A program made the translations under genes and the position numbers. Shown piece after piece: positions 1 to 64,000 of a DNA stretch of 64,000 nt. This stretch comes from Sphingomonas swuensis (lineage in GTDB: Bacteria; Pseudomonadota; Alphaproteobacteria; Sphingomonadales; Sphingomonadaceae). Positions within the stretch are counted from its first letter, which is position 1. Each line of letters begins with the position of its first letter. The notes under the pieces are model-generated. The model saw only the letters and a program-made list of their open reading frames with translations. It was not told where the DNA came from and searched no databases. The stretch is from NCBI RefSeq assembly GCF_039538045.1, contig NZ_BAABBQ010000001.1, forward strand, positions 1,572,001-1,636,000, given 5' to 3'.

Positions 1-1187
1 TTGGCGTTGATCAGCCCGGGCTTGGCCCGCTCGGTCGCGGTCATCGAGGACAGCATCGCCTCGAGGTGGACCAGCGCCTTGCCGTCGGCGGCCTTGTCCA
101 TCGCGCCCTTCATGCCCTTGAGGCCCGGCATCATCCCGGCCAGGGCACCAAGACCGCCCATCCGCTGCATCTGGGCAAGCTGCATGCGCAGGTCGTCGAG
201 GTCGAACTTGCCCTTGGCCATCTTGGCCGCGAGCTGCTCGGCTTCCTCGACCTTGATCGTCTCGGCGGCGCGCTCGACCAGGCTGACGACGTCGCCCATG
301 CCGAGAATGCGGCCGGCGACGCGGCTCGGGTGGAAGGGCTCGATCGCGTCGAGGCCCTCGCCCGTACCGGCGAACTTGATCGGCTTGCCGGTAACCGCAC
401 GCATCGACAGCGCTGCGCCGCCACGGGCATCGCCATCCATCCGGGTGAGGATCACGCCGGTCAGGTCGATCTGGGTCCCAAAGCCCTTGGCGACGTTGAC
501 CGCGTCCTGACCGGTCAGACTGTCGACCACCAGCAAGGTCTCGGCCGGGCGGCTCGTCTCGGCGACCGCCTTCATCTCGCCCATCAGGCTGTCGTCGACG
601 TGGAGGCGACCGGCGGTGTCGAGCAGCAGGACGTCATAGCCCTGCAGCTTCGCTGACTGGAGCGCGCGCCTGGCGATATCGACCGGCGACTGGCCGGCGA
701 CGATCGGAAGCGTGTCGACGTTCGCCTGGCGGCCGAGCACCGCGAGCTGCTCCTGCGCAGCCGGTCGGGCAACGTCGAGGCTGGCCATCAGGACCTTCTT
801 GCGGTCCTTCTCGGTCAGGCGCTTGGCGAGCTTGGCGGTCGAAGTCGTCTTACCCGAGCCCTGAAGGCCAACCATCATGATGACCGCGGGCGGGCTGACC
901 GCAAGTTCGAGGTCGGCGCTGTCGGCGCCGAGCATTTCGATCAGCGCGTCGTTGACGATCTTGACGACCTGCTGGCCCGGCGTGACCGAGCGCAGCACTT
1001 CCTGTCCGACCGCACGCTCGGTGACCTGATCGACGAAGTCGCGCGCGACCGGAAGCGCGACATCGGCCTCGAGCAGTGCGACCCGCACCTCGCGCATGGC
1101 GCCGCGCACGTCCGCCTCGGTCAGGGCGCCACGTCCACGAAGCTTGTCGAACACGCCGCCAAGGCGGTCGCTGAGGGTCTCGAACAT
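1..1187 (-). CDS. ffh: Signal recognition particle GTPase Ffh (C-terminus cut by window edge)
   Basis: SRP54-type GTPase that binds signal peptides and 4.5S RNA and brings ribosomes to the membrane through FtsY. The start is ATG at 1187 (MFETLSDRLGGVFDKL). The N domain is followed by the G domain with P-loop GLQGSGKTT near residue 105, DTAGRLHVDD near 190, TRMDGDARGGAALS near 250 and the GTGE motif. The methionine-rich M domain begins near residue 325 (LAQMQRMGGLGALAGMMPGLKG), and the frame is still open at base 1. About 395 residues are visible, so roughly 60-100 are missing. In many alphaproteobacteria ffh is followed by rpsP-rimM-trmD-rplS; here trmD-rplS lies about 46 kb away, so that cluster is split. 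Identity is secure; only the C-terminus is unseen. Confidence 0.97.
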   Translation of the reverse strand, partial: MFETLSDRLGGVFDKLRGRGALTEADVRGAMREVRVALLEADVALPVARDFVDQVTERAVGQEVLRSVTPGQQVVKIVNDALIEMLGADSADLELAVSPPAVIMMVGLQGSGKTTSTAKLAKRLTEKDRKKVLMASLDVARPAAQEQLAVLGRQANVDTLPIVAGQSPVDIARRALQSAKLQGYDVLLLDTAGRLHVDDSLMGEMKAVAETSRPAETLLVVDSLTGQDAVNVAKGFGTQIDLTGVILTRMDGDARGGAALSMRAVTGKPIKFAGTGEGLDAIEPFHPSRVAGRILGMGDVVSLVERAAETIKVEEAEQLAAKMAKGKFDLDDLRMQLAQMQRMGGLGALAGMMPGLKGMKGAMDKAADGKALVHLEAMLSSMTATERAKPGLINA

Positions 1188-1325
1188 ACTCAAACTCCGG
1201 ATCGAAGGGCGCAAAGCGGAAACGCGCCGGCGGGCGAAACCTCGCCGGCCAGCGTACCCCGAAAGGCGCTCATCGATGTCTGTCACAGGTGACGCGGCGG
1301 CCGATAGCCCAGCGACATCAGAAAG

Positions 1326-1405
1326 ACAACCGTCGTCCCGGCGCGGAGCGGGAGCTCAGGAGAACAGGCGCCTGCACTCATGAAGCTCCGGCCTTCGCCG
1401 GGGCG
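1326..1405. repeat. REP-like palindromic pair between clpX and ffh
   Basis: Two imperfect hairpins lie about 30 bases apart. The first is built on GTCCCGGCGCGGAGCGGGAG (about 1335-1354). The second is CTCCGGCCTTCGCCGGGG (about 1384-1401), whose CCGGC-GAAG-GCCGG core is typical of dispersed intergenic palindromes in sphingomonads. The pair could act as a transcription boundary after clpX. No T-run follows, so an intrinsic terminator is not claimed. Confidence 0.5.
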
Positions 1406-1416
1406 ACGGCGAACCG

Positions 1417-2685
1417 CTAGGCGGCTGCGTCGTCTTTCTGCTCGCGGTTGGCGTAGACCCGGACCGGCTCCTTGCGGCCGTCGACCACGTCCTTGTCGAC
1501 ATGCACCTTCTCGACATTGTCCATGCCCGGAAGGTCGAACATCGTGTCGAGGAGGATCGCCTCGAGGATCGAGCGGAGCCCGCGAGCGCCGGTCTTGCGC
1601 TCGATCGCCTTGCGCGCGACTGCCGACAGCGCGTCGTCGGAGAAGCCGAGCTCGACCTCTTCCATGTCGAACAGCTTGGCGTACTGCTTCACCAGCGCGT
1701 TCTTCGGCTCGATCAGGATCTTGACCAGCGCCGCCTCGTCGAGGTCCTCGAGCGTCGCGATCACCGGCAGACGGCCGATGAACTCGGGGATCAGGCCGAA
1801 TTTCAGCAGATCCTCGGGTTCGCAATTCTTGAGCACCTGCCCGGTCTTGCGCTCGTCCGGCCCGGCGACATGCGCGCCGAAGCCGATCGACTTGCCCTGA
1901 AGGCGATCACCGATGATCTTCTCGAGGCCGGCGAAGGCGCCGCCACAGATGAAGAGGATGTTGGTCGTGTCGACCTGCAGGAACTCCTGCTGCGGATGCT
2001 TGCGCCCGCCCTGCGGCGGGACGGAGGCGGTGGTGCCTTCCATCAGCTTCAAGAGCGCCTGCTGGACACCTTCGCCCGACACGTCGCGGGTGATCGAGGG
2101 ATTGTCCGACTTGCGGCTGATCTTGTCGATCTCGTCGATGTAGACGATCCCGCGCTGCGCCTTCTCGACGTTGTAGTCGGAAGCCTGGAGCAGCTTGAGG
2201 ATGATGTTCTCGACGTCCTCGCCGACATAGCCCGCCTCGGTCAGCGTGGTCGCGTCAGCCATGGTGAAGGGCACGTCGAGGATCCGGGCAAGCGTCTGCG
2301 CGAGCAGGGTCTTGCCGCAACCCGTCGGGCCGATCAGCAGGATGTTCGACTTGGCGAGCTCAACCTCGGCACCGCTCTTGGCGCCGTGGTTCAGCCGCTT
2401 GTAGTGGTTGTGGACCGCGACCGAGAGGACGCGCTTGGCGCGGTTCTGCCCGATCACATAGTCGTCGAGAACCTTGCAGATCTCCGACGGCGTCGGAACC
2501 CCGTCGCGCGTCTTGACGAGCGCGGACTTGGATTCTTCGCGAATGATGTCGTTGCAGAGCTCGACGCACTCGTCGCAGATGAAGACGGTCGGGCCAGCGA
2601 TGAGCTTGCGCACTTCGTGCTGCGACTTGCCGCAGAAGCTGCAGTAGAGGGTGCTCTTGCCGTCGCCACCGGAAAGCTTGGTCAT
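1417..2685 (-). CDS. clpX: ATP-dependent Clp protease ATPase subunit ClpX
   Basis: AAA+ unfoldase that feeds substrates to ClpP; cytoplasmic hexamer. The product is 422 aa, normal for the family. The N-terminal zinc-binding domain has CSFC (about residues 15-18) and CDEC (about 37-40). Walker A is GPTGCGKT, Walker B is IVYIDEID, and the pore-loop and sensor region is followed by the IGF-type motif SIGFGAHV that docks ClpP. The ATG at 2685 is preceded by AAGGACG. clpP is not adjacent; the upstream gene is a divergent M15 peptidase. In alphaproteobacteria ClpXP usually degrades cell-cycle factors such as CtrA, which fits the CtrA-type sites and ChpT in this window, although that link is family knowledge. 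Confidence 0.97.
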
Positions 2686-2994
2686 AATCGTCCTTGTGTC
2701 GCCGGCCGCCGAAGCGCCCGGACGGGCAGCCTAGCCCGCTTGTCTGTCGGATACAAACTCTCCGAAGCCTTAACGCGTTGCGTTCCCCGGAGAGCTTTCG
2801 CAACCGATATGGCTTCCAGGTGACGCTGCGACAAGGGCGAAGCCTAGTGCCGACAGGCACTTGCAGTCGACGCGCAGCTCGTCTGCCGGCGATGCAGCCC
2901 GATTTTGGCGCTGCTCCGTTCCGAGACGTTCCTGCGCTCGACAGGCCAAGGCAACGTGGGTTAATATCATGCTTACCATGCGGGGGAGCTGCCG
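2686..2994. other. Intergenic region between clpX and the M15 peptidase gene
   Basis: This divergent spacer must hold the clpX and M15 promoters. Visible signals are a 7-bp inverted repeat, CTCTCCG (about 2757) paired with CGGAGAG about 22 bases later, and a GTTAATATCATGCTTAC stretch just before the M15 start that resembles a degraded CtrA site. No convincing sigma-70 pair or small ORF was found. Confidence 0.3.
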
Positions 2995-3516
2995 GTGTTC
3001 GCCAGCCTCATTCTTCTTGCCGGGGTTCAAAGCGCGACCGATTTCGGCGTGCGGGTGGTCGGCGGCCATTCGCCGGTGCTGACGAGATCAGCTTCGACGC
3101 AAGCCCCTTCCCTGCCGTCGGCGGCGCCCTTCAGCCTGGCCACGGCGAGCCGTATCGGCGCGCGCTTCGGCCGTATCACCAGCACCTGGCGGAGCGCCTC
3201 CCGCAACCGGCTGGTCGGCGGCGTCCCCAACAGCTGGCACCTCCAGGGCCGCGCGATCGACATCGCCCGCCATCCCTCGGTCCGGCATTCGGAGATCGCC
3301 GCCGAGCTTCGCCGCAACGGGCTGTACCTCATCGAATCGCTCGACGAGGGGGATCACAGCCACTTCGCCTTCGCGAGCGGGCCGCTGCCCTCGTCGCGGC
3401 GGCGCTCGATCGCCGACCAGATCGCCGAGACCCGTGCCGAGGCGAGCTATTTCCGCTTCGTCACCGTGCCAGCCCGGCTGCGCGAGACTGCACCGGGCCG
3501 AAGCTCGGGCAACTAG
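2995..3516 (+). CDS. M15-family-like D-Ala-D-Ala carboxypeptidase/endopeptidase
   Basis: Small zinc peptidase, predicted to cut peptidoglycan peptides, 173 aa. The M15 zinc signature is visible: SWHLQGRAIDIA (His at about residue 81 and Asp seven residues later) and DHSHFAF near residue 121 for the third ligand and base. The start is GTG at 2995, preceded by GGGGGAG with 5-base spacing. The hydrophobic N-terminus (MFASLILLAGVQS) suggests a short signal peptide or export. The closest general class is the peptidase M15 type 3 / DUF882-like group. It is a single gene between clpX and the convergent Tad operon tail. The function is inferred from the motif only. Confidence 0.72.
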   Translation: MFASLILLAGVQSATDFGVRVVGGHSPVLTRSASTQAPSLPSAAPFSLATASRIGARFGRITSTWRSASRNRLVGGVPNSWHLQGRAIDIARHPSVRHSEIAAELRRNGLYLIESLDEGDHSHFAFASGPLPSSRRRSIADQIAETRAEASYFRFVTVPARLRETAPGRSSGN

Positions 3517-3523
3517 CCGTCGC

Positions 3524-4312
3524 TCAGCTGCCTTCGGCGAGCGCGAGATTGTTGGCGGCGCGGACGAACCAGCGGTCACTTTCGGCCAGCGCCTCGGCGA
3601 AGGCTCCCGCCGCCTTGACCGTCTTGCCCTGGCGAAGCGCGACTACCCCTGCATCGTTGAGGCGCGCCGCGTAGGTAGCTGGCTCTTCCTCGGGGCGGCG
3701 CCTTGGAAGATGTTCGCTGACGGCGGCGCGGGCGAGGTCCAGATTGGCAGCGATGCGCGGCTGGCCGGGGGCAAGTGCGGCCGCCTGCGAGAGGGCTTCG
3801 ACGGCCTCCTCCCACCGGCCGCGCAGGAGAAGCGACCAGCCAAGGTTGTTGAGGAGGGTCGGATTGCCGGGCGAGGCGGCGAGGCCATTGTCGTAGGCGC
3901 GGTCGGCGGCGAGCCAGTCCGACTGACGGTCAGCCGCGACCCCCCGCGCATTCCACGCTCGCCAGCTGGCACCCTCCGCGCGCACCGCGCGATCAAGCAG
4001 GTCGACGGCCCGCGCGATGTCATTCGCCTGGAGGGCCGCCATCCCGGCCTTCTCGAGCACTGTCGCACTGGGATCCCCGCCAGCGATGACAGCTGCGTAG
4101 CGGGCCGAGGCTTCCGCCCAGCGATGCTCGGCCAGCGCAAGGTCGGCGAGCAGCCGCTCGACCTTGGGACCTTCTCCCCCGCTCGCCACCGCGGCCCCAA
4201 TCATCTCGCGCGCCTGTACGGTTCGCCCCGACCGGAGGGCGCGTTCGGCCTCGATGAGGCTCGAGTCGCCGGGTCCGCTCGCGGCGGCAAGAGCGGCAAG
4301 GAGCAGGATCAC
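3524..4312 (-). CDS. TPR protein at the end of the Tad operon
   Basis: The product is 262 aa with an N-terminal hydrophobic stretch (MILLLAALAAASG, probable signal peptide), then at least four TPR-like helical pairs. The clearest is LNNLGWSLLLRGRWEEAVEAL near residue 140. The start ATG overlaps the previous gene's stop by 4 bases, so the two are translationally coupled. It is the second of two TPR genes closing the Tad operon. TadD-type TPR lipoproteins assist secretin assembly; this protein has no lipobox and may be a periplasmic partner. The exact role is unknown. Confidence 0.75.
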   Translation of the reverse strand: MILLLAALAAASGPGDSSLIEAERALRSGRTVQAREMIGAAVASGGEGPKVERLLADLALAEHRWAEASARYAAVIAGGDPSATVLEKAGMAALQANDIARAVDLLDRAVRAEGASWRAWNARGVAADRQSDWLAADRAYDNGLAASPGNPTLLNNLGWSLLLRGRWEEAVEALSQAAALAPGQPRIAANLDLARAAVSEHLPRRRPEEEPATYAARLNDAGVVALRQGKTVKAAGAFAEALAESDRWFVRAANNLALAEGS

Positions 4313-5280
4313 GCCGGCAGGCGCCTCCGCGCGGCGTCCAGCCCCAACCGGACCACCATCCGCTCGCTACTCGCCTCGCCGTCCGGCTCGAGCACCAGAC
4401 CGAGCTGCCGAGCGAGCCGCTGCGCTTCGGCGCGACGTGACAAGGGATAGCTGATCGAGGAGGTCGCCTGGGTACGCGGCGCGTCGCCGATCACGACCGA
4501 GCGCCAGCCGAGCGCATGGAGCTGCGTGCGGGTGGTCGCCGCGAGCCGCGACACCCGCGCAGCGTTGAGCAGGGTGACCCCGCCCCGTGCCGCGAGGGTC
4601 CCTCCCGCGCCGCTTCCCGCCTGCTTCAGCGTGGCGATGGCGCTGCGAGGCCGCGTGACCAGCAGGACCTCGGCCATCCCGGTCCGCTGCAATTCAGGCC
4701 CGTCCGCCGCCCCTTCCGCTGCCGCCAGAGCAGCCGGTCGTCGTTGCGCTGGTGAAAGCGGAACGCTGATCGAGGCGGCCGCGGATGCGCCGTCGCTGTC
4801 TGCCGGGCCGGCCGCGATCGGCGCGCCCAGCGTGACGCTCGTGACCTGCGTGCCCGAGCGCCGGCTGGCCAGCTCGGCGCGAACCCGTCGAGCCTCGACC
4901 TGCCGTCCCTGGAGCGCAAGCGACGTTGCAAGGTTGGCGTAGAGCCTCAGATCATCGGGGGCGATGGCGAGTGCCCGCTCGTAATGGTCGCGTGCGAGGT
5001 CGAAGCGGCCCATGCGGTCGTAGCAGGCAGCCAGTCCGTTCAGCGCATCGACGCTCTGCGGATCCTCGCGCAGCGCCCGGCGAAATGCCTCGGCGGCAAG
5101 CGCGATGCTGCCGAGCGCAAAGTGCGAACGCGCCTCGCTGACCCGGAAGCTTGCCGGCTTCTGGCCGGGCGCGAGCGCGGTCGCCTGCGGGCGAATCTCC
5201 ACATCGCCGATGCCAGAGCAGGATGCCGCCGCGAGCAGCGGAAGAGCGAACAGCGCACGTCTTGCCACCATGATCCTCAT
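4309..5280 (-). CDS. tadD: TadD-like TPR lipoprotein of the Tad pilus
   Basis: The product is 323 aa. The signal sequence MRIMVARRALFALPLLAAASC ends at a plausible lipobox cysteine near residue 21. Two or three TPRs follow (for example LNGLAACYDRMGRFDLARDHY near residue 80 and LRLYANLATSLALQGR near 115). The C-terminal ~150 residues are Ala/Arg-rich and carry a LytR-C-like or SPOR-like helix-strand pattern (LNAARVSRLAATTRTQLHAL). TadD lipoproteins help the secretin reach the outer membrane. The gene overlaps tadC by 4 bases (5277-5280) and the downstream TPR gene by 4 bases. The TadD call rests on operon position plus TPR and lipobox. Confidence 0.78.
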   Translation of the reverse strand: MRIMVARRALFALPLLAAASCSGIGDVEIRPQATALAPGQKPASFRVSEARSHFALGSIALAAEAFRRALREDPQSVDALNGLAACYDRMGRFDLARDHYERALAIAPDDLRLYANLATSLALQGRQVEARRVRAELASRRSGTQVTSVTLGAPIAAGPADSDGASAAASISVPLSPAQRRPAALAAAEGAADGPELQRTGMAEVLLVTRPRSAIATLKQAGSGAGGTLAARGGVTLLNAARVSRLAATTRTQLHALGWRSVVIGDAPRTQATSSISYPLSRRAEAQRLARQLGLVLEPDGEASSERMVVRLGLDAARRRLPA

Positions 5281-6254
5281 TGCCCCGCCATTGCCGGAAT
5301 GATGGTCCGGATGACCCTGATCGCCGCCGGGAGCATCAGCACCCCGATCATCACCGGGAGCATGCAGGCGACCAGCGGGATCGACAGCAGCACCGGCAGT
5401 CGGTGCGCCTTCTCCTCGGCCCGCATGCGGCGCTTCTCGCGCATCTCGGAGGCGTAGATGCGAAGCGTCTGCCCGACCGACGAACCCAATTTGGTCGACT
5501 GGATGAGGAGGGTCGCGAAGGCGCGGATCTCGTCCACCTGGGCGCGGTCGGCCATTCGCCGAAGCGCATCCTCGCGGCTCCGTCCGGCCCGCAGCTCGAG
5601 CACCACCGTGCCGAGCTGCTCGGCAATGAGCGGGTGCGAATGGACCATCTCCTGGCCGACCCGGGCGAAGGCCGCCTCGAGCCCGAGACCCGCCTCGACG
5701 CAGACCAGCAGGAGGTCGAGAGCGTCCGGAAAGCCATTTATCAGGGCCTGCTGGCGGCGGTCGGCCTTCGCGCGCACGAAGAGGGCCGGCACGTACAGGC
5801 CCGCGAGCGCTGCGACCATCGACTGGACATAGAGCGCGAACATGCCGGGCGGATCCGACGAGAGCCAGTGCAGCAGCAGCAGCGTGGCCGGGAGGAGCAC
5901 GACCAGCGAAAGACGCACCAGCGTGTAGATGCGCGGCGCCGCCGGGCTGGTGAAGCCCGCCGCCTGCAGGCGCTGCCGGAGGAGCTGGTCCTTGGTGTCT
6001 GCAAGGCTGAGTCCGCTCCGCTCGATCGTGTCGACCAGTCGCCCCCAGGCACTCCGATTGATGTCGGTGCGCAGCGTGCCGATGCGGACCGAAGTGTCGA
6101 CCGGCATTCCTCCCGCAGCACCGAGGCGCTGGCGAGCACGGCTCCGAGCCGCAGCCACGTTGACCAGGGTGAAGGCTGCGCCCGCGACCGCGACGAACAA
6201 CAGCACGAGCAGGCTCAGCTTGGCGACGATGTTATCGGCGAGAAGATCGAGCAT
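5277..6254 (-). CDS. tadC: Tad pilus inner-membrane platform protein TadC
   Basis: Type II secretion F-domain protein, 325 aa, that forms the inner-membrane platform with TadB above the ATPase. The N-terminal TM (LSLLVLLFVAVAGAAFTLV) is followed by a TM pair near residues 105-145. The T2SSF domain spans about 170-295 (FPDALDLLLVCVEAGLGLEAAF, then QTLRIYASEMREKRRMRAEEKA) and a final TM pair follows. Six bases separate it from tadB. The F-domain motif with an acidic residue and EEKA helix is typical of TadB/TadC. Confidence 0.93.
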   Translation of the reverse strand: MLDLLADNIVAKLSLLVLLFVAVAGAAFTLVNVAAARSRARQRLGAAGGMPVDTSVRIGTLRTDINRSAWGRLVDTIERSGLSLADTKDQLLRQRLQAAGFTSPAAPRIYTLVRLSLVVLLPATLLLLHWLSSDPPGMFALYVQSMVAALAGLYVPALFVRAKADRRQQALINGFPDALDLLLVCVEAGLGLEAAFARVGQEMVHSHPLIAEQLGTVVLELRAGRSREDALRRMADRAQVDEIRAFATLLIQSTKLGSSVGQTLRIYASEMREKRRMRAEEKAHRLPVLLSIPLVACMLPVMIGVLMLPAAIRVIRTIIPAMAGQ

Positions 6255-6260
6255 GGCGGA

Positions 6261-7262
6261 TCAAACCTTCAGGTCGACCATCCGGCGGATGGTGAAAAAG
6301 CCGATGAAGTAGAGGACGATCAGCGCCATGAACCCGGGCACAAAGACCGGGTCCTGCGCGACCTCGAGGTAGAAGCGGGCATTGAGCAGGAACAGGCCGC
6401 CGAAAGTGAGCACCGGGAGCAGCGACAGGATGACCGCGGTCATCCTCCCCTCGCTCGACAGGGCCCGCACCTTCATCAGCATCGCTGCCCGGTCGCGGAT
6501 GACCTTGGACAAGTTCTCGAGGATTTCGGCGAGGTTGCCGCCCGACTCGTTCTGGACCGACAGGCAGACGACGAACATGCGCATGTCGTCGAGATCCCAG
6601 CGTTCGGCGAGGTCGAACAGCGAATCCCGCATCTCGGCACCGTAGGTGACCTCGTCGACGACGATCCCGAACTGGGTTCCGATCGGGTCGGGCATCTCGA
6701 CCGTCAGCAGGTCGAGCGCGGCGGCGACCGGATGCCCGGCACGAAGCCCGCGGACGAAGACGTCGAGTGCGACCGGGAACTGCTCCTGCATCTTGCGGAT
6801 GCGCTTCTGCGCCTTGGCACGGAGGATCAGCAGCGGGATGAAGAAACCGAGCGCGAGCGACACGGTGGCGATCAGCAATGCGGGACCGAAGCCGAGCGGG
6901 ATCCCCGCGGCAAGCAGCAGGACGACGATCACGGCCATGACGACCAGCGGCGCCGCAACGAGGATCGCAAGGAGCTGCGAGGTCGGGAGGCGCAGCCCCG
7001 TCGCCATCAGCGTGCGCTCGATCGAGCGGACCGCGGGCCGGAGCAGGCCAGGCATCTTGCCCGCCGTGTCGAGATTGTGGCGGCGCAGCACCCCGAGCGT
7101 CTCCGCCCTGGTCGAGCCGCGCCCGATCATCTTCAGCCGGGTATTGATCGCCCGGGTCGCGCCGCGGCTCTGCGCGATCCCCCTGATGAGCGTTTCGACG
7201 ACCATAAGGACGGCGGCGAACACCAGCACCAGGATCAGGACGCGGAGGAGATTGTCGGCCAT
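6261..7262 (-). CDS. tadB: Tad pilus inner-membrane platform protein TadB
   Basis: The product is 333 aa, a T2SSF-domain membrane protein and partner of TadC. TM segments are visible at the N-terminus (VLILVLVFAAVLMVVETLI), near residues 93-135 and at the C-terminus (FMALIVLYFIGFFTI). The F domain contains FPVALDVFVRGLRAGHPV and SKVIRDRAAMLMKVRALSSEGR, the canonical TadB signature. The start ATG overlaps the cpaF stop (ATGA), indicating coupled translation. Confidence 0.94.
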   Translation of the reverse strand: MADNLLRVLILVLVFAAVLMVVETLIRGIAQSRGATRAINTRLKMIGRGSTRAETLGVLRRHNLDTAGKMPGLLRPAVRSIERTLMATGLRLPTSQLLAILVAAPLVVMAVIVVLLLAAGIPLGFGPALLIATVSLALGFFIPLLILRAKAQKRIRKMQEQFPVALDVFVRGLRAGHPVAAALDLLTVEMPDPIGTQFGIVVDEVTYGAEMRDSLFDLAERWDLDDMRMFVVCLSVQNESGGNLAEILENLSKVIRDRAAMLMKVRALSSEGRMTAVILSLLPVLTFGGLFLLNARFYLEVAQDPVFVPGFMALIVLYFIGFFTIRRMVDLKV

Positions 7263-8650
7263 CAGTCGAACCGCACTTCGGGACGGAAGAGGTCGGCCGG
7301 AAGGCTGATCCCGTGGCTGATGGCATCTTCGAGAAAGCGTGGCCGGATGCCGGTGGCCTCGAAGCGCCCGAGCACCTCGCCTTCGGCCGAGCGCCCGGTC
7401 TGCCGGAAGCGGAAGATTTCCTGCATGGTGACGACGTCGCCTTCCATGCCGGTGATCTCCGACACGCTGACCAGCCGACGCCGGCCGTCGGACAGGCGGA
7501 CGAGCTGCAGAACGACGTTGATCGCAGAAGCGATCTGCGCGCGGGCGGAGCGGCTGGAGATCTCGATCCCCGACATGCCGATCATCTGCTCGAGCCGACT
7601 GATCGCATCGCGCGCGGTGTTGGCGTGGACCGTCGTCATCGACCCGTCGTGGCCGGTGTTCATGGCCTGGAGCATGTCGAAGGCCTCACCCGCGCGGACC
7701 TCGCCGACGATGATCCGGTCGGGGCGCATGCGAAGCGCATTCTTGACGAGGTCGCGCTGAGCGATCTCGCCCTTTCCTTCGGTGTTCGCGGGACGGGTCT
7801 CGAGCCGGGCGACATGATCCTGCTGGAGCTGGAGCTCGGCCGAGTCCTCGATGGTCACGACCCGCTCGCGATTGTCGATGAAGGCCGACATGGCGTTGAG
7901 CATGGTGGTCTTTCCGGACCCGGTGCCTCCCGAAATGAGGACGTTGCGGCGCGACTGCACTACCGCTTTCAGCACCTCGGCAATGGCGGTCGGGAGGGAG
8001 CCGATCTCGACCAGTCGGTCCATCGAGATGGGCACCTTGGCGAACTTGCGGATCGACAGCAGAGGCCCGTCGAGCGCGAGCGGCGGCACGACCGCATTGA
8101 TACGGCTTCCGTCGGCCAAGCGGGCGTCGACGAGCGGGGAGCTTTCGTCGACCCGGCGGCCGACCGCCGAGACGATCTTCTGGATGATTCGCAGCAGGTG
8201 CCGCTCGTCCTTGAAGCGTGCGTGGCTCAGCTCGAGGGTGCCGTAGCGCTCGACGAATACCCGCTTGTGGCCGTTGACGAGAATGTCGGTGATGGTGCCA
8301 TCCTTGAGCAGAGGCTCTAGAGGCCCGAGCCCGAGCAACTCGTCGAGTACGTCGCCGACCAGCTGGCGCCGCTCGGCGAGGTTGAGCGCATGGTTCTGCT
8401 TGGCGATCTCTTCCTGGAGGATCTCGCCCACCTCTTCCTCGATCTGCTCGCGCGACATGGTGTCGAGCTTGGACAGGTTGATGAGGTCGAGCAGCTGCTG
8501 ATGGAGATCGACCTTGAGGTCGGTATGGATGTCGCGGCTTCCCTCGGCGCCGGCATCGCCGACGTTCATCACCCGCCGCTCTTCCAGCGGCACGATCCGC
8601 TCCTCCTCGAACGTCGGAGCGATGCGTCCGGGCTTGCGGATCTGCCACAT
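7262..8650 (-). CDS. cpaF: Tad pilus secretion ATPase CpaF/TadA
   Basis: Hexameric GSPII_E-type ATPase that powers pilin polymerisation and possibly retraction, 462 aa. The N-terminal ~100 residues form a helical domain (DLHQQLLDLINLSKLDTMS). Then come the NGHKRVFVER strand region, Walker A GGTGSGKTT near residue 242, the Asp box, Walker B region IIVGEVRAGEAFDML and the His box GHDGSMTTVHANTARD. The frame is open further upstream, but ATG at 8650 fits homologues and leaves a 2-base gap after cpaE. All catalytic motifs look intact. Confidence 0.96.
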   Translation of the reverse strand: MWQIRKPGRIAPTFEEERIVPLEERRVMNVGDAGAEGSRDIHTDLKVDLHQQLLDLINLSKLDTMSREQIEEEVGEILQEEIAKQNHALNLAERRQLVGDVLDELLGLGPLEPLLKDGTITDILVNGHKRVFVERYGTLELSHARFKDERHLLRIIQKIVSAVGRRVDESSPLVDARLADGSRINAVVPPLALDGPLLSIRKFAKVPISMDRLVEIGSLPTAIAEVLKAVVQSRRNVLISGGTGSGKTTMLNAMSAFIDNRERVVTIEDSAELQLQQDHVARLETRPANTEGKGEIAQRDLVKNALRMRPDRIIVGEVRAGEAFDMLQAMNTGHDGSMTTVHANTARDAISRLEQMIGMSGIEISSRSARAQIASAINVVLQLVRLSDGRRRLVSVSEITGMEGDVVTMQEIFRFRQTGRSAEGEVLGRFEATGIRPRFLEDAISHGISLPADLFRPEVRFD

Positions 8651-8652
8651 GG

Positions 8653-9858
8653 TCAGCGCTCCAGCCCGAGTGCCGCGACCAGGCCGTTCTCGAGCAGGTC
8701 GAGGTCGCGGGCCACCGCGCTCTTGCGCTTGATCTCGTCGATCAGCACGCCGCGCTCGACCGCCGCGGCCATCACTGCCGGCTCGCTGACGACGGTGTAG
8801 GAGGCAGGCCGCCCGAGCGCGGTCTCGGCATCGCTCAGTCGGACGGGCTTGAACAACGACTTTTCGAGCCGGTTGAGCACTACCTCGACCCGAACCTCGC
8901 CGAGGTCCTGGTCGCGGAGCAGGTCGAGCTGGCGGCGCGCCTGGTGGAGCCCGGAGACGCTGAGTTCGGTCACCAGCAGGACAATGTCGCTCCGCGCCAC
9001 CAGCGACAGAGACCAGTGGGTCCAGTTGGCGGGCAGGTCGACGAACACGGTACCGTAAGTGCGCTGGGCCTGCTCGACGACGGCGAGCAGCTGGTCGCTG
9101 GTAATCGCCTCGAGCGGGAGCACCTCCGCCGGAGAGGCGATGACCGCAAGCCCGCTCGCATGCGGGATGGCAACCGAGCGGATCATCTCGCCGTCGAGCC
9201 GGGTACCGGCCTCGAGAAGGTCGGTCAGGGTCAGCTTGGGCTGGAGGCCGAGCTGGAAGGCGACATCCCCGAATTGCACGTCGAGATCGATCAGGCACGC
9301 CTCACGCCCAAAATCGGCTTCGTTGCGAGCGAAGCGGCAGGCCAGCTGGGTGAGCATCGAGGTCGCGCCGCAGCCACCGCGCGCCCGGACCGCGCTGACC
9401 AGCCGCGACGAGCGCGCCAGCGCCTGCTGATCCTTTTCGACGATCTGCTGCGCGAGCGGTGCGATCGACGTCTCGAGGTCGTCGAGGGTCAGTGGCAGCG
9501 GGAGGACGTCGTGCGCGCCCATCTTGAGCAGTGCGCGGACCAGCGCCAGCGGCGGCTCGTAGGCGGCGGCGATGACCGGAATATCGCCTGCATTGGCGAC
9601 CAGACGCTCGAACCGCTTGATCGAGGCCGGCGTGTCGGCGTCGACCTGGATCACCGCGGCGCCGGCGGACGCCATGTCGGACGCGTCGATCCATTCGGTC
9701 ACGGGGACGATGCTGAGCGTCAGCGGAAGGCCGTTGACCCGCGTCCCGAGCAGCGCTCCCGCCTCTCCCTCGACCCCGCTGAGGTAGAGGTGGATTCCGG
9801 CCTCGCGACCCTGCAGCCGCCACACCCGCGCCGTGTCCTGCTGGTTCATTGCGTGCAC
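8653..9858 (-). CDS. cpaE: Tad pilus localisation ATPase-like protein CpaE/TadZ
   Basis: MinD/ParA-like protein that places the Tad machine at a pole, about 401 aa. An N-terminal receiver-like domain (to about residue 125) precedes the ParA fold: RARGGCGATSMLTQLA is a deviant Walker A lacking the usual GKT lysines, and CLIDLDVQFGDVAFQLG and VFVDLPANWTHWS follow. Such degeneracy is common in CpaE/TadZ. I chose GTG at 9858 because GAGG lies 8 bases upstream and overlaps the tadE stop; ATG at 9849 has poorer spacing. The start at 9894 would overlap tadE by 26 bases. Confidence 0.9.
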   Translation of the reverse strand: MHAMNQQDTARVWRLQGREAGIHLYLSGVEGEAGALLGTRVNGLPLTLSIVPVTEWIDASDMASAGAAVIQVDADTPASIKRFERLVANAGDIPVIAAAYEPPLALVRALLKMGAHDVLPLPLTLDDLETSIAPLAQQIVEKDQQALARSSRLVSAVRARGGCGATSMLTQLACRFARNEADFGREACLIDLDVQFGDVAFQLGLQPKLTLTDLLEAGTRLDGEMIRSVAIPHASGLAVIASPAEVLPLEAITSDQLLAVVEQAQRTYGTVFVDLPANWTHWSLSLVARSDIVLLVTELSVSGLHQARRQLDLLRDQDLGEVRVEVVLNRLEKSLFKPVRLSDAETALGRPASYTVVSEPAVMAAAVERGVLIDEIKRKSAVARDLDLLENGLVAALGLER

Positions 9859-9868
9859 GCTGGATACC

Positions 9869-10495
9869 TCAATTGGAAAAGCCCCCTGACACATCTTCCG
9901 CCACCACCGTGGTGGAGGTGACCGGCAGGCGGAAGTTGGCGAGCAGCAGGGCGGTGGTCGGCGAGAAGGTCACTCCCTCAAGGCTGACGGTAATCAGCGG
10001 CGACACTTCCATCACCTCGGTGTCGGCGCTTCCGGCGAAGCCGAAGCCAGAGCCGGAGTAGGTCACCCGGATGTTGTCGGCGGTAAGGTCGGGCTTGATC
10101 TCCTGCATGCGGGAAACGAGCTTGTTGAAGGCCGCGCTGTCGACACCCCCTCCGTCCTCTGCCAGCGGACAGGGCGGCCCTCCCGTGTCCTCCGGGCAGC
10201 TGCATTCTTCCTGGGTACAGGTCACCGGTGCCATTGCATCGGCAGGAATGAGCTCGCCGGGCTTGAGGTCGGTGCTCGCGAAATTGGCGGCGATCAGGCC
10301 GGACGAGACAGGGTCGGTGACCGCGGCCATGCGGGCGCCAATCTGGGTCGCCTTCTCGGCCTGGTTCAGGTCCCACATGAAGCGGCCGACGTCGACCACG
10401 CCGAACAGGAAGAAGAGCAGCACCGGCAGCACCAGCGCGAACTCGGCGGCGATCGCTGCGCGCTCGGCCCGGGCGAGGCGAAGGGCAAGCCGCAT
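9869..10495 (-). CDS. tadE: TadE-like minor pseudopilin
   Basis: The product is 208 aa. It begins with a basic segment and a TadE-type hydrophobic helix, RAAIAAEFALVLPVLLFFLFG, in which the AAEFALVLP stretch is the TadE signature and a prepilin-type site. The ectodomain has a cysteine cluster (CTQEECSC and GPPC near residues 100-120) that may form disulphides. The ATG at 10495 overlaps the stop of the preceding gene (ATGA). Pseudopilins of this class are thought to initiate or tip the Flp fibre. The longer ORF upstream to 10537 was not used. Confidence 0.88.
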   Translation of the reverse strand: MRLALRLARAERAAIAAEFALVLPVLLFFLFGVVDVGRFMWDLNQAEKATQIGARMAAVTDPVSSGLIAANFASTDLKPGELIPADAMAPVTCTQEECSCPEDTGGPPCPLAEDGGGVDSAAFNKLVSRMQEIKPDLTADNIRVTYSGSGFGFAGSADTEVMEVSPLITVSLEGVTFSPTTALLLANFRLPVTSTTVVAEDVSGGFSN

Positions 10496-11034
10496 CACAG
10501 CCCGGCCACCGCCACTTCGGATTCGGCGACCAGGCACATGCCGGTGGCATCGAAGCCGAGCAGGTTGAACAGCGGTTCGTAAGTCAAAGCGGCCGAGACC
10601 TTCACCACCGGAATGTCGCCATCGAGACCGGTGTAGATGCCGCGGTAATCGTCCTTGGCGACGCAGCGCATGGCGATGCTGACCGCCTGGGTGGCCGAAC
10701 CGCAGGGCGCGCGGTCGCTCGGAAAGCGCCGCGGACCGCTTCCATCGACTCGCCCGGTGGTCGTCACGTTGAGGATCTGCTCCTCGGGCGTGTAATCAGC
10801 ATCGGGATCGACCGCGAAGACCTCGTCCGCGCAGTCATAGTCGGCGCTCAGCGGGAGGCGCGAGGCAAAGCGCGCGCCGTCGCGCACCTGCTTGATGACG
10901 ACATGTTCCTGCCAGAAGTAGTTGCCGAGCTCCATGCTCCCGAACAGCAGGGCGATCAGGAATGGCAGCACCAGCGCCATCTCCGCCGCCGCCGCGCCGC
11001 GCGTGTCGCGCAGGATGGTGCTGGGGCCGCTCAT
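10495..11034 (-). CDS. tadF: TadE/TadF-like minor pseudopilin
   Basis: The product is 179 aa with the N-terminal signature RGAAAAEMALVLPFLIALLFG, the TadE-family helix with its conserved Glu. An ectodomain of about 140 residues with four cysteines follows. The gene overlaps tadG by 4 bases and the next gene by 3, in the middle of the Tad operon. Whether it is TadE or TadF by function cannot be told from sequence; the two pseudopilins are named by order only. Confidence 0.85.
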   Translation of the reverse strand: MSGPSTILRDTRGAAAAEMALVLPFLIALLFGSMELGNYFWQEHVVIKQVRDGARFASRLPLSADYDCADEVFAVDPDADYTPEEQILNVTTTGRVDGSGPRRFPSDRAPCGSATQAVSIAMRCVAKDDYRGIYTGLDGDIPVVKVSAALTYEPLFNLLGFDATGMCLVAESEVAVAGL

Positions 11035-12689
11035 CGGATCAGATACGGCTTGCTGCGGGAATAATATTGGAAGCCGCTGCCGCTCTCCGACGTGGTCGCG
11101 GGGCCGATCACCTCACCATAGATTTCCTTCTCGTCCGTAGTTGGCGACGACGACGGGCCGCGCTGCAGCGAAGGCTCGGTTAGAAAGACATCAAACACCC
11201 GGAGGATCGTATAATCCTCGTAGGCTGCGCCTTTGCCCTTCAGCTTGGAACAGTCTGCCGCGACGATCGGAAGGATTCGGCGGTCCTTCTGCTCGGGATA
11301 AGCGGTAGAACCGTATTTGACCGACGGGTAGGCGCACTGCGTCTTGACCGTCCAGCTGTAGGTCGTCTTCTTGCCCTTAGGCGGGTCGGGCGGGCCGACG
11401 AGATTGACCGACCGCTTCGTCGCCATTCGCGCGCCAGGGTTGGCAAGCTCCCACTGGTAGATGTCGTAGCGGGTAAGCGTCGCCGCGGTGGATCCGTTGT
11501 CGAGCGCCGCAGCGATCTCGGCGGCGGTCACGCCGGGATGATTCTCCGCAAGATAGCTGGCGCGATCCCACGCCTTGTCACCGAAATTGCCGCCGGCACA
11601 ATTATCCGAGTAATGGCACGTGTCGCGCGCGAAGCCCGTGGCTTGTGAGGGCGCCTCCTGGAAGGCGTAACCGTCCGTCTTCGGGTCGCTCGGGCAAGAT
11701 GGCGCCGACGAGGTGGCCGAGGCAATCTCCTCCGCAGTCGGCGTCGCTGTCGCCGTCTCGAACTTTGTCGTCTTCTTGGCACTGATGTCGATGATCATGT
11801 CCTTGCGCGCATTTGGCGCGGGACAACCCTCGCCGGTCGCCACCTTGCACGCCGACGCATCCTTCGTGCTCGGACTGCCGGCATAAACGTCGAGCCGCGT
11901 ATTGACCGCGTCGGTGACGTTCTTGTTGCCCGGCTCGGTTTCGTTGTCGTCTGTTGCCTGGCAGCCGTTGAGCCCGAAGCCGAGCAAAGCGTTGACCACG
12001 CCGGTATTACCGCTGCCAAAATCCAAGAGCCCGTAATTGCCTGGGGCCCAGCTGTCTCCGCTGAAGACCTTCATCCGCAGCCCGCGCCCGCGATCGTCGT
12101 CGGTTGGGAAATCGCTGTCGGTGCACACCAGCAAGGGGGCGACGTTGCAGATCGAGGCTTCCACCCCCGCGACCGCTTGGGCCGCCGACGACCCTGAGAA
12201 AGCCGCCACGATCGGGGTGAAGACGTAATTGGCGGTGCGCAGCGAGGTGGTGACAACGACGAAGCGCGCGTCAGAATCCCCTTCGGCCTCGGTGCAGGCA
12301 TCGTCGAGCGCTCCCTCGCTGTCGTCGAAATCCGAGCAGAAGGTCAGGGTGACGGAGATGTCGGCACCGTCATCGTCATCGTCGTTGGCGAAACGGGTGA
12401 AGTTGCGCGCCAGCCGATTTTCCATCGTGGGGTCGGTGACCGCATTGGTGGCCCGGGCCCGAGCGCCAAGTTCGCCCGTGTCCTCGTCCTCGGCGACCCG
12501 GTCGAGCTGGGTGGCGGCGGCGAGCGCGGCCTGGTCGGCGGCATTCTGGAGCTCGGTATCCATGGCGGCGAGCCGGGCATAATCGAAGGCGATCCCGCCG
12601 ACGGCGATGAGTCCGGTCAGCGACAGGGCGACGATCGGCGCCACCGCCGCCCGCTCCGACCTTCCTAGTCTCCTGAATAGCCCGAGCAC
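11031..12689 (-). CDS. tadG: TadG-like pilus assembly protein with large ectodomain
   Basis: The product is 552 aa. The N-terminal Flp/TadG-type helix is RAAVAPIVALSLTGLIAVGGIAFDYARL, followed by NAADQAALAAATQLD. This is the classic TadG/von Willebrand-associated putative pilus region, in which the helix anchors the protein in the membrane. The rest is a secreted domain rich in Asp/Thr/Ser with many cysteines (about 14), including a CHYSDNCAGGNFGDKAWDRA stretch near residue 360. No clear vWA MIDAS motif is visible. TadG proteins may tether the pilus to the outer membrane. Its ectodomain is likely fast-evolving. Confidence 0.86.
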   Translation of the reverse strand: MLGLFRRLGRSERAAVAPIVALSLTGLIAVGGIAFDYARLAAMDTELQNAADQAALAAATQLDRVAEDEDTGELGARARATNAVTDPTMENRLARNFTRFANDDDDDGADISVTLTFCSDFDDSEGALDDACTEAEGDSDARFVVVTTSLRTANYVFTPIVAAFSGSSAAQAVAGVEASICNVAPLLVCTDSDFPTDDDRGRGLRMKVFSGDSWAPGNYGLLDFGSGNTGVVNALLGFGLNGCQATDDNETEPGNKNVTDAVNTRLDVYAGSPSTKDASACKVATGEGCPAPNARKDMIIDISAKKTTKFETATATPTAEEIASATSSAPSCPSDPKTDGYAFQEAPSQATGFARDTCHYSDNCAGGNFGDKAWDRASYLAENHPGVTAAEIAAALDNGSTAATLTRYDIYQWELANPGARMATKRSVNLVGPPDPPKGKKTTYSWTVKTQCAYPSVKYGSTAYPEQKDRRILPIVAADCSKLKGKGAAYEDYTILRVFDVFLTEPSLQRGPSSSPTTDEKEIYGEVIGPATTSESGSGFQYYSRSKPYLIR

Positions 12690-12700
12690 GTCATTGGTCC

Positions 12701-13003
12701 CTATTGTGGTCCCGAGCCGCCGCCGCCGCTTCCCTGCGTGCTCCGGACCTGCTCGATCGCCTTGACCTGATCGGTGCGGTAGCGGCGCGCGGCCGCGGCG
12801 GCCTTGTCGCCCGCGCTTCCCGGCTTGGTGTCGGTCGCGGCGTAGGAGGGCGCGGGGTCGACGGTCTGGACCGCCTTGTTCCAGGCCACCGCCTCGCCGA
12901 ACTGCGGGTCGACCGAGCCGGTGCGGCGGTCCGTCGTCTGGGCGCAGCCGGCGAGCGCGAGTGCGCCTGCTGCGGCAGCGATGATGCGGCGGCTAGAGCA
13001 CAT
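12701..13003 (-). CDS. Small lipoprotein in the CpaD position of the Tad operon
   Basis: The product is 100 aa from ATG 13003 (MCSSRRIIAAAAGALALAGC), with AGGGG nine bases upstream; a second ATG six bases earlier is too close to that site. The lipobox LAGC is clear, and cleavage leaves about 80 residues of Ala/Lys/Gln-rich, probably disordered sequence ending in GSGGGGSGPQ. CpaD, a longer lipoprotein, normally sits between the secretin and the pseudopilins. This reduced protein holds that place but shows no recognisable CpaD domain. It overlaps the cpaC stop by about 11 bases. Confidence 0.75.
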   Translation of the reverse strand: MCSSRRIIAAAAGALALAGCAQTTDRRTGSVDPQFGEAVAWNKAVQTVDPAPSYAATDTKPGSAGDKAAAAARRYRTDQVKAIEQVRSTQGSGGGGSGPQ

Positions 13004-14504
13004 GACCATAATCCCCTGCGAGGCCGACAGGACCCTTCGGTGCCTTGTTGAGCGCGGTCCCGGCTCCACCGCCTCCGCTTGGCGGAGGTGACGGATTCTT
13101 GACCCCGACCGTCGGCGCTGCGCCGACCCCGGTGTCGGTCCTCCCGAGCAGGAAGAGATCGGCGTCGGCCGGCGGCTGGACACGGTCGGTCGGCGCCTTG
13201 AGCCGGTCGGCGAGCACCGGCGCGACGAGCCGCGGAGTGACGATGATCACCAGCTCGGTCTCTTCCTTCTGGAAGCCCGACGAGCGGAACAGGGTGCCGA
13301 TGATCGGCAGCGAGCCGAGCACCGGGACCTGCCGGATCGTATCCTGGAAATCCCGGCGGAGGAGCCCGGCCATGGCGAAGCTCTCGCCGTCGCGAAGCTC
13401 GACCACGGTCTTCGCCCGGCGGGTCTGGAGGCCGGGCACGCGTAGCCCGTTGATGACCACCGACGCACTCGGGTCGATCGAGCTCACCTCGGGCGCGACG
13501 ACGAGGTTGATCACTCCGTCGGCAAGCACCGTCGGAGTGAAGGCGAGGCTGACGCCAAACGGCTTGAACTCGACCGTGATCGCCTGCGAGGTGCCGGTGG
13601 AGGTGCCTCCGCCATTTCCTTGGACGGTCGGGATCGGGAATTCGCCGCCTGCGAGGAAGTTAGCGGTCTGTCCCGACAGCGCGATCAGCGTCGGCTCGGC
13701 GAGCGTGGTGATCGCGCCCTTGCGCTCCAGCGCGTCGAGCGTGAGGTTGAAGTTGGTCCCGAAGGCCCGGAAGGTGCGCGAGATGATCCCGAAGCTGTCG
13801 CTGATCGCGCCGAGCGTCGGCGGCCCCGATCCGACAAGCCCGGCACCGCCGCCGATCGCGCCCTGGAACTTGCCCGCGTCGGAGCCGACGAAGGTGCTGA
13901 CCCCGATCTGCTGCAGCGCGCTCCGCTTAACCTCGGAGAAGCGGACCTCGAGCATCACCTGCTGGGTGGCGCCCACCGACAGAAGATTGACGACCTTGCC
14001 CGGGGCATAGGTCTCGGCGAGTTGCATGGCGCGCTCGGCCGCAGGTCCGCTCGGGACCACGCCTTCGAGCACGATCGACTCGTTCGACATGCGTGCGCCG
14101 ACCTGGCTTGCCGGGAGCAGCTCGGCCAGCTGTCGTCGAAGCCCGATCACGTCGGGCCCCACCGCCACGTCCATCACCGCAATGAGCGTGCTGTTGCGAT
14201 CGTAGAGCGTCAGGCTGGTGGTGCCGGGCTTCTTGCCGAGCACGTAGAGCGAGCGATCGGTCAACGGCAGCACGTCGGCGATCTCGGGATTGCCGACAAG
14301 CGCCTTGGCGAAGGCCCGGTCCGAGCGCAGCACCTGGCTTTTATTGACCGGCACGGTCAGCTCTCCGGCATGGACGCCCTGCATCTGACTGATCGAGGCG
14401 ACCTGCGCTGCGGCCGGCATTGCGCCAAGCGACATCAGGGCGACGCCGCCGAGCGCGGCAAGCATGTTCCGATTAGCGACCACCCCCAAAGCCCCCCACT
14501 TCAT
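12993..14504 (-). CDS. cpaC: Tad pilus outer-membrane secretin CpaC/RcpA
   Basis: Multimeric secretin that forms the outer-membrane channel, 503 aa from ATG 14504. Alternatives are GTG 14483 (after GGGGGG) and ATG 14465. The signal sequence ends near MPAAAQ. A CpaC N-terminal domain (about 30-170; SQVLRSDRAFAKALVGNPEIADVLPL) is followed by a BON-like segment. The secretin core runs about 230-440 with LSGQTANFLAGGEFPIP and VPVLGSLPIIGTLFRS, the family signature. The C-terminus is Gly/Pro-rich. It overlaps cpaB by 32 bases if the first ATG is used. Confidence 0.94.
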   Translation of the reverse strand: MKWGALGVVANRNMLAALGGVALMSLGAMPAAAQVASISQMQGVHAGELTVPVNKSQVLRSDRAFAKALVGNPEIADVLPLTDRSLYVLGKKPGTTSLTLYDRNSTLIAVMDVAVGPDVIGLRRQLAELLPASQVGARMSNESIVLEGVVPSGPAAERAMQLAETYAPGKVVNLLSVGATQQVMLEVRFSEVKRSALQQIGVSTFVGSDAGKFQGAIGGGAGLVGSGPPTLGAISDSFGIISRTFRAFGTNFNLTLDALERKGAITTLAEPTLIALSGQTANFLAGGEFPIPTVQGNGGGTSTGTSQAITVEFKPFGVSLAFTPTVLADGVINLVVAPEVSSIDPSASVVINGLRVPGLQTRRAKTVVELRDGESFAMAGLLRRDFQDTIRQVPVLGSLPIIGTLFRSSGFQKEETELVIIVTPRLVAPVLADRLKAPTDRVQPPADADLFLLGRTDTGVGAAPTVGVKNPSPPPSGGGGAGTALNKAPKGPVGLAGDYGHVL

Positions 14505-15423
14505 AACTGGTCGGCGCGGTCCCCCTGACCACTTCGACGCTGTTGCGTATCGGTGCCGCGGCCGGGGTCGGTCGCGGTGTGCGCGGCGCCTCGCGGCGGA
14601 CCTGCGGACGCGGCGCGGCAAGGCGCGTGTAGGGCACGCGGGCCGGCTGCTGCGCGTTCATGGCGGTCGAAGCCAGCTGCGGCCGGTAGATGCCCCCTAC
14701 CCCGTAGCGGAGGTCGGCCAGGCTGACCGTCTGCGCCGGCGGCAGATCGTCCTCCTCGCCCGGCTTGCGCAGCACCAGGCTGAGGTCTCCGACCTGCTGG
14801 CCGAGCGCGAGCTTCTGGGCTTCGAGCGGAGTCACTTCGAGCGTCGCGGTCTTGGCGACGGCGGGCTTGCCCGCATCGCTCTTGGCGCGCTGGCCCATGG
14901 CGATCACCCGCGTGCCCTGGAGAAGGACGTCGGTGACCTGCTGCGAATTGCTATTAGCGCCGACCACCTGGCGGGTAATCAGCACGTCGACCGTATCGCT
15001 CGGCTGGATGAAGCCGGCAACGCCCGACACGTCGTTGATCCGGACCGACACCGCCCGGTGCCCGGCGGGCAGCAGCGCGGCAATCGAGGCGCCGGCGCCC
15101 GGACCGGTAATCTTGCTTGCGAGGATGACCTCGTTGAGCGCAATCGGGGTCAGCGCGACGCGCTTCTTGTCGGGCGCGAGCAACTCCGCGGCGCTGGTGA
15201 AGCTGCCGTCGGGAAGCGCGTCCTTGGGATAGTTGATGAAACGGACGTGCTCGGGCTTGAGCGGCGTTCCGAAGTCGAGCGGCGCGGCTGCCACGGCGAC
15301 CCGGACCATGTCCTGCGGAACCGCGCTGGCGCGTCCGGCGGACAGGTAGGTGTTGGCCAGGAAGACGGCGATCAAGCCGAAAAAGACGGCGATGCCGACG
15401 GCGAACAACGACTGGCGCTTCAT
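14473..15423 (-). CDS. cpaB: Tad pilus periplasmic assembly protein CpaB/RcpC
   Basis: The product is 316 aa. An N-terminal TM anchor (SLFAVGIAVFFGLIAVFLA) is followed by an SAF/CpaB domain (about residues 45-110; APLDFGTPLKPEHVRFINYP) and the RcpC-type domain SVRINDVSGVAGFIQPSDTVDVLI. The last ~60 residues are Pro/Arg-rich and probably flexible. The start is ATG at 15423 with GGGGG about 11 bases before it. RcpC may help the secretin or modulate the pore. It is the first gene after the pilin, with a 145-base gap. Confidence 0.93.
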   Translation of the reverse strand: MKRQSLFAVGIAVFFGLIAVFLANTYLSAGRASAVPQDMVRVAVAAAPLDFGTPLKPEHVRFINYPKDALPDGSFTSAAELLAPDKKRVALTPIALNEVILASKITGPGAGASIAALLPAGHRAVSVRINDVSGVAGFIQPSDTVDVLITRQVVGANSNSQQVTDVLLQGTRVIAMGQRAKSDAGKPAVAKTATLEVTPLEAQKLALGQQVGDLSLVLRKPGEEDDLPPAQTVSLADLRYGVGGIYRPQLASTAMNAQQPARVPYTRLAAPRPQVRREAPRTPRPTPAAAPIRNSVEVVRGTAPTSYEVGGFGGGR

Positions 15424-15568
15424 GGTCGAGCAGCCCCCTATCCGCGATGATGAACTCACGATCACGCACGGTCCGGCAACTTGCGCTCAGGCAGTCCCCA
15501 GCCGGACCTGGAACAAGAAGTTGAGTGGGTCGCCGCTCCAGAGGAAGCGGCGACCCACCGATCAACTG

Positions 15569-15781
15569 TTACGGAGCGGGCGCCGCTTCCGCCGTGCAGA
15601 TGGTGGTGCCACCATCGGGATCTTCGCAGATCTTGTCGCCAGCGCCGAACAGCGCGCGCGAGATGTCGCCGCCGAGCGCGACGGCACCGGCCGCGATCAG
15701 CGACCCGACGATGGCGAGAATGAGCGCATATTCGGCCGCCGAAGCGCCGGACTCGTCACGAATCATCTTGAAAAAGGTCAT
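15569..15781 (-). CDS. flp: Flp-type major pilin
   Basis: The product is 70 aa, typical of Flp/Fap pilins. The leader is MTFFKMIRDESG, followed by the processing motif G|ASAAEY with Glu at +5 and Tyr at +6, exactly as Flp prepilins require. The helix ALILAIVGSLIAAGAVALGG follows. The tail has two cysteines (KICEDPDGGTTIC) and an Ala/Pro-rich end. ATG at 15781 starts the Tad operon; the long 5' extension of the ORF was rejected. Cleavage needs a prepilin peptidase (CpaA/TadV), which is not found near this locus. Confidence 0.95.
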   Translation of the reverse strand: MTFFKMIRDESGASAAEYALILAIVGSLIAAGAVALGGDISRALFGAGDKICEDPDGGTTICTAEAAPAP

Positions 15782-16183
15782 GGATAATCCCCTTCCGTCC
15801 TGATGGGCCCCCGCTGGGCTGCCCCGAGCTAAGCCGCTTGGCTGGAAGAGGTTGTCCCCCTCATCAATCTGGACGGTGCGTGTTGGATGCCGATGGCTTC
15901 CGCTGCCGCACCGATCGATTACCCAGGTCAATCGGCTGGGTTAAGAGAATGCTAACATTTCAATGAAGTCAACCAGCCTTGCTAACCTGCATCAGTATCT
16001 TGGACTTGGTTCCGTAGGGACTAAGTCGTTGCGACGTGCCGATATTTAAATCAGGTTAATCCGTTCGATCTAGACCGGTCGGGATAGCGAAGGTGTCTCA
16101 AAGCTGGGCAAATGTGTCGCGACGAACGCACAAAGGTGCGGTTTCGCTACTGTTCCGAAACGATTTTCGAATCGGCCAGGCGG
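15782..16183. other. Intergenic region upstream of the flp pilin
   Basis: About 400 bases without a gene; the stretch 15930-16060 is locally AT-richer than its surroundings. It must hold the pilin/Tad promoter and the end of the upstream membrane-protein gene. A CtrA-like site lies at 15940-15955. No ORF with a plausible start, and no clear -24/-12 element, was found. Confidence 0.4.
15940..15955 (-). promoter_or_regulatory. Candidate CtrA site upstream of flp
   Basis: Read on the minus strand, the site is TTAG-N7-TTAAC, one mismatch from the CtrA consensus TTAA-N7-TTAAC. It lies about 160-175 bases upstream of the flp start, in the same orientation. CtrA activates pilA in Caulobacter, so control of Tad pilin by CtrA is plausible here, but one near-match can occur by chance. 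Confidence 0.4.
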
Positions 16184-16966
16184 TCAGGACGGCTCGCGCA
16201 AACGGTAGGTGACGTTCACTCGGGTCGAGAGCAGCAGATAGGGTAGCCAGATGGCGACGCTGATCAGCACCTTCTTGATGTTGGCGTCGAGCAGTCCGGA
16301 CAGTGAGACGGCGATATTCGCCGGCAACCCCGCGTCCGACGCGGCTCGACCGATCAGCAGCTGCGAGAGGATGTCGAGCAGCCAAACCAGCAGCAGAAAG
16401 CGCGGAAAGAGCGCGACCTTGCGAAGCGCCATGACGAAGGCGACCACGTAGAGACTGGTCAGCACGACCGTGTCGAGCGTCATCGCGAGGTGCAATGTCG
16501 ACAACCATGCCGGGACATGGTGCGGAATGGCCGGCATGGTGACCAGATATTCGGCCGTTCGCACCGGCACGTTCATCAGCATGCCGATGAGCAGCGAGAC
16601 CATGATCCCGCTGGTGCCATAGAGTGGATGCCGCGCCGCCGCCTCTCGCGACAGCGCTGTCCAGCGTCCGATCCGGGCGAGCCGCCATTGCGGCTGAGGC
16701 AGGTCCTCGCCGTTGTCGAACCAACGGAGCGCCAGCCCGAATGTCGCGACCGGTGCCAGGGTCAGGAGAAGATAGGGTGCAAGGCGAACGTCGCTGCTCG
16801 GAAGCGGGCTGACCCAGACCCTGGCCGCGCTCGCCAGCACGGCGATCACCAGCCAGACGACCACCAACGTCGGAAGTCCGCCTTCCAGACGCAGCAGCAG
16901 GGTCTTGGAGCGGGCATGGAGACGGCGGCTGGCCGTGTCGAACAATGGGGCGACGAACGAGAGCAA
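16184..16966 (-). CDS. Multi-pass membrane protein with DUF2569-like C-terminus
   Basis: The product is 260 aa with about six TM segments, including TLVVVWLVIAVLASAARVWV, LLLTLAPVATFGLAL, GIMVSLLIGMLM, TLDTVVLTSLYVVAFVMAL and VLISVAIWLPYLLL. The C-terminal IWLPYLLLSTRVNVTY closely resembles the end motif of DUF2569 (YdgK-like) proteins. The start is TTG at 16966, chosen because AAAGGA sits 8 bases upstream. It shares strand with the PP2C gene 127 bases upstream, so it may belong to the signalling module, but nothing in the sequence gives a function. Confidence 0.65.
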   Translation of the reverse strand: MLSFVAPLFDTASRRLHARSKTLLLRLEGGLPTLVVVWLVIAVLASAARVWVSPLPSSDVRLAPYLLLTLAPVATFGLALRWFDNGEDLPQPQWRLARIGRWTALSREAAARHPLYGTSGIMVSLLIGMLMNVPVRTAEYLVTMPAIPHHVPAWLSTLHLAMTLDTVVLTSLYVVAFVMALRKVALFPRFLLLVWLLDILSQLLIGRAASDAGLPANIAVSLSGLLDANIKKVLISVAIWLPYLLLSTRVNVTYRLREPS

Positions 16967-17093
16967 CGCGAGAGTCCTTTCGGCCGATCCCGCTCTTTCT
17001 CGACCCTTGCCCTTTCGACTTGGTTAATGCCTTATTCGGTCTCGATGTTCCCTCCGCTTGCACCCCGCCTTGCAGAGCAGGACGGCAAGGCCA

Positions 17094-17795
17094 TCAGGCA
17101 ACCCGGATCAGGACCAGCGTGAGGTTGTCGGGAGCGCCCCGCTGGAGCACCGACCAGACCAACCCGTCGGCGACCTCGTGGAGCGATTGGGCGCCGCCCA
17201 GCGCCGCGCGGAGTTCCGGATCGGGGACCATCCTGGTGACTCCGTCCGAAGCGAGCAGATAGACGTCGCCGGGGCGCACCTCCCCAGCTTCGATGTCGAG
17301 CCGGAGCGTGTCCGAGGCCCCCACCGCACGGGTGATGACATTGCCGTTGGGATGCTCGTCGGCGCGCTCGGCTTCGATCATCCCGGCTTCGATCAGTTCG
17401 TTCACCAGGCTGTGGTCACGGCTGAGCGGGACCAGCTGACTGTCGCGATAGCGATAGGCACGACTGTCGCCCGCCCAGAAGCAGAGCGCCTGCGCCTCGT
17501 CGATCAGCAGTCCGACCACCGTGCTTCCGATGGTCCGCTTCTCCCCTCCCTCCTCGGCCAAATCGCGCAGGCCGCGGTTCACATGGCCAAGGCAGGCGGA
17601 GATCTCGTCGGGAGTGACCCGGGCGAGCGCGCCAAGGGCTTCGACGATCCGGGCGCTCGCCACTTCGCCGGCCTCGTGCCCGCCCATGCCGTCGGCGACC
17701 ACGAACAGCCCGGCCGCGGATCGCACCAGCAGATTGTCCTCGTTGATCTTGCGCTTGAGCCCGACGTGGGTCCTGCTGACGGTTTCGAACCTCAT
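17094..17795 (-). CDS. PP2C-type Ser/Thr protein phosphatase
   Basis: Mn2+-dependent PPM phosphatase, 233 aa, about the size of Stp1/PppA. The motifs RKINEDN (Asp20), VVADGMGGHEAG (Asp35), ALCFWAGDSRAYRYRD, ASDGVTRMV and APDNLTLVLI carry all the metal-binding aspartates. It is predicted soluble and cytoplasmic. It is divergent from the kinase gene 17886-20165 with a 90-base spacer, so it most likely reverses that kinase's phosphorylation. PppA/PpkA pairs are known from type VI secretion loci, but no secretion genes occur here. Confidence 0.93.
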   Translation of the reverse strand: MRFETVSRTHVGLKRKINEDNLLVRSAAGLFVVADGMGGHEAGEVASARIVEALGALARVTPDEISACLGHVNRGLRDLAEEGGEKRTIGSTVVGLLIDEAQALCFWAGDSRAYRYRDSQLVPLSRDHSLVNELIEAGMIEAERADEHPNGNVITRAVGASDTLRLDIEAGEVRPGDVYLLASDGVTRMVPDPELRAALGGAQSLHEVADGLVWSVLQRGAPDNLTLVLIRVA

Positions 17796-17854
17796 CGGCT
17801 GCAGCCTCGCGCCCGTTTCGCAACCCTAGCAATTAACGCCGGATCATGCGAAAA

Positions 17855-17871
17855 GTTAAGCACCACTTAAC
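17855..17871. promoter_or_regulatory. Perfect CtrA-type box between phosphatase and kinase genes
   Basis: GTTAAGCACCACTTAAC is a near-perfect palindrome and matches TTAA-N7-TTAAC exactly. It lies 60-76 bases upstream of the phosphatase start and 15-31 bases upstream of the kinase GTG. By position it could activate the phosphatase promoter and repress the kinase. The match is seen directly; binding is inference. Confidence 0.6.
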
Positions 17872-17885
17872 TCAGGGGCCCGGCT

Positions 17886-20165
17886 GTGAACAAGGCTTAC
17901 AGCACCAAGGCGCTGCCACCCGGCACCGTTCTCCGGGAATGGCGCCTCGAGGAGGTGCTCGGCGTCGGCGGGTTCGGCATCGTCTACAAGGGCCGTGGAA
18001 TCTACTTCAACGAGCTCGTCGCCATTAAGGAGTATTTCCCGAGCTCGATCAGCGAACGCGACGAAGAAGCCACCGTCGTCCCAGTCGACTCCGAGGTGAG
18101 CGAGGTGCACGCGCTCGGCCTCAAGAAGTTCGTCGAGGAAGCCAAGCTGCTGTGGAACCTCTCGACGCCCTCGCGCCACCCCAACATCGTCAGTGTCCGA
18201 AGCCTCTTCGAGATCCACGGCACCGCCTACATGGTGATGGACTTCGAAGACGGAGTCTCGCTCTCCCGGCTGATCAAGCAGGGCCAGAAATGGAACGAGC
18301 GGAGCCTCGTCGCGCTGATCAAGCCGATCGCCGACGGGCTCGAGCGGGCGCATCGCGTCGGGGTCCTCCACCGCGACATCAAGCCGCCCAACATCCTCAT
18401 CAACGACAGCGGCCGGCCAGTGCTGATCGACTTCGGCTCGGCCCGCTTCGAAGCAGCCGAGGCGACCAGCACCAAGGTCACATTCCACACCCCGCCCTAT
18501 GCGGCGATCGAGCAATATGTGAAGACCTTCGAGCAGGGGCCGTGGACCGACATCTACGCGCTCGGCGTGGTGCTCTACGAATGCGTCACCGGCGCCAAGC
18601 CGCCCGAGGTGCTCGAGCGGATGCATGGCGGCGCGGGCACGCCGCTCGCGGAGGGGAGCTGGCCCGGCTACAGCAAGCGCTTTCTCCGCGCGGTCGACGC
18701 GGCGATGGCGATCAAGCCGACCGATCGGCCGCGCTCCATCTCGGACTGGCTGCCGATGTTCGACGGCGGCGAAGACGAACCCGAACCGGCCGAGGCCGAC
18801 TTCGACGTGACCCGCATCGTGCCGTTCGACACCTCGTCCGAGGCGATCGTTCCGCTCGCCCCAGCTCCCTCGGGCTTCGTTCCAGGCCAGTCGCTCAAGA
18901 CCGGAGTGCCCGATCGGCCGAGCGAGGCCGAGTTCAAACGCAGCGGCCATACGAAGGCCACACGCAAGCCGCGCGCGAAGAAGGCCGCGAACCCCACTCC
19001 CGCCGAGAGCGTGGCCGTCTCCGCCGCTAAGCCCGATACGCCTCCACCTGCCCCACCGGTCAGCCAGTCGACAGGGAAGCCCGAACCCGCGGGCGCCGCG
19101 ACGCGCCCGAATAGGAAGCCGCTCATCGCCGGCGCGGCCGCGGTGCTGGTACTCGCCACCGCCGGCGGCTGGATGCTGCTCCGGCCCTCCCCCACGCCCG
19201 TCGCCGCGGGCGAGCAGATCGTCGTTCCCGACACACCGGCCCCCGTGGTCGTACCGCGAACTGCGCTTGCGAGCGGCGCCGCTGCCTTCCTTGCCGAAGC
19301 CAAGGCCGCCTCGGCGCCCGACGATGCAGTCGAGCCGCTGGCCTCGCTGACGACCCTGCTGGGGGCACCGCCCGCCGGGCTCGACGACGCTCAGGCAGGC
19401 GAGCGCGTCAGGAGCGTCTACGGCCAGTTCGCCGCCACCCTCCTCCAGTCGGTCGATGCCCAATCGACGAAGATGGCGGAGCAGATCGCCTGGACGAGGG
19501 CCGACCCGAACAGCCTTCCACCCGAGCGACAACTCGTTCTTGTCGGCGCGCGACGGAGCCTCGCGGACCTTCGCTCGGCCGAGCTTCGCACCCGCACCGC
19601 GACCGACCCCCGCCAATCACTGGAAGCCGCGCGGCAGGCGCTCGGCCACTATCGCGCCTTCACCGAGGCCTCGACCGCAATCGCCAACCTCGATAGCGCC
19701 GATCAGCGTTCCGCCGCGCGGCTGGCGGCAGCGGAGGAACGAACCCTGCCCGCCCCGACCGCCGTGCGTCCGGCTGCGAGCGCGGTGAAGTCCGCGGCCT
19801 CGCCCATCCCGACCAGCAGCGCGGCCGCTCCGACTTTAGCCACAACCTCCGACAGCCTGTCGCCAGCGTCGACCAGCCAGTTCAACGCACTCGTCGGCGA
19901 AGCCCGCGACATGGCGCGGCAGGTCATACGAATGGGGGACCGCGCCAAGGCCGGCTCGTCGCCGCAGGAGCGGGCCGATGCCGAGCTGCTTCGCTCCAAC
20001 GCCCAGCTTGCACGGACCTATGACGCGAGCCTCGTCCGCCTCAAGGACGTATTCCGCTCCGTCGGGTCGGATCGCCAGGCCGACCCGCTGATCAGGCAGG
20101 CGCGGCAGACGCGGGCCTATCTGGTGTTCCTGGTCAAGCGTTCGACCGACGCATCGCGGCGGTGA
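17886..20165 (+). CDS. Transmembrane Ser/Thr protein kinase (PpkA/Hanks type)
   Basis: The product is 759 aa. The kinase domain (about residues 18-290) is complete: glycine loop GVGGFG (26-31), Lys48 in VAIKEYFP, HRD at 162-164 in HRDIKPPN, DFG with Asp182, and an APE-like segment replaced by PPYAAIEQY. The VAIKEYFP form is typical of kinases found with PppA phosphatases and FHA proteins. A Pro/Ala-rich juxtamembrane region and a single TM (about 411-432, LIAGAAAVLVLATAGGWMLL) are followed by a ~320-residue helical extracytoplasmic sensor region with no family match. The start is GTG with AGGGG upstream. The FHA domain of the nearby TIR protein is an obvious candidate reader. Confidence 0.94.
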   Translation: MNKAYSTKALPPGTVLREWRLEEVLGVGGFGIVYKGRGIYFNELVAIKEYFPSSISERDEEATVVPVDSEVSEVHALGLKKFVEEAKLLWNLSTPSRHPNIVSVRSLFEIHGTAYMVMDFEDGVSLSRLIKQGQKWNERSLVALIKPIADGLERAHRVGVLHRDIKPPNILINDSGRPVLIDFGSARFEAAEATSTKVTFHTPPYAAIEQYVKTFEQGPWTDIYALGVVLYECVTGAKPPEVLERMHGGAGTPLAEGSWPGYSKRFLRAVDAAMAIKPTDRPRSISDWLPMFDGGEDEPEPAEADFDVTRIVPFDTSSEAIVPLAPAPSGFVPGQSLKTGVPDRPSEAEFKRSGHTKATRKPRAKKAANPTPAESVAVSAAKPDTPPPAPPVSQSTGKPEPAGAATRPNRKPLIAGAAAVLVLATAGGWMLLRPSPTPVAAGEQIVVPDTPAPVVVPRTALASGAAAFLAEAKAASAPDDAVEPLASLTTLLGAPPAGLDDAQAGERVRSVYGQFAATLLQSVDAQSTKMAEQIAWTRADPNSLPPERQLVLVGARRSLADLRSAELRTRTATDPRQSLEAARQALGHYRAFTEASTAIANLDSADQRSAARLAAAEERTLPAPTAVRPAASAVKSAASPIPTSSAAAPTLATTSDSLSPASTSQFNALVGEARDMARQVIRMGDRAKAGSSPQERADAELLRSNAQLARTYDASLVRLKDVFRSVGSDRQADPLIRQARQTRAYLVFLVKRSTDASRR

Positions 20166-20193
20166 GCAAGCTCGTGCATTGCGGGAGTGAACG

Positions 20194-20643
20194 GTGCTGA
20201 TCGCCCTGCTGGTCGCCGCCGCGTTGACCGCCGCCTGCTGCTACGTCCATCTCGTGGTGCTTCGCCTGCTCAAGCGGGTTGTCGACGCGCCCCGCCCGAT
20301 GGGTCACCCGTTGCTATTCATCATCCTTGTGCTGTTCGCGACCCATGTCTTCGAGGTCGTGCTGTTCGCCTTCGCACTGTCGGCGCCCGACTGGGCCGAC
20401 TACGGGCGTCTTGAAGGCGCGATCGTGGGCGGCCCCGGCTGGTTCGAGGACCATTTCTACTTCTCGATCGCCTCCTACACGACGCTCGGCATCGGCGACA
20501 TCGTTCCCGCCGGCCCGATCCGGATCGTCGCCGGAATGGAAGCGCTGACCGGGCTGGTCATGGTCGCCTGGAGCGCCTCCTTCACCTACCTCGCGATGGA
20601 GCGTCTCTGGACCCGCACCAACAGCGACGCCCACAAGCTCTAG
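20194..20643 (+). CDS. Small two-TM potassium-channel-like protein
   Basis: The product is 149 aa. It has an N-terminal hydrophobic segment (about 2-26), a TM at about 38-63, a pore helix and selectivity filter TTLGIGD at 96-102 (compare TVGYGD; Ile replaces Tyr), and a closing TM near 110-130. Such ion_trans_2 pores assemble as tetramers. The start is GTG at 20194, 28 bases after the kinase stop with GGGAG upstream, so it is co-transcribed with the kinase. Its stop overlaps the convergent SLOG gene's stop within CTAG. Filter and size support a channel; selectivity is not proven. Confidence 0.8.
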   Translation: MLIALLVAAALTAACCYVHLVVLRLLKRVVDAPRPMGHPLLFIILVLFATHVFEVVLFAFALSAPDWADYGRLEGAIVGGPGWFEDHFYFSIASYTTLGIGDIVPAGPIRIVAGMEALTGLVMVAWSASFTYLAMERLWTRTNSDAHKL

Positions 20644-22430
20644 GCCGGGATCTCGAGCGAACGTTCGCTGTAGGTCGCGGTCCATTCGTTGAGGTCGGCA
20701 AGCATGATGCTCGCGCTATTCTCCAGCTCGTGCGCGAGCTGCTCGAGATCGGCGACCTGACCGAGCCGCTCGGCGTTGGCGGCCAGCGCCTCGGCGCTGT
20801 GGGCCGAGCGGCTCGCAGCCAGCAGATGCTCGCCATGGCCGCGCATCCCGAACACCGCCGCGCCGATCGCTGGAAGTCCGGCGGTAAGGAAGATGAAGGG
20901 CCCGGTCAGCCGTGTCGTCCATTCGTGCACCAGGAAGTAGCCGCCGATGTAAAGGAAGCAGGCGGCGATAACCGCGCCGATGAGGAAGTTTCCGATCTCG
21001 TGAAGGCGATGGTCGAGCTTGTGCATCCGCTCGCTGTTGACCCGGTGATAGGCGGCCTGCGGGAGCAGCTGCTCGCGAACGACGTCCCCGGCGAGAAGTC
21101 GTATGCCCTCCTCGGTCAGCTCGCCTACCGGCCAGTCCATCTGCCGCCACACCGCGGCGGCGTACCAGCGGGTCCAGTCCGATCCGCCGCGCTCCTGGCG
21201 GCGGTTGCGGGCGACGCCCTCGGTGCGGAACGGCGGGCCGACCATCCCAGTGCGCTTGAGGTAGAGAAAGGGCCGCAACGTCTCGGCGAGGTAGCGATAT
21301 TGCAGCCACTTGCGGTGCCAGTCGCCGCGCGTCCCGGCATTGGTGTTGAGGAACAGCAGCCCGATCACCCCGAGTTCCGCGACTACCAGCAGGATCTTGA
21401 TCGAGGGCACGATGAGCCCGAACAGGGCGAGGTTCACTGCCAGCGCGGAGAGCACGTAGTTGGTGATGTGCCCGCTCCGGAACAGCTGGGCGTAGCGGAT
21501 CGCGAGGAAGTTCGCCCAGGCGTAGGATTGCGACAGCGCCTCGCGCATCCCAGCCGCGCCCGGCTCGCGCACTTCCCGCCAATCGCTGGCGATCTCCTCC
21601 TCAATCGACGGCTGACGCCAGGGAACGCGAGGCAGGCCCTTGACCCGCAAGAGCCACAGCAGGAGCGGATACTCCATCCGCAGGTTGGTCGTGCGTGCTT
21701 CCTCGCTTAGATAAAGCTCGGCCTGGGCGCGGGCAGCGGGCTCGGGCAGCAGCACTTCGGTCAGCAGCGTGACGATCGCTTCCGCGCTGCAGATCGGCGT
21801 TCGCTGGTAATCGATGATGTCGCGTCCGAAGATCAGCAGCGGCTCGCCGGCGACGCCCTGCGCGCGGTCGATCGGGACGTGGATGACCGGCACTCCGTTG
21901 GTCAAGGCGAGGTCGACGACGTGCGCCGTCCCGCCCGGCCCATTGCCGTTGCCGCCATCCCACACCGCGATCAGGATGTCGGAAGCGGCGACCACCGCCT
22001 TGCCGACCTGAACATAGGCCGCCTCGGCGTCAGCACGGTCGGAGGGGAGCGCGAACACCTCGTGGGCGAGCTCGAGCTGCTGGACGAATTCGCGCCGCTC
22101 GCGCCCGCGCTTGAAGTCGGCGCTATATTCGTCTGCGGCAAAGGGAAGCAGCGCGCGGATCCGGAAGCCCGCCTCCTGAGCCACCGTCGCCGCCATCTGG
22201 TCGGCGCCGGTGGCAAGCGGCGTATGCAGCCGAAGCTGGGGCGTGCTTGCCGCGAACAGCTCCGGATGGTCATCGTGGAGCTGCTCGGTCACGTCTCGCA
22301 ACTGGTCGAAGATGCGGCGGATGATCGGCGAGGTCTGCGCGACGAGGTCAGGGGACAGGACCGAGGCGCGGTGTCCCGTGATCCCGATGTTGAGGGTCAG
22401 TCGTGGCCGTGGTGGATGTGCCTCGCTCAA
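20640..22430 (-). CDS. SLOG nucleotide-sensor protein with paired 2-TM (SLATT-like) units
   Basis: The product is 596 aa. The first ~230 residues are a SLOG/Rossmann-like domain: LNIGITGHRAS near 13-23, LATGADQMAATVAQEAG, AASDILIAVWDG and GGTAHVVDLALTNGVPVIHV. SLOG domains bind nucleotides or nucleotide-derived ligands. Two hydrophobic hairpins follow, at about 320-362 and about 480-535, with WLQYRYLAETLRPFLYL between them, a motif seen in SLATT-type membrane effectors. The start is TTG with GGAGG about 10 bases upstream. It is followed convergently by the K+ channel-like gene and preceded by the TIR-FHA gene on the same strand 35 bases away, so the two are one transcription unit. A pore role is inferred. 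Confidence 0.78.
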   Translation of the reverse strand: MSEAHPPRPRLTLNIGITGHRASVLSPDLVAQTSPIIRRIFDQLRDVTEQLHDDHPELFAASTPQLRLHTPLATGADQMAATVAQEAGFRIRALLPFAADEYSADFKRGRERREFVQQLELAHEVFALPSDRADAEAAYVQVGKAVVAASDILIAVWDGGNGNGPGGTAHVVDLALTNGVPVIHVPIDRAQGVAGEPLLIFGRDIIDYQRTPICSAEAIVTLLTEVLLPEPAARAQAELYLSEEARTTNLRMEYPLLLWLLRVKGLPRVPWRQPSIEEEIASDWREVREPGAAGMREALSQSYAWANFLAIRYAQLFRSGHITNYVLSALAVNLALFGLIVPSIKILLVVAELGVIGLLFLNTNAGTRGDWHRKWLQYRYLAETLRPFLYLKRTGMVGPPFRTEGVARNRRQERGGSDWTRWYAAAVWRQMDWPVGELTEEGIRLLAGDVVREQLLPQAAYHRVNSERMHKLDHRLHEIGNFLIGAVIAACFLYIGGYFLVHEWTTRLTGPFIFLTAGLPAIGAAVFGMRGHGEHLLAASRSAHSAEALAANAERLGQVADLEQLAHELENSASIMLADLNEWTATYSERSLEIPA

Positions 22431-22465
22431 CCTCTCCTCGCCTCCCCCTGCCTTGCCACTCGTTC

Positions 22466-23365
22466 TCAGCCCTCGTTCCCGCTCCGCTTCGCGTGGACGA
22501 GTTCGACATTTCCGATCTTCAGCACCGACCCGACCGCAAGGAAGCTCGCGCCCTTGATCCGCTTGCCGTCGACGAAAGTCCCGTTGGTCGATCGCAAATC
22601 GGTCACCCGCAGCCGATCGTCGGCGAGTTCGACCAGGCAGTGCGCACGCGACACGACAGGTTCGGCAAGGATGATGTCCGATGGCGCGGTCCGCCCGATC
22701 CTAAGCCCCGCGCCGGTGACCACGAAGCGTTTCTCGATCCGTCCCCCCACCCTCAATTCGAGCGCATGGAAGTCGGCCGCCATCCCCCCGAGCGGGTCGC
22801 GCTCGACCCGCGCCCGGGCGGAATGGTCTCGCTCCTGCTCGAGCACGGCGCATGATCCCTGGGATGCTCGATCATCGGCGGCTTCGAGACGGGCGGCGGA
22901 GGCCGCGGGATCGAAGCGACGCCGGACGGGCGCTCCCGACTCTGACCCGGCGAAGGCGATGCCGTGCCCGCGCGCCGCGGCCTGCTTCAGGTCATCGACA
23001 AACCGGCACCATGCCGGATCGTCGGTTTCTCCCGACCAGCCCGACAGGTCGGTGGTGTGGGTCAGCTGGAAGATGATCGGGAGCTCGCATTCCTCGATCA
23101 TGATCGGCGCCATCTTGCCGAGGCGGTCGGCGAGCGTTGCCTCGGCCCGCACCCAGCGCGAGCGTACGCTGCTTGGCGACCACAGGACGACCACCGTTCG
23201 AGCAGCGCGCAGGTTGCGCTCGATCACCTCGTCGAAGGTTTCGCCCGAATGGAGCGCGGCATCCCACCATACGCTCAGGCCCTCGGCCTCGAAGCACTGC
23301 GCGAAGTGCTTGGCCACAGCGCGATCGGTCCGCGCATAGGAAATGAAGATGTCGGTCCCTGGCAA
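22466..23365 (-). CDS. TIR-FHA fusion protein
   Basis: The product is 299 aa from TTG 23365, which has AAGGGA 7 bases upstream; a longer TTG start at 23428 is possible. The TIR domain (1-135) has TDIFISYARTDRAV, GLSVWWD and LHSGETFDEVIERNL. The segment VVVLWSPSSVRSRWVRAE carries Glu75, at the position of the catalytic glutamate of NAD-cleaving TIRs. A ~75-residue Ala/Arg/Glu linker leads to a C-terminal FHA domain (about 205-290) with RIGR at 222-225, SRAH (Ser239, His242) and STNG (Asn261), all the phosphothreonine-binding positions. It likely cleaves NAD or makes a cyclic product and is recruited or gated by a phosphorylated partner. The domain calls are firm; the function is inference. Confidence 0.9.
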   Translation of the reverse strand: MPGTDIFISYARTDRAVAKHFAQCFEAEGLSVWWDAALHSGETFDEVIERNLRAARTVVVLWSPSSVRSRWVRAEATLADRLGKMAPIMIEECELPIIFQLTHTTDLSGWSGETDDPAWCRFVDDLKQAAARGHGIAFAGSESGAPVRRRFDPAASAARLEAADDRASQGSCAVLEQERDHSARARVERDPLGGMAADFHALELRVGGRIEKRFVVTGAGLRIGRTAPSDIILAEPVVSRAHCLVELADDRLRVTDLRSTNGTFVDGKRIKGASFLAVGSVLKIGNVELVHAKRSGNEG

Positions 23366-23576
23366 GGTCGCGTCCCTTGTCCGGGCAAGCCGCCCGTCTC
23401 CCCACTCCTTCCGACGCGCCGAACACAACCGAGTCGCGCCACAACCTTGTCAATTAATTCTGGTTAAGAGTCGAGCAGCCGCAATCCCATGCGGATCGGG
23501 GGAGGCTTAGAAAGCCAAGCTTTCGCCTCGCCGCTACTCGCCGCGAGCGCTTGGGATCCTGGTCGATGTTCTAGGA

Positions 23577-23651
23577 TGGCTGGGGCGGCAGGATTCGAAC
23601 CTGCGAATGCCGGTACCAAAAACCGGTGCCTTACCGCTTGGCGACGCCCCA
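23577..23651 (-). tRNA. tRNA-Gln(TTG)
   Basis: A full cloverleaf is readable on the minus strand: acceptor TGGGGCG with CGCCCCA, D arm GCC..GGC, anticodon arm CCGGT-TTTTGGT-ACCGG giving anticodon TTG, and T arm GCAGG-TTCGAAT-CCTGC. Discriminator G and CCA are encoded (23577-23580). It reads glutamine CAA/CAG codons. It lies just outside the TIR-SLOG-kinase module, and tRNA 3' ends are common integration sites, but no integrase is present. Confidence 0.97.
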
Positions 23652-23695
23652 TGAGCGAGGCGGGCTTATAGCGGCCGCGTCGCGTTCGTATAGGG

Positions 23696-26083
23696 TCATG
23701 CCGCGCGGATCGTCGGGCGGCGCTTGGGGATGGTGCCGAACGGCGGTTCGACAGCGGTGTGGGCGTCAAACGGGATCTCGGGCCGACCGAACAGGAAGCC
23801 CTGCAGCTGGCCGCAACCGAGTGCGACCATCAGCGCAGCCTGTTCCCCGGTCTCGATGCCCTCGGCAGTGACATCAAGGTCGAGCCCGCGGGCGAGCGTC
23901 AGGATCGATTCGACGATCGCCCTCTCGGCTGGACGTCCAGGGGCCGCGGCGGCGACGGTGAAGCTGCGGTCGATCTTGAGCGTGTTGAACTCACCGTTGG
24001 TGAGGCAGGCGTAGCTCGAATAGCCCATTCCGAAATCGTCGAGCACCAGCCGCACCCCTACCGCGCGAAGCTGGTCGAGCGTGGTCCGGGTGGTCGCGTC
24101 CCCGGCGAGGAAGATGCTTTCGGTCACTTCTAGTTCGAGCCGCCGCGCCTCGAGCCCGCTTGCGGCGAGGGCATGGATGACATGGCCAACCAGCGCTGGC
24201 CCAGCGGCGAGCTGCGCGCTCGAGACGTTAACCGCGACACGAGCGCCATCGACCCACCCTGCGGCTTCCCGACAAGCTTCGCGAAGCACCCAGTTGCCCA
24301 CCTGGCCGATCAGCCCGGCGTCCTCGATCACCGGAACGAACAGGTCGGGTGCGACCTCGCCGCGCACCGGGTGGGTCCAGCGCAACAGCGCCTCGCGGGC
24401 AATCACCTCGTGGCTGCGGGCGTGGACGATCGGCTGGTAGGCCAGGCTCAGTTCGCCGAGCTTGAGCGCCGAGCGAAGATCGCTTTCGAGCGCACGGTTG
24501 GCGGCCGCCTCCTCGGCCATTGCGCCCTCGAAGAAGAGGAAGCTGCCACGGCCGGCCTTTTTGGCGCTGTAGAGGGCAAGGTCGGCGCTTCGGGTAAGGC
24601 CTTCCTGCGTGATGCCGTCGAGAGGGGCGATGGCGATCCCGATGGTCGCCCCGATATTGAGTTCCGCGCCCGATATCCGATACGGCGCGGAGAGGACCAC
24701 GATCACCGCTTCGGCGAGGTTGGACAGGGTCTCCCGGTCGGTTGCGCCGGTCAGCACCAGTGCGAACTCGTCACCGCCGAGCCGGCCGACCTGGTGCGCC
24801 GGAGCGATCCGTTCGAGGCGCCGGGCCACCTCGCACAGCAGTTCGTCGCCGACCTCGTGGCCGAGCGTATCGTTGACCAGCTTGAAGCGGTCAAGATCGA
24901 CCAGCATCAGCGCGCAGCCCCCGCCCATCGGCCGGCCGCGGATCAGCGCCTCCTCCAGCAGTTCACGCACGAGCAAGCGATTGGCGAGACCTGTCATCGG
25001 GTCGTGGCGGGCCGCAGTGATGCTGTCGTGACCGGTCAGCCTCGAGAGGGTGATGTCGGACCCCACCCCGCGCCAGCAGGTCAGCCGCCCCGCTGCGTCG
25101 AACTGTGGCTTGCCCGACAGCAGCCACCAGGCCCGTCCGCCCTTCGCCGGGATGGCGAGGTCGCGGAACGAGCGGCTCGAGCGAAGGGAATCGAGGATGT
25201 TCCTCATCCCGGCCGAAACCGCGGACACGCTGTGATCCGGGTCGAGCAAGTCGATGATCGGGCGCCCGATCAAGTCCTGCGGCCGTTCGCCGATCGCCGC
25301 GGCGAGCCCGTCCGACAGATGGGCGACGGTAAGATTGGGGGCCAGCTCCCACAACCACTCGCTGCCCGAGGCGTCAAATTCGCGAAGCAGGTTTATGAGC
25401 TCGCCCTTCTCCTCGAGCTCGAGCGTCGCGGCGAGATGCCCTGCGAAATGGCGGACGTTCCACAAGATGGCGTAGGTCAGCAGCCCGGTGTAGATCGGCG
25501 TCAGGAAGAGCGCCGAGGACTGCTCCAGCTTCAGCATCGCGATCAGGCTGGATATCGCGACCATGGCGACGAACAGCAGCGCGGCGGGCGGCACGGTCGA
25601 CATGGTGACACTCGCCCCGCTCGCCATTCCGAACAGGATCAGGATCAGGGCGACCTGGGCGGCCGGCGAGACATGGTCGAACCAGAGGAACGCGGGCAGC
25701 ATCCACAGTAGGGTAAGCCCCCCGATCGGCCACATGATGGTGCGGATCGTCGGCGGCTTGGCCCGGGCATATTCGGGGTTCCGCCGCAGCCGCGCGAACC
25801 GGATCAGCCGGGCGGCAGATACTCCGGTGATCAGCCCCGACCAGAGCAGGACCTGAAGATTCGGCAGGTGCGACCACAGAGAGATCGCAAGGACGATAGC
25901 GGCGGCGACGTTGACCAGGATGGTCATCGGTATCATCCGGACCAGCGCATCGATCTGGCCCTGGCGAACCCGCTCCTGCACCCGGTTCTGCGGTGGATTG
26001 AGGAAGCACAGAGTCGCAAGGTCGATCGGCGCTTCGCGAGCGCTGCCCTGCCCTGCTGGCGTTCGTCCCTGCCCCTCAGCCAC
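23696..26083 (-). CDS. Membrane-bound PAS-GGDEF-EAL cyclic-di-GMP enzyme
   Basis: The product is 795 aa. Six predicted TM segments occupy about 50-210, a PAS-like domain about 235-355 (GSEWLWELAPNLTVAHLSDGL), GGDEF about 365-525 with intact GRLGGDEFAL near 435, and EAL about 540-785 with EALLRW near 562, NVSSAQL, LDDFGMGYSS and TAEGIETGEQ. Both active-site signatures look intact, so it may make or degrade c-di-GMP; bifunctional proteins often act mainly as phosphodiesterases. The start is GTG at 26083. C-di-GMP normally switches between motility and attachment, which suits a neighbourhood with Tad pili. Confidence 0.94.
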   Translation of the reverse strand: MAEGQGRTPAGQGSAREAPIDLATLCFLNPPQNRVQERVRQGQIDALVRMIPMTILVNVAAAIVLAISLWSHLPNLQVLLWSGLITGVSAARLIRFARLRRNPEYARAKPPTIRTIMWPIGGLTLLWMLPAFLWFDHVSPAAQVALILILFGMASGASVTMSTVPPAALLFVAMVAISSLIAMLKLEQSSALFLTPIYTGLLTYAILWNVRHFAGHLAATLELEEKGELINLLREFDASGSEWLWELAPNLTVAHLSDGLAAAIGERPQDLIGRPIIDLLDPDHSVSAVSAGMRNILDSLRSSRSFRDLAIPAKGGRAWWLLSGKPQFDAAGRLTCWRGVGSDITLSRLTGHDSITAARHDPMTGLANRLLVRELLEEALIRGRPMGGGCALMLVDLDRFKLVNDTLGHEVGDELLCEVARRLERIAPAHQVGRLGGDEFALVLTGATDRETLSNLAEAVIVVLSAPYRISGAELNIGATIGIAIAPLDGITQEGLTRSADLALYSAKKAGRGSFLFFEGAMAEEAAANRALESDLRSALKLGELSLAYQPIVHARSHEVIAREALLRWTHPVRGEVAPDLFVPVIEDAGLIGQVGNWVLREACREAAGWVDGARVAVNVSSAQLAAGPALVGHVIHALAASGLEARRLELEVTESIFLAGDATTRTTLDQLRAVGVRLVLDDFGMGYSSYACLTNGEFNTLKIDRSFTVAAAAPGRPAERAIVESILTLARGLDLDVTAEGIETGEQAALMVALGCGQLQGFLFGRPEIPFDAHTAVEPPFGTIPKRRPTIRAA

Positions 26084-26162
26084 GATCGGCGGTGTAGGGA
26101 AAAAGAAGCGAACGAACCTTAAACAATTGATCCGCTTTCGAATCTCATTTGTCCGCTTCGGA

Positions 26163-27764
26163 TTAATCGAGTGCCCTTCGAGAGGTTTCGGGCAGCCAGA
26201 CGGCGGTCACCACGAAAGCCATCGCGACGACTGCAATGGTGTACCACAGGCCGGCGAAGGCGTTGCCCGTGCTAACCACGATATACTGGCTGATGAATGG
26301 CAGGAATCCACCGAAGTAGCCGGTCCCGATGTGATAGGGCACGCTCATCGAAGTGTAGCGTATTCGCGCCGGGAAGAGCTCGACGAGGATCGCCGCAACC
26401 TGGCCGTAGGTCATCGCCGACAAGGCCACCATCGCCGCCACCGCGAGGATGATCTTCCAGCGCTGCTTGTCCGCGGGATCGACCCTGTCGGGATAGCCGG
26501 CCGCGGACAGCGCCGCGACATAGCCCTTCTCGTCAAAGCCTTCGATCCGGTCCTGCCCAACTCCGAGCGCCGCGCGGCCGCTCCCGGCTTCGCCATAGCT
26601 CCGCTCGTAGCTGATCCCACGCTTGGCCAGGAACGCCTGCGCCTTGCCGCAGTCCTGCGCCTGCTTGGGGGCGAACACGCTGTAGTCGCAGGAAGGATCG
26701 AGCGTCAGCGTGACCGGAGCGCTGGCGGTCGCCTTGGCAAGCGCCGGATTGGCGCCGTCGGCCATCAGGTGGAAGAGCGGGAAGAGCAGGAACAGGGTCA
26801 GCGCATAACCGGCGAGCAGCAGCTTCTTGCGCCCAACCCGGTCCGACAGCGCGCCGAAAGCGACGTAAAGCGGCGCCGCGAGCATCGCGCCTACAGCCAT
26901 GTAGAGCAGCGCCTCTTCCTCGGGCAGCCGAGCGGTGCCCTGGAGGAAGTAGAGGGTGCCGAACTGGCTAGTGTAATAGATGACGGTGAGGCCCGCTGAG
27001 ACACCGAAGAGGGCGACGAACACGCGCTTGAGGTTGCCGGGGTAGGTCAGGCTGTCCTTGAACGGGTTGCGGCTGGTCTGCCCCGCCTCCTTCATCGCCT
27101 TGAACACCGGGCTCTCGGAAAGCTTGAGGCGGATGTAGAGCGAGATGGCGAGCAGCCCGAGGCTGATCAGGAACGGCACCCGCCAGCCCCAGGCATCGAA
27201 CTGCTCCTGCGTCAGCGCGTGGCGGCAGGCGAGCACCACCACCAGGCAGAGGAGGAAGCCGCCGACCACGCTGACCTGGATCCAGCTGGTATACTGCCCG
27301 CGCTTGCCCGGCGGAGCATGTTCGGCGACGTAGATCGCCGCGCCGCCATACTCACCGCCGAGCGCCAGTCCCTGGAGCAGCCGCAAGCCGACCAGCAGCG
27401 CCGGCGCGAGCAGCCCCGCCGAGGCATAGGTCGGAAGCATGCCGATCGCCGCGGTGGCGCCGCCCATCAGCGTGATGGTGATGAGGAACGTGTATTTGCG
27501 CCCGATGCGGTCACCGAACCAGCCGAACAGCAGCGCGCCCAAGGGCCGCACCCCGAAACCCGCCCCGAACGCCGCAAGGCTGGCGAGCGTTGCGGCGGTG
27601 GGATTGTCGGCGGGGAAGAACAGCTTGCCGAGCAGCGCGGCAAGAATTCCGTAGAGGAAGAAGTCGTACCACTCGAACACGGTCCCGAGCGCGCTCGCGG
27701 TGATGACCAGCCGGTCGCGCTTGGCGTCGACGACATAGCCGTCGTTGATGGCAGTCGTAGCCAT
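26163..27764 (-). CDS. MHS-family (metabolite:H+ symporter) MFS transporter
   Basis: The product is 533 aa with 12 predicted TMs. The MHS signatures are GTVFEWYDFFLYG near residue 26, FGVRPLGALLFGWFGDRIGRK near 70 and LQGLALGGEYGGAAIYVAEHAP near 125. The family includes ProP and sugar-acid/dicarboxylate carriers. An extra ~100-residue hydrophilic segment between the eighth and ninth TMs (about 340-440) contains two Cys (SCDYSVFAPKQAQDCG) and makes the protein longer than the usual ~440 aa. The substrate cannot be read from sequence. It is separated from ilvE by repeat-bearing DNA. Confidence 0.9.
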   Translation of the reverse strand: MATTAINDGYVVDAKRDRLVITASALGTVFEWYDFFLYGILAALLGKLFFPADNPTAATLASLAAFGAGFGVRPLGALLFGWFGDRIGRKYTFLITITLMGGATAAIGMLPTYASAGLLAPALLVGLRLLQGLALGGEYGGAAIYVAEHAPPGKRGQYTSWIQVSVVGGFLLCLVVVLACRHALTQEQFDAWGWRVPFLISLGLLAISLYIRLKLSESPVFKAMKEAGQTSRNPFKDSLTYPGNLKRVFVALFGVSAGLTVIYYTSQFGTLYFLQGTARLPEEEALLYMAVGAMLAAPLYVAFGALSDRVGRKKLLLAGYALTLFLLFPLFHLMADGANPALAKATASAPVTLTLDPSCDYSVFAPKQAQDCGKAQAFLAKRGISYERSYGEAGSGRAALGVGQDRIEGFDEKGYVAALSAAGYPDRVDPADKQRWKIILAVAAMVALSAMTYGQVAAILVELFPARIRYTSMSVPYHIGTGYFGGFLPFISQYIVVSTGNAFAGLWYTIAVVAMAFVVTAVWLPETSRRALD

Positions 27765-27835
27765 GTTCGTGATGGTTCCTCCCCGACAGGAGGTTCTAGC
27801 GAGGGCGTCTGCAAGGGCAAGCGCACAAGCCGCCT

Positions 27836-27925
27836 CTCCCTTTCAGGGAGCAAGATCATGCCAAGCACGACGACGAGACGTGACGCCATCCCCTCCCGCT
27901 GCCTTTGGCAGATGCCCTCCCTGAG
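27836..27925. repeat. REP-like palindromes between ilvE and the MHS gene
   Basis: CTCCCTTTCAGGGAG (27836-27850) is a short hairpin, and CCCTCCCTGAGGGG (about 27915-27928) is a second one some 65 bases later. Together they resemble the paired palindromes often found between genes in alphaproteobacteria. No T-run follows either. Confidence 0.45.
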
Positions 27926-27943
27926 GGGAAAGCAGCGCGTCCT

Positions 27944-28816
27944 CTAGGCGAGGCGCCCGTTCACCAGGTCGTCGTAATCCTGCGCCAGCTGCTGCTGCAG
28001 AGCGCCGATCTCGAAGCGCCACGGGCCGGCCGACTGGACGAAGGTCACCTCGGCCGCCGAACCGGTCAGGAAGAAGCTCTCGAAGCTTTCCAACTCCTCC
28101 GGCCAGATCGCGCGCTCCTGCACCTCAATCCCGCGGCGGCGCGCGAGGTCGATCAGGGTGCGGCGGGTGATCCCGTCGAGGAAGCACTCAGGCTTCGGCG
28201 TGTGAATGACGCCGTCGCGAATGAAGAAGGCGTTGGCACCAGTCGCCTCGGCCACCTGCCCGCGAAAGTCGAACATGAGCGCGTCATCGAACCCGCCCGC
28301 GTCGGCCTTCGCCTTGGACATGGAGGCAATCATGTAGAGGCCCGAGGCCTTGCTGTGCACCGGCGCGGTATAAGGTGCGGGTCGGCGCCACTCGGCGATG
28401 TCGAGACGGATGCCCTTGGCGGCCTTCTCGGGCGGGTAATATTTGCCCCAGTTCCACGCCGCGATGGCGAGGTGCGGCTTGGTCCCGATCGGATTGACGC
28501 CCATGCTCTCCGACCCGCGCCAGGCCACCGGGCGCATGTAGGCGTCGGTCAAATTGTTGGCGCGCAGCACTTCCTCGCAGGCGGCGTCGATCTCTTCCGC
28601 GCTCCAGGGAATGGTGAAGCCGATCAGCTCGGCCGAGCGGCGCAGTCGCTCGCTATGATCGCGAAGCTTGAAGATCTTGCCGCCATAGGCGCGCTGCCCC
28701 TCGAACACGCTCGACGCATAATGAAGCGCGTGGGTGAGCACATGGACGTTCGCCTCGCGCCACGGCACCAGCTTGCCGTCCATCCAGATGAAACCGTCGC
28801 GATCGTCGAAGCTCAC
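27944..28816 (-). CDS. ilvE: Branched-chain amino acid aminotransferase
   Basis: PLP enzyme of fold type IV that interconverts valine, leucine and isoleucine with their keto acids, 290 aa. VFEGQRAYGGKIFKL, HSKASGLYMIASMSKA (PLP lysine in HSKASG, near residue 157), ALMFDFRGQVAEATGANAFF and FLTGSAAEVTFVQ are class-IV signatures. The GTG at 28816 was chosen because AGAGG sits 7 bases upstream, whereas the TTG two codons earlier has none. D-amino-acid transaminase is the alternative, but the length and EATGANAFF favour IlvE. Confidence 0.93.
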   Translation of the reverse strand: MSFDDRDGFIWMDGKLVPWREANVHVLTHALHYASSVFEGQRAYGGKIFKLRDHSERLRRSAELIGFTIPWSAEEIDAACEEVLRANNLTDAYMRPVAWRGSESMGVNPIGTKPHLAIAAWNWGKYYPPEKAAKGIRLDIAEWRRPAPYTAPVHSKASGLYMIASMSKAKADAGGFDDALMFDFRGQVAEATGANAFFIRDGVIHTPKPECFLDGITRRTLIDLARRRGIEVQERAIWPEELESFESFFLTGSAAEVTFVQSAGPWRFEIGALQQQLAQDYDDLVNGRLA

Positions 28817-28891
28817 GGGCAATCCTCTTATCTAGTACGAAGTCGCTTAGGCGGCGCTGGCCCCCTTCGCAACTCGGCCTGCCGTGGCGTC

Positions 28892-29686
28892 TCAGCCCTT
28901 GATCTCGGCGGCGAGTTCGGCCGAGCGGCGGGTCGCCGCGGCCAGCGTCCGGTCGATCAGGTCGCCAAGCTCGGGATCGAGCACCTTGAGCCCTGCCTCG
29001 GTCGTGCCGTTGGGGCTGGTCACCCGCCGCGCCAGCTCCTCCATCGGCTCGCCCGTCGCGGCCGCCAGCCAGGCCGAGCCGAGCACCGCCTCACGCGCCG
29101 CGGTCAGAGCCAGGCCTTGGTCGAGTCCCCTGCCCTCGCCCGCCGCCGCGAAGGCCGCGATGAAGCGCGCGACATAGGCCGGGGTCGAGCCGGCGACGAA
29201 GCCGATCGCGCCGAACTCCTCCTCGCTGGCGCACCATGGCGCGAAGCCGAGCATCGAGAACCAGGGCTGGAGTTCGGACTGCAGCGCCTGATCCTCGTGC
29301 GCAATTGTGTAGAGCGGGAGCACCCCGCGCCGTACCGCCACCGGCAAGTTGGGCATGACCCGAACGATCGCCCTAGCCCGCGGAAACAGGCCGGAGAGCG
29401 TCGCCGTGTCCGCACCGGCCAGCATCGAGATTACCGTCGTGCGCGACGTCACCCAGCGCGCCACCTCGGGCGCCAGCGCAGCCAATTGCTGCGGCTTGAA
29501 GCCGAGCACGATCCGCTCGGGCATCATGTTCGCCTCACCGATGGTACGGACGGTCCGGATCCCGGCCACCGGAGTGCCACTCGGGCGGACCGCGGTGAAA
29601 TTGGCCGGATCCTCGCCTGCCATCAGCCAGCCGGCGACCATTGCCGAACCCATGTTGCCGCAGCCGATGAAGAGGGTGTGGGTCAT
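28892..29686 (-). CDS. proC: Pyrroline-5-carboxylate reductase
   Basis: Last step of proline synthesis (P5C plus NAD(P)H to proline), 264 aa. The start ATG 29686 gives MTHTLFIGCGNMGSAMVAGWL, the Rossmann dinucleotide-binding motif. VRVMPNLPVAVRRGV and FVAGSTPAYVARFIAA follow, and the C-terminal VTSPNGTTEAGLKVL is the ProC signature. It is in line with the ybjN-ubiK group but separated by a repeat-containing 130-base gap, so it probably has its own promoter. Confidence 0.95.
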   Translation of the reverse strand: MTHTLFIGCGNMGSAMVAGWLMAGEDPANFTAVRPSGTPVAGIRTVRTIGEANMMPERIVLGFKPQQLAALAPEVARWVTSRTTVISMLAGADTATLSGLFPRARAIVRVMPNLPVAVRRGVLPLYTIAHEDQALQSELQPWFSMLGFAPWCASEEEFGAIGFVAGSTPAYVARFIAAFAAAGEGRGLDQGLALTAAREAVLGSAWLAAATGEPMEELARRVTSPNGTTEAGLKVLDPELGDLIDRTLAAATRRSAELAAEIKG

Positions 29687-29699
29687 ATCTTTCCTAGCT

Positions 29700-29739
29700 G
29701 CTCCCCTCTTGGGGGAGCTGTCACGAAGTGACTGAGGGG
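29700..29739. repeat. Dispersed palindromic repeat upstream of proC
   Basis: GCTCCCCTCTTGGGGGAGC (29700-29718) forms a 7-8-bp stem, followed by GTCACGAAGTGAC (29720-29732) and GAGGGGG. The order stem-GTCAC-GAA-GTGAC-G-rich is a familiar intergenic repeat in alphaproteobacteria. It lies only 14 bases upstream of proC, so it must be in the leader or promoter. Confidence 0.6.
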
Positions 29740-29815
29740 GTCTTGAATGAGCGCAAACCCCTGCGTCAGCGCTGCGCGCTGCCACCTTCCCTCGAGGGGA
29801 GGAGCGATGAAGTTC

Positions 29816-30337
29816 TCAGGCCTCGCCGGCGGTCTCGATCAGTGCCGCCGAGATCGCCTCGCTCGGACTCTTGCCGCCCCACAGCACGAATTGGAAGACC
29901 GGGTAGAAGCGCTCGCATTCCTCGAGCGCGGCCTCGGCGATCGCCTCCGCCTGCTCGAAGCTCAGCCCCTCGTCGCCGCCGTCGAGCAGCGCCGCATAGC
30001 GGAAGACGATGAGACCGCTATTCGACCAAAGCTCGAAATGACCGAGCCACAGCTGCTCGTTGACCAGCCCGAGCGTCTCGTAGATCGCGGCCTTCTTGTC
30101 GGCCGCGACCTTGACGTCGGGGAAGGCGAGGAACTGGAGCACTCCGTCGTCGGGGCGCCATACGCCGCGAAGCTCATATTGCGCCCAGCTGCCTGGCGCC
30201 GAGCCGACGATCTCGCCGTCGCCAGAGCGTTCGCACGGCCAGCCACGGGCTTCGAAATAGGCTTCGAGCACCTCGATCGGAGCGCCATCGTCACGCTCCT
30301 CCTCGCCATTGTCGTCTTCGCGGGCCAGATCGCTCAC
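29816..30337 (-). CDS. YbjN-domain protein
   Basis: The product is 173 aa and soluble. A central region (PIEVLEAYFEARGWPCER, then VLQFLAFPDVKV and LWLGHFELWSNSGLIVFRYAAL) matches the YbjN/secretion-chaperone-like fold. The start GTG overlaps the stop of the preceding gene (GTGA, 30334-30337), so it is translationally coupled to the UbiK-like gene. YbjN relatives behave as chaperones or regulators; no specific partner can be named. The acidic N-terminus (EDDNGEEERDDG) is probably disordered. Confidence 0.85.
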   Translation of the reverse strand: MSDLAREDDNGEEERDDGAPIEVLEAYFEARGWPCERSGDGEIVGSAPGSWAQYELRGVWRPDDGVLQFLAFPDVKVAADKKAAIYETLGLVNEQLWLGHFELWSNSGLIVFRYAALLDGGDEGLSFEQAEAIAEAALEECERFYPVFQFVLWGGKSPSEAISAALIETAGEA

Positions 30338-30648
30338 TCCTCGGGAGTCTCGATCCCCGTAACTCCGGCGGGCGGCGGCTTGACCTCGCCGCCGGCAGCC
30401 TTGCGCGACTTGCCGCCCTCGAGTGCCGCAAGCCGGACCTTCAGCTCCTCGACTTCCTCGCGCGCGGTAGCGGCCATCGCCTTGACCGCCTCGAACTCGT
30501 CACGGCTGACGAAGTCCATGCCGGCGACCCACTCCTTGGCCCGCTCGCGCATGCTGTCCTGCGCCTCGCGGGTCATCCCGGCGACGGTTCCCGCCGCCCC
30601 GTTCATGATCTTGACGAAGTCCTCGAAGAAGCGGTTCTGCGACTGCAT
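30334..30648 (-). CDS. ubiK: UbiK-like accessory factor (BMFP/YqiC family)
   Basis: The product is 104 aa. An amphipathic N-terminus (QNRFFEDFVKIMNGAAGTVAGM) and a coiled coil (SRDEFEAVKAMAATAREEVEELKVRLAALE, about 45-77) are followed by a Pro-rich tail. This matches the BMFP/UbiK family, trimeric membrane-fusogenic proteins that help aerobic ubiquinone synthesis in enterobacteria; the role here is by homology. GGGGGAT precedes the ATG. Operon: tspO upstream and ybjN-like downstream. Confidence 0.8.
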   Translation of the reverse strand: MQSQNRFFEDFVKIMNGAAGTVAGMTREAQDSMRERAKEWVAGMDFVSRDEFEAVKAMAATAREEVEELKVRLAALEGGKSRKAAGGEVKPPPAGVTGIETPEE

Positions 30649-30651
30649 AAA

Positions 30652-31206
30652 CTATCCCCCAGTGATGCCCAGCGGCGCATGGTCGGCGCCCGGGTTGAGC
30701 TTGCCCGTCTCATGGTTGAGGACGGTGGCAAGGCACAGCCACGCCAGATAGGGCACTAGAAGCAGCGCCGCCACCCGATTCAGCGGCCAGAAGGCGATAA
30801 TCGTGGCGGTCACTAGCACGTCCATCCCGAGGATGAGCAGGAACGCCCAGTCGATGTAGCCGGCACCGAAAAAGACCGGCGACCAGGCGAAGTTGAGCGC
30901 GAGCTGCACCGCGAACAGCGTCAGCGCCAACCGCCGCTGCGGCGAGCGCGGCAGCGCCAGGATCAGCGCCAAGGCGATGCCCATGAAGGTGTAGAGCGTG
31001 GTCCAGACCACGCCGAAAGCCCAGCCTGGCGGCTGGATGCTCGGCTTTTCGAGCGGCACGTACCAGCCGTTCGAGAAGCCGCTATTCGAGAGGTAGCCGA
31101 TCGCCGACCCTGCGATGACGATCGCGGGAACGGTGACCAGCGCGATCTTCCACCAGTTGCGGCGGGGTCGCGGACGTCGGTCGAGATCGTCAGCCAGGGT
31201 CGCCAT
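30652..31206 (-). CDS. tspO: TspO/MBR-family membrane protein
   Basis: The product is 184 aa with five TMs. TSPO signatures are YVPLEKPSIQPPGWAFGVVWTTLYTFMGIAL (Pro/Trp-rich loop) and LNFAWSPVFFGAGYIDWAF. TspO binds tetrapyrroles and modulates pigment and stress responses in alphaproteobacteria. The ATG at 31206 overlaps the end of tlyA by 17 bases. The extra ~25-residue basic N-terminus ([15 protein letters not shown]) is cytoplasmic. The precise ligand is unknown. Confidence 0.92.
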   Translation of the reverse strand: MATLADDLDRRPRPRRNWWKIALVTVPAIVIAGSAIGYLSNSGFSNGWYVPLEKPSIQPPGWAFGVVWTTLYTFMGIALALILALPRSPQRRLALTLFAVQLALNFAWSPVFFGAGYIDWAFLLILGMDVLVTATIIAFWPLNRVAALLLVPYLAWLCLATVLNHETGKLNPGADHAPLGITGG

Positions 31207-31942
31207 CGTTATCCTCTTTCCGTGCAGCCAGCAGGAACTCGACATTGCCCTCGGGTCCGGTGATCGGGCTACGCGTCGCGCCGACAATGCTCCACCCGCG
31301 CGAAGCGATCCATTGCTCGGCCTCGGCGACCACCCGGGCATGGACGGCTTCGTCGCGAACCACCCCGCCCTTGCCGACCTCGGACCGGCCTGCCTCGAAT
31401 TGCGGCTTGACCAGCAGCACGGCATGACCACTAGGGCGGACAAACCCGACCGCCTTGTCGAGCACCTTGGCGAGCGCGATGAAGCTCGCGTCACACACCA
31501 GCAGATCGATGGGTTCGGGAATCTGTTCGGTCGTCAGGTGTCGCGCGTTGGTCTGCTCATGCACCACGACTCGCTCATCCTGCCTCAGCTTCCAGGCGAG
31601 CTGGTTGGTCCCGACGTCGACCGCAAAGACCTTTGTCGCTCCACGGCTCAGCAGCACGTCCGTGAAGCCGCCCGTCGAGGAGCCGACATCGAGACAGGTC
31701 ATGCCGGTCGGATCGATGCCATACTCGTCGAGACCATGGACGAGCTTCAGCCCGCCGCGCGACACCCAGGGATGGTCCTTGCCGCGCACTTCAAGCGGGG
31801 CATCGGCGCCAATTGTCTCGCCGGCCTTGGCGACCTTGCGCTCGCCGGCGAACACCACTCCCGCCATGATCAGTGCCTGCGCCCGGCTGCGGCTCTCGAC
31901 GAGTCCGCGATCGACGAGCGCCTGGTCGACCCGCTGCTTCAG
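31190..31942 (-). CDS. tlyA: TlyA-type rRNA 2'-O-ribose methyltransferase
   Basis: SAM-dependent enzyme that methylates cytidine in 16S/23S rRNA. A N-terminal S4 domain (residues 1-60; [21 protein letters not shown]) is followed by FtsJ-type methyltransferase motifs: [28 protein letters not shown] (motif I), [16 protein letters not shown] and [20 protein letters not shown]. The S4 domain is only complete if translation begins at CTG 31942, whose CTGA overlaps the dxs stop; the first ATG (31867) would remove most of it. Length 250 aa then fits the family. Upstream of the CTG the frame meets a stop within 6 codons. Confidence 0.88.
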
Positions 31943-33867
31943 GCGCGCACCCCATTCTCAAGCCCGACGCTGTTGCGGCGGAGCGCCTTCAACACCGTGT
32001 CGACGATATGCGGCGCATTGAGGCCCGCTTCGTCATATTGCTTCTGCGGGCTGTCCTGGTCCTGGAACTTGTCCGGCAGGCGCATGGTGCGCAGCTTGAG
32101 CCCGGCGTCGATCAGCCCCTCGTCGCTCGCCAGCGTTAGCACATGCGCGCCGAAGCCGCCGACCGCGGCCTCCTCGACCGTCACGGCCACCTCGTGGGTG
32201 GTGAGCAGCTTGCGGATCAGCTCCTCGTCGAGCGGCTTGGCGAAGCGGAGGTCGGCGACGGTGGTGCTGAGCCCCATGCCTTCAAGAATTTCGGCGGCCT
32301 TCTCAGCTTCCTCGAGCCGCGTCCCGAGCGAAAGGATGGCGACGGTCTTGCCCTCGCGGACGACGCGCCCCTTGCCGATCTCGAGCCGCTGCGGCTCGAC
32401 CGGCATCGGCAACCCGCGCCCGTTCCCGCGCGGATAGCGGACCGCGATTGGCCCGCTGTCGTGTAGCGCCATGGTGTGGACCATGTGCGTGAGCTCGACC
32501 TCGTCGGCCGCGGCCATCACCACGAAGTTTGGCAGGGTGCACAGGTAGGCGAGGTCGAACGAGCCGGCATGGGTCGCTCCGTCGGCCCCGACCAGCCCGG
32601 CTCGGTCCATCGCGAAGCGCACCGGCAGGTTCTGGATGGCGACGTCGTGGACGACCTGGTCGTAGGCGCGCTGGAGGAAGGTCGAATAGATGGCGCAGAA
32701 GGGCCGGTAGCCCTCGGCGGCGAGGCCGGCGGCAAAGGTCACCGCATGCTGCTCGGCAATTCCGACATCGAACATGCGGGTCGGATGCGCCTTCTCGAAC
32801 AGGTCGAGCCCGGTGCCGCCCGGCATCGCCGCCGTAATGGCGACGATCTTGTCGTCATGGTTGGCCTCGGCGATCAGCGCGTCGGCGAATACCTTCTGAT
32901 AGGCCGGTGGCCCGCCGCCGGGACCCTTGTCCTGCTTGCCGGTGACGACGTCGAACTTGACCACGCCATGATATTTGTCGGCGCTGCTTTCGGCCGGGGC
33001 ATAGCCCTTGCCCTTCTGCGTCACCGCGTGAATCAGCATCGGGCCGTGGTCGCTGTCGCGGACATTCTCGAGGATCTCGACCAGGCTGGTGATGTCATGC
33101 CCATCGACCGGCCCGACATAGTAGAAGCCCAGCTCCTCGAAGAGGGTCCCGCCGGTCACCATCCCGCGGGCATATTCCTCGAAGCGCTCGGCCGCGTTGG
33201 CGAGCGGCCGCGGCATCTTGGAGGCGAGCTTGGCCGCGAACTTGCGCGGGGTCAGATACTTGCCGCTCGACACCAGCCGGGCGAGCGCGTTGCGAAGCGA
33301 GCCGACCGGCGGCGCGATCGACATGTCGTTGTCGTTGAGGATGACTACCAACCGGCTTCCGGCGTCGGCGGCATTGTTCATCGCCTCGAACGCCATGCCC
33401 GCGGTCGCCGCTCCGTCACCGATCACCGCAATCGCACGGCGGTCGGCGCCGTCGAGCTTGGAGGCGATCGCGAAGCCCAGGGCGGCGGAGATGCTGGTCG
33501 AGCTGTGCGCCGCGCCGAACGGGTCATATTCGCTCTCGCTGCGCTTGGTGAAGCCGCTCAGCCCCCCGCCCATGCGCAGGCTGCGGATCCGGTCGCGACG
33601 CCCGGTCACCACCTTGTGCGGATAGCATTGGTGACCGACGTCCCACACCAGCTTGTCGCTCGGCGTGTCGAATACGTAATGGATGGCGACAGTGAGCTCG
33701 ACCACGCCGAGCCCCGCCCCGAGATGGCCACCGGTCACCGATACCGCCGAGATGACCTCGTCGCGCAGCTCGTTGCAGAGCTGGGGTAGCTGGCCCTTGT
33801 CGAGCTTCCGGATGTCGGCCGGAACATGGATGGTATCGAGTAGCGGGGTGTCGGGACGCTGAGTCAT
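31939..33867 (-). CDS. dxs: 1-deoxy-D-xylulose-5-phosphate synthase
   Basis: First enzyme of the MEP isoprenoid pathway: pyruvate plus glyceraldehyde-3-phosphate to DXP, using thiamine diphosphate. The product is 642 aa, normal for Dxs. Motifs: [17 protein letters not shown] near 75, [17 protein letters not shown] near 150 (TPP/Mg site), [14 protein letters not shown] near 285, then the transketolase pyrimidine domain ([14 protein letters not shown] near 375) and the C-terminal domain. Start ATG 33867. Its product supplies carotenoids and quinones. It heads the dxs-tlyA-tspO-ubiK-ybjN run. Confidence 0.98.
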
Positions 33868-33914
33868 AAGCCCACTGTCTCTAACCAGTTGCAGCGGCCA
33901 AGTCGAATAGGCCG

Positions 33915-34928
33915 TTAGGCGGTTGCCGCACCTTGGCCGCGGCGCTCGGCGACGAGCGCGTCGATAGCGTTCACCGCAGACTCGAAGCGGGCGTCGTAGT
34001 CGCCCTCGATCACCACCACAGGGGCCCTCGTGAGGCGAAGCACGTCGCGGGCGACTGCATCGAAGCGAGCCCGGGCTCTGGGCTCCCCGAACACCCGGGT
34101 GCCATCATCGACGAAGGGCACGTCGGCGGCGAGCATCAGGTAAAGGTCGGCCTTGCGATGGCACACCAGCTGATCAGGGACGAAGCCGATCATCATCTGC
34201 GACCAGGCGGCGGTCATGAGTGCGTCGGTGTCAGCGATCAGCAACCGGTTGCACCAGGGCCGCGCCGCCTCGATCTCGGCCTGCTGGGCGAGACCGATGA
34301 GGGTCAGATCCTCCTCGCGACAGTCGGTCCCGTGCGCCTCGCAGTGGGCGCGGCCATATTCGGGCACCAGCACGGTCGAATAATGGTCCGCAAGCCGGTC
34401 GGCGAGGGTCGACTTTCCGACGCTCTCGACCCCGTGGAGCACGACCGACAGCGAATAATGCGCCCGCACCGGCTCGGGCAGCCACTGCCAATGTCCCCAC
34501 CAGTCGTCACGCACCGCACTTCCCGACAAGCCGCCGAGCCCGCGCTGGTCGGCCCCGAGCACGCGCCCGCCAAGCGGGACGAAGAAGGCGGCGAGATGCC
34601 GGGCAAGCTCCGCCCCATAAGCCTCGCCGGCGAACAGGAGGTCGACCGGTTCGGGATGGTGCGCTCGGACGATCTCGGTCCAGATCTGCCAGAAGCGCGG
34701 ATGGTCGTCCGGCTGCTGCGGCGAAGCGGCGTCCTCGTGGAGCAGGATCCGGCAATCGGGAAACAGCTGGCGCATCCACTCGAGCCGGGTCGCGCCGGGG
34801 ATCGGATCATCCGGGAGCGCGCAGACCAGCACGGTCAGCTCGTCGACCAGCGCAGCGGCCGAGCGGATCAGGGTCACATGACCGGCATGGGGCGGCAGGA
34901 ACTTACCGAGGAGGAAACCACGCTTCAC
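33915..34928 (-). CDS. nadR: NadR-like NMN adenylyltransferase / ribosylnicotinamide kinase
   Basis: The product is 337 aa. The N-terminal nucleotidyltransferase half has [14 protein letters not shown] near residue 8 (HxGH) and [11 protein letters not shown] near 135 in place of the usual ISGT motif. The C-terminal kinase half has P-loop [10 protein letters not shown] near 166 and a Tyr/Asp-rich nucleoside-binding region ([13 protein letters not shown]). There is no helix-turn-helix, so it lacks the repressor part found in Salmonella NadR. The start is GTG at 34928, directly after the pnuC stop. It converts nicotinamide riboside to NMN and then NAD in a salvage route with PnuC. Confidence 0.92.
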
Positions 34929-34929
34929 C

Positions 34930-35490
34930 TTAGATCCGCACCTTCTGCTGCCATTCGCGAAGCCCGAGCAGCGCGAGGATCAGGAAAATTCCGTAGAGCC
35001 CTGCCGTGACCGTCAGGCCGCGCGACAGGAACAGGGGGATGGCAGCGAGATCGACCGCGATCCACAGCCACCAGCATTCGACCCGCCGACGCGACTGGAG
35101 AAGCTGGGCGGCGATGCTGGCGATGGCGATCGCGCCGTCGACATGCGGCGCCGCGGCATCGGTGAGCCGCGCCATCGCGCTTCCCCAAACGAGCGCCAGC
35201 GCCAGCACCCCGGTCGCCCAGGCGAGCCGCTGGTTAAGGGCCATGCGTTCGACCACGATGTGGGCGTCCTCGGCGCGGTCGGCCCTCGCCCATGCCCACC
35301 AGCCGTAGAGCTGCACGGCGAAGAAGAATATCTGTAGCAGGGCGTCCGAGTAGAGCTTCGCCTCGAAGAAGACGAAGAAGTAAAGCGCGACCATCGCCAG
35401 CCCGAACGGGTAGTTCCACAGGCTGCGACGCACCACCAGCGCAACGTTGACGACGCCCAGCGCCGCCGCGAGGATCTCGATCGGGTTCAA
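34930..35490 (-). CDS. pnuC: PnuC-like nicotinamide riboside transporter
   Basis: The product is 186 aa with about seven short TM segments. Family signatures are RSLWNYPFGLAMVALYFFVFFEAKLYSDALLQIFFFAVQLYGWWAW (about 25-75), the NYPFG and GWWAW motifs of PnuC, and a C-terminal CWWLWIAVDLAAIPLFL. PnuC imports nicotinamide riboside, which the adjacent NadR phosphorylates and traps. The start is TTG at 35490 with no better upstream codon. Only 28 bases separate it from the zur stop, so it may be transcribed with zur. Confidence 0.92.
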   Translation of the reverse strand: MNPIEILAAALGVVNVALVVRRSLWNYPFGLAMVALYFFVFFEAKLYSDALLQIFFFAVQLYGWWAWARADRAEDAHIVVERMALNQRLAWATGVLALALVWGSAMARLTDAAAPHVDGAIAIASIAAQLLQSRRRVECWWLWIAVDLAAIPLFLSRGLTVTAGLYGIFLILALLGLREWQQKVRI

Positions 35491-35518
35491 ATGTCGCGGT
35501 TGGCAGCCCGAGCGACGC

Positions 35519-35977
35519 TCAGGCGCAATCCTCGCAGGTGCCGCGCACTTCGATCACGGGCCGCTTGGGGGCGAACCCACTCTTCTCGGCGGCCTGGCGG
35601 ACGTCCTTGGCGATGCTGTCATTGTCGATGTGCTTCGCCTGGCCGCAGCTGTCGCAGATAAGGAAGATGCAGTCGTGCAGGCAGCCCGGATGGTTGTTCG
35701 CGACATAGGCATTGGCGCTTTCCACCCGCCGCGCGAGGTTCGAGCCGACGAAGAGGTCGAGGATCCGGTAGACGCTGTTGGCCGCGACCCGCCGACCCTG
35801 CACCTTGGAGACCGCCTCGGCGATGTCATAGGCGCTGGCCGGGCGATCGAAGCCGGCAAGCGCGTCGAACACCGCTTCGCGCATGCCGGTCCACTGTTCG
35901 CCCTGCTCGGTCAGCTGCTCGCGGGCTGCCTCCTTGAGTGCCGTTCCGCCGTGCGCATGATGGTCGTGTCTTGCCAT
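35519..35977 (-). CDS. zur: Fur-family repressor, Zur-like
   Basis: The product is 152 aa. A winged helix (DIAEAVSKVQGRRVAANSVYRILDLFVGSNLARRVES) is followed by a dimer domain with NHPGCLHDCIFLICDSCGQAKHID (two metal-binding Cys in CDSC) and a C-terminal CEDC. A His-rich start (HDHHAHGG) is present. The cysteine pairs and lack of the Fur HHDH pattern favour zinc-sensing Zur. GTATATCAATATGC (35983-35996, palindromic) just upstream may be an autoregulatory site. It divides the NAD-salvage genes from the TMEM175/MerC group. Confidence 0.78.
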   Translation of the reverse strand: MARHDHHAHGGTALKEAAREQLTEQGEQWTGMREAVFDALAGFDRPASAYDIAEAVSKVQGRRVAANSVYRILDLFVGSNLARRVESANAYVANNHPGCLHDCIFLICDSCGQAKHIDNDSIAKDVRQAAEKSGFAPKRPVIEVRGTCEDCA

Positions 35978-36028
35978 AGTATATCAATATGCCTCCGCAG
36001 GCCCCGCCGCAAGTGAACCGCCCGGCCC

Positions 36029-36748
36029 ATGCGGGCGTTCGCCCGGACAATGGACCATGCCACCCCCAGCGAACATGACCAGGTCCGACGCGACAGCCAC
36101 GAGGGCGAAGGCGCGACGCGGGGAACGGGCCGGATGGAGGCCTTCGCCGACGGCGTCTTCGCAATCGCCTTCACCCTGCCGATCTTCAACGTCATCCTGC
36201 CGGCGCTCCAAGGTCCCGCCGCGGGCTATGGCGAACGGCTGCTCGAGGGCTGGCCGGAGAACCTCAACTACCTCCTCGCGAGCATGGTCATCGGCCTCTA
36301 CTGGGTGCACCATCATTTCTCGGGCGCGATCTACCGAACGACCGGGCATTACTTCCTGCTCGCTACCGTGTTGTTCCTGACCATGATCGGCTACATCGCC
36401 TTTCCGGTCCGCGCCTTCACCGAGAGTTTGACCCACAAGGAGGCCATCCCCGACACTGCGGCCTTTCTCGCCTGCAGCCTCGCGCTGACCTCGCTGGCGT
36501 GGCTATTCAAGTGGACCGTCGGCAACGCCCACGGCCATGTCGATGCCCGGCTCGACCCCGCTTATCTTGCCCGGCTGACCCGCCGCTACCGCCTGATGAC
36601 CGCATGGAACCTGCTGGCGGCGGTGGTGGTGTGGTTCTGGTGGCCCGTCGGAATCGCGATGAGCTGGATGGGCGTGCTCTACAAGCTCAAGGCCCCCGAG
36701 ACGCCGCGCTACCTCAGCAAAGCGCCCACGATCGAAGGCGAGGACTAG
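36029..36748 (+). CDS. TMEM175-family (DUF1211) potassium channel protein
   Basis: The product is 239 aa with six TMs. The family signature RMEAFADGVFAIAFTLPIF (RxxxFSDG form, with Ala for Ser) lies near residue 35, and WVHHHFSGAIYRTT is near 92. Prokaryotic TMEM175 proteins form tetrameric K+-permeable channels. A second ATG at 36050 (MDHATPSEHD) is an equally good start; no ribosome-binding site decides. It is convergent with and overlaps the MerC-like gene by 4 bases. Confidence 0.85.
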   Translation: MRAFARTMDHATPSEHDQVRRDSHEGEGATRGTGRMEAFADGVFAIAFTLPIFNVILPALQGPAAGYGERLLEGWPENLNYLLASMVIGLYWVHHHFSGAIYRTTGHYFLLATVLFLTMIGYIAFPVRAFTESLTHKEAIPDTAAFLACSLALTSLAWLFKWTVGNAHGHVDARLDPAYLARLTRRYRLMTAWNLLAAVVVWFWWPVGIAMSWMGVLYKLKAPETPRYLSKAPTIEGED

Positions 36749-37134
36749 CCTCGGCGTCCGAACGGATGGGCGGTGCCGCGGCGGTTGAGATCGTGCCCGA
36801 GCGCGAGGATCAGAACGCCGATCATCGTCGCCGCCGCCTCGGTCCCGTTGTGCGGTAGGGTCAGCGAACCCGCCATCACCCCCAGACCGAGCCCGCCGAC
36901 CGAGCTCGGCATCATGAAGCCGTGCTCGAGCATTCCGCGGCCGAGCGCAAAAGCGCCGAGAATCATGGCGAGGCTCAGCCCGATCTCGTGGATCCAGTGC
37001 GAGCCGAGCAGCCCGCCGAAGGCGGACATGAAGGCGAGAAGGACCGTGGTTCCGACGCAATGGACCAGGCAAAGGCCGGACAGGCCGATGGCCAACCGGT
37101 CCCACAGATGGGTCGAGGCGTGAGTCTTGGTCAT
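36745..37134 (-). CDS. MerC-domain membrane protein
   Basis: The product is 129 aa with four TMs from ATG 37134 (MTKTHASTHLWDRLAIG). The MerC-type core LCLVHCVGTTVLLAFMSAFGG carries Cys and His-Cys in the first helix. Original MerC carries Hg(II); relatives next to Zur genes may move other thiophilic metals. The ORF is open further upstream, but that part has no coding support. A palindrome resembling a Zur site lies 14 bases upstream. Confidence 0.78.
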   Translation of the reverse strand: MTKTHASTHLWDRLAIGLSGLCLVHCVGTTVLLAFMSAFGGLLGSHWIHEIGLSLAMILGAFALGRGMLEHGFMMPSSVGGLGLGVMAGSLTLPHNGTEAAATMIGVLILALGHDLNRRGTAHPFGRRG

Positions 37135-37148
37135 GCGAGCGTCGGCAA

Positions 37149-37163
37149 TGTTATAGTGCAACA
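37149..37163. promoter_or_regulatory. Candidate Zur operator between merC and ctaA
   Basis: TGTTATAGTGCAACA agrees with the idealised palindrome TGTTATA-N-TATAACA at 12 of 14 arm positions. It lies 14 bases upstream of the MerC-like start and close to the zur gene itself. The direction of control is most likely towards merC. The consensus is recalled from other alphaproteobacteria, so the match needs testing. Confidence 0.35.
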
Positions 37164-37237
37164 TGCGGCCCGTTACAACATCTCTCCTGCCCTTTCGTCG
37201 GCTTGCCCGGGCAGCCGGCCCGGACCATATGGCGGCC

Positions 37238-38314
37238 ATGTCCGCTGTCGCCACTGTCGCTCCGCCGACCGCCCGCCCGCTTGCCGTCGCCAACTGGCTG
37301 CTGGCACTATGCGGGCTGATCCTTTTGATGGTGATCGTCGGTGGGATTACTCGGCTGACCGAAAGCGGCCTGTCGATCACCGAGTGGAAGCCGATTACCG
37401 GCGCCATCCCACCGCTGACCGAGGCCCATTGGCTGCGCGAGTTCGAGCTCTACAAGCGCATCCCCGAATATCAGCAGATCAACCGCGGCATGAGCCTCGC
37501 CGAATTCAAGAACATCTTCTTCTGGGAGTGGGCTCACCGCCAGCTCGGACGGGTGATTGGCCTCGTCGCGCTGCTTCCGCTGGCATGGTTCTGGTTCCGC
37601 AAGGCCATCCCCGACGGCTACCGGCTTCGCACCGCAAGCATCTTCGTCCTTGTCTGCATCCAGGGCGCGATCGGCTGGTGGATGGTGGCGAGCGGCCTCA
37701 CCCAGCGCACCGACGTCAGCCACCTGCGGCTCGCGGTGCATCTGCTGACCGCGCTCTTCATCTTCGCTTTCTGTCTGTGGACCGCGCTAGACCTGCGTTC
37801 TCCGGGCGCCGAGCGCCGGCGCATGCCGACCATCGCCATCTGGGCCTTTGCAGTTCTGTTCCTGCAACTCCTGTTCGGCGCCTATGTCGCCGGCCTGGAC
37901 GCTGGCTATGCCTTCAACACCTGGCCGCTGATGGGCGACGAGCTCTACCCCTCCGCCGCGCCATGGCTCGAGCCGCTGCTGCGCAATTTCGTCGACAATC
38001 CGATCACCGTCCAGTTCATCCACCGCTGGCTCGCCTTCGGGGTGCTGGCAATGGCGATCCTGCTCGCCGTCCGGGTCAGGCGGGACGGCGGCCGGCGTGA
38101 AAGCCTCTTCCTGCACATCGTCGTCGGGCTGCAGATCCTGCTCGGCATCGCCACCCTGCTGAGCGGGGTCCACCTCCATGTCGCCGTTACCCACCAGGCC
38201 ATGGCCGTTCTGGTGGTCGCCGCCTTCGTCGCCGCCGCGCACCGACTGGCGCTCGGCCAGGGCCGCACCGCCGATCCCTCGATCGACCTTCGCTCGGCGG
38301 TAGCGGCCGAATGA
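37238..38314 (+). CDS. ctaA: Heme A synthase
   Basis: COX15/CtaA family membrane protein that oxidises heme O to heme A for aa3-type cytochrome oxidase. The product is 358 aa from ATG 37238 (an earlier ATG 37163 would overlap the operator-like palindrome). Motifs: ITRLTESGLSITEWKPI near 45, EWAHRQLGR near 95 (heme-binding His), QGAIGWWMVASGL, HLRLAVHLLTALF, IQFIHRWLAF-like VQFIHRWLAFG and VTHQAMAVLVVA. About eight TMs. It is followed by cutA with an ATGA overlap. Confidence 0.95.
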   Translation: MSAVATVAPPTARPLAVANWLLALCGLILLMVIVGGITRLTESGLSITEWKPITGAIPPLTEAHWLREFELYKRIPEYQQINRGMSLAEFKNIFFWEWAHRQLGRVIGLVALLPLAWFWFRKAIPDGYRLRTASIFVLVCIQGAIGWWMVASGLTQRTDVSHLRLAVHLLTALFIFAFCLWTALDLRSPGAERRRMPTIAIWAFAVLFLQLLFGAYVAGLDAGYAFNTWPLMGDELYPSAAPWLEPLLRNFVDNPITVQFIHRWLAFGVLAMAILLAVRVRRDGGRRESLFLHIVVGLQILLGIATLLSGVHLHVAVTHQAMAVLVVAAFVAAAHRLALGQGRTADPSIDLRSAVAAE

Positions 38315-38640
38315 GCATCGTCAGCCTCTACTGCGTCTTCGCCGACGCTGACGAGGCCGAGCGCATCGGCCGGTTGGTGGTCGAGGAGCGGCTTGCCGCC
38401 TGCATCAACATCCTCTCGCCCTGCCGCAGCATCTACCGCTGGGAGGGACGGATCGAGGATGCGAGTGAGGTGCCCGCACTGCTCAAGACCGACGCGTCCC
38501 GCACCGACGCCCTGATCGCCAGGATCGTTCAGCTCCACAGCTACGAAATTCCGGCGATCGCCGTCTGGCCGGTCGAGCACGCGCCTTCCGCCTTCGCCGA
38601 CTGGGTCGTTGCGAACAGCGCCAAGGAGACGATTGCATGA
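38311..38640 (+). CDS. cutA: CutA-like divalent-cation tolerance protein
   Basis: The product is 109 aa. CutA family signatures are VVEERLAACINILSPCRSIYRWEGRIEDASEVPALLKT and HSYEIPAIAVWPVE. CutA1 proteins are small trimeric ferredoxin-like folds originally tied to copper and other metal tolerance; the molecular function is still unclear. The start overlaps ctaA and the end overlaps the VOC gene (ATGA each time), giving a three-gene operon. Confidence 0.95.
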   Translation: MSIVSLYCVFADADEAERIGRLVVEERLAACINILSPCRSIYRWEGRIEDASEVPALLKTDASRTDALIARIVQLHSYEIPAIAVWPVEHAPSAFADWVVANSAKETIA

Positions 38641-38993
38641 GCGACTGGCAGACCCCCAACCTCCCCTCGCGCGACTTCGACGTGACCGAGGCCTTCATGG
38701 CGCGGCTCGGCTTCACGCGCGGCTATCGCTCGGACGGGTGGATGATCCTCCGCCGCGGGACGCTCCAGATCGAGTATTTCCACCATCCCGACTTCGATCC
38801 CGAGAACAGCGGCTACGGCACCTGCCTTCGCCTCGACGACCTCGACGCCTTCTACCGCGTCTGCCTCGCGGCCGGGATCACGGAGAAGTCCGTCGGCGCC
38901 CCGCGGCTCCACCCGCCACGCCAGGAACCCGAAGTCAGGCGGGCGGCCCTGATCGACCCCGATTTCAGCCTTTTCCACCTCATCCAGAACTGA
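38637..38993 (+). CDS. VOC (glyoxalase/bleomycin-resistance) family protein
   Basis: The product is 118 aa. The VOC pattern is visible: NLPSRDFDVTEAFMARLGFTRGYRSDGWMILRRGTLQIEYFHHPDF, with a single domain ending in ALIDPDFSLFHLIQ. Similar proteins bind bleomycin-type drugs or metabolise small thiols. No substrate can be assigned. It ends the ctaA-cutA operon; a hairpin with T-run follows at 39072. Confidence 0.85.
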   Translation: MSDWQTPNLPSRDFDVTEAFMARLGFTRGYRSDGWMILRRGTLQIEYFHHPDFDPENSGYGTCLRLDDLDAFYRVCLAAGITEKSVGAPRLHPPRQEPEVRRAALIDPDFSLFHLIQN

Positions 38994-39071
38994 GCGGTAT
39001 CATTTTACCCACGCTGAAAGCGGCGGTTTTGCTTGACTTTCTGGAGCTCGGAAACGAATAGCCCTTCCAGG

Positions 39072-39095
39072 CGCTGCCCTCCCGGGTGGCGTTTT
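39072..39095 (+). terminator. Stem-loop with T-run before rplM
   Basis: CGCTGCCC-TCCC-GGGTGGCG forms an 8-bp stem with two G-U pairs and a 4-base loop, followed directly by TTTT. It lies between the ctaA-cutA-VOC operon and rplM, 27 bases before the rplM start. It could end the upstream operon or act as an attenuator in the rplM leader. Confidence 0.5.
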
Positions 39096-39121
39096 CCTGT
39101 TCATACGAGGGTTGTTCAGCC

Positions 39122-39601
39122 ATGAAGGCGCTGATGAAGACCACCAAGTCGGCCAAGCCGGCGGAGGTCGAGAAGAAGTGGCATCTGATTGATGCCGAAG
39201 GGCTGGTCGTTGGCCGTGTCGCCACGCTCATCGCCAACATCCTGCGCGGCAAGCACAAGCCGAGCTTCACCCCGCACGTCGATTGCGGCGATCACGTCGT
39301 CGTGATCAACGCCGACAAGGTGCGCTTCACCGGCCGCAAGGCGCAGCAGAAGATCTACTACAAGCACACCGGTTATGCCGGTGGCCTGAAGGAAACCACT
39401 GCCGCCAAGGTGCTCGAAGGTCGCTTCCCCGAGCGTGTGCTCGAGAAGGCCGTCGAGCGGATGATCCCGCGCGGACCGCTGGGTCGCGACCAGATGCGCG
39501 CCCTTCATCTCTACAACGGCACCGAGCATCCGCACGCCGGTCAGGACCCGCAGGTCCTCGACGTCGCGGGCATGAATCGCAAGAACAAGGTGGGCGCATA
39601 A
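39122..39601 (+). CDS. rplM: 50S ribosomal protein L13
   Basis: The product is 159 aa; core signatures [60 protein letters not shown] and [19 protein letters not shown] are clear. The start ATG 39122 with a short [14 protein letters not shown] leader suits alphaproteobacterial L13; the ORF extension to 39086 has no support. Only 1 base separates it from rpsI, the usual L13-S9 operon. Confidence 0.98.
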
Positions 39602-39602
39602 G

Positions 39603-40187
39603 ATGGCCGACAAGAAGTCCCTCGCCGATCTCGGCGCCCTGACCAGCCAGCCGGCGCCGGCTCCGGAAGCGGCTGCCGCTCCGGCCGAGACCGCCGCTGC
39701 CGACGACGCCGCTCCGGCGACCGAAGCCGCCTCGGAAGAGAACGCTCCGTTCGTTCCCGCCGTGTCGGACGCCCCGCTGCGTGAGCAGCAGCTCGACAAG
39801 TTCGGCCGCGCCTATGCGACCGGCCGCCGCAAGGACGCCGTCGCACGCGTCTGGCTGAAGCCGGGCTCGGGCAAGATCGTGGTCAACGGCCGCGATCAGG
39901 AAGTCTATTTCGCCCGTCCGACGCTGCGTCTCGTCATCAACCAGCCCTTCGGCATCACCGATCGCGTCGGCCAGTATGACATCATCGCCACCGTCAAGGG
40001 CGGTGGTCTTTCGGGCCAGGCCGGCGCGGTGCTTCACGGCATCGCCCAGGCGCTGTCGCGCTACGAGCCGGTGCTCCGCACCACCGTCAAGCGCGCCGGC
40101 TTCCTGACCCGCGATCCGCGCGTCGTCGAGCGCAAGAAGTACGGCAAGGCGAAGGCCCGCCGCAGCTTCCAGTTTTCGAAGCGCTAA
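39603..40187 (+). CDS. rpsI: 30S ribosomal protein S9 with N-terminal extension
   Basis: The product is 194 aa instead of about 130. The last ~130 residues are canonical S9: [46 protein letters not shown] and the basic [18 protein letters not shown] tail that reaches the P-site. The first ~60 residues are Ala/Pro/Glu-rich ([20 protein letters not shown]) and probably disordered; such extensions are known in sphingomonads. An intrinsic terminator follows at 40212. Confidence 0.97.
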
Positions 40188-40211
40188 AATCTTCCATCCT
40201 CAAGCCGACCA

Positions 40212-40241
40212 GGGCGTCCCGTCACCGCGGGGCGCCCTTTT
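40212..40241 (+). terminator. Intrinsic terminator after rpsI
   Basis: GGGCGTCCC (40212-40220) pairs with GGGGCGCCC (40229-40237), one G-U pair, 8-base loop, followed by TTTT. It clearly closes the rplM-rpsI operon. Confidence 0.85.
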
Positions 40242-40317
40242 CGTTTGCGCCTGACAGATCGTTCAGGAACCACCCGCGTCGCGCTTCGTCTGATCAGGCA
40301 ATCCATCAGGAGCGACG

Positions 40318-41091
40318 ATGCCGACCGCCTTCACCCGGGCCGTGAGCCCGACCTTTGCCGATTGCGAACTCACTCATCTCGGCCGACAGCCGATCGACCT
40401 TGATCGCGCCGCCGCCCAGCATGTCGCCTATGAGCGGGCGCTGGAGCGCGCCGGCTTCGATGTCGTCCGGCTTCCCGACCTTCCGACCCATGCCGACGGC
40501 GTGTTCGTCGAGGACACCGCCGTCCTGCTCGGCAATCATGCCGTCATCACCCGGCCGGGCGCGCCCTCGCGACGGCCCGAGGCCGACAGCACCGCGGCCG
40601 CGCTTGCCGACCGCTTCGAGGTCCACCGCCTGACCCGCGGGCGGCTCGACGGCGGTGATGTCCTCACCATCGGCCGCAAGATCTATGTCGGCCAGTCGCG
40701 CCGCACCAACTGCGCCGGGATCGTCAACCTCGCCGGCGTGGCCGGCCGCCTCGGCTACGAGGTGATCGAGGTACCGCACGACAAGTGCCTCCACCTCAAG
40801 ACCGGCGCAACCTATGCCGGGGTCGATGATCAGGGCCGCGACGTCGTGCTGGTCAATCCCGACTGGATTGACCCCAACGTGTTCGAGGACGTCTTCCTGG
40901 TGCCGAGCGCGCCTGGCGAGGATTTCGGCGCCAACGCGCTCAAGGCCGGAGAGCGGCTGATCTACCCGTCGGCCTATCCCCGCACCGCCGAGCGCCTGCG
41001 CACCCTCGGGTTCACCGTCGACGAAGTGGACATCGGCGAGCTCGAGAAGGCCGAGGCCGGCCTCACCTGCATGAGCCTCATCGCGGATTAG
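40318..41091 (+). CDS. Dimethylarginine dimethylaminohydrolase-like enzyme
   Basis: Guanidino-group-modifying enzyme fold, 257 aa, expected to turn N-omega-methylated arginines into citrulline and methylamine. Motifs: LPTHADGVFVEDTAVLL (substrate-binding Asp/Glu), LTRGRLDGGDVLTIGRKIYVGQSRRTN, HDKCLHLKTGATYAG (His159) and LTCMSLIAD (nucleophile Cys251). Arginine deiminase and amidinotransferase are longer; the C-terminal LTCMS is typical of DDAH. It is convergent with the GFA gene, sharing a 4-base overlap. Confidence 0.88.
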   Translation: MPTAFTRAVSPTFADCELTHLGRQPIDLDRAAAQHVAYERALERAGFDVVRLPDLPTHADGVFVEDTAVLLGNHAVITRPGAPSRRPEADSTAAALADRFEVHRLTRGRLDGGDVLTIGRKIYVGQSRRTNCAGIVNLAGVAGRLGYEVIEVPHDKCLHLKTGATYAGVDDQGRDVVLVNPDWIDPNVFEDVFLVPSAPGEDFGANALKAGERLIYPSAYPRTAERLRTLGFTVDEVDIGELEKAEAGLTCMSLIAD

Positions 41092-41534
41092 GAGGCCGGC
41101 GCTCCACCGACCTTCGCCCAGCGCTCCTGGAGAGCGGCATATTCGTCGGTCCGCTGCTCGGGCAGGCCTTCGGTATTGAGCCAGGCGCGGTGCATGCTCT
41201 CCGCGCCGAAATGCGACTTGGGAACGAACCCCGATGGGTCGTCGAAGGCGGCGACGGTCAAGTCCATCTTGTCGCTGCCTTCGAGGAAGCGGAAGCCGAG
41301 GCTCGTCCCGCATGTCGCGCAGAAGGGCCGCTCGGCGATCGGCGAGCTCCGGTACCAGTCGGGCTCGCCGTCCCACCGCACCGCCGCCTGGTCGACCCCG
41401 ACCATCGCCAGGCTGACGTTGCCGCTCGCCTGCTGACACATCCGGCAGTGGCAGAGATAGGCGTTGTTGCCCTCGGGCAGGTCGACCGTGAACCTCTTCG
41501 CCCCGCACATGCAGCCACCGGTCATCTCGGTCAT
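41088..41534 (-). CDS. GFA-family (glutathione-dependent formaldehyde-activating) protein
   Basis: The product is 148 aa. Zinc-binding cysteines are GGCMCGAKRF (start), CHCRMCQQASG near 30 and FCATCGTSLGFRF near 70. These are the Gfa/DUF636 marks; most members have unknown substrates rather than formaldehyde. The ATG at 41534 has GGAG 7 bases upstream, and this site lies inside a repeat palindrome (41542-41559). An ATG six bases earlier overlaps it. Confidence 0.9.
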   Translation of the reverse strand: MTEMTGGCMCGAKRFTVDLPEGNNAYLCHCRMCQQASGNVSLAMVGVDQAAVRWDGEPDWYRSSPIAERPFCATCGTSLGFRFLEGSDKMDLTVAAFDDPSGFVPKSHFGAESMHRAWLNTEGLPEQRTDEYAALQERWAKVGGAPAS

Positions 41535-41541
41535 CGTCATT

Positions 41542-41559
41542 CTCCTGCGAAAGCGGGAG
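41542..41559. repeat. CTCCTGC-GAAA-GCGGGAG palindrome
   Basis: CTCCTGCGAAAGCGGGAG, a short palindrome with GAAA loop, matches the elements at 49508 and 52418 and supplies the ribosome-binding GGAG of the GFA gene. Outside it, CGTCATTCTCCTG and CAGGATGACG (about 41600) form a weaker outer arm. Confidence 0.55.
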
Positions 41560-41616
41560 CTCAGTGCCTTCTTACTGCCCGAAGAACAACCGGGCCCCGC
41601 TATCACAGGATGACGA

Positions 41617-42642
41617 TCACTCCTTCTGCAGGTGCTTGCGGCCAAGCAGCTCGGCGATCTGCACCGCGTTCAGCGCCGCGCCCTTGCGGAGGTTGTCGCT
41701 GACCACCCACAGGTTGAGGCCGTTCTCGACCGTCGGATCCTCGCGCACGCGGCTGACGAAGGTCGCATAGTCGCCGACGCACTCGACCGGCGTGACGTAT
41801 CCGCCGTCCTCGCGCTTGTCGACGAGCATCACGCCGGGCGACTCGCGCAGGATGTCCTGCGCTTCCTGGGCGGAAATCTCGCGCTCGAATTCGACATTGA
41901 CGCTTTCGCTATGGCCGACGAACACCGGCACCCGGACGCAGGTCGCGGTGACCTTGATCTTGGGATCGAGGATCTTCTTGGTTTCGACCACCATCTTCCA
42001 TTCTTCCTTGGTCGAGCCGTCGTCGAGGAAGCTGTCGATGTGCGGGATGACGTTGAAGGCGATCTGCTTGGTGAAGTGCTGTGGCTCGGCACTGTCGCCG
42101 ACGAAGATGTTGCGCGACTGGTTGAACAGCTCGTCCATCCCGCCCTTCCCCGCGCCCGACACCGACTGGTAGGTCGATACGACCACCCGCTTGATCCCGG
42201 CGGCGTCGTGCAGCGGCTTCAGGGCCACCACCATCTGCGCGGTCGAGCAATTGGGATTGGCGATGATGTTCTTGGCCCGGTAGCCAGCAATCGCCTCGGC
42301 ATTCACCTCGGGCACGATCAGCGGCACGTCCGGGTCCATCCGGTAGAGCGAGCTGTTGTCGATCACCGTGCAGCCCGCCGACGCCGCCCGCGGCACATGG
42401 AGCTTGCTGCCCTCCGAGCCGATGGCGAACAACGCCATATCCCAGCCGGAGAAGTCGAAATGTTCGAGGTTGGAGACCTTCAGAGTCTCGCCCGTGTCGC
42501 CGAAGTCGATGATGTCGCCCTGGCTGCGCGACGAGGCGACGGCCGCCACCTCGTCGAGCGGGAACTGCCGCTCGCTGAGGATCTGCAGCATCTCGCGACC
42601 GACATTGCCCGTCGCACCAACGACGACGACCCGATAACCCAT
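41617..42642 (-). CDS. asd: Aspartate-semialdehyde dehydrogenase
   Basis: NADP enzyme of the lysine/threonine/methionine pathway, 341 aa. GATGNVGREMLQIL near 9 is the dinucleotide loop; NPNCSTAQMVVALKPLH near 130 contains the catalytic Cys; VSTYQSVSGAGKGGMDEL and RVPVFVGHSESVNVEFE complete the signature. ATG 42642 gives the normal start MGYRVVVVGATG. It stands alone between two gene pairs. Confidence 0.97.
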   Translation of the reverse strand: MGYRVVVVGATGNVGREMLQILSERQFPLDEVAAVASSRSQGDIIDFGDTGETLKVSNLEHFDFSGWDMALFAIGSEGSKLHVPRAASAGCTVIDNSSLYRMDPDVPLIVPEVNAEAIAGYRAKNIIANPNCSTAQMVVALKPLHDAAGIKRVVVSTYQSVSGAGKGGMDELFNQSRNIFVGDSAEPQHFTKQIAFNVIPHIDSFLDDGSTKEEWKMVVETKKILDPKIKVTATCVRVPVFVGHSESVNVEFEREISAQEAQDILRESPGVMLVDKREDGGYVTPVECVGDYATFVSRVREDPTVENGLNLWVVSDNLRKGAALNAVQIAELLGRKHLQKE

Positions 42643-42717
42643 GATGTTCTCCGGAAAGGTATGGCGGCGATATAGGTGCGCACGCGCCCGAGCGAAAGCA
42701 GGAGCGCGAGCCTCCGC

Positions 42718-44946
42718 CTACTTCGCGGGCGCCACTCCGTTGCGCTCGAGGAACTTCAGCATCGCATTCCACCGAAATACCGAGATATTCGGCCCCGCGA
42801 CCGCGTGGGTCTTGCCGGGGAAGATCATCACCTCGAACGGCGTCTTCTCTTCCTGCATCTTGGCCATCAGCTCGGTCGAGTTCTGGAACAGGACGTTGTC
42901 GTCGGCCAACCCGTGCATCAGCAGCAAGGGATCGCTGATCTTGTTGCTGTCGGCTAGCGCGCTCGCCTTGTCATAGGCCGCCTTGTCGGTGCGCGGATCG
43001 CCCATGTAATGCTCGGTGTAATGGGTATCGTAGAGATCCCAGCGGGTGACCGGCGCGCCGGACATGCCGGCGGCATAGGCACCCGGCGCGGCTTGCAGCA
43101 GCTTGAGCACCATGTAGCCGCCATAGGACCAGCCGCTGACCGCCACCTTGGTCGGATCGACACCTGGCTGCTTCTTGAGCCAGGCGAGGCCAGCCAGCTG
43201 GTCGGCGACTTCGACCCCGCCGAGCGCGCGGTAAGCGGGCATTTGGAAGGCCGTGCCGCGACCTTCCTGCCCGCGATTGCCGACTTGGAACAAGGCATAG
43301 CCGTTCTGCACCAGATACTGGTCCATCGGGCCCATGAAGCCGTTGGTGACGTCTTGGGCCTGCGGCCCGCCGTATACGGTGACGATCACTGGCGCCGGCT
43401 TGGCCGAGGCATTCGCCGGCATCACCAGCCGATAGTCGAGCATGGTCTTGCCGTCGGCCGCGGGCAGGCGCCCGTAGACCGGCTTGATCGAGGGATCGAA
43501 ATAGGGCGCGTAGGGGTGGTTGCCCGCGATCCTGTTCTCCTCGATCCAGGCGAGACGCTTGCCCTGCCCGTCCGCGAGCCAGACCTGGCTGGGCTGCCCT
43601 GGATAGCTCGTCGAGACGAGCGCGAGCTTGCCGCTGTCCGCCATCGTCACACCGTTCTGCGTGCCGTTGGGCGTCAGCTGCTGCGGCGTCGCCTTCCCCT
43701 TGCGATAATCGAGCGCATAGAGCTGGCGCTCGATGCTCTTCTCGCGGTTGGCGGTGAAGTAGAGCCGGCCCGCGGCTTCATCAACTCCGGCAACCTCGCT
43801 GACCACCCACTGGCCTTGGGTCAGCGGCGTGATCCGGCCCTTGTTCCAGCGGTAGAGCTGGCGATAGCCGCTCCGCTCGGAGGAGAAGATCAGGCTTCCG
43901 TCCTTCAGCGGCTTGAGGTCGTCCGACAGGTTGATCCACATGTCCGACGTGTCGGAAAAGAGCAGGGTCGAGGTCCCGGTCCGCGCATCGACCTTGAGGA
44001 AGTCGAGCCTTTTCTGGTCGCGGCTCTGGCGCTGGACGATGACGGCGCTCGAATCGGGCAGCCAGTTGACGCGCGCCAGATAGACGTCGGGATTGGTCCC
44101 GAGGTCGGCCTTGACCATCCCCGACCCGTCCGGGTTCATCAGGTAGAGGTCGACCACCGCATTGGCGGTGCCGGCGCGCGGGTAGCGCTGCTGGAACACC
44201 GTGGTCTTGTCGGCGCCGATTGACGAGCGGGTCGCCACCTCGACTCCGCGTTCGTCGACCTTGGCGACCGCGATGCGGGCGTCGTTGGGGGCCCACCAGT
44301 GGCCCTTGCTCCGGCCGAGCTCTTCCTGAGCGATGAACTCGGCGAGGCCCCAGCTGACGGTCTCTCCCGCCCCGCTGGTCACCTTGCGCTCGGTTCCCGT
44401 GGCGAGATCGACGACGTACAGCTCGTTGCCGCGGACGAAGGACACATATTGCCCGCCCTTGCTGACGGTCGCGTCGAGCTCGGTGTCCTTGGTGCTGGTC
44501 AGCCGGCGGACCTGCCCGTCGAGGCTGGCGAGGTAGATGTCGCCGTCCAAGGGCACGAGGATGCTCTTGCCGTCGGCCGCCCAGTCATAGGCGACGATGC
44601 CCTTGAGGTTGCCGATCCGCGCGCGCTCGCGCTGCATCTTCTCGGCCTCAGATAGCTCGGCGCCCGAGGACAGCTTCTTGCTGTCGACCAGCATCCTGGC
44701 CTGCCCGGTCGCCGGGTCGATCGCCCACAGATCGTAGCGCTCGACATCGTCGGGTCGAGCCCGGAGCAGCGTCGCCAGCCGGCCGTCGGGCGACAGCTTG
44801 ACGAGCCGCGGGGTCGGACCGGTCAGCGCTGGGGCTGCGAAGATCCGCTCGAGGGTGAGCGGCTGACGGCTTGTCTGGGCGAAGCTGCTGGTAGCGGTGG
44901 TGGCGAGGGCCATGACGGCGGCGGCGGCGAGGAGCGATCGAAGCAT
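42718..44946 (-). CDS. S9 family peptidase, dipeptidyl-peptidase-4 type
   Basis: The product is 742 aa with signal peptide (LLAAAAVMALATTATSSFAQ) from ATG 44946. A beta-propeller DPP4_N region (about 95-480; FLRGNELYVVDL-like VSFVRGNELYVVDLATGTER, SWGLAEFIAQEELGRSKG) precedes the alpha/beta hydrolase: nucleophile GWSYGGYM (Ser607), Asp in LMHGLADDNV, His in PGKTHAVAG. The EE of AQEELGR corresponds to the N-terminus-recognising glutamates of DPP4. It probably cuts X-Pro dipeptides in the periplasm. It is divergent from the M28 gene. Confidence 0.94.
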   Translation of the reverse strand: MLRSLLAAAAVMALATTATSSFAQTSRQPLTLERIFAAPALTGPTPRLVKLSPDGRLATLLRARPDDVERYDLWAIDPATGQARMLVDSKKLSSGAELSEAEKMQRERARIGNLKGIVAYDWAADGKSILVPLDGDIYLASLDGQVRRLTSTKDTELDATVSKGGQYVSFVRGNELYVVDLATGTERKVTSGAGETVSWGLAEFIAQEELGRSKGHWWAPNDARIAVAKVDERGVEVATRSSIGADKTTVFQQRYPRAGTANAVVDLYLMNPDGSGMVKADLGTNPDVYLARVNWLPDSSAVIVQRQSRDQKRLDFLKVDARTGTSTLLFSDTSDMWINLSDDLKPLKDGSLIFSSERSGYRQLYRWNKGRITPLTQGQWVVSEVAGVDEAAGRLYFTANREKSIERQLYALDYRKGKATPQQLTPNGTQNGVTMADSGKLALVSTSYPGQPSQVWLADGQGKRLAWIEENRIAGNHPYAPYFDPSIKPVYGRLPAADGKTMLDYRLVMPANASAKPAPVIVTVYGGPQAQDVTNGFMGPMDQYLVQNGYALFQVGNRGQEGRGTAFQMPAYRALGGVEVADQLAGLAWLKKQPGVDPTKVAVSGWSYGGYMVLKLLQAAPGAYAAGMSGAPVTRWDLYDTHYTEHYMGDPRTDKAAYDKASALADSNKISDPLLLMHGLADDNVLFQNSTELMAKMQEEKTPFEVMIFPGKTHAVAGPNISVFRWNAMLKFLERNGVAPAK

Positions 44947-45029
44947 GGCCCATGCGTAGAGCGACCACAGGCGATTGGCAAAGAGCAGTTGACCGCTAAG
45001 CTGCGGACCCAAGCCGCGGGGGAAAGGTC

Positions 45030-47246
45030 ATGCGCCGGAACTGGTTGATCGTTGCGCTGATCGTCGCGGGGCTGCTCGCTGCCATGGCCGCAACCCGCTC
45101 GCTCACTCGCCCGCCAGTTCTTCGCGCCACCAATGCAGCCGGAGAGTTCGACGCGGTCCGGGCCAAGGACCGTCTCGCCCGTGTGCTCGGCAATGAGGCG
45201 CCCCATCCCGCCGACAGCCTCGCCGCGGAGGCTGTCCGCGCCCGTCTCATCGGCGAACTTCGGGCGATCGGCCTGACTCCGCGGGTCGAGGAGCGCTTCA
45301 CCTGCAACGGGCTGTTCAAGCAGCGCGGGGTGACCTGCGCGCGAGTGCGCAACATCGTCGCGACGATCGGTCCCGAGAACGGCCGCCCACACCTCCTCGT
45401 CAACAGCCACTATGACAGCGTGCCGGTCGGCCCAGGAGCGTCGGATGCGGGGCTCGGGGTGGCTTCGATGCTCGAGGCCGCCGCGCTGATGAAGGACCGG
45501 CCGCTCGGCCGCCCGGTCACCTTCCTGTTCAACGAGGGCGAGGAACTCGGCCTGCTCGGCGCCCGCGCCTTCGTCGAGGCCGATCCGCTCTCGCGCCGCG
45601 TCGATGCGCTGATCAACCTCGAGGCACGCGGCACCACCGGGCCGGTCAACATGTTCGAGACCTCGCTGCCCAACACTGCGGCGGTTGCGCTCTACAAGCA
45701 AAGCGTCCGCAATCCCGTCGCCAATAGCCTCGCGGTCAGCGCCTATCGGCTCATCCCCAACTACACCGACGTCAACACTTTCGCCGAAGAGCGGCGCTGG
45801 CTGACCCTAAACTTCGCGCCGATCGGCAACGAGACCCGCTACCATTCGCCGGGCGACGACCTTCAGGCCATCGACCTCGCGACACTCCAGCACATGGGCG
45901 ACCAGCTGCTCCAGACCGCGGGCGCGCTGTCCGCTGGAACGCCGGCGCAGGCCGACGGCGAGACGCTCTTCGCCAATGTCGGCACCAGCGTCCTCGTCAC
46001 CCTGCCCTTCTGGCTTGGGCTTACCCTGGCGCTGGTTGCCGGCCTCCTGCTCCTTCGTCTCGTCTGGCGCGAGAAGGCATGGGGCGCTCTCATCCTGCTG
46101 ATGCTCGTCCTCGCCCTCGGCACCGGGCTCGCATGGCTCGGCCTGTCGCTGGTCGGCTTCCTGCGCGAAGGGCAGTTCTGGCGCGCCCACCCCAAGATCA
46201 GCGAGCTTGCCGTCTACGCTGGGGTGGTCGCAGCCGGGCTTGCGCTGATCGGCGCATCGCGCTTCCGCCTGCCCCAGCTCCGTGCCGCCTGGTGGCTGCT
46301 GTTCGTCGTCCTCGGGCTTTCTCTCACCAGCGTCGCAAGCGGCGCGCTCATCTTCTTCATCGTCCCGCCGCTGCTCTATGCCCTGGCGGCGACACTGCGG
46401 CCGAAGGCCTCGCTCGGACTCGCCGCAAGCCTGCTTGCCGCGCTAATCACATATCTCACCGTGGGCGCGACCCTCGGCCTTCTTCAGGACCTGCTGAACG
46501 GCGGTCCGCTGTGGATCTTTGCCCTGTTCGGCGGTCTCGTCCTCCTCCCCTGGCTGATCGAGGCCCGTCCGTTGGTCGAAGCCCGCTCGCGCCGGCGGCT
46601 GCTCGGAGTGGGGCTTGCGATCGGGCTGCTCGCCTGGCTCCCCGCTGCGCTGGCGCCCGCCTACAGCGCCGACCGGCAGCAGCAATGGACGCTGCAATAT
46701 GTCGCCGACTCCGGGGAGCGCCAGCCACTGTGGTCGGTGGTCAACGACCGCAAGGCGCTTCCGCCCGAATGGCGCCGCTTCGGAGACTGGCGCACGGGCA
46801 CGCTGCTGCGCAGCACCCGCCAGCGCTGGCTCGCGCCCGCCCCGCCACTCGCCGGCCTCGTCACCGCACAGGCCTTGCCGGTCGAGGTCGCGACCCGTCC
46901 GGGCGGTCGCAGTATCCGCCTTCGCCTCAATCCCAACGGTGCCGACAGCGTCGCGCTGATTGCCCCCGCCTCCGCCTCGGTCATGGCACTCGGAGTTCCC
47001 GGCCAGCTCCACCAGCTTGATCCGGGTCATGGTGCGGGCGCCTACACTCTCGCCTGCGTCGGCCGCAGCTGCGCCGGCCAGGTGGTCGAGCTTCAGGTCG
47101 GCGCGAAGCCGCTCGAATTGATGGTGGTCGGCACCCGCTGGGCCCTCCCGCCCGTGGCCGCCCCCCTGAGCGCCGCTCGCCCGGCGAACGCCCGACCGCA
47201 GTATCTGCCTGATGCCACGCTTACGGTGCAGCGCCTTACGCTCTGA
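45030..47246 (+). CDS. Membrane-anchored M28 family zinc peptidase
   Basis: The product is 738 aa. A N-terminal TM (LIVALIVAGLLAAMA) anchors an M28 aminopeptidase domain (about 55-300) with ligands NSHYDSVPVGPGASDAGLG, NEGEELGLLGARAF, INLEARG and YHSPGDDLQAI. About eight TMs (about 320-560) and a soluble C-terminal domain follow, the plan of the ER metallopeptidase 1 type. GGGGGA precedes the ATG. With the adjacent DPP4-type gene it suggests peptide breakdown in the periplasm. Confidence 0.92.
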   Translation: MRRNWLIVALIVAGLLAAMAATRSLTRPPVLRATNAAGEFDAVRAKDRLARVLGNEAPHPADSLAAEAVRARLIGELRAIGLTPRVEERFTCNGLFKQRGVTCARVRNIVATIGPENGRPHLLVNSHYDSVPVGPGASDAGLGVASMLEAAALMKDRPLGRPVTFLFNEGEELGLLGARAFVEADPLSRRVDALINLEARGTTGPVNMFETSLPNTAAVALYKQSVRNPVANSLAVSAYRLIPNYTDVNTFAEERRWLTLNFAPIGNETRYHSPGDDLQAIDLATLQHMGDQLLQTAGALSAGTPAQADGETLFANVGTSVLVTLPFWLGLTLALVAGLLLLRLVWREKAWGALILLMLVLALGTGLAWLGLSLVGFLREGQFWRAHPKISELAVYAGVVAAGLALIGASRFRLPQLRAAWWLLFVVLGLSLTSVASGALIFFIVPPLLYALAATLRPKASLGLAASLLAALITYLTVGATLGLLQDLLNGGPLWIFALFGGLVLLPWLIEARPLVEARSRRRLLGVGLAIGLLAWLPAALAPAYSADRQQQWTLQYVADSGERQPLWSVVNDRKALPPEWRRFGDWRTGTLLRSTRQRWLAPAPPLAGLVTAQALPVEVATRPGGRSIRLRLNPNGADSVALIAPASASVMALGVPGQLHQLDPGHGAGAYTLACVGRSCAGQVVELQVGAKPLELMVVGTRWALPPVAAPLSAARPANARPQYLPDATLTVQRLTL

Positions 47247-47250
47247 CACG

Positions 47251-47280
47251 AAAAAGGGCCCGACCTTGCGGTCGAGCCCC
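47251..47280 (-). terminator. Intrinsic terminator of rplS
   Basis: On the minus strand GGGCTCGACC-GCAA-GGTCGGGCCC forms a 10-bp stem with one G-U pair and a GCAA loop, followed by TTTTT (47251-47255). Because the stem is also stable from the other side, it may serve the M28 gene as well. Confidence 0.85.
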
Positions 47281-47307
47281 TTGTTCGTTCGGCGATGCCG
47301 GTGGGCC

Positions 47308-47721
47308 TTAGCCCTCGGCGCTGTCCTGCTGCTGCGGCGCAGCGGCGGCCTTGGCCGGACGCGGGTCGCGGCGCTCGGCGATACGCGCCGACTTACCGGT
47401 GCGCCCACGCAGGTAATAGAGCTTGGCGCGGCGGACGACACCGCGGCGGACGACGGCAATCTCTTCGATCGACGGCGAGTAAAGCGGGAAGACGCGCTCG
47501 ACACCTTCGCCGAAGCTGATCTTGCGAACGGTGAAGTTGGAGCCGATGCCCTTGTTCGAGCGGGCGATGCAGACGCCCTCGTAATTCTGGACGCGGGTGC
47601 GCTCGCCTTCGACGACGCGGACGCCGACACGGAGCGTATCGCCCGGGCGGAATTCGGGGATGGCGCGCTTCGCGGTCAGTTCGTCGATCTGCTCGCGCTC
47701 GAGGGTCTGAATCAGGTTCAC
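47308..47721 (-). CDS. rplS: 50S ribosomal protein L19
   Basis: The product is 137 aa from GTG 47721, which overlaps the trmD stop (GTGA). The L19 core is visible: [63 protein letters not shown] and [17 protein letters not shown]. The tail is Ala/Gln-rich. It is translationally coupled to trmD, as in most bacteria. Confidence 0.97.
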
Positions 47722-48455
47722 TTGTTCTTGCCTTCGTCTCGTTGCCGCGCACCAGAGGGCGACGCCTGCGAGACGCCCCCATGGCGCTCGTACAGGTCCG
47801 GCCGCCGTAGCCGTGTATCCTCGATCGCCCGTGACTTGCGCCATGCAGCGATCTTCGCATGATCCCCCGATCGCAGCACTTCGGGGATCGTGCGCCCTTC
47901 CCACTCTTGCGGTCGGGTATAATGCGGATGTTCGAGCAGCCCCGTTTCGAAGCTCTCGTCCACACCGCTATCGGGGGCGCCCATTACGCCGGGAAGCAGC
48001 CGAACGCAAGCATCGAGCAGGACCATCGCGCCAAGCTCGCCGCCCGACAGCACATAGTCGCCGATGCTGACCGGCTCGACGGCACGCGCCTCGAATAGTC
48101 GCTCGTCGAAGCCTTCGAAGCGGCCGCAAAGGACGATCGCCCCCTCCCCCGCCACCAGTTCGCGCACCTTGCCTTGCGTCAGCGGCTTGCCGCGCGGGCT
48201 CATGGCAAGCATCGGCCGCCCGTCGGCCACGCTGTCGAGCGCCGCCGCCAGAACGTCGCAGCGAAGCACCATGCCGGCTCCGCCGCCCGCCGGCGTGTCG
48301 TCAACAGTCCGGTGCTTGTCGATCGCGAAGTCGCGGATGTTGGTCGCCTCGAGGCTCCACTTGCCCTCGGACAGTGCCCGCCCGGAAAGGCTGAGCCCGA
48401 GCGGCCCCGGGAACATGTCGGGATAGAGGGTCAGGACGGAGGCGCGGAAGGTCAC
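47718..48455 (-). CDS. trmD: tRNA (guanine-N1-)-methyltransferase TrmD
   Basis: Makes m1G37 in tRNA, preventing frameshifts. The product is 245 aa from GTG 48455 (AGGGGAA upstream); the first ORF codon at 48491 is too far. Signatures: [70 protein letters not shown] (trefoil-knot SAM site) and [20 protein letters not shown]. Its usual partners rpsP and rimM are not beside it. Confidence 0.97.
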
Positions 48456-48514
48456 CGCGATTCCCCTAGGCGCGCCCGAGGGAACCGCCAAGCCACACCG
48501 CTCATTGCGGCCCC

Positions 48515-49501
48515 ATGGCCACCCAAGAACCCCACGACGTCCTGATCATCGGCGGCGGCCCCGCCGGGCTGACCGCCGCCATCTACCTTGCCCGCTTCCA
48601 CCTCGACATCGTCGTCGTCGACGAGGGCAAGAGCCGGGCGAGCTGGATCCCGTGCAGCCACAACCATGCCGGCTACCCCGACGGGATCAACGGCAAGGAA
48701 CTGCTCGAGCTGATGCGCACCCAGGCGCAGAAATATGGCACGAAGATCGAGACCGGCCGGGTCCACCGCCTCGACAAGGACGAGGACGGACTGTTCTCGG
48801 CCGACTGCGGCGCCGGCGCGATGCGCGCCCGAGCGGTTCTGCTCGCCACCGGTCTCACCAACCGCAAGCCGCCGATGGACCCCGAACTCCACGACGAGGC
48901 GATGAGCCGCGGCCTGATCCGCTATTGTCCGATCTGCGACGGCTATGAAGTGACCGACAAGCGCGTCGGCGTCATCGGCTCGGGCAAGGGCGGGGTCGGC
49001 GAAGCGATCTTCCTGCGCTCCTACACCGCCGACATTACGTTGATTGCTCCCGATGCCTCGCTCGACCTCCCCGAGGAGGACCGAAGCAAGCTCGAGGAGG
49101 CTGGGGTTACCCTTGTCGACGGTCCGGCCGAGGCGATCGGCTGCATTGAAAACGGGATCACGGTCGACACCGCACAGGGCCTGTTGAGCTTTGACAGCAT
49201 CTATCCGGCACTCGGGAGCGATACCCACACGGCGCTGGCCGAGATGGTGGGAGCGAAGATTAACCCGGAGGACTGCTGCCTCGTCTGTGACGACAAGATG
49301 CGGACCAGCGTCGAGGGCCTCTACGCCGCCGGCGACGTCGTCCACGGGCTCGACCAGATCAGCCACGCGATGGGCGAAGGCGGCCAGGCCGCCACCACCA
49401 TCCGCAACGACCTCGCCGCCAAACGCCCCCTCCGCCGCCAGCCGGTCGTCCCCGCCGAAAGTGAAACGAAGCGCGAGATGGAGGAAGAAGGCGAGGCTTA
49501 G
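48515..49501 (+). CDS. Thioredoxin-reductase-like FAD/NAD(P) oxidoreductase
   Basis: The product is 328 aa. The FAD loop [20 protein letters not shown] near 8, the redox pair CPICDGYE (Cys138, Cys141), a second GxGxxG-like nucleotide site [12 protein letters not shown] near 150 and the closing [16 protein letters not shown] motif are present. The pattern matches the TrxB class but CPIC differs from the usual CATC, and no thioredoxin is near. Its reducing partner is therefore uncertain; a role in reducing another small disulphide protein is possible. Divergent from trmD. Confidence 0.9.
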
Positions 49502-49507
49502 CTTTTC

Positions 49508-49521
49508 CCTGCGAAAGCAGG
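49508..49521. repeat. CCTGC-GAAA-GCAGG palindrome
   Basis: A perfect 5-bp stem with GAAA loop between convergent genes. It matches the elements at 41542 and 52418. Confidence 0.55.
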
Positions 49522-49549
49522 AGCCAGCACTTCTACAGTGCCGACAAAC

Positions 49550-50176
49550 TTAGAATGCCGCCCCGATCATCAGGACCGGGCTGTCCGCCGGTGACAGCTG
49601 GAGCTTGCCGCCCGCTTCCTGGATCAGCGCATGCGCGAGCCAGGCGCCGGCGGCACGCGGCTCGACCGTGCCGGTAGCGCCGCGCTCGAGCACCTGGCGA
49701 AGGTTGGGATCGAGCAGCAAACGCGGGCCTTCGGCGCGGATCACGATCTCGGTGCCGTTGCCGGTGCGCTCGGCGCCGACGTCGAGCTGCCCGCCTCGGA
49801 CCAGCGCGTCGCCCGCGACCAGCGCAAGGTTGAGCAGCACCTTGATCGCTTCCTTGGGCAGCTTGTCGGCGCTGACCATCCAGCCGAGCGTGATCTTCTT
49901 CTCGCCCCCGAACAGCCCCTCGAGCGCGGTCTTTGCCTCGCGGGTGTCGATCTCCTCGCCGAAGCCGCCGCCGGCTCCGAACGCCAGGCGGAAGAACTTC
50001 AGCTTGGCGGCACTCGCCTGGGCGCTTTCGGCGAGCAGCTCGAGGCAGCGCTCGCGCATCTCGGGGTCCTGCTCGTCGGCCATCAGCTCGATGCCATTGT
50101 TGAGCGCGCCGACGGGCGACAGCAGGTCATGGCAGAGCCGCGAGCACAAGAGGCTGGCAAGTTCGATCGCGTTCAT
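49550..50176 (-). CDS. chpT: Histidine phosphotransferase ChpT
   Basis: Dimeric phosphorelay protein that moves phosphate from CckA to CtrA and CpdR in alphaproteobacteria, 208 aa. The phosphorylated His16 lies in LCSRLCHDLLSPVGALNNGIELM; the C-terminal half is an HATPase-like fold without an ATP-binding N box. The ATG at 50176 gives MNAIELASLLCSRLCHD, matching ChpT N-termini. Its presence supports the view that CtrA-type boxes here are functional. Confidence 0.93.
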   Translation of the reverse strand: MNAIELASLLCSRLCHDLLSPVGALNNGIELMADEQDPEMRERCLELLAESAQASAAKLKFFRLAFGAGGGFGEEIDTREAKTALEGLFGGEKKITLGWMVSADKLPKEAIKVLLNLALVAGDALVRGGQLDVGAERTGNGTEIVIRAEGPRLLLDPNLRQVLERGATGTVEPRAAGAWLAHALIQEAGGKLQLSPADSPVLMIGAAF

Positions 50177-50482
50177 GGTCGGTGAAGTGGCGGATGCCGC
50201 CGCCCGGCGCAACCCGCCGCCTCTTGCCTAGTAGGATTTCGCGTGGGCAAGTGCCGGGGATGCGACCGACTTTCGCCTCTGCCGCATCCTTCCCCGCCGA
50301 CGCGCGGTCACAGGAGCGTAGCTCCGCCGGGTCGACGTCGTGACCTCGTTCGAAGATCCTTCAGGTCACAAGATCGATCGCGCACCACACCTTCACCCGG
50401 TGAACGTCTGGACCTTGGCCCGCGGCGCGAGTCGCACGGGCGACCTTGAAACGATTTGGCCCCGGACCCATCTCTGTCGGGC
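50177..50482. other. Spacer between chpT and rluD
   Basis: About 306 bases hold the divergent promoters. GGTCAC (50306), GTGACC (50340) and GGTCAC (50364) form overlapping direct and inverted repeats, and GGAGC-GTA-GCTCC (50313-50325) is a hairpin between the first two. A heat-shock-like promoter may lie at 50445. No gene is apparent. Confidence 0.4.
50445..50473 (+). promoter_or_regulatory. Possible sigma-32-like promoter before rluD-rpoH
   Basis: CTTGAAA at 50445-50451 and CCCATCT at 50467-50473, 15 bases apart, resemble the RpoH -35 and -10. The transcript would begin near 50480, almost at the rluD ATG (50483). It could give leaderless rluD mRNA and co-transcribe rpoH. One match only. Confidence 0.3.
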
Positions 50483-51439
50483 ATGAGCGGGGGCTCCGAC
50501 ATCATCGACGTGGCGCTCGACGCCGAACACGCGGGCTGGCGGCTCGACCGTGCTCTCGCCCACGCACTTCCGACCATGTCGCGCGAACGACTGAAAAGCC
50601 TCGTCCGAGCCGGCTCGCTCGAGCGCGAGGGACTGCTGGTCCGCGATCCCGCGATCAAGGTCTCCGGCGACGAGCAGTTTCGCCTGACCGTCCCGCTCGC
50701 GACCGAGCCGGACGCCGAAGCGCAGGACATCCCTCTAGCGATCATCTTCGAGGACGACCACCTGCTGGTCGTCGACAAGCCGGCGGGCCTCGTCGTCCAC
50801 CCGGCCGCGGGCAATCTCGACGGGACCATGGTCAACGCCCTGCTCCACCATTGCGCGGGCCGGCTGAGCGGGATCGGCGGGGTCGCAAGGCCCGGGATCG
50901 TCCACCGGATCGACAAGGACACGTCCGGGCTGCTGGTCGTCGCCAAGACCGACGTCGCCCACGAGGGTCTCGCCCGCCAGTTCCAGGATCACAGCATCGA
51001 GCGCCGCTACCTCGCTGCAATCGGTGGCCGCCCGGCCAAGCTGGAAGGCAGCGTCGATGCGCCGCTCGCCCGCTCCTCGCACGACCGCAAGAAGATGGCG
51101 ATTGTCGAGGAAGGACGCGGCAAGCGGGCGGTGACCCACTATAAGGTGCTTGGGATCAGCAATTCCGCAGCGCGGATCGAGTGCCGGCTGGAGACGGGGC
51201 GGACCCACCAGGTCCGGGTCCACATGGCGAGCATCGGCCATCCGCTGCTCGGCGACCCGGTCTATGGCCGGGCTCCGGCGCAGAAGCTGCGTGAATTGCT
51301 TCTCCGGTTGAACTTCCGGCGGCAGGCCCTCCATGCCGCCCGGCTGGGCTTCGTGCATCCGGTGACAAAGGACCGTCTATCGTTCGAAAGCGCCATTCCG
51401 CAGGATATGCAGGAACTGTTCAGTGCGCTTGGGGTATAG
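50483..51439 (+). CDS. rluD: RluD-family 23S rRNA pseudouridine synthase
   Basis: The product is 318 aa. N-terminal S4 domain (GWRLDRALAHALPTMSRERLKSLVRAGSL), then the synthase core: DKPAGLVVHPAAGN near 95 and GIVHRIDKDTSGLLVVAKTD with catalytic Asp in HRIDKDTSG, plus GRTHQVRVHMASIGHPLLGDPVYG. It belongs to the RluA/RluD group acting on 23S rRNA helix 69. ATG 50483 is used; an upstream TTG is unlikely. rpoH follows in 62 bases, probably on one transcript. Confidence 0.94.
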   Translation: MSGGSDIIDVALDAEHAGWRLDRALAHALPTMSRERLKSLVRAGSLEREGLLVRDPAIKVSGDEQFRLTVPLATEPDAEAQDIPLAIIFEDDHLLVVDKPAGLVVHPAAGNLDGTMVNALLHHCAGRLSGIGGVARPGIVHRIDKDTSGLLVVAKTDVAHEGLARQFQDHSIERRYLAAIGGRPAKLEGSVDAPLARSSHDRKKMAIVEEGRGKRAVTHYKVLGISNSAARIECRLETGRTHQVRVHMASIGHPLLGDPVYGRAPAQKLRELLLRLNFRRQALHAARLGFVHPVTKDRLSFESAIPQDMQELFSALGV

Positions 51440-51501
51440 GGTTACATGTGTCAGGGCGGTGGGGAAAACCGCTTTGGCCGAATAGGACGCGATAACTGAC
51501 T

Positions 51502-52407
51502 ATGGCACAGGCAAAGGCACTTTCCATTCCTGCGGGCGCCGGCGAAGTCGGCCTCAACCGCTATCTGGCTGAGATCAAGAAGTTTCCGATCCTCGCGCCG
51601 GAAGAGGAATACATGCTGGCGAAGCGCTGGCGCGAGCATAACGACACCGATGCCGCGGCTCGGCTGGTCAACTCGCACCTGCGCCTCGTCGCCAAGATCG
51701 CTATGGGCTACCGCGGCTACGGCCTGCCCGTCTCGGAGCTCATCTCCGAAGGCAACATCGGCCTCATGCAGGGCGTCAAGAAATTCGAGCCCGACCGGGG
51801 CTTCCGCCTTGCCACCTATGCCATGTGGTGGATCCGGGCGAGCATCCAGGAATTCATCCTGCGCTCGTGGAGCTTGGTGAAGATCGGCACCACCGCCGCG
51901 CAGAAGAAGCTGTTCTTCAACCTGCGCCGGATGAAGAATCAGATCGACGCCTTCGAGGAGGGCGACCTCAAGCCGGCTGACGTGACCAAGATCGCGACCG
52001 ATCTCGGGGTCACCGAGGACGAGGTCATCTCGATGAACCGCCGCATGTCGATGGGCGGCGACACCAGCCTCAACGCGCCGCTCAAGGGCGACGAGGGGGC
52101 CGAGAGCCAGTGGCAGGACTTCCTCGTCGACAACGGTCCGCTTCAGGACGAGCTGGTTGCCGACGAGGAAGAGAAGCAGGTCCGCCATGCCCTGCTCAAC
52201 AGCGCCATGCAGTCGCTCAACGACCGGGAGAAGCACATCCTGACCGAGCGCCGGCTGTCCGACGAGCCCAAGACGCTCGAGGAGTTGTCGCAGGTCTATG
52301 GCGTCAGCCGCGAGCGAATTCGCCAGATCGAGGTTCGCGCCTTCGAGAAGCTGCAGGCGGCGCTGATGAAGTCGGCTACCGAGCAACGGCTGCTCCCCGC
52401 GGCCTGA
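51502..52407 (+). CDS. rpoH: Heat-shock sigma factor RpoH
   Basis: The product is 301 aa. It lacks the long N-terminal region 1.1 of the primary sigma. Region 2 is DTDAAARLVNSHLRLVAKIAMGYRGYGLP then ATYAMWWIRASIQEFILRSWSLVKIGTT; the RpoH box QKKLFFNLR starts at residue 134 and distinguishes it from RpoD. Region 4.2 is SQVYGVSRERIRQIEVRAFEKL. It directs chaperone and protease genes, probably including clpX. Alphaproteobacteria may have several RpoH copies; this one lies after rluD. Confidence 0.97.
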   Translation: MAQAKALSIPAGAGEVGLNRYLAEIKKFPILAPEEEYMLAKRWREHNDTDAAARLVNSHLRLVAKIAMGYRGYGLPVSELISEGNIGLMQGVKKFEPDRGFRLATYAMWWIRASIQEFILRSWSLVKIGTTAAQKKLFFNLRRMKNQIDAFEEGDLKPADVTKIATDLGVTEDEVISMNRRMSMGGDTSLNAPLKGDEGAESQWQDFLVDNGPLQDELVADEEEKQVRHALLNSAMQSLNDREKHILTERRLSDEPKTLEELSQVYGVSRERIRQIEVRAFEKLQAALMKSATEQRLLPAA

Positions 52408-52417
52408 TCACTGTCGT

Positions 52418-52431
52418 CCTGCGAACGCAGG
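52418..52431. repeat. CCTGC-GAAC-GCAGG palindrome
   Basis: Stem CCTGC/GCAGG with GAAC loop, in the convergent gap after rpoH. Third member of the same palindrome family (41542, 49508). Confidence 0.5.
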
Positions 52432-52449
52432 GGGAGGGTGTCTTGAAGA

Positions 52450-53688
52450 CTATCTCCGCTTGAGCAAGGCGAGGCCGGCGGCCGTCACTAGAAGGGCGGC
52501 GCCTGCCTTTTCCCTGCCACGCGTCTTGAGAAAGCCGAGCCCGAGCGTCGCGAGACCGCTCGAAAGCATCGAGATTCTGCGCGCACCGGCCATCGAGCCT
52601 GCCCGGCTGGTGACCCGCGAGGTCAGGTAGATGTGCTCCCTCGCCTCCCCGACCGGAAGGACAGGTGCAGGAGCTGATTGCGGCTTGCCGCGTGGGAGCG
52701 GGTCGGGGTCGCCGTCCTTGCCTGCCGCGACATGGTCGGCGCTCCAGGCCCCGCGGGCCCCCAGCGGCTTCTCGCCTCCCTTGGCGGTCGTGTCCCGGGC
52801 GGTCTGGTGCTCAATCTCGCTGTTCAGCTCGGCTCCGAAGATGAGGACGTAGGCCGACAGGTAGAGCCAGGTCAGCAGCACCACGACCGAGGACAGCGCC
52901 CCGTAGGTCGCACCGTAATTGCCGAACTGGCTGACGTAGAAGCCGAAGGCCAGCGTCAGCAGCAGCCACACCGCGGCGAAGAAGATCGAGCCCGGCGTGA
53001 GCCATGTCCAGCGCGCCTTCTCACGGCTCGGCCCGTAGCGGTAGAGGGTGGCCGCGGCGGCGGCGGCGATGCCCCCCAGGACCACCGTCGTGATGATCTT
53101 GAACAGCAGTTGCACGGCCCCGCCGGCCGTCGGCAGCAATTTCTCGATGCCCGCAAGCACCGTCACCGCCAGCCCTACCATTCCGGCCATCACCACCGCG
53201 CCGAGCGTCATCGCCAGTGCCAGCAGCGTCGTCTTGACGATCCCGCGCTTCTCTTCTTCCTCGTAGACGATGTTGAGGGCGGTGACGATCGCACCGGCGG
53301 CATTGCGCGCGCCCCAGAAGGCGACGGCGATCGCCGCGATCAGTCCGAAGCCCTTCTTGCCGCCCGAAGTCTCGACAACACTCATCAGCTGGTCGCCGAT
53401 CAGCTTGGCCGCTTCGCCCGGAACGAACTTGGTCAAGCTCGCTGCCTGTTCGGCGACGGTTTCGGGCGAGGCGAACAGTCCGTAGGTCAGCACCGTCGCG
53501 CCGAGCAGCGGCACCAGTGCCAGGAAGAAGTAGAAGGCGACGCCAGCGGCGACGATCCCGACATTGTCCTTGCCGACTTCGGCCCATGTCCGCTTGGCGA
53601 TCTCGATCCAGCCCGGCCCCGGAATCTCGCTCGGCTTGTCGGCGGAGCGGCCGTGGTCGGCGGGCGTGACGGAGGCGCTACTGTTCAT
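52450..53688 (-). CDS. YihY/BrkB-family inner-membrane protein
   Basis: The product is 412 aa from ATG 53688. Six TMs and the YihY motif KDNVGIVAAGVAFYFFLALVPLLGA near 40 are visible, with LIGDQLMSVVE, VTALNIVYEEEEKRGIVK and a late YVLIFGAELNSEIEHQT. The last ~110 residues are hydrophilic with a final TM-like end (AGAALLVTAAGLALL). Once called ribonuclease BN, this family has no proven RNase activity. It is divergent from the EF-G-like gene. Confidence 0.88.
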   Translation of the reverse strand: MNSSASVTPADHGRSADKPSEIPGPGWIEIAKRTWAEVGKDNVGIVAAGVAFYFFLALVPLLGATVLTYGLFASPETVAEQAASLTKFVPGEAAKLIGDQLMSVVETSGGKKGFGLIAAIAVAFWGARNAAGAIVTALNIVYEEEEKRGIVKTTLLALAMTLGAVVMAGMVGLAVTVLAGIEKLLPTAGGAVQLLFKIITTVVLGGIAAAAAATLYRYGPSREKARWTWLTPGSIFFAAVWLLLTLAFGFYVSQFGNYGATYGALSSVVVLLTWLYLSAYVLIFGAELNSEIEHQTARDTTAKGGEKPLGARGAWSADHVAAGKDGDPDPLPRGKPQSAPAPVLPVGEAREHIYLTSRVTSRAGSMAGARRISMLSSGLATLGLGFLKTRGREKAGAALLVTAAGLALLKRR

Positions 53689-53826
53689 GCTGCGCCCAAC
53701 CGCCCGGCACCCGCGCCGTTCCCCCTTGCCAAGCCCGTGCAAGAGGCAGACGCTGAAGCTCTCTCGGGCCCTGAGGCGCGGGCACTGCGACTCACCGCCC
53801 TTCATCAGGACGAAGGAGAGTCACAT

Positions 53827-55854
53827 ATGCATGAGGCTGTATCCGGCACCAGAGCCATCGCGCTGGTGGGACCTGCGGGCGCGGGCAAGACCTGCCTTGC
53901 CGAGGCCATGCTGTTCGCCAGCGGGACGATCGACCGGCAGGGGGACACTGGACAGGGTACCAGCGTCGGCGATTCCAGCCCCGAGGCACGCGCGCGCGGT
54001 GGCTCTACCGAACTCAACCTCATGAATTTCGAATGGCTCGGCGAGCGCTTCGTGCTGCTTGACCTGCCCGGCGGAAACGGCTTCGCGGCCGACGGCGCCC
54101 GGGCCCTCGCCGTCGCCGACCTAGCAATCGTCGTGGTCGATCCCGATCCCGGCCGAGCCCCCCTCGCCGCCCCGCACCTGCGGATGCTCGACGAACTCGG
54201 CATCCCCCACCTCATCTTCGTCAACCGCATCGACTCCGCCCGCGGCTCGATCGGCGAGCTGCTCTCGGCGCTCCAGCCGCTGAGCGTGTCGCCGCTGATC
54301 GCCCGGCAGATCCCGATCACGCAGGGCGACAGGATCACCGGCTTCGTCGACGTCGCGCTGGAGCAGGCGTTTCACTATCGCTCGGGCAAGCCGTCCGAGC
54401 GCGTGCCGATGCCCGCCGAGCTCGACGCCATCGAAGCGCAGGCCCGCACCCGCTTGCTCGAGCAGCTCGCCGACCATGACGACGCGCTACTTGAGGCCCT
54501 GTTGATGGACGAGACGCCCGACGCCGACACCGTCCTCGGCGACCTCGCGCGCGAGACCGGCGAGAATCTTGGCGTGCCCCTGCTGTTCGGCTCGGCCGCC
54601 AACGGTTGGGGAGTGCGCCGGCTGATGAAGGCGCTGCGCCACGAAGCACCCGGCCCCGAATCAACCGCCCGCCGGCTGGGCGTCGGCGAGCCCGCGCTGT
54701 TCACCGTCAAGGTCAGTCACGGCCATGCGCTCGGGCGGCTGGTGTTCGGCCGGGTGCTCGGCGGCGGGCTGAGCGAGGGGCAGGATCTGACCGGAAGCGA
54801 GGGCCGCGCCTTCAAGCCCGGCGCCATGTTCACGTTGCAGGGCGACAAGAACCAGCGGCTTTCCTCGGCGCCGGAAGGCGCGGTGGTAGCTCTCGCCAAG
54901 GCCGACGCGCTGAGGGCTGGCGAGTGGTTCGGCCGGGGCAAGCTCCCGCCGCTGCCCGACCTCGCCTTGCCCTCGCGCAATGTGCGGCTGGCTATCCAAC
55001 CGACCGACCGCAGGGACGACGTCAAGCTCTCGGGTGCGCTCCATAAGCTGGCCGAGGAAGATCCGACCCTCCTCGTCGAACAGGACGAAGCGAGCCATGA
55101 GCTGCGGCTATCGGGGGTCAACGAGGAGCAGCTCACCGTTGCGCTCGCCAGGCTCAAGCGGCGCCACGGTGTGTCCGTGACCACCAGCCGCCCGCAGGTC
55201 GGCTATCGCGAATCAATCCGCCGCGGAGTGACGGTTCGAGGTCGTCACAAGAAGCAGTCAGGCGGCCACGGACAGTTCGGCGACGTGGTGATCGACGTCT
55301 CGCCGCAGCCGCGCGGCCAGGGCATCGCCTTCACCGAAAGCATCCACGGCGGCGCCATCCCGCGGCAATATATCCCCGCGGTTGAGCAGGGCGTCCGGGA
55401 CGCCTGCCTCAAGGGGCCGCTCGGCTTCCCGGTGGTGGATGTCGCGGTGACGCTCAGCGACGGCAGCTACCATAGCGTCGATTCAAGCGAGCTCGCCTTC
55501 CGCACCGCGGGGCGGATCGGAATGCAGGAAGCACTGTCGCAGGCCGCGCCCCATCTGCTCGAGCCCGTCCACAAGGTGACGGTGGTCACGCCGTCCGGTG
55601 CGACCAGCAAGGTCAGCTCGGCGCTCGCCTCTCGCCGTGGCCAAGTGCTCGGCCTTGGGCCTCGGGACGGCTGGGCGGGCTGGGATCGGGTCGAGGCGCT
55701 GGTTCCGGAGGCCGAGCTTCACGGGCTGGAAGGCGAATTGCGCTCCTTGAGCCAGGGACTGGCGACCTACGAGGCCGAGTTCGACCATCTGGCCGAGCTC
55801 AATGGCTCGCTGGCGGAGAAGGTGGTGAGAGGCCGCGAGGTCGAGCACGCCTGA
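53827..55854 (+). CDS. Divergent EF-G-like GTPase
   Basis: The product is 675 aa with the five-domain EF-G plan. The P-loop is GPAGAGKT (15-22) rather than AHIDAGKT; the G3 region reads LLDLPGGNGF where EF-G has DTPGHVDF, so the catalytic His is replaced; and NRID stands for NKxD. Domain IV is recognisable by KKQSGGHGQFGDVVIDV (compare KQSGGRGQYG) and domain V by RRGQVLGLG. ATG 53827 has AAGGAGAG upstream. The N-terminal extension of the open frame (to 52678) is antisense to YihY. Probably not the main translocase; a stress, ribosome-recycling or tetracycline-resistance-like role is possible. Confidence 0.9.
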   Translation: MHEAVSGTRAIALVGPAGAGKTCLAEAMLFASGTIDRQGDTGQGTSVGDSSPEARARGGSTELNLMNFEWLGERFVLLDLPGGNGFAADGARALAVADLAIVVVDPDPGRAPLAAPHLRMLDELGIPHLIFVNRIDSARGSIGELLSALQPLSVSPLIARQIPITQGDRITGFVDVALEQAFHYRSGKPSERVPMPAELDAIEAQARTRLLEQLADHDDALLEALLMDETPDADTVLGDLARETGENLGVPLLFGSAANGWGVRRLMKALRHEAPGPESTARRLGVGEPALFTVKVSHGHALGRLVFGRVLGGGLSEGQDLTGSEGRAFKPGAMFTLQGDKNQRLSSAPEGAVVALAKADALRAGEWFGRGKLPPLPDLALPSRNVRLAIQPTDRRDDVKLSGALHKLAEEDPTLLVEQDEASHELRLSGVNEEQLTVALARLKRRHGVSVTTSRPQVGYRESIRRGVTVRGRHKKQSGGHGQFGDVVIDVSPQPRGQGIAFTESIHGGAIPRQYIPAVEQGVRDACLKGPLGFPVVDVAVTLSDGSYHSVDSSELAFRTAGRIGMQEALSQAAPHLLEPVHKVTVVTPSGATSKVSSALASRRGQVLGLGPRDGWAGWDRVEALVPEAELHGLEGELRSLSQGLATYEAEFDHLAELNGSLAEKVVRGREVEHA

Positions 55855-55881
55855 CAGTCGGACTTGTAATGCTGGCCGAAG

Positions 55882-55946
55882 CGAAGCAATCCAGCATCCA
55901 ACTGGATTGCTTCGGCGCTCACGCGCCTCGCAACGACGCGTGAGGA
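55882..55946. repeat. Perfect 13-bp inverted repeat ahead of the symporter gene
   Basis: CGAAGCAATCCAG (55882-55894) and CTGGATTGCTTCG (55902-55914) are perfect arms with a 7-base loop. A third partial copy, GATTGCTTCG, runs up to the GTG start of the next gene. The sequence resembles the GGATTGCTTCG-type dispersed repeat of sphingomonads. There is no T-run. Confidence 0.7.
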
Positions 55947-55955
55947 GATTGCTTC

Positions 55956-57263
55956 GTGGCCAAACGCCTGACCTGGTACATCCTGGCGGCCCTCGTCCTC
56001 GGCCTGTTTACCGGCTGGGCGATCAACGCCGGAGTCGGTGACGCCACCCCTGAGGGCAAGGCCCAGCTCGAGGAGATCGCCGGCTACTTCGGGATCGTCA
56101 CCACCCTCTTCCTCCGACTGATCAAGATGATCATCGCCCCGCTGGTCTTCGCCACTTTGGTCGCAGGCGTCGCGCACATGGGCGACACCGCGGCGCTCGG
56201 CCGCGTCGGTGCCCGGACGATGGCTTGGTTCATCACCGCCAGCCTCATCTCGCTGACATTGGGCCTGATCCTGGTGAACACCCTCCAACCGGGCGTCGGG
56301 CTCAACCTGCCGCTTCCGCCGGTCAATGCTGCGAGCGGAGTCGACACGTCGAACTTCGACCTCGCCAAGTTCGTCACCCACGTCGTCCCGGCTTCGGGCA
56401 TCCAGGCGATGGCCGAGAACGAGATCCTGCAGATCGTCATCTTCTCGCTCTTCATCGGCGTCGCCATCACTGCGGTCGGCGAGAAGGCCAAGCCGCTGGT
56501 CCGCGCCGTCGAGGGCCTCGTCGAGGTGATGCTGGTCGTGACCGGCTATGTGATGCGGCTGGCGCCGATCGCGGTCTTCGCCGCAGTCGCCGCATCGATC
56601 GCCGAGAACGGCCCGAGCGTCATCATCACCTTCGGCCAGTTCATCGGAAGCTTCTATCTCGGCCTGCTCATCCTCTGGCTGCTGCTGTTCGGCGTCGCCT
56701 TCCTCGCGGTTGGAAGCCGGGTGACGCATCTCGGCCGCTACATCCGCGATCCGCTGGTCCTCGCCTTCTCGACCGCCTCGTCCGAGGCGGCCTATCCGCG
56801 GACCCTCGAGGCGCTCGACAAGTTCGGCGTTCCGCCGCGGATCGCCAGCTTCGTCCTTCCGCTGGGCTATTCGTTCAATCTCGACGGCTCGATGATGTAC
56901 ATGACCTTCGCGACGATCTTCATCGCGCAGGCCTATGGCATCGACCTCAGCATCGGGCAGGAAATCCTGCTGCTGCTGACCCTGATGATCACCAGCAAGG
57001 GGATTGCCGGCGTTCCGCGCGCCAGCCTGGTGGTGATCGCGGGCAGCCTGGCGATGTTCAATATCCCCGAGGCCGGGCTGCTGCTCATCCTCGCGGTCGA
57101 CCACTTCCTCGACATGGGCCGCTCGGCGACCAATGTCGTCGGCAATGCGGTCGCGAGCGTGCTGGTGGCCAAGTGGGAAGGCCCGCTCGACGTAGAGGAA
57201 TCGCCGATCATCGAGCATGCCCCGGCACCCAGCCACGTGCCGCCGCCGCCGCCGACCGTCTGA
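55956..57263 (+). CDS. Dicarboxylate/amino acid:cation symporter (DAACS)
   Basis: The product is 435 aa, SLC1/GltP-DctA fold. Hairpin 1 region FSTASSEAAYPRTLEAL near 270 (a degenerate serine-rich motif), NLDGSMMYMTFATIFIAQAYG near 308 and GIAGVPRASLVVIAG near 348 are the family marks. The C-terminal ~25 residues are Pro-rich. The GTG start has GAGGAG 8 bases upstream, derived from the repeat DNA. The substrate could be glutamate, aspartate or C4-dicarboxylates; sequence alone does not decide. Confidence 0.92.
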   Translation: MAKRLTWYILAALVLGLFTGWAINAGVGDATPEGKAQLEEIAGYFGIVTTLFLRLIKMIIAPLVFATLVAGVAHMGDTAALGRVGARTMAWFITASLISLTLGLILVNTLQPGVGLNLPLPPVNAASGVDTSNFDLAKFVTHVVPASGIQAMAENEILQIVIFSLFIGVAITAVGEKAKPLVRAVEGLVEVMLVVTGYVMRLAPIAVFAAVAASIAENGPSVIITFGQFIGSFYLGLLILWLLLFGVAFLAVGSRVTHLGRYIRDPLVLAFSTASSEAAYPRTLEALDKFGVPPRIASFVLPLGYSFNLDGSMMYMTFATIFIAQAYGIDLSIGQEILLLLTLMITSKGIAGVPRASLVVIAGSLAMFNIPEAGLLLILAVDHFLDMGRSATNVVGNAVASVLVAKWEGPLDVEESPIIEHAPAPSHVPPPPPTV

Positions 57264-57264
57264 G

Positions 57265-58053
57265 GTGCACCCCCGATCGCTGCCGGAGCGCTACCGGCTG
57301 ATCCTCTGCGACCTGTGGGGCTGCGTCCATGACGGCTGGCGCATCTTCGACGGGGTGGAGGAGACTCTCGGCGCCTGGAAGGCGCAGGGCCGGACGGTGC
57401 TGTTCGTCACCAATGCCCCGCGCAGCGCCGATGCGATCCGCGACCAGCTCGACCGGCTTGGGCTTGATCGCTCGCTCGACGACGGGATCGTCACTGCCGG
57501 CGAAGCCGGGCTTGCGGCGGTGCGCGGACGCCCGGTCGGCTTCTGCGGCACGGACGACGATCGCCGCGACCTGACCGCCCGCGGGCTGATCGTCGCCGAG
57601 GGAGACTTCGACGAACTCGCCTGTGCCGGTCTCGAAAGCGGGGAAACGGTCGCCGACTACGCCGCGCGGCTGGCCGAGTGGCGCGCCGCCGACGTGCTGC
57701 TCCACTGCCTCAACCCCGACCGCATCGTCCATCACCAGGGCGAGGTGATGGTCTGCGCCGGGGCGCTTGCCGACGCCTATGAGGAACTGGGCGGCCGGAC
57801 CGCCTGGTACGGCAAGCCCTATGCGGCAATCTACGACCATGCGCTGGCGCTCGCCGGAGTGACAGACCGAGCGTCCGTGCTTGCAGTCGGCGACGGTCTG
57901 CTGACCGACATGGCGGGGGCAGCGGCCTACGGGATCGACGGACTGTTCATCGCCGGTGGTATTCACTCGGGCGAGGAACCGGCCTTCCCAGGTGACTGGC
58001 GGCCGGTCGGAACCGTCGAAGGCCTTGGAACATCTGGCGGGGCCGGCGCGTAA
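57265..58053 (+). CDS. HAD-superfamily class IIA hydrolase (TIGR01459-like)
   Basis: The product is 262 aa from GTG 57265, one base after the symporter stop. Motif I LILCDLWGCVHDG has the nucleophile Asp, FVTNAPRSAD is motif II, YGKPYAAIYDHAL carries the Lys of motif III and AVGDGLLTDMAGAAAYG is motif IV. It matches the family that follows transporters in alphaproteobacteria. A sugar- or nucleotide-phosphate phosphatase is likely. Confidence 0.88.
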   Translation: MHPRSLPERYRLILCDLWGCVHDGWRIFDGVEETLGAWKAQGRTVLFVTNAPRSADAIRDQLDRLGLDRSLDDGIVTAGEAGLAAVRGRPVGFCGTDDDRRDLTARGLIVAEGDFDELACAGLESGETVADYAARLAEWRAADVLLHCLNPDRIVHHQGEVMVCAGALADAYEELGGRTAWYGKPYAAIYDHALALAGVTDRASVLAVGDGLLTDMAGAAAYGIDGLFIAGGIHSGEEPAFPGDWRPVGTVEGLGTSGGAGA

Positions 58054-58068
58054 GGCAGCCTTCCCGTC

Positions 58069-59346
58069 ATGGTATCACTTCACTCCTCCCCGCTCGGCTC
58101 CGGGCCGCGCCCCGGCGCGCGTGAGACCATCGCGCTCCTCGCCGGGCTGATGGCGCTCAATGCCGTGGGCATCGACGCGATGATCCCGGCGCTCGCTGAC
58201 ATCGCCGGCCACCTCGGGGTGACGGAGGAGAACAAGCGCCAGCTGATCATCGTCGCCTACACGCTGGGCTTCGGGTTCGGACAGCTCTTCTGGGGCCCCC
58301 TGGCCGACCGCTTCGGGCGCAAGCCGGTGCTTGGCGCCGGAATTGCGATCTACACCGCTTTGTCCTTCTTCTGCTCCTTTGCCCCCACCTTCGATGCGCT
58401 GATCGTCGGGCGCGCATTGCAGGGCGCCGCCGCGGCCTCTTCGCGGGTGCTGGTCATGGCCATGGTCCGCGACCTGTTCGAGGGCGAGGCGATGGCGCGG
58501 GTAATGAGCCTCGTCGCGATGGTCTTCATGGTCATCCCGGTAGTCGCACCGAGCATCGGGCAACTGATCCTCACTGTTGGCCCTTGGCAGACGATCTTCT
58601 GGGCACTCGGCGGCTACGGACTGATGATCGGCTTGTGGAGCTTCTTCCGCCTGCCCGAGACGCTTGCGCCCGCGAATCGGCGCACTCTTGGCCTCAGCGA
58701 CCTTGCCGAGGGCGCCCGGGCGGTCTTGAGCGATCGCCAGTCGATCGGCTACACGCTTGCCCAGACGGCCCTCTTCACCGGCCTCATCGCCTACATCTCG
58801 TCGATTCAGCAAATCGTGTTCGACGTTTTCCGCCGACCCGAACTGATCGGGCTGGTGTTCGGCGCAGTGGCCGCACCGATGGCGCTGGCGAGCTTCACCA
58901 ACAGCAAGCTCGTCGGACGCTTCGGACTGCGCTTCGTCGCGCACAGCGGTGTTGCGGTGTTCGCGCTGCTGGCGCTCAGCCATGCCCTGGTGGCGACATT
59001 CGTTGGCGAGAACCTCATTGGCTTCATCGTCGGTCAGGCGCTCGTGCTGGCGAGCTTCTCCTTCTGCGCCGCCAACATGAACACGCTGGCGATGGAGCGG
59101 ATGGCGTCGGTCGCCGGCATGGCCTCGTCGCTTCAGGGCGTAATCAGCAGCATTCTCGCCGCCATCGGCGGGTTCGCGATCGGGCAGGCGTTCAACGGCA
59201 CGCAGCTGCCATTCCTTTGGGGACTCGCCATTTGCGGTGCCCTCGGCGTGGCGCTGGTCCTGCTGACCGAGCCTAGCCGACTGTTCGAGCCACTGCAGCG
59301 GTCGCGTGCGCGAGCAGCATCTCTCCGAGCGCATCCCGCAGAGTAA
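58069..59346 (+). CDS. Bcr/CflA-type MFS drug exporter
   Basis: The product is 425 aa with 12 TMs. DHA1 marks are LMALNAVGIDAMIPALADIAGHLGV, LGFGFGQLFWGPLADRFGRKPVLG near 60 and GRALQGAAAASSRVLVMAMVRDLF near 105, typical of Bcr/CflA. It probably exports sulfonamides, bicyclomycin or chloramphenicol-like compounds. Its end overlaps the convergent HprK-like gene by 74 bases. Confidence 0.9.
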   Translation: MVSLHSSPLGSGPRPGARETIALLAGLMALNAVGIDAMIPALADIAGHLGVTEENKRQLIIVAYTLGFGFGQLFWGPLADRFGRKPVLGAGIAIYTALSFFCSFAPTFDALIVGRALQGAAAASSRVLVMAMVRDLFEGEAMARVMSLVAMVFMVIPVVAPSIGQLILTVGPWQTIFWALGGYGLMIGLWSFFRLPETLAPANRRTLGLSDLAEGARAVLSDRQSIGYTLAQTALFTGLIAYISSIQQIVFDVFRRPELIGLVFGAVAAPMALASFTNSKLVGRFGLRFVAHSGVAVFALLALSHALVATFVGENLIGFIVGQALVLASFSFCAANMNTLAMERMASVAGMASSLQGVISSILAAIGGFAIGQAFNGTQLPFLWGLAICGALGVALVLLTEPSRLFEPLQRSRARAASLRAHPAE

Positions 59347-60139
59347 GGTCAAACGGCCGCCGCAGGCGGAACATCGGCACCAGTCCCAGCAACCGGGTGA
59401 CTGTCCGCCAGTGTCCTGGGGCGCCGGCCTGGCCTACATAGCCGCCGCGGTAGGTATTGGCGAACAGCGCTTCGGCGGCCGCTGCCCCGGTCAGCGGCTC
59501 AATCGCCAGTTCGGCTGCGTCCTCGAGCACATAGATGGCTCCGAGCGCGAGACCCTCGGCGACGACCCCTGAGTCGACCGGTACGTCCCACTTGTCCCAT
59601 TCCTCGCCGGCGTAGGCGCGTTCGAGGCCCTCGCGACTGCGTCCGGTGAGATCGATCGCCTCGCCCCACAGTCGCAGGCGGGGTACGCCGGGATGGGCGA
59701 TGACCGATCCGTCGCCCGGCACGAGGACGCAGACGTCGTCGCCGATCAGCCGGTGCCCGCGGTCATGAAACCAGGCCGCGAGGGTCGATTTGCCCGCGCC
59801 AGACCAGCCCGAGACCGCGATTGCGCGTCCCGCCACCTCGACGCTGTTGGCATGGAGCGGGAAGATGCCGCGCTGATGGAGGATGAGGCCCATGGCGCTG
59901 CCCAGCAGGTAGAGCCTAATATTGCTTTCGGGGATCGCCGAGTCGGCCTCGATCAGGATCTCGCGGCCGTCACGTACCTGGAAGTTTCCGCCCTCCGTGA
60001 CAAGATCGGGCTCGCCCTCGATCGAGCCGCGACGGACGGTGACATCCGTCGGGGCGTGGGCGTCAGCCGCAAGCAGCCCGGGAAGCGCCATGTCGCTTTC
60101 GATCGTCAGGCCGAACAGGCGCGCTCGGGTCAGGGCCAC
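59273..60139 (-). CDS. HprK-related kinase
   Basis: The product is 288 aa from GTG 60139, which overlaps the B2-type gene by 10 bases and has GAGG 7 bases upstream. P-loop GWSGAGKST (111-119), then LIGDDVCVLVPG with the metal-binding Asp pair, and VPRLRLWGEAIDLTG near 150. HPr-kinase relatives of this type are found with PqqD proteins and nucleotidyltransferases, and some phosphorylate lasso peptide precursors (as in paeninodin). No HPr protein lies near. The substrate here is unknown. Confidence 0.85.
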   Translation of the reverse strand: MALTRARLFGLTIESDMALPGLLAADAHAPTDVTVRRGSIEGEPDLVTEGGNFQVRDGREILIEADSAIPESNIRLYLLGSAMGLILHQRGIFPLHANSVEVAGRAIAVSGWSGAGKSTLAAWFHDRGHRLIGDDVCVLVPGDGSVIAHPGVPRLRLWGEAIDLTGRSREGLERAYAGEEWDKWDVPVDSGVVAEGLALGAIYVLEDAAELAIEPLTGAAAAEALFANTYRGGYVGQAGAPGHWRTVTRLLGLVPMFRLRRPFDLTLRDALGEMLLAHATAAVARTVG

Positions 60140-60537
60140 TGGCCGACCTCGCGAAAGCGCGGTGCGGTCTCGCCGCCATGGATGATCTGGTCGCCGAGGC
60201 TGATCCAGACATGCGCCTCGAGCTTGGCCCCAGGCGCGATCCCATAATGCAGACGCGCGTCCTGCCCGCGCCGGCGAAGCATCCGCTGCACCGCGAGGCC
60301 CTGCTCGAAGCACATCGAACGAAACGGCATGTGGCGAGCCGCGGCGGCCACCGCGCGGGTGATGTCGCGCACCTCATCCGCCCTGTGTGCGCCGAGCGGC
60401 ACGGCGCCAAAGGCGACGGTCTGCGCGAATGGCCGCATGCGGATTGCGGCCGCCGCGAACGGCAGGAGCAGGGCTGCTTCGGCAAGCAGGCGGCGCTCAG
60501 CGGAAGAGCGACGGCGAAGCGCGGCGATCACTCCCAT
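60130..60537 (-). CDS. Lasso-peptide B2-type transglutaminase-like protein
   Basis: The product is 135 aa. The B2 core RSMCFEQGLAVQRMLRRRG carries Cys76 and LEAHVWISLGDQIIHGGE carries His109 and a possible Asp116, the Cys-His-Asp triad of leader-cutting B2 enzymes (compare McjB). It is coupled to the HprK-like kinase and divergent from the nucleotidyltransferase. No B1 (PqqD), C cyclase or lasso precursor is found in the window, so its role may lie outside lasso synthesis. Confidence 0.85.
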   Translation of the reverse strand: MGVIAALRRRSSAERRLLAEAALLLPFAAAAIRMRPFAQTVAFGAVPLGAHRADEVRDITRAVAAAARHMPFRSMCFEQGLAVQRMLRRRGQDARLHYGIAPGAKLEAHVWISLGDQIIHGGETAPRFREVGQWP

Positions 60538-60587
60538 GCCGGAGCCCTCAGGTTGCAGGTCGCCGCATCCCCTCTATGGACAGGGGC

Positions 60588-61625
60588 ATGGAGCCGAGCC
60601 TTACCCTTCTGATCGCCTGCTGCCGCTTCGGTTACGAGGGCGGCGAAAGCGACGGGCTGCGCCGTTTGCTGAAGGATGCGGACGGGGCACGGCTGAGCGA
60701 GCTTGCGCGCCGCCACCGGGTCGAAGGCGTGGTGTGGCGCGCGCTCAAGGCGTGCAGCGTCATGCTTCCGGGCACCGCGCCGCTGGCCGCTGACTCGCAG
60801 AAGATCGCTGCCGACGGGCTTCGCATGGCGGTGGAGAGCGGCCGCCTGACCGCCGCCTTCGCCCGCGCCTCGCTGCCGCATCTGTTCCTCAAGGGACAGG
60901 CGCTCGGTCGGCTGGCCTGGGGCGACCCGCTGATCAAGCGGCAGATCGATATCGACCTGCTGGTCATGCCGCAGGGCATCGCCAAGGCCGCGACGGTTCT
61001 GGCGGGGCTCGGCTACGTTCAGGAACTTCCCGACCCGTCGGTCGATCCCAGCGACTGGCATCGCAGCCACAAGGAGAGCGTCTGGCGGAACGACGACGGG
61101 ATCATGCTCGACCTGCACAGCCGCGTCGCCGACCATCCGGGTCTTCTGCCGCAGGTCGCCGCGACGATGAGCCCGGTCATGGTCCCGATCGTCGGCGCGA
61201 TCAGCCTTCCGACCCTGCCCGACCGGCTGCGCCTGCCTTACCTCGCGGTGCATGGCACCTCGAGCGCCTGGTTCCGGCTGAAGTGGCTGGCGGAGTTCGC
61301 CGCGCTGGTCCACCAGCTCTCCCCGGCCGCGCTCGACACGCTCGCCGACGAGGCGCCGCGGCTGGGAGCCGGACGCACCGTCACCGCCGCGCTCGCCCTC
61401 TCCCACCGCCTGTTCGGGACGCGGGTTCCGGAGAATCTCTGGGTCGACGGCGGCGCGGCAAAGATCGTCAAGCTCAGCCTCGCGCAGATCGAGAATCCGC
61501 GCGAACCGACCGAGCGGCGCTTCGGGACGCTTGGCATTCACCGAGCGCAGCTGCTGATGGCACCTGGATCCCACTTCTTCCTGAGCGAACTTTGGCGCCA
61601 GCTCGGCGCCGCGCTCATCCGCTGA
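60588..61625 (+). CDS. Nucleotidyltransferase-family protein (NTP_transf_5-like)
   Basis: The product is 345 aa. FLKGQALGRLAWGDPLIKRQIDIDLLVMP near 105 is a NTase signature with the RxxxDIDLLV acidic pair. HSRVADHPGLL and a helical C-terminal half follow. Such proteins occur with HprK-related kinases and PqqD-like proteins. The ATG at 60588 is preceded by AGGGG. It is 50 bases from the divergent B2 gene and may share a regulated promoter. Confidence 0.83.
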   Translation: MEPSLTLLIACCRFGYEGGESDGLRRLLKDADGARLSELARRHRVEGVVWRALKACSVMLPGTAPLAADSQKIAADGLRMAVESGRLTAAFARASLPHLFLKGQALGRLAWGDPLIKRQIDIDLLVMPQGIAKAATVLAGLGYVQELPDPSVDPSDWHRSHKESVWRNDDGIMLDLHSRVADHPGLLPQVAATMSPVMVPIVGAISLPTLPDRLRLPYLAVHGTSSAWFRLKWLAEFAALVHQLSPAALDTLADEAPRLGAGRTVTAALALSHRLFGTRVPENLWVDGGAAKIVKLSLAQIENPREPTERRFGTLGIHRAQLLMAPGSHFFLSELWRQLGAALIR

Positions 61626-62988
61626 CTGCGACATCGTCTTCAAGCGACAGGTGCCGGGCCGAGCGCCCGCGCCGGGGCTCGCTCTTCGCCTGCGCATGGC
61701 TCCGCGGATCGCACATGAAGGCGAGACACAGCGCGAACAGCGCCTGAAGCGCGGCGTCGCGAAGCGGATAGTCGACAAGACTGTGGGCCAGCAGCGCGGC
61801 CGAGCCGATGGTCCCGGCAAGCGCCATGAGGTCCTTCTGCTCCGCCCGCCAGATCTTCCACGAACGGCGGAACCACCAGAGGAGGAAGGCGACCAGCAGC
61901 AGCGTTCCCGGCAGGCCCGTCTCGAGCACCCACTCAAGAGGATCGCTGTGCGCATGATTGACGAAGTAGCGATCGACCGCGGCAGGGTCCTCGTACATCC
62001 GGTAGTATGATTCAAAGCTGCCCAGCCCAGTACCGGCAGGGAAACTGTCGCCGATTGCGGCGGCGGTTTTCTGGTAAATGTCGGCCCGCGTGGTGACGCT
62101 GGTCGATTCCGATCCGGCCTTGCCGAAGATGCCGAGCCCGGCCGCGCCGGCGAGCAGCAAGAGTCCCGCAACCGCGCCGACCAGCCGGCGCTTGCGCCAC
62201 ACGCCCGGTACCGCGACCGCGAAGCAGGCAAGGCCGACCGGCACGGCCAGCAGCAGCGCCGCGGTCGAGCCATTGAGCGCAAGCCCGAGCAGGACGACGG
62301 CCAGGCCACCGACCGAGATCAGCAGGCGGCTCAGCGCCTCGGTGCCGATCCGGCCGCGCTTCTTCTGCTCGCCGCCGATGATCGCCGCGAGGAACGGCAT
62401 GGTCACCAGCAACAGGCTGCCCTGGTGGTTGGCGTTGGCGAAGAGGCCGGTTGCCGCTCCAGTGTTGTAGATGGGGTAGAGATAGGGTCCGCCGCTGGTC
62501 AGTTGCAGCGCGCCAAGGACCACCGAGCCGAACGTGCCGACCATGAGAGCGAAGACGCACCAGCGTGAGCGGTAGGCGCCAAGCCACAGCATCGCCGCGA
62601 GGATCGCCAGCGGCACGGCCATGATCGGGAGGATCGAGGCCGTCGCCGCCGGCGCGAGGCTCAGCGGAAGCCACGGCAGCGGCTGGCCGCGCAGCGTGAA
62701 GGCCTCGGCCACAGGGGCGCGGCCTGGAAGCGCGCTCCACAGGCCGGGTGGGAGCGGCACCAATTGCAGCAGAACCAGCAGGAACCACAGTCCCGAGAGC
62801 AGCAGCAGGAAGCGACCGCCGGGCGTCGGCACGGTACGCCGGCTCGACAGCAGCGCCCAGGCGATCATCGCGATCGCGGCAAGCTGCAGCGCAAGGTTGC
62901 GCCATACGCCCTGCGGACTCCCGCCAAGCAGCAGGCAGGCGAGCACGAACAGCGGCACCAGAGACTGGCGAAGGCTTCGGCGGATCAT
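61615..62988 (-). CDS. O-antigen-ligase/polymerase-like membrane protein (Wzy_C)
   Basis: The product is 457 aa with about 11-12 TMs. The Wzy_C motif NHAHSDPLEWVLETGLPG near residue 335 and FANANHQGSLLLV near 190 identify the WaaL/Wzy superfamily, which joins or polymerises undecaprenyl-linked glycans at the periplasmic face. It overlaps the NTase gene by 11 bases and the next gene by 4. It probably serves exopolysaccharide or O-antigen assembly. Confidence 0.87.
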   Translation of the reverse strand: MIRRSLRQSLVPLFVLACLLLGGSPQGVWRNLALQLAAIAMIAWALLSSRRTVPTPGGRFLLLLSGLWFLLVLLQLVPLPPGLWSALPGRAPVAEAFTLRGQPLPWLPLSLAPAATASILPIMAVPLAILAAMLWLGAYRSRWCVFALMVGTFGSVVLGALQLTSGGPYLYPIYNTGAATGLFANANHQGSLLLVTMPFLAAIIGGEQKKRGRIGTEALSRLLISVGGLAVVLLGLALNGSTAALLLAVPVGLACFAVAVPGVWRKRRLVGAVAGLLLLAGAAGLGIFGKAGSESTSVTTRADIYQKTAAAIGDSFPAGTGLGSFESYYRMYEDPAAVDRYFVNHAHSDPLEWVLETGLPGTLLLVAFLLWWFRRSWKIWRAEQKDLMALAGTIGSAALLAHSLVDYPLRDAALQALFALCLAFMCDPRSHAQAKSEPRRGRSARHLSLEDDVAVSG

Positions 62989-64000
62989 CGCGCGGCTCCC
63001 GCCTGCTGGAGGGTCACCGACGAAATCGCGGCGTTGATCGTCTTCGGAAACTCACCAGGCCGTCCGAACAGCTGGAGACGCTGGGCGGGGCAGTTGGCCG
63101 GGATGGTCAGTGCTCCCCGTCCAGCGCCGCTGGCGACCGGAACGACACCCAGCGAGCGGCTGTCGGAGACACAGACCAGCCGCCACTCGAGGGTCCCCGC
63201 GGGGACCTCGCCAGTGACGCGCTGGTCGAGCACGTAGTTGCCGGGCGGGAGCAGGAGAAGGTGGACGGCAAGCGTCGCTTCCTCGCGCCCGTAATAGATG
63301 ATCTGCATCGGGCCGCCGGCCTGGCTCTCGATCGCACCGCTCGGCGAGGGATTGAAGCGCCAGGTAAGCGGGCCGCCCTGGTCGGAGCCGCTCCAGCGGG
63401 TAAGCCCACCGGTCGGCGCGCCGCCAGCCTTGGCATAAAGGGCGCGAGCAGCGGGTATGTTGCCCGCTGCCAGAAGGCGTTCGAACGCCTGGGCAAGCCA
63501 AACCTCGGCAAGGTCGCCCCGGCGCGCGAGTGCCAGCAGCAGGGGATCCGCCTTTGCATCGGTGCTCAGCTCCTGGAGCACCGCGCGACGAAGCGGCGGA
63601 TTGGAGGCAAGCACCGGCGCGACCTTGGGCAGGGCTCCGGGTTGACCGAGATAGCGCGCGACCGCCGGTGCGAAGCCGTTGGAGATGCCGCCGACGCGGC
63701 GATCGAGCGCCGTCAGCTGGATCATGGCATCGCCCAGCCGCTCCTGGCGGATGTAGAGGTCGGCAAGGAGGAAGCGGGCAGCCGGCGCGCGGGGATCCTG
63801 CCTTACAGCGGCCCTGAGCAGCGCTTCGGCGGGCTGGCTCTGCCCCGCAGCTAGCTGCGCAGTGGCCTTCACCAGAAGCGGCTCGACCGCGAGCGGCGCA
63901 CCAAGCGAGCCGCGCTCGATGTCCGCGAGAAGCCCCGGATCAGGCGCCCTGCCTTCGCGGGCGGCAGCGCCGATTCCGGCCAGGGCCTGGTTGAACAGCA
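62985..64000 (-). CDS. Large TPR protein, N-terminus outside window
   Basis: About 338 residues of the C-terminal part are visible; the frame is open at base 64000. TPR-like repeats (QPAEALLRAAVRQDPRAPAARFLLADLYIRQERLGDA and ARALYAKAGGAP) are followed by a beta-rich domain of about 130 residues (SQAGGPMQIIYYGREEATLAVHLLLLPPGNYVLDQRV). Its start overlaps the O-antigen-ligase-like gene by 4 bases, so it is upstream in the same operon. A scaffold or substrate-binding role in polysaccharide export is a guess. Confidence 0.75.
   Translation of the reverse strand, partial: LFNQALAGIGAAAREGRAPDPGLLADIERGSLGAPLAVEPLLVKATAQLAAGQSQPAEALLRAAVRQDPRAPAARFLLADLYIRQERLGDAMIQLTALDRRVGGISNGFAPAVARYLGQPGALPKVAPVLASNPPLRRAVLQELSTDAKADPLLLALARRGDLAEVWLAQAFERLLAAGNIPAARALYAKAGGAPTGGLTRWSGSDQGGPLTWRFNPSPSGAIESQAGGPMQIIYYGREEATLAVHLLLLPPGNYVLDQRVTGEVPAGTLEWRLVCVSDSRSLGVVPVASGAGRGALTIPANCPAQRLQLFGRPGEFPKTINAAISSVTLQQAGAAR

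What the first reader, a model, noticed from the sequence alone, without database searches (positions are those of the whole stretch)
16184..23365. TIR-FHA / SLOG-TM / kinase / phosphatase / K+ channel module
Seen: an intact TIR domain with the WxxxE glutamate (Glu75) fused to an intact FHA domain (SRAH, STNG). On the same strand, 35 bases away, is a SLOG domain with two TM hairpins. Alongside are a complete transmembrane Ser/Thr kinase, a complete PP2C phosphatase and a two-TM channel with filter TTLGIGD. Known: TIR enzymes make NAD-derived signals and SLOG domains sense them (Thoeris ThsB/ThsA); SLATT-type TM units are predicted pores; FHA reads phosphothreonine. Inference: the kinase's phosphorylation state gates a TIR enzyme whose product opens a membrane effector, and a channel limits or completes ion collapse. 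I know of no described system with this exact set, so it is a candidate new immune or stress switch.
Basis: partly seen in the sequence, partly recalled or inferred. Interest (0 to 1): 0.93.

Follow-up and report, generated by a model that had tools for sequence, protein, structure and literature searches.

The report
Kinase-gated TIR-SLOG membrane switch
A sphingomonad bacterium carries a conserved gene cluster in which a membrane protein kinase and its matching phosphatase probably control an NAD-cutting immune-type enzyme whose small-molecule product is read by a neighbouring membrane protein, a wiring that I did not find described.

Summary
At 17094-23365 lie PP2C, a transmembrane Ser/Thr kinase, a small ion channel, a SLOG-membrane protein (SLOG-TM) and TIR-FHA, all open. 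It is a recurrent module: in 28 distinct TIR-FHA loci the kinase is nearby in 26, PP2C in 26 and a SLOG protein in 21 (16 SLOG-TM, 5 a TPR-S/SLOG/cyclase protein). A TIR gene lies within 7.5 kb of SLOG-TM relatives in 26 of 38 loci, about 0.66 expected. Kinase orthologues occur in 6 of 199 family genomes: five with TIR-FHA, one with an FHA-RsbU-type protein instead. A threonine motif like the ligands of GarA/OdhI/DgcB FHA domains follows the kinase domain (24 of 25) and precedes the FHA (102 of 116 located homologues; lost in the window's own protein). The SLOG folds like YpsA, more weakly like TRPM2. Best reading: kinase/phosphatase balance, read by FHA, controls TIR nucleotide production, and SLOG-TM turns the nucleotide into a membrane event. 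Chemistry, sign and trigger are inferred; a defence role is circumstantial. It is not Thoeris: SIR2 and macro domains were not found.

The parts
22466..23365 (-). TIR-FHA protein, 299 aa (open frame runs on to a possible start at 23428). TIR about 23027-23350, catalytic Glu75 codon 23141-23143, FHA about 22511-22702
   Evidence: Pfam TIR_2 and FHA over cut-off; TIR_2 place; invariant catalytic and phosphopeptide-binding residues in 37 relatives; profile matches to GarA/OdhI (FHA) and AbTIR/SARM1 (TIR) structures
20640..22430 (-). SLOG-TM protein, 596 aa: N-terminal SLOG (about residues 11-229) and two membrane hairpins
20194..20643 (+). Small ion channel, 149 aa, filter TTLGIGD
   Evidence: Ion_trans_2 over cut-off; filter TTLG[IL]GD in 21 of 21 relatives listed, two of which are one contig; converges on SLOG-TM with a 4-base overlap
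17886..20165 (+). Transmembrane Ser/Thr kinase, 759 aa; TM 413-431; Thr309 (codon 18810-18812) in the FHA-ligand-like motif DFDVTRIV
   Evidence: Pkinase 120.7 bits; motifs and TM; threonine motif in 24 of 25 relatives
17094..17795 (-). PP2C phosphatase, 233 aa
   Evidence: PP2C_2 over cut-off, Stp1-like 194.6 bits, below that model's cut-off of 230; DGMGG, GDSRAY, SDG and DN motifs
23577..23651 (-). tRNA-Gln (flank, not part of the module)
   Evidence: ARAGORN; beside the GGDEF-EAL gene in six relatives

Best explanation
A phospho-gated second-messenger module. (1) A membrane kinase with a conserved tail beyond its TM, opposed by PP2C, senses an unknown envelope or infection cue. (2) Phosphorylation of a threonine in an acidic T-[RK]-[IFV] motif on the kinase, and in most homologues of a same-shaped motif in the TIR-FHA linker, is read by the FHA; this recruits or releases the TIR, much as an FHA bound to its own tail activates the cyclase DgcB. 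In the window's own TIR-FHA the linker motif is lost, so kinase Thr309 is the likelier docking site. (3) The TIR converts NAD to an ADP-ribose-type nucleotide. (4) The SLOG of the neighbouring protein binds it and changes its membrane bundle, perhaps opening a pore, with the small channel adjusting ion flow; growth arrest or death follows, probably of phage-infected cells. Shown: gene content, linkage, conservation, motifs, folds. Inferred: phosphorylation and its sign, the nucleotide, the pore, the trigger.
For: Kinase in 26 and PP2C in 26 of 28 TIR-FHA loci, a SLOG protein in 21. Kinase in 6 of 199 family genomes, five of them those with TIR-FHA. TIR within 7.5 kb of SLOG-TM in 26 of 38 loci, about 0.66 expected. 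25 contig lengths shared between the 120 listed SLOG-TM and 120 listed TIR-FHA homologues. Motif in 24 of 25 kinases (shuffles 0.6) and 102 of 116 TIR-FHA (shuffles 3.8). FHA closest to ArnA, GarA, EmbR and OdhI; TIR to AbTIR and SARM1 entries. SLOG fold. FHA control of a second-messenger enzyme has a precedent in DgcB (PMC6733907, abstract and section 9). In the close relative G229, a type III restriction enzyme and a DrmD-like helicase lie between tRNA-Gln and TIR-FHA.
Confidence: 0.55

Rival explanations
1. Same wiring, but an envelope or general stress/dormancy switch rather than anti-phage immunity: the kinase senses envelope state and the TIR nucleotide slows growth through SLOG readers (membrane or cyclase).
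For: In G178 the same kinase and PP2C stand beside an FHA-SpoIIE phosphatase, STAS and HATPase genes, the parts of a sigma-factor partner switch. The kinase has one TM and a conserved C-terminal tail. In the seven loci whose flanking frames I listed, the flanks look like ordinary metabolic genes by eye (no family search). SLOG-TM is replaced by a cyclase-bearing SLOG in 5 of 28 loci.
Against: Patchy presence (20 of 61 genus genomes) and the defence island next to the module in G229 fit immunity better.
Confidence: 0.3
2. Two independent systems side by side: a kinase/PP2C/TIR-FHA regulator, and a SLOG-TM/channel pair that usually works with other TIR proteins.
For: 7 of 28 TIR-FHA loci have no SLOG nearby; most TIR partners of SLOG-TM lack FHA.
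Against: Where the SLOG-TM is gone, a different SLOG protein stands beside TIR-FHA in 5 loci, as one clade; 14 of the 16 SLOG-TM genes are within 5 bases of, or overlap, the TIR-FHA frame.
Confidence: 0.08
3. The TIR is a non-enzymatic scaffold that only assembles with other TIRs or with the kinase.
For: Bacterial TIR domains can also act in complex formation (general knowledge); in two loci, L167 and L173, a second TIR gene is adjacent.
Against: Catalytic glutamate invariant in 37 of 37 relatives; sequence profile closest to NADase TIR structures.
Confidence: 0.1
4. The SLOG is an enzyme that breaks down or makes the signal rather than a sensor.
For: LOG and PpnN, nucleotide hydrolases, are among the fold matches.
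Against: Best match is YpsA, whose clade PMC9503650 (passages read) describes as including cADPR sensors; the conserved loop reads PGGTAHVV, without the glutamate of the LOG motif (motif recalled).
Confidence: 0.08

Closest known systems
Thoeris with SIR2-SLOG ThsA (PMC11204291, passages read)
   Same: A TIR protein makes an NAD-derived signal and a SLOG in the neighbouring gene's product reads it (for this module: inferred)
   Different: Effector is a membrane bundle, not SIR2; TIR is fused to FHA and tied to a kinase and PP2C
Thoeris with TM-macro ThsA (PMC11204291, passages read)
   Same: TIR with a membrane effector carrying a nucleotide-binding domain
   Different: SLOG instead of macro domain; kinase, PP2C and FHA added
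TIR with SLATT 2TM gene pairs (PMC7159879 and PMC9503650, passages read)
   Same: TIR beside a membrane protein predicted to be a nucleotide-gated pore
   Different: SLOG fused to two hairpins; phospho-control by kinase, PP2C and FHA not mentioned in the passages seen for such TIR pairs
GarA/OdhI and DgcB FHA switches (PMC6733907, abstract and section 9)
   Same: FHA near a conserved threonine motif with glutamate at -2 and hydrophobic residues after the threonine; in DgcB it controls a second-messenger enzyme
   Different: Output is a TIR; the same motif shape is also on the kinase; the window's own linker copy is lost
TRPM2 N-terminal SLOG-type domain (ADP-ribose gating of TRPM2 recalled and in entry titles)
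   Same: SLOG-type domain on a membrane protein
CapK/CapS (PMC13373217, passages read)
   Same: A kinase linked to immune operons, type IV Thoeris among them
   Different: Acts on transcription through a STAS repressor; FHA is not mentioned in its main text

Membership tests
Thoeris (SIR2-SLOG type) | ThsA with SIR2 fused to SLOG | tested here: not met
   No SIR2 match in the SLOG-TM protein or the five neighbours scanned
Thoeris (SIR2-SLOG type) | TIR protein of the ThsB kind | tested here: inconclusive
   ThsB_TIR 23.8 bits over its cut-off of 21.2, but TIR_2 is far better at 79.5; best PADLOC ThsB match 25.7 bits
Thoeris (TM-macro type) | ThsA with macro domain | tested here: not met
   No macro match in the proteins scanned
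SLOG superfamily | SLOG Rossmann-like fold | tested here: met
SLATT | SLATT 2TM profile | tested here: inconclusive
   NCBIfam SLATT_1 26.4 bits against a cut-off of 41; DUF4231 14.7 against 24.7
GarA/OdhI-like FHA switch | FHA with intact phosphothreonine pocket | tested here: met
   R225, S239, N261 invariant in 37; GarA/OdhI matches
GarA/OdhI-like FHA switch | Threonine motif in the same protein before the FHA | tested here: not met
   Present in 102 of 116 located homologues, absent in the window's protein
NAD-cleaving TIR | Cleavage of NAD | not testable with these tools
   Only the invariant glutamate and sequence kinship to NADases can be seen
MADS (kinase MAD6) | Full-length MAD6 match | tested here: not met
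   116.7 bits against a cut-off of 460, over the kinase domain region
Type VI secretion FHA protein TagH | TagH profile | tested here: not met
   32.1 bits against 120.25; T6SS genes were not searched for

The most novel reading that the evidence does not exclude
A kinase/PP2C/FHA input cassette with plug-in outputs: the same kinase drives either a TIR second-messenger enzyme or an RsbU-type sigma partner switch, and the TIR's nucleotide is read by exchangeable SLOG effectors, one of them a bacterial nucleotide-gated membrane protein with a TRPM2-like sensor. TIR signalling would then be set by reversible threonine phosphorylation under a membrane-spanning sensor kinase.
Probability: 0.4. Interest if true: 0.88.

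Novelty: new variant of a known kind. Interest (0 to 1): 0.74.

Why it matters
How bacterial TIR systems are held off and switched on is largely open. Here the switch appears to be written in the gene order and in a shared threonine motif, so it can be tested with single point mutants. If right, it adds reversible phosphorylation under a transmembrane kinase to TIR signalling, shows one input cassette feeding different outputs, and offers a small bacterial model of a SLOG-gated membrane protein.

Tried and rejected
Chance neighbourhood: rejected. Thoeris membership: rejected, no SIR2 or macro match. DUF2569-like gene and Flp pilin as module parts: rejected. Phage, plasmid or viral-contig carriage: no match (TIR-FHA in viral contigs, and plasmids; SLOG-TM in plasmids and phages); this does not exclude mobility. 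A tRNA as the general insertion site: of 28 TIR-FHA loci only the window and L082 have a tRNA directly beside TIR-FHA, so not general. The TIR-FHA linker has pLDDT under 50, so no domain arrangement was read from that model; FHA fills its listed Foldseek matches, so the TIR was judged by sequence. A first motif script with too narrow an anchor found 14 of 25 kinases; the wider anchor found 24 of 25. On the 28 TIR-FHA loci a script found the linker motif in 17, with L087 not locatable and the anchor misplaced in L081 and L082. Family and genus genomes are samples (199 and 61). The scan kept 80 of 120 relatives. Paper searches found no description of this set in the held library; the 2015 SLOG/SLATT survey that I recalled is not held.

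Full report
WHAT IS THERE. The window is part of a 2.79-Mb single-contig genome. Order along the window: Tad pilus genes, Flp pilin (15569-15931), a DUF2569-like gene (16184-16966), PP2C (-), kinase (+), channel (+), SLOG-TM (-), TIR-FHA (-), tRNA-Gln (23577-23651), a GGDEF-EAL gene (23696-26083). Channel and SLOG-TM converge and overlap by 4 bases; TIR-FHA and SLOG-TM point the same way, 35 bases apart. The motifs looked for in kinase, PP2C, TIR and FHA are present.

IS IT A MODULE. TIR-FHA loci came from a genome-contig scan with the alignment A1 (120 relatives, 80 kept; 15 span TIR and FHA, and one, L087, is cut by its contig end), the family search and a genus search (20 of 61 genomes at E <= 1e-40). 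Ten fetched loci judged to lie on contigs already counted (equal contig lengths) were dropped: L052, L055, L172, L174, L175, L177, L178, L180, L181, L183. In the 28 that remain the kinase is found in 26 (not within 10 kb in L077; L087 ends there; in L081 and L085 only a part is on the contig), PP2C in 26 (L081 and L087 are at contig ends), SLOG-TM in 16, a TPR-S/SLOG/cyclase protein in 5, no SLOG in 7 (one, L079, on an 8-kb contig), and the channel in 11. The 16 include L081, whose frame matches only profile positions 18-247, the SLOG without the membrane part. The 15 loci with both domains bear sphingomonad or erythrobacter names; the scan's peptide patterns limit what it can find. Of the protein database hits, 120 of the 120 listed TIR-FHA homologues (of 1751 scored) carry both Pfam domains.

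SPECIFICITY OF THE KINASE. With its first 315 residues at E <= 1e-80, 6 of 199 family genomes have it. Five are those where one search shows TIR and FHA in one frame (G000, G058, G077, G138, G145). The sixth, G178, has the same kinase and PP2C beside FHA-SpoIIE, STAS and HATPase genes, and its FHA too is preceded by the motif (DIDQTQIV). L152 (G178) and L077 (Croceicoccus, TIR-FHA) share the flank on one side, so the output may have been exchanged at one site.

SLOG-TM AND TIR. SLOG-TM relatives occur in 44 of 199 family genomes. Forty stretches from 39 of them were fetched; G141, G166, G168 and G194 were not. In 38 loci with a match (one is the SLOG-cyclase variant, L055; L063 and L064 are fragments) a TIR gene lies within 7.5 kb in 26; TIR counts per genome predict about 0.66. 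The partners are of several architectures: TIR-FHA and two kinds of TIR-TPR. The channel is within 600 bases in 10 of 38. Trypsin-like and caspase-like proteins and flavoproteins recur nearby. In the class, 10 of 385 genomes match at E <= 1e-30; of the 8 outside the family, 2, of one genus, have a TIR beside it by my profiles.

EXCHANGE OF PARTS. A tree of 27 TIR-FHA proteins (L087 left out) puts the four SLOG-cyclase loci in one fully supported group (100/100); SLOG-TM needs 3 changes and absence 3. The simplest reading is one replacement of SLOG-TM by the cyclase form and repeated loss of the SLOG gene. That a SLOG is kept while its effector part changes is the strongest genomic argument that it reads what the TIR makes.

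THE PHOSPHO-SWITCH. Just after the kinase domain, in a poorly conserved linker, 24 of 25 kinases carry an acidic residue, one or two others, then T-[RK]-[IFV]; the exception, L169, has TQV in place. Just before the FHA, 102 of 116 TIR-FHA homologues carry an acidic residue followed by T-[QR]-[FIVYL] (four of 120 could not be located). Shuffled segments give 0.6 of 25 and 3.8 of 116; the sequences are related, so this shows conservation, not independent events. The DgcB paper describes the tails bound by such FHA domains as having glutamate at -2 and hydrophobic residues at -3, +2 and +3 (PMC6733907, section 9); DEATRI and EATQFY fit at -2 and +2, and in part at +3. The window's TIR-FHA has lost its own motif (DHSARARV in place), so kinase Thr309 is the only copy there.

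CONTEXT. The GGDEF-EAL/tRNA-Gln pair is kept in the six relatives examined, without the module directly beside it. In G229 the 17 kb between tRNA-Gln and TIR-FHA hold an integrase piece (24.9 bits, below its cut-off), a type III restriction enzyme (PADLOC 1577 bits) and a DrmD-like helicase (671 bits). In G218 an integrase, a PDC-S11-like protein and a PD-(D/E)XK nuclease follow the tRNA, with TIR-FHA 66 kb away. In the window the tRNA is 148 bases from the TIR-FHA frame. So in one close relative the module borders a defence island; in seven other loci the flanking frames look ordinary by eye.

VERDICT. A genuine, recurrent module whose parts are of known kinds, in a wiring for which six paper searches found no description. 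Phosphorylation-controlled TIR-to-SLOG signalling is the best-supported reading; defence is more likely than not but unproved.

Noticed in passing
L152:6823-11923: Same kinase and PP2C beside an FHA-SpoIIE (RsbU-type) protein, STAS and HATPase genes: the kinase cassette with a different output.
   Followed up: partly
L074:7975-9792, L078:8026-9819, L080:8030-9817, L087:7131-8933, L182:10776-12566: TPR-S/SLOG/Guanylate_cyc proteins in the place of SLOG-TM beside TIR-FHA (Pfam on the first four; L182 by my profile).
   Followed up: partly
L057:10550-12493, L066:4455-6413, L167:5177-7045, L047:13198-15168: Trypsin-like proteins, and in L047 a caspase-domain protein, beside TIR and SLOG-TM genes: a possible TIR-SLOG-protease association.
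   Followed up: no
L050:10409-12643, L049:10128-12299, L096:6703-9813: Flavoprotein-like genes (NAD_binding_8 in L050 and L096; L049 by clustering) beside or between SLOG-TM and TIR genes.
   Followed up: no
window 20194-20643 and 20 relatives: Channel filter TTLG[IL]GD almost invariant, with Ile or Leu where the potassium-channel consensus (recalled) has Tyr or Phe.
   Followed up: partly
window 23577-23651; L153:8797-10719; L154:6657-12177; L169:15615-18491: tRNA-Gln beside the GGDEF-EAL gene is a variable site in close kin, with integrase, type III restriction and DrmD-like genes; in the window it is 148 bases from TIR-FHA.
   Followed up: partly
L089 and L099: MAG contigs labelled Gammaproteobacteria with runs of three or more large TIR genes next to a SLOG-TM gene.
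   Followed up: no
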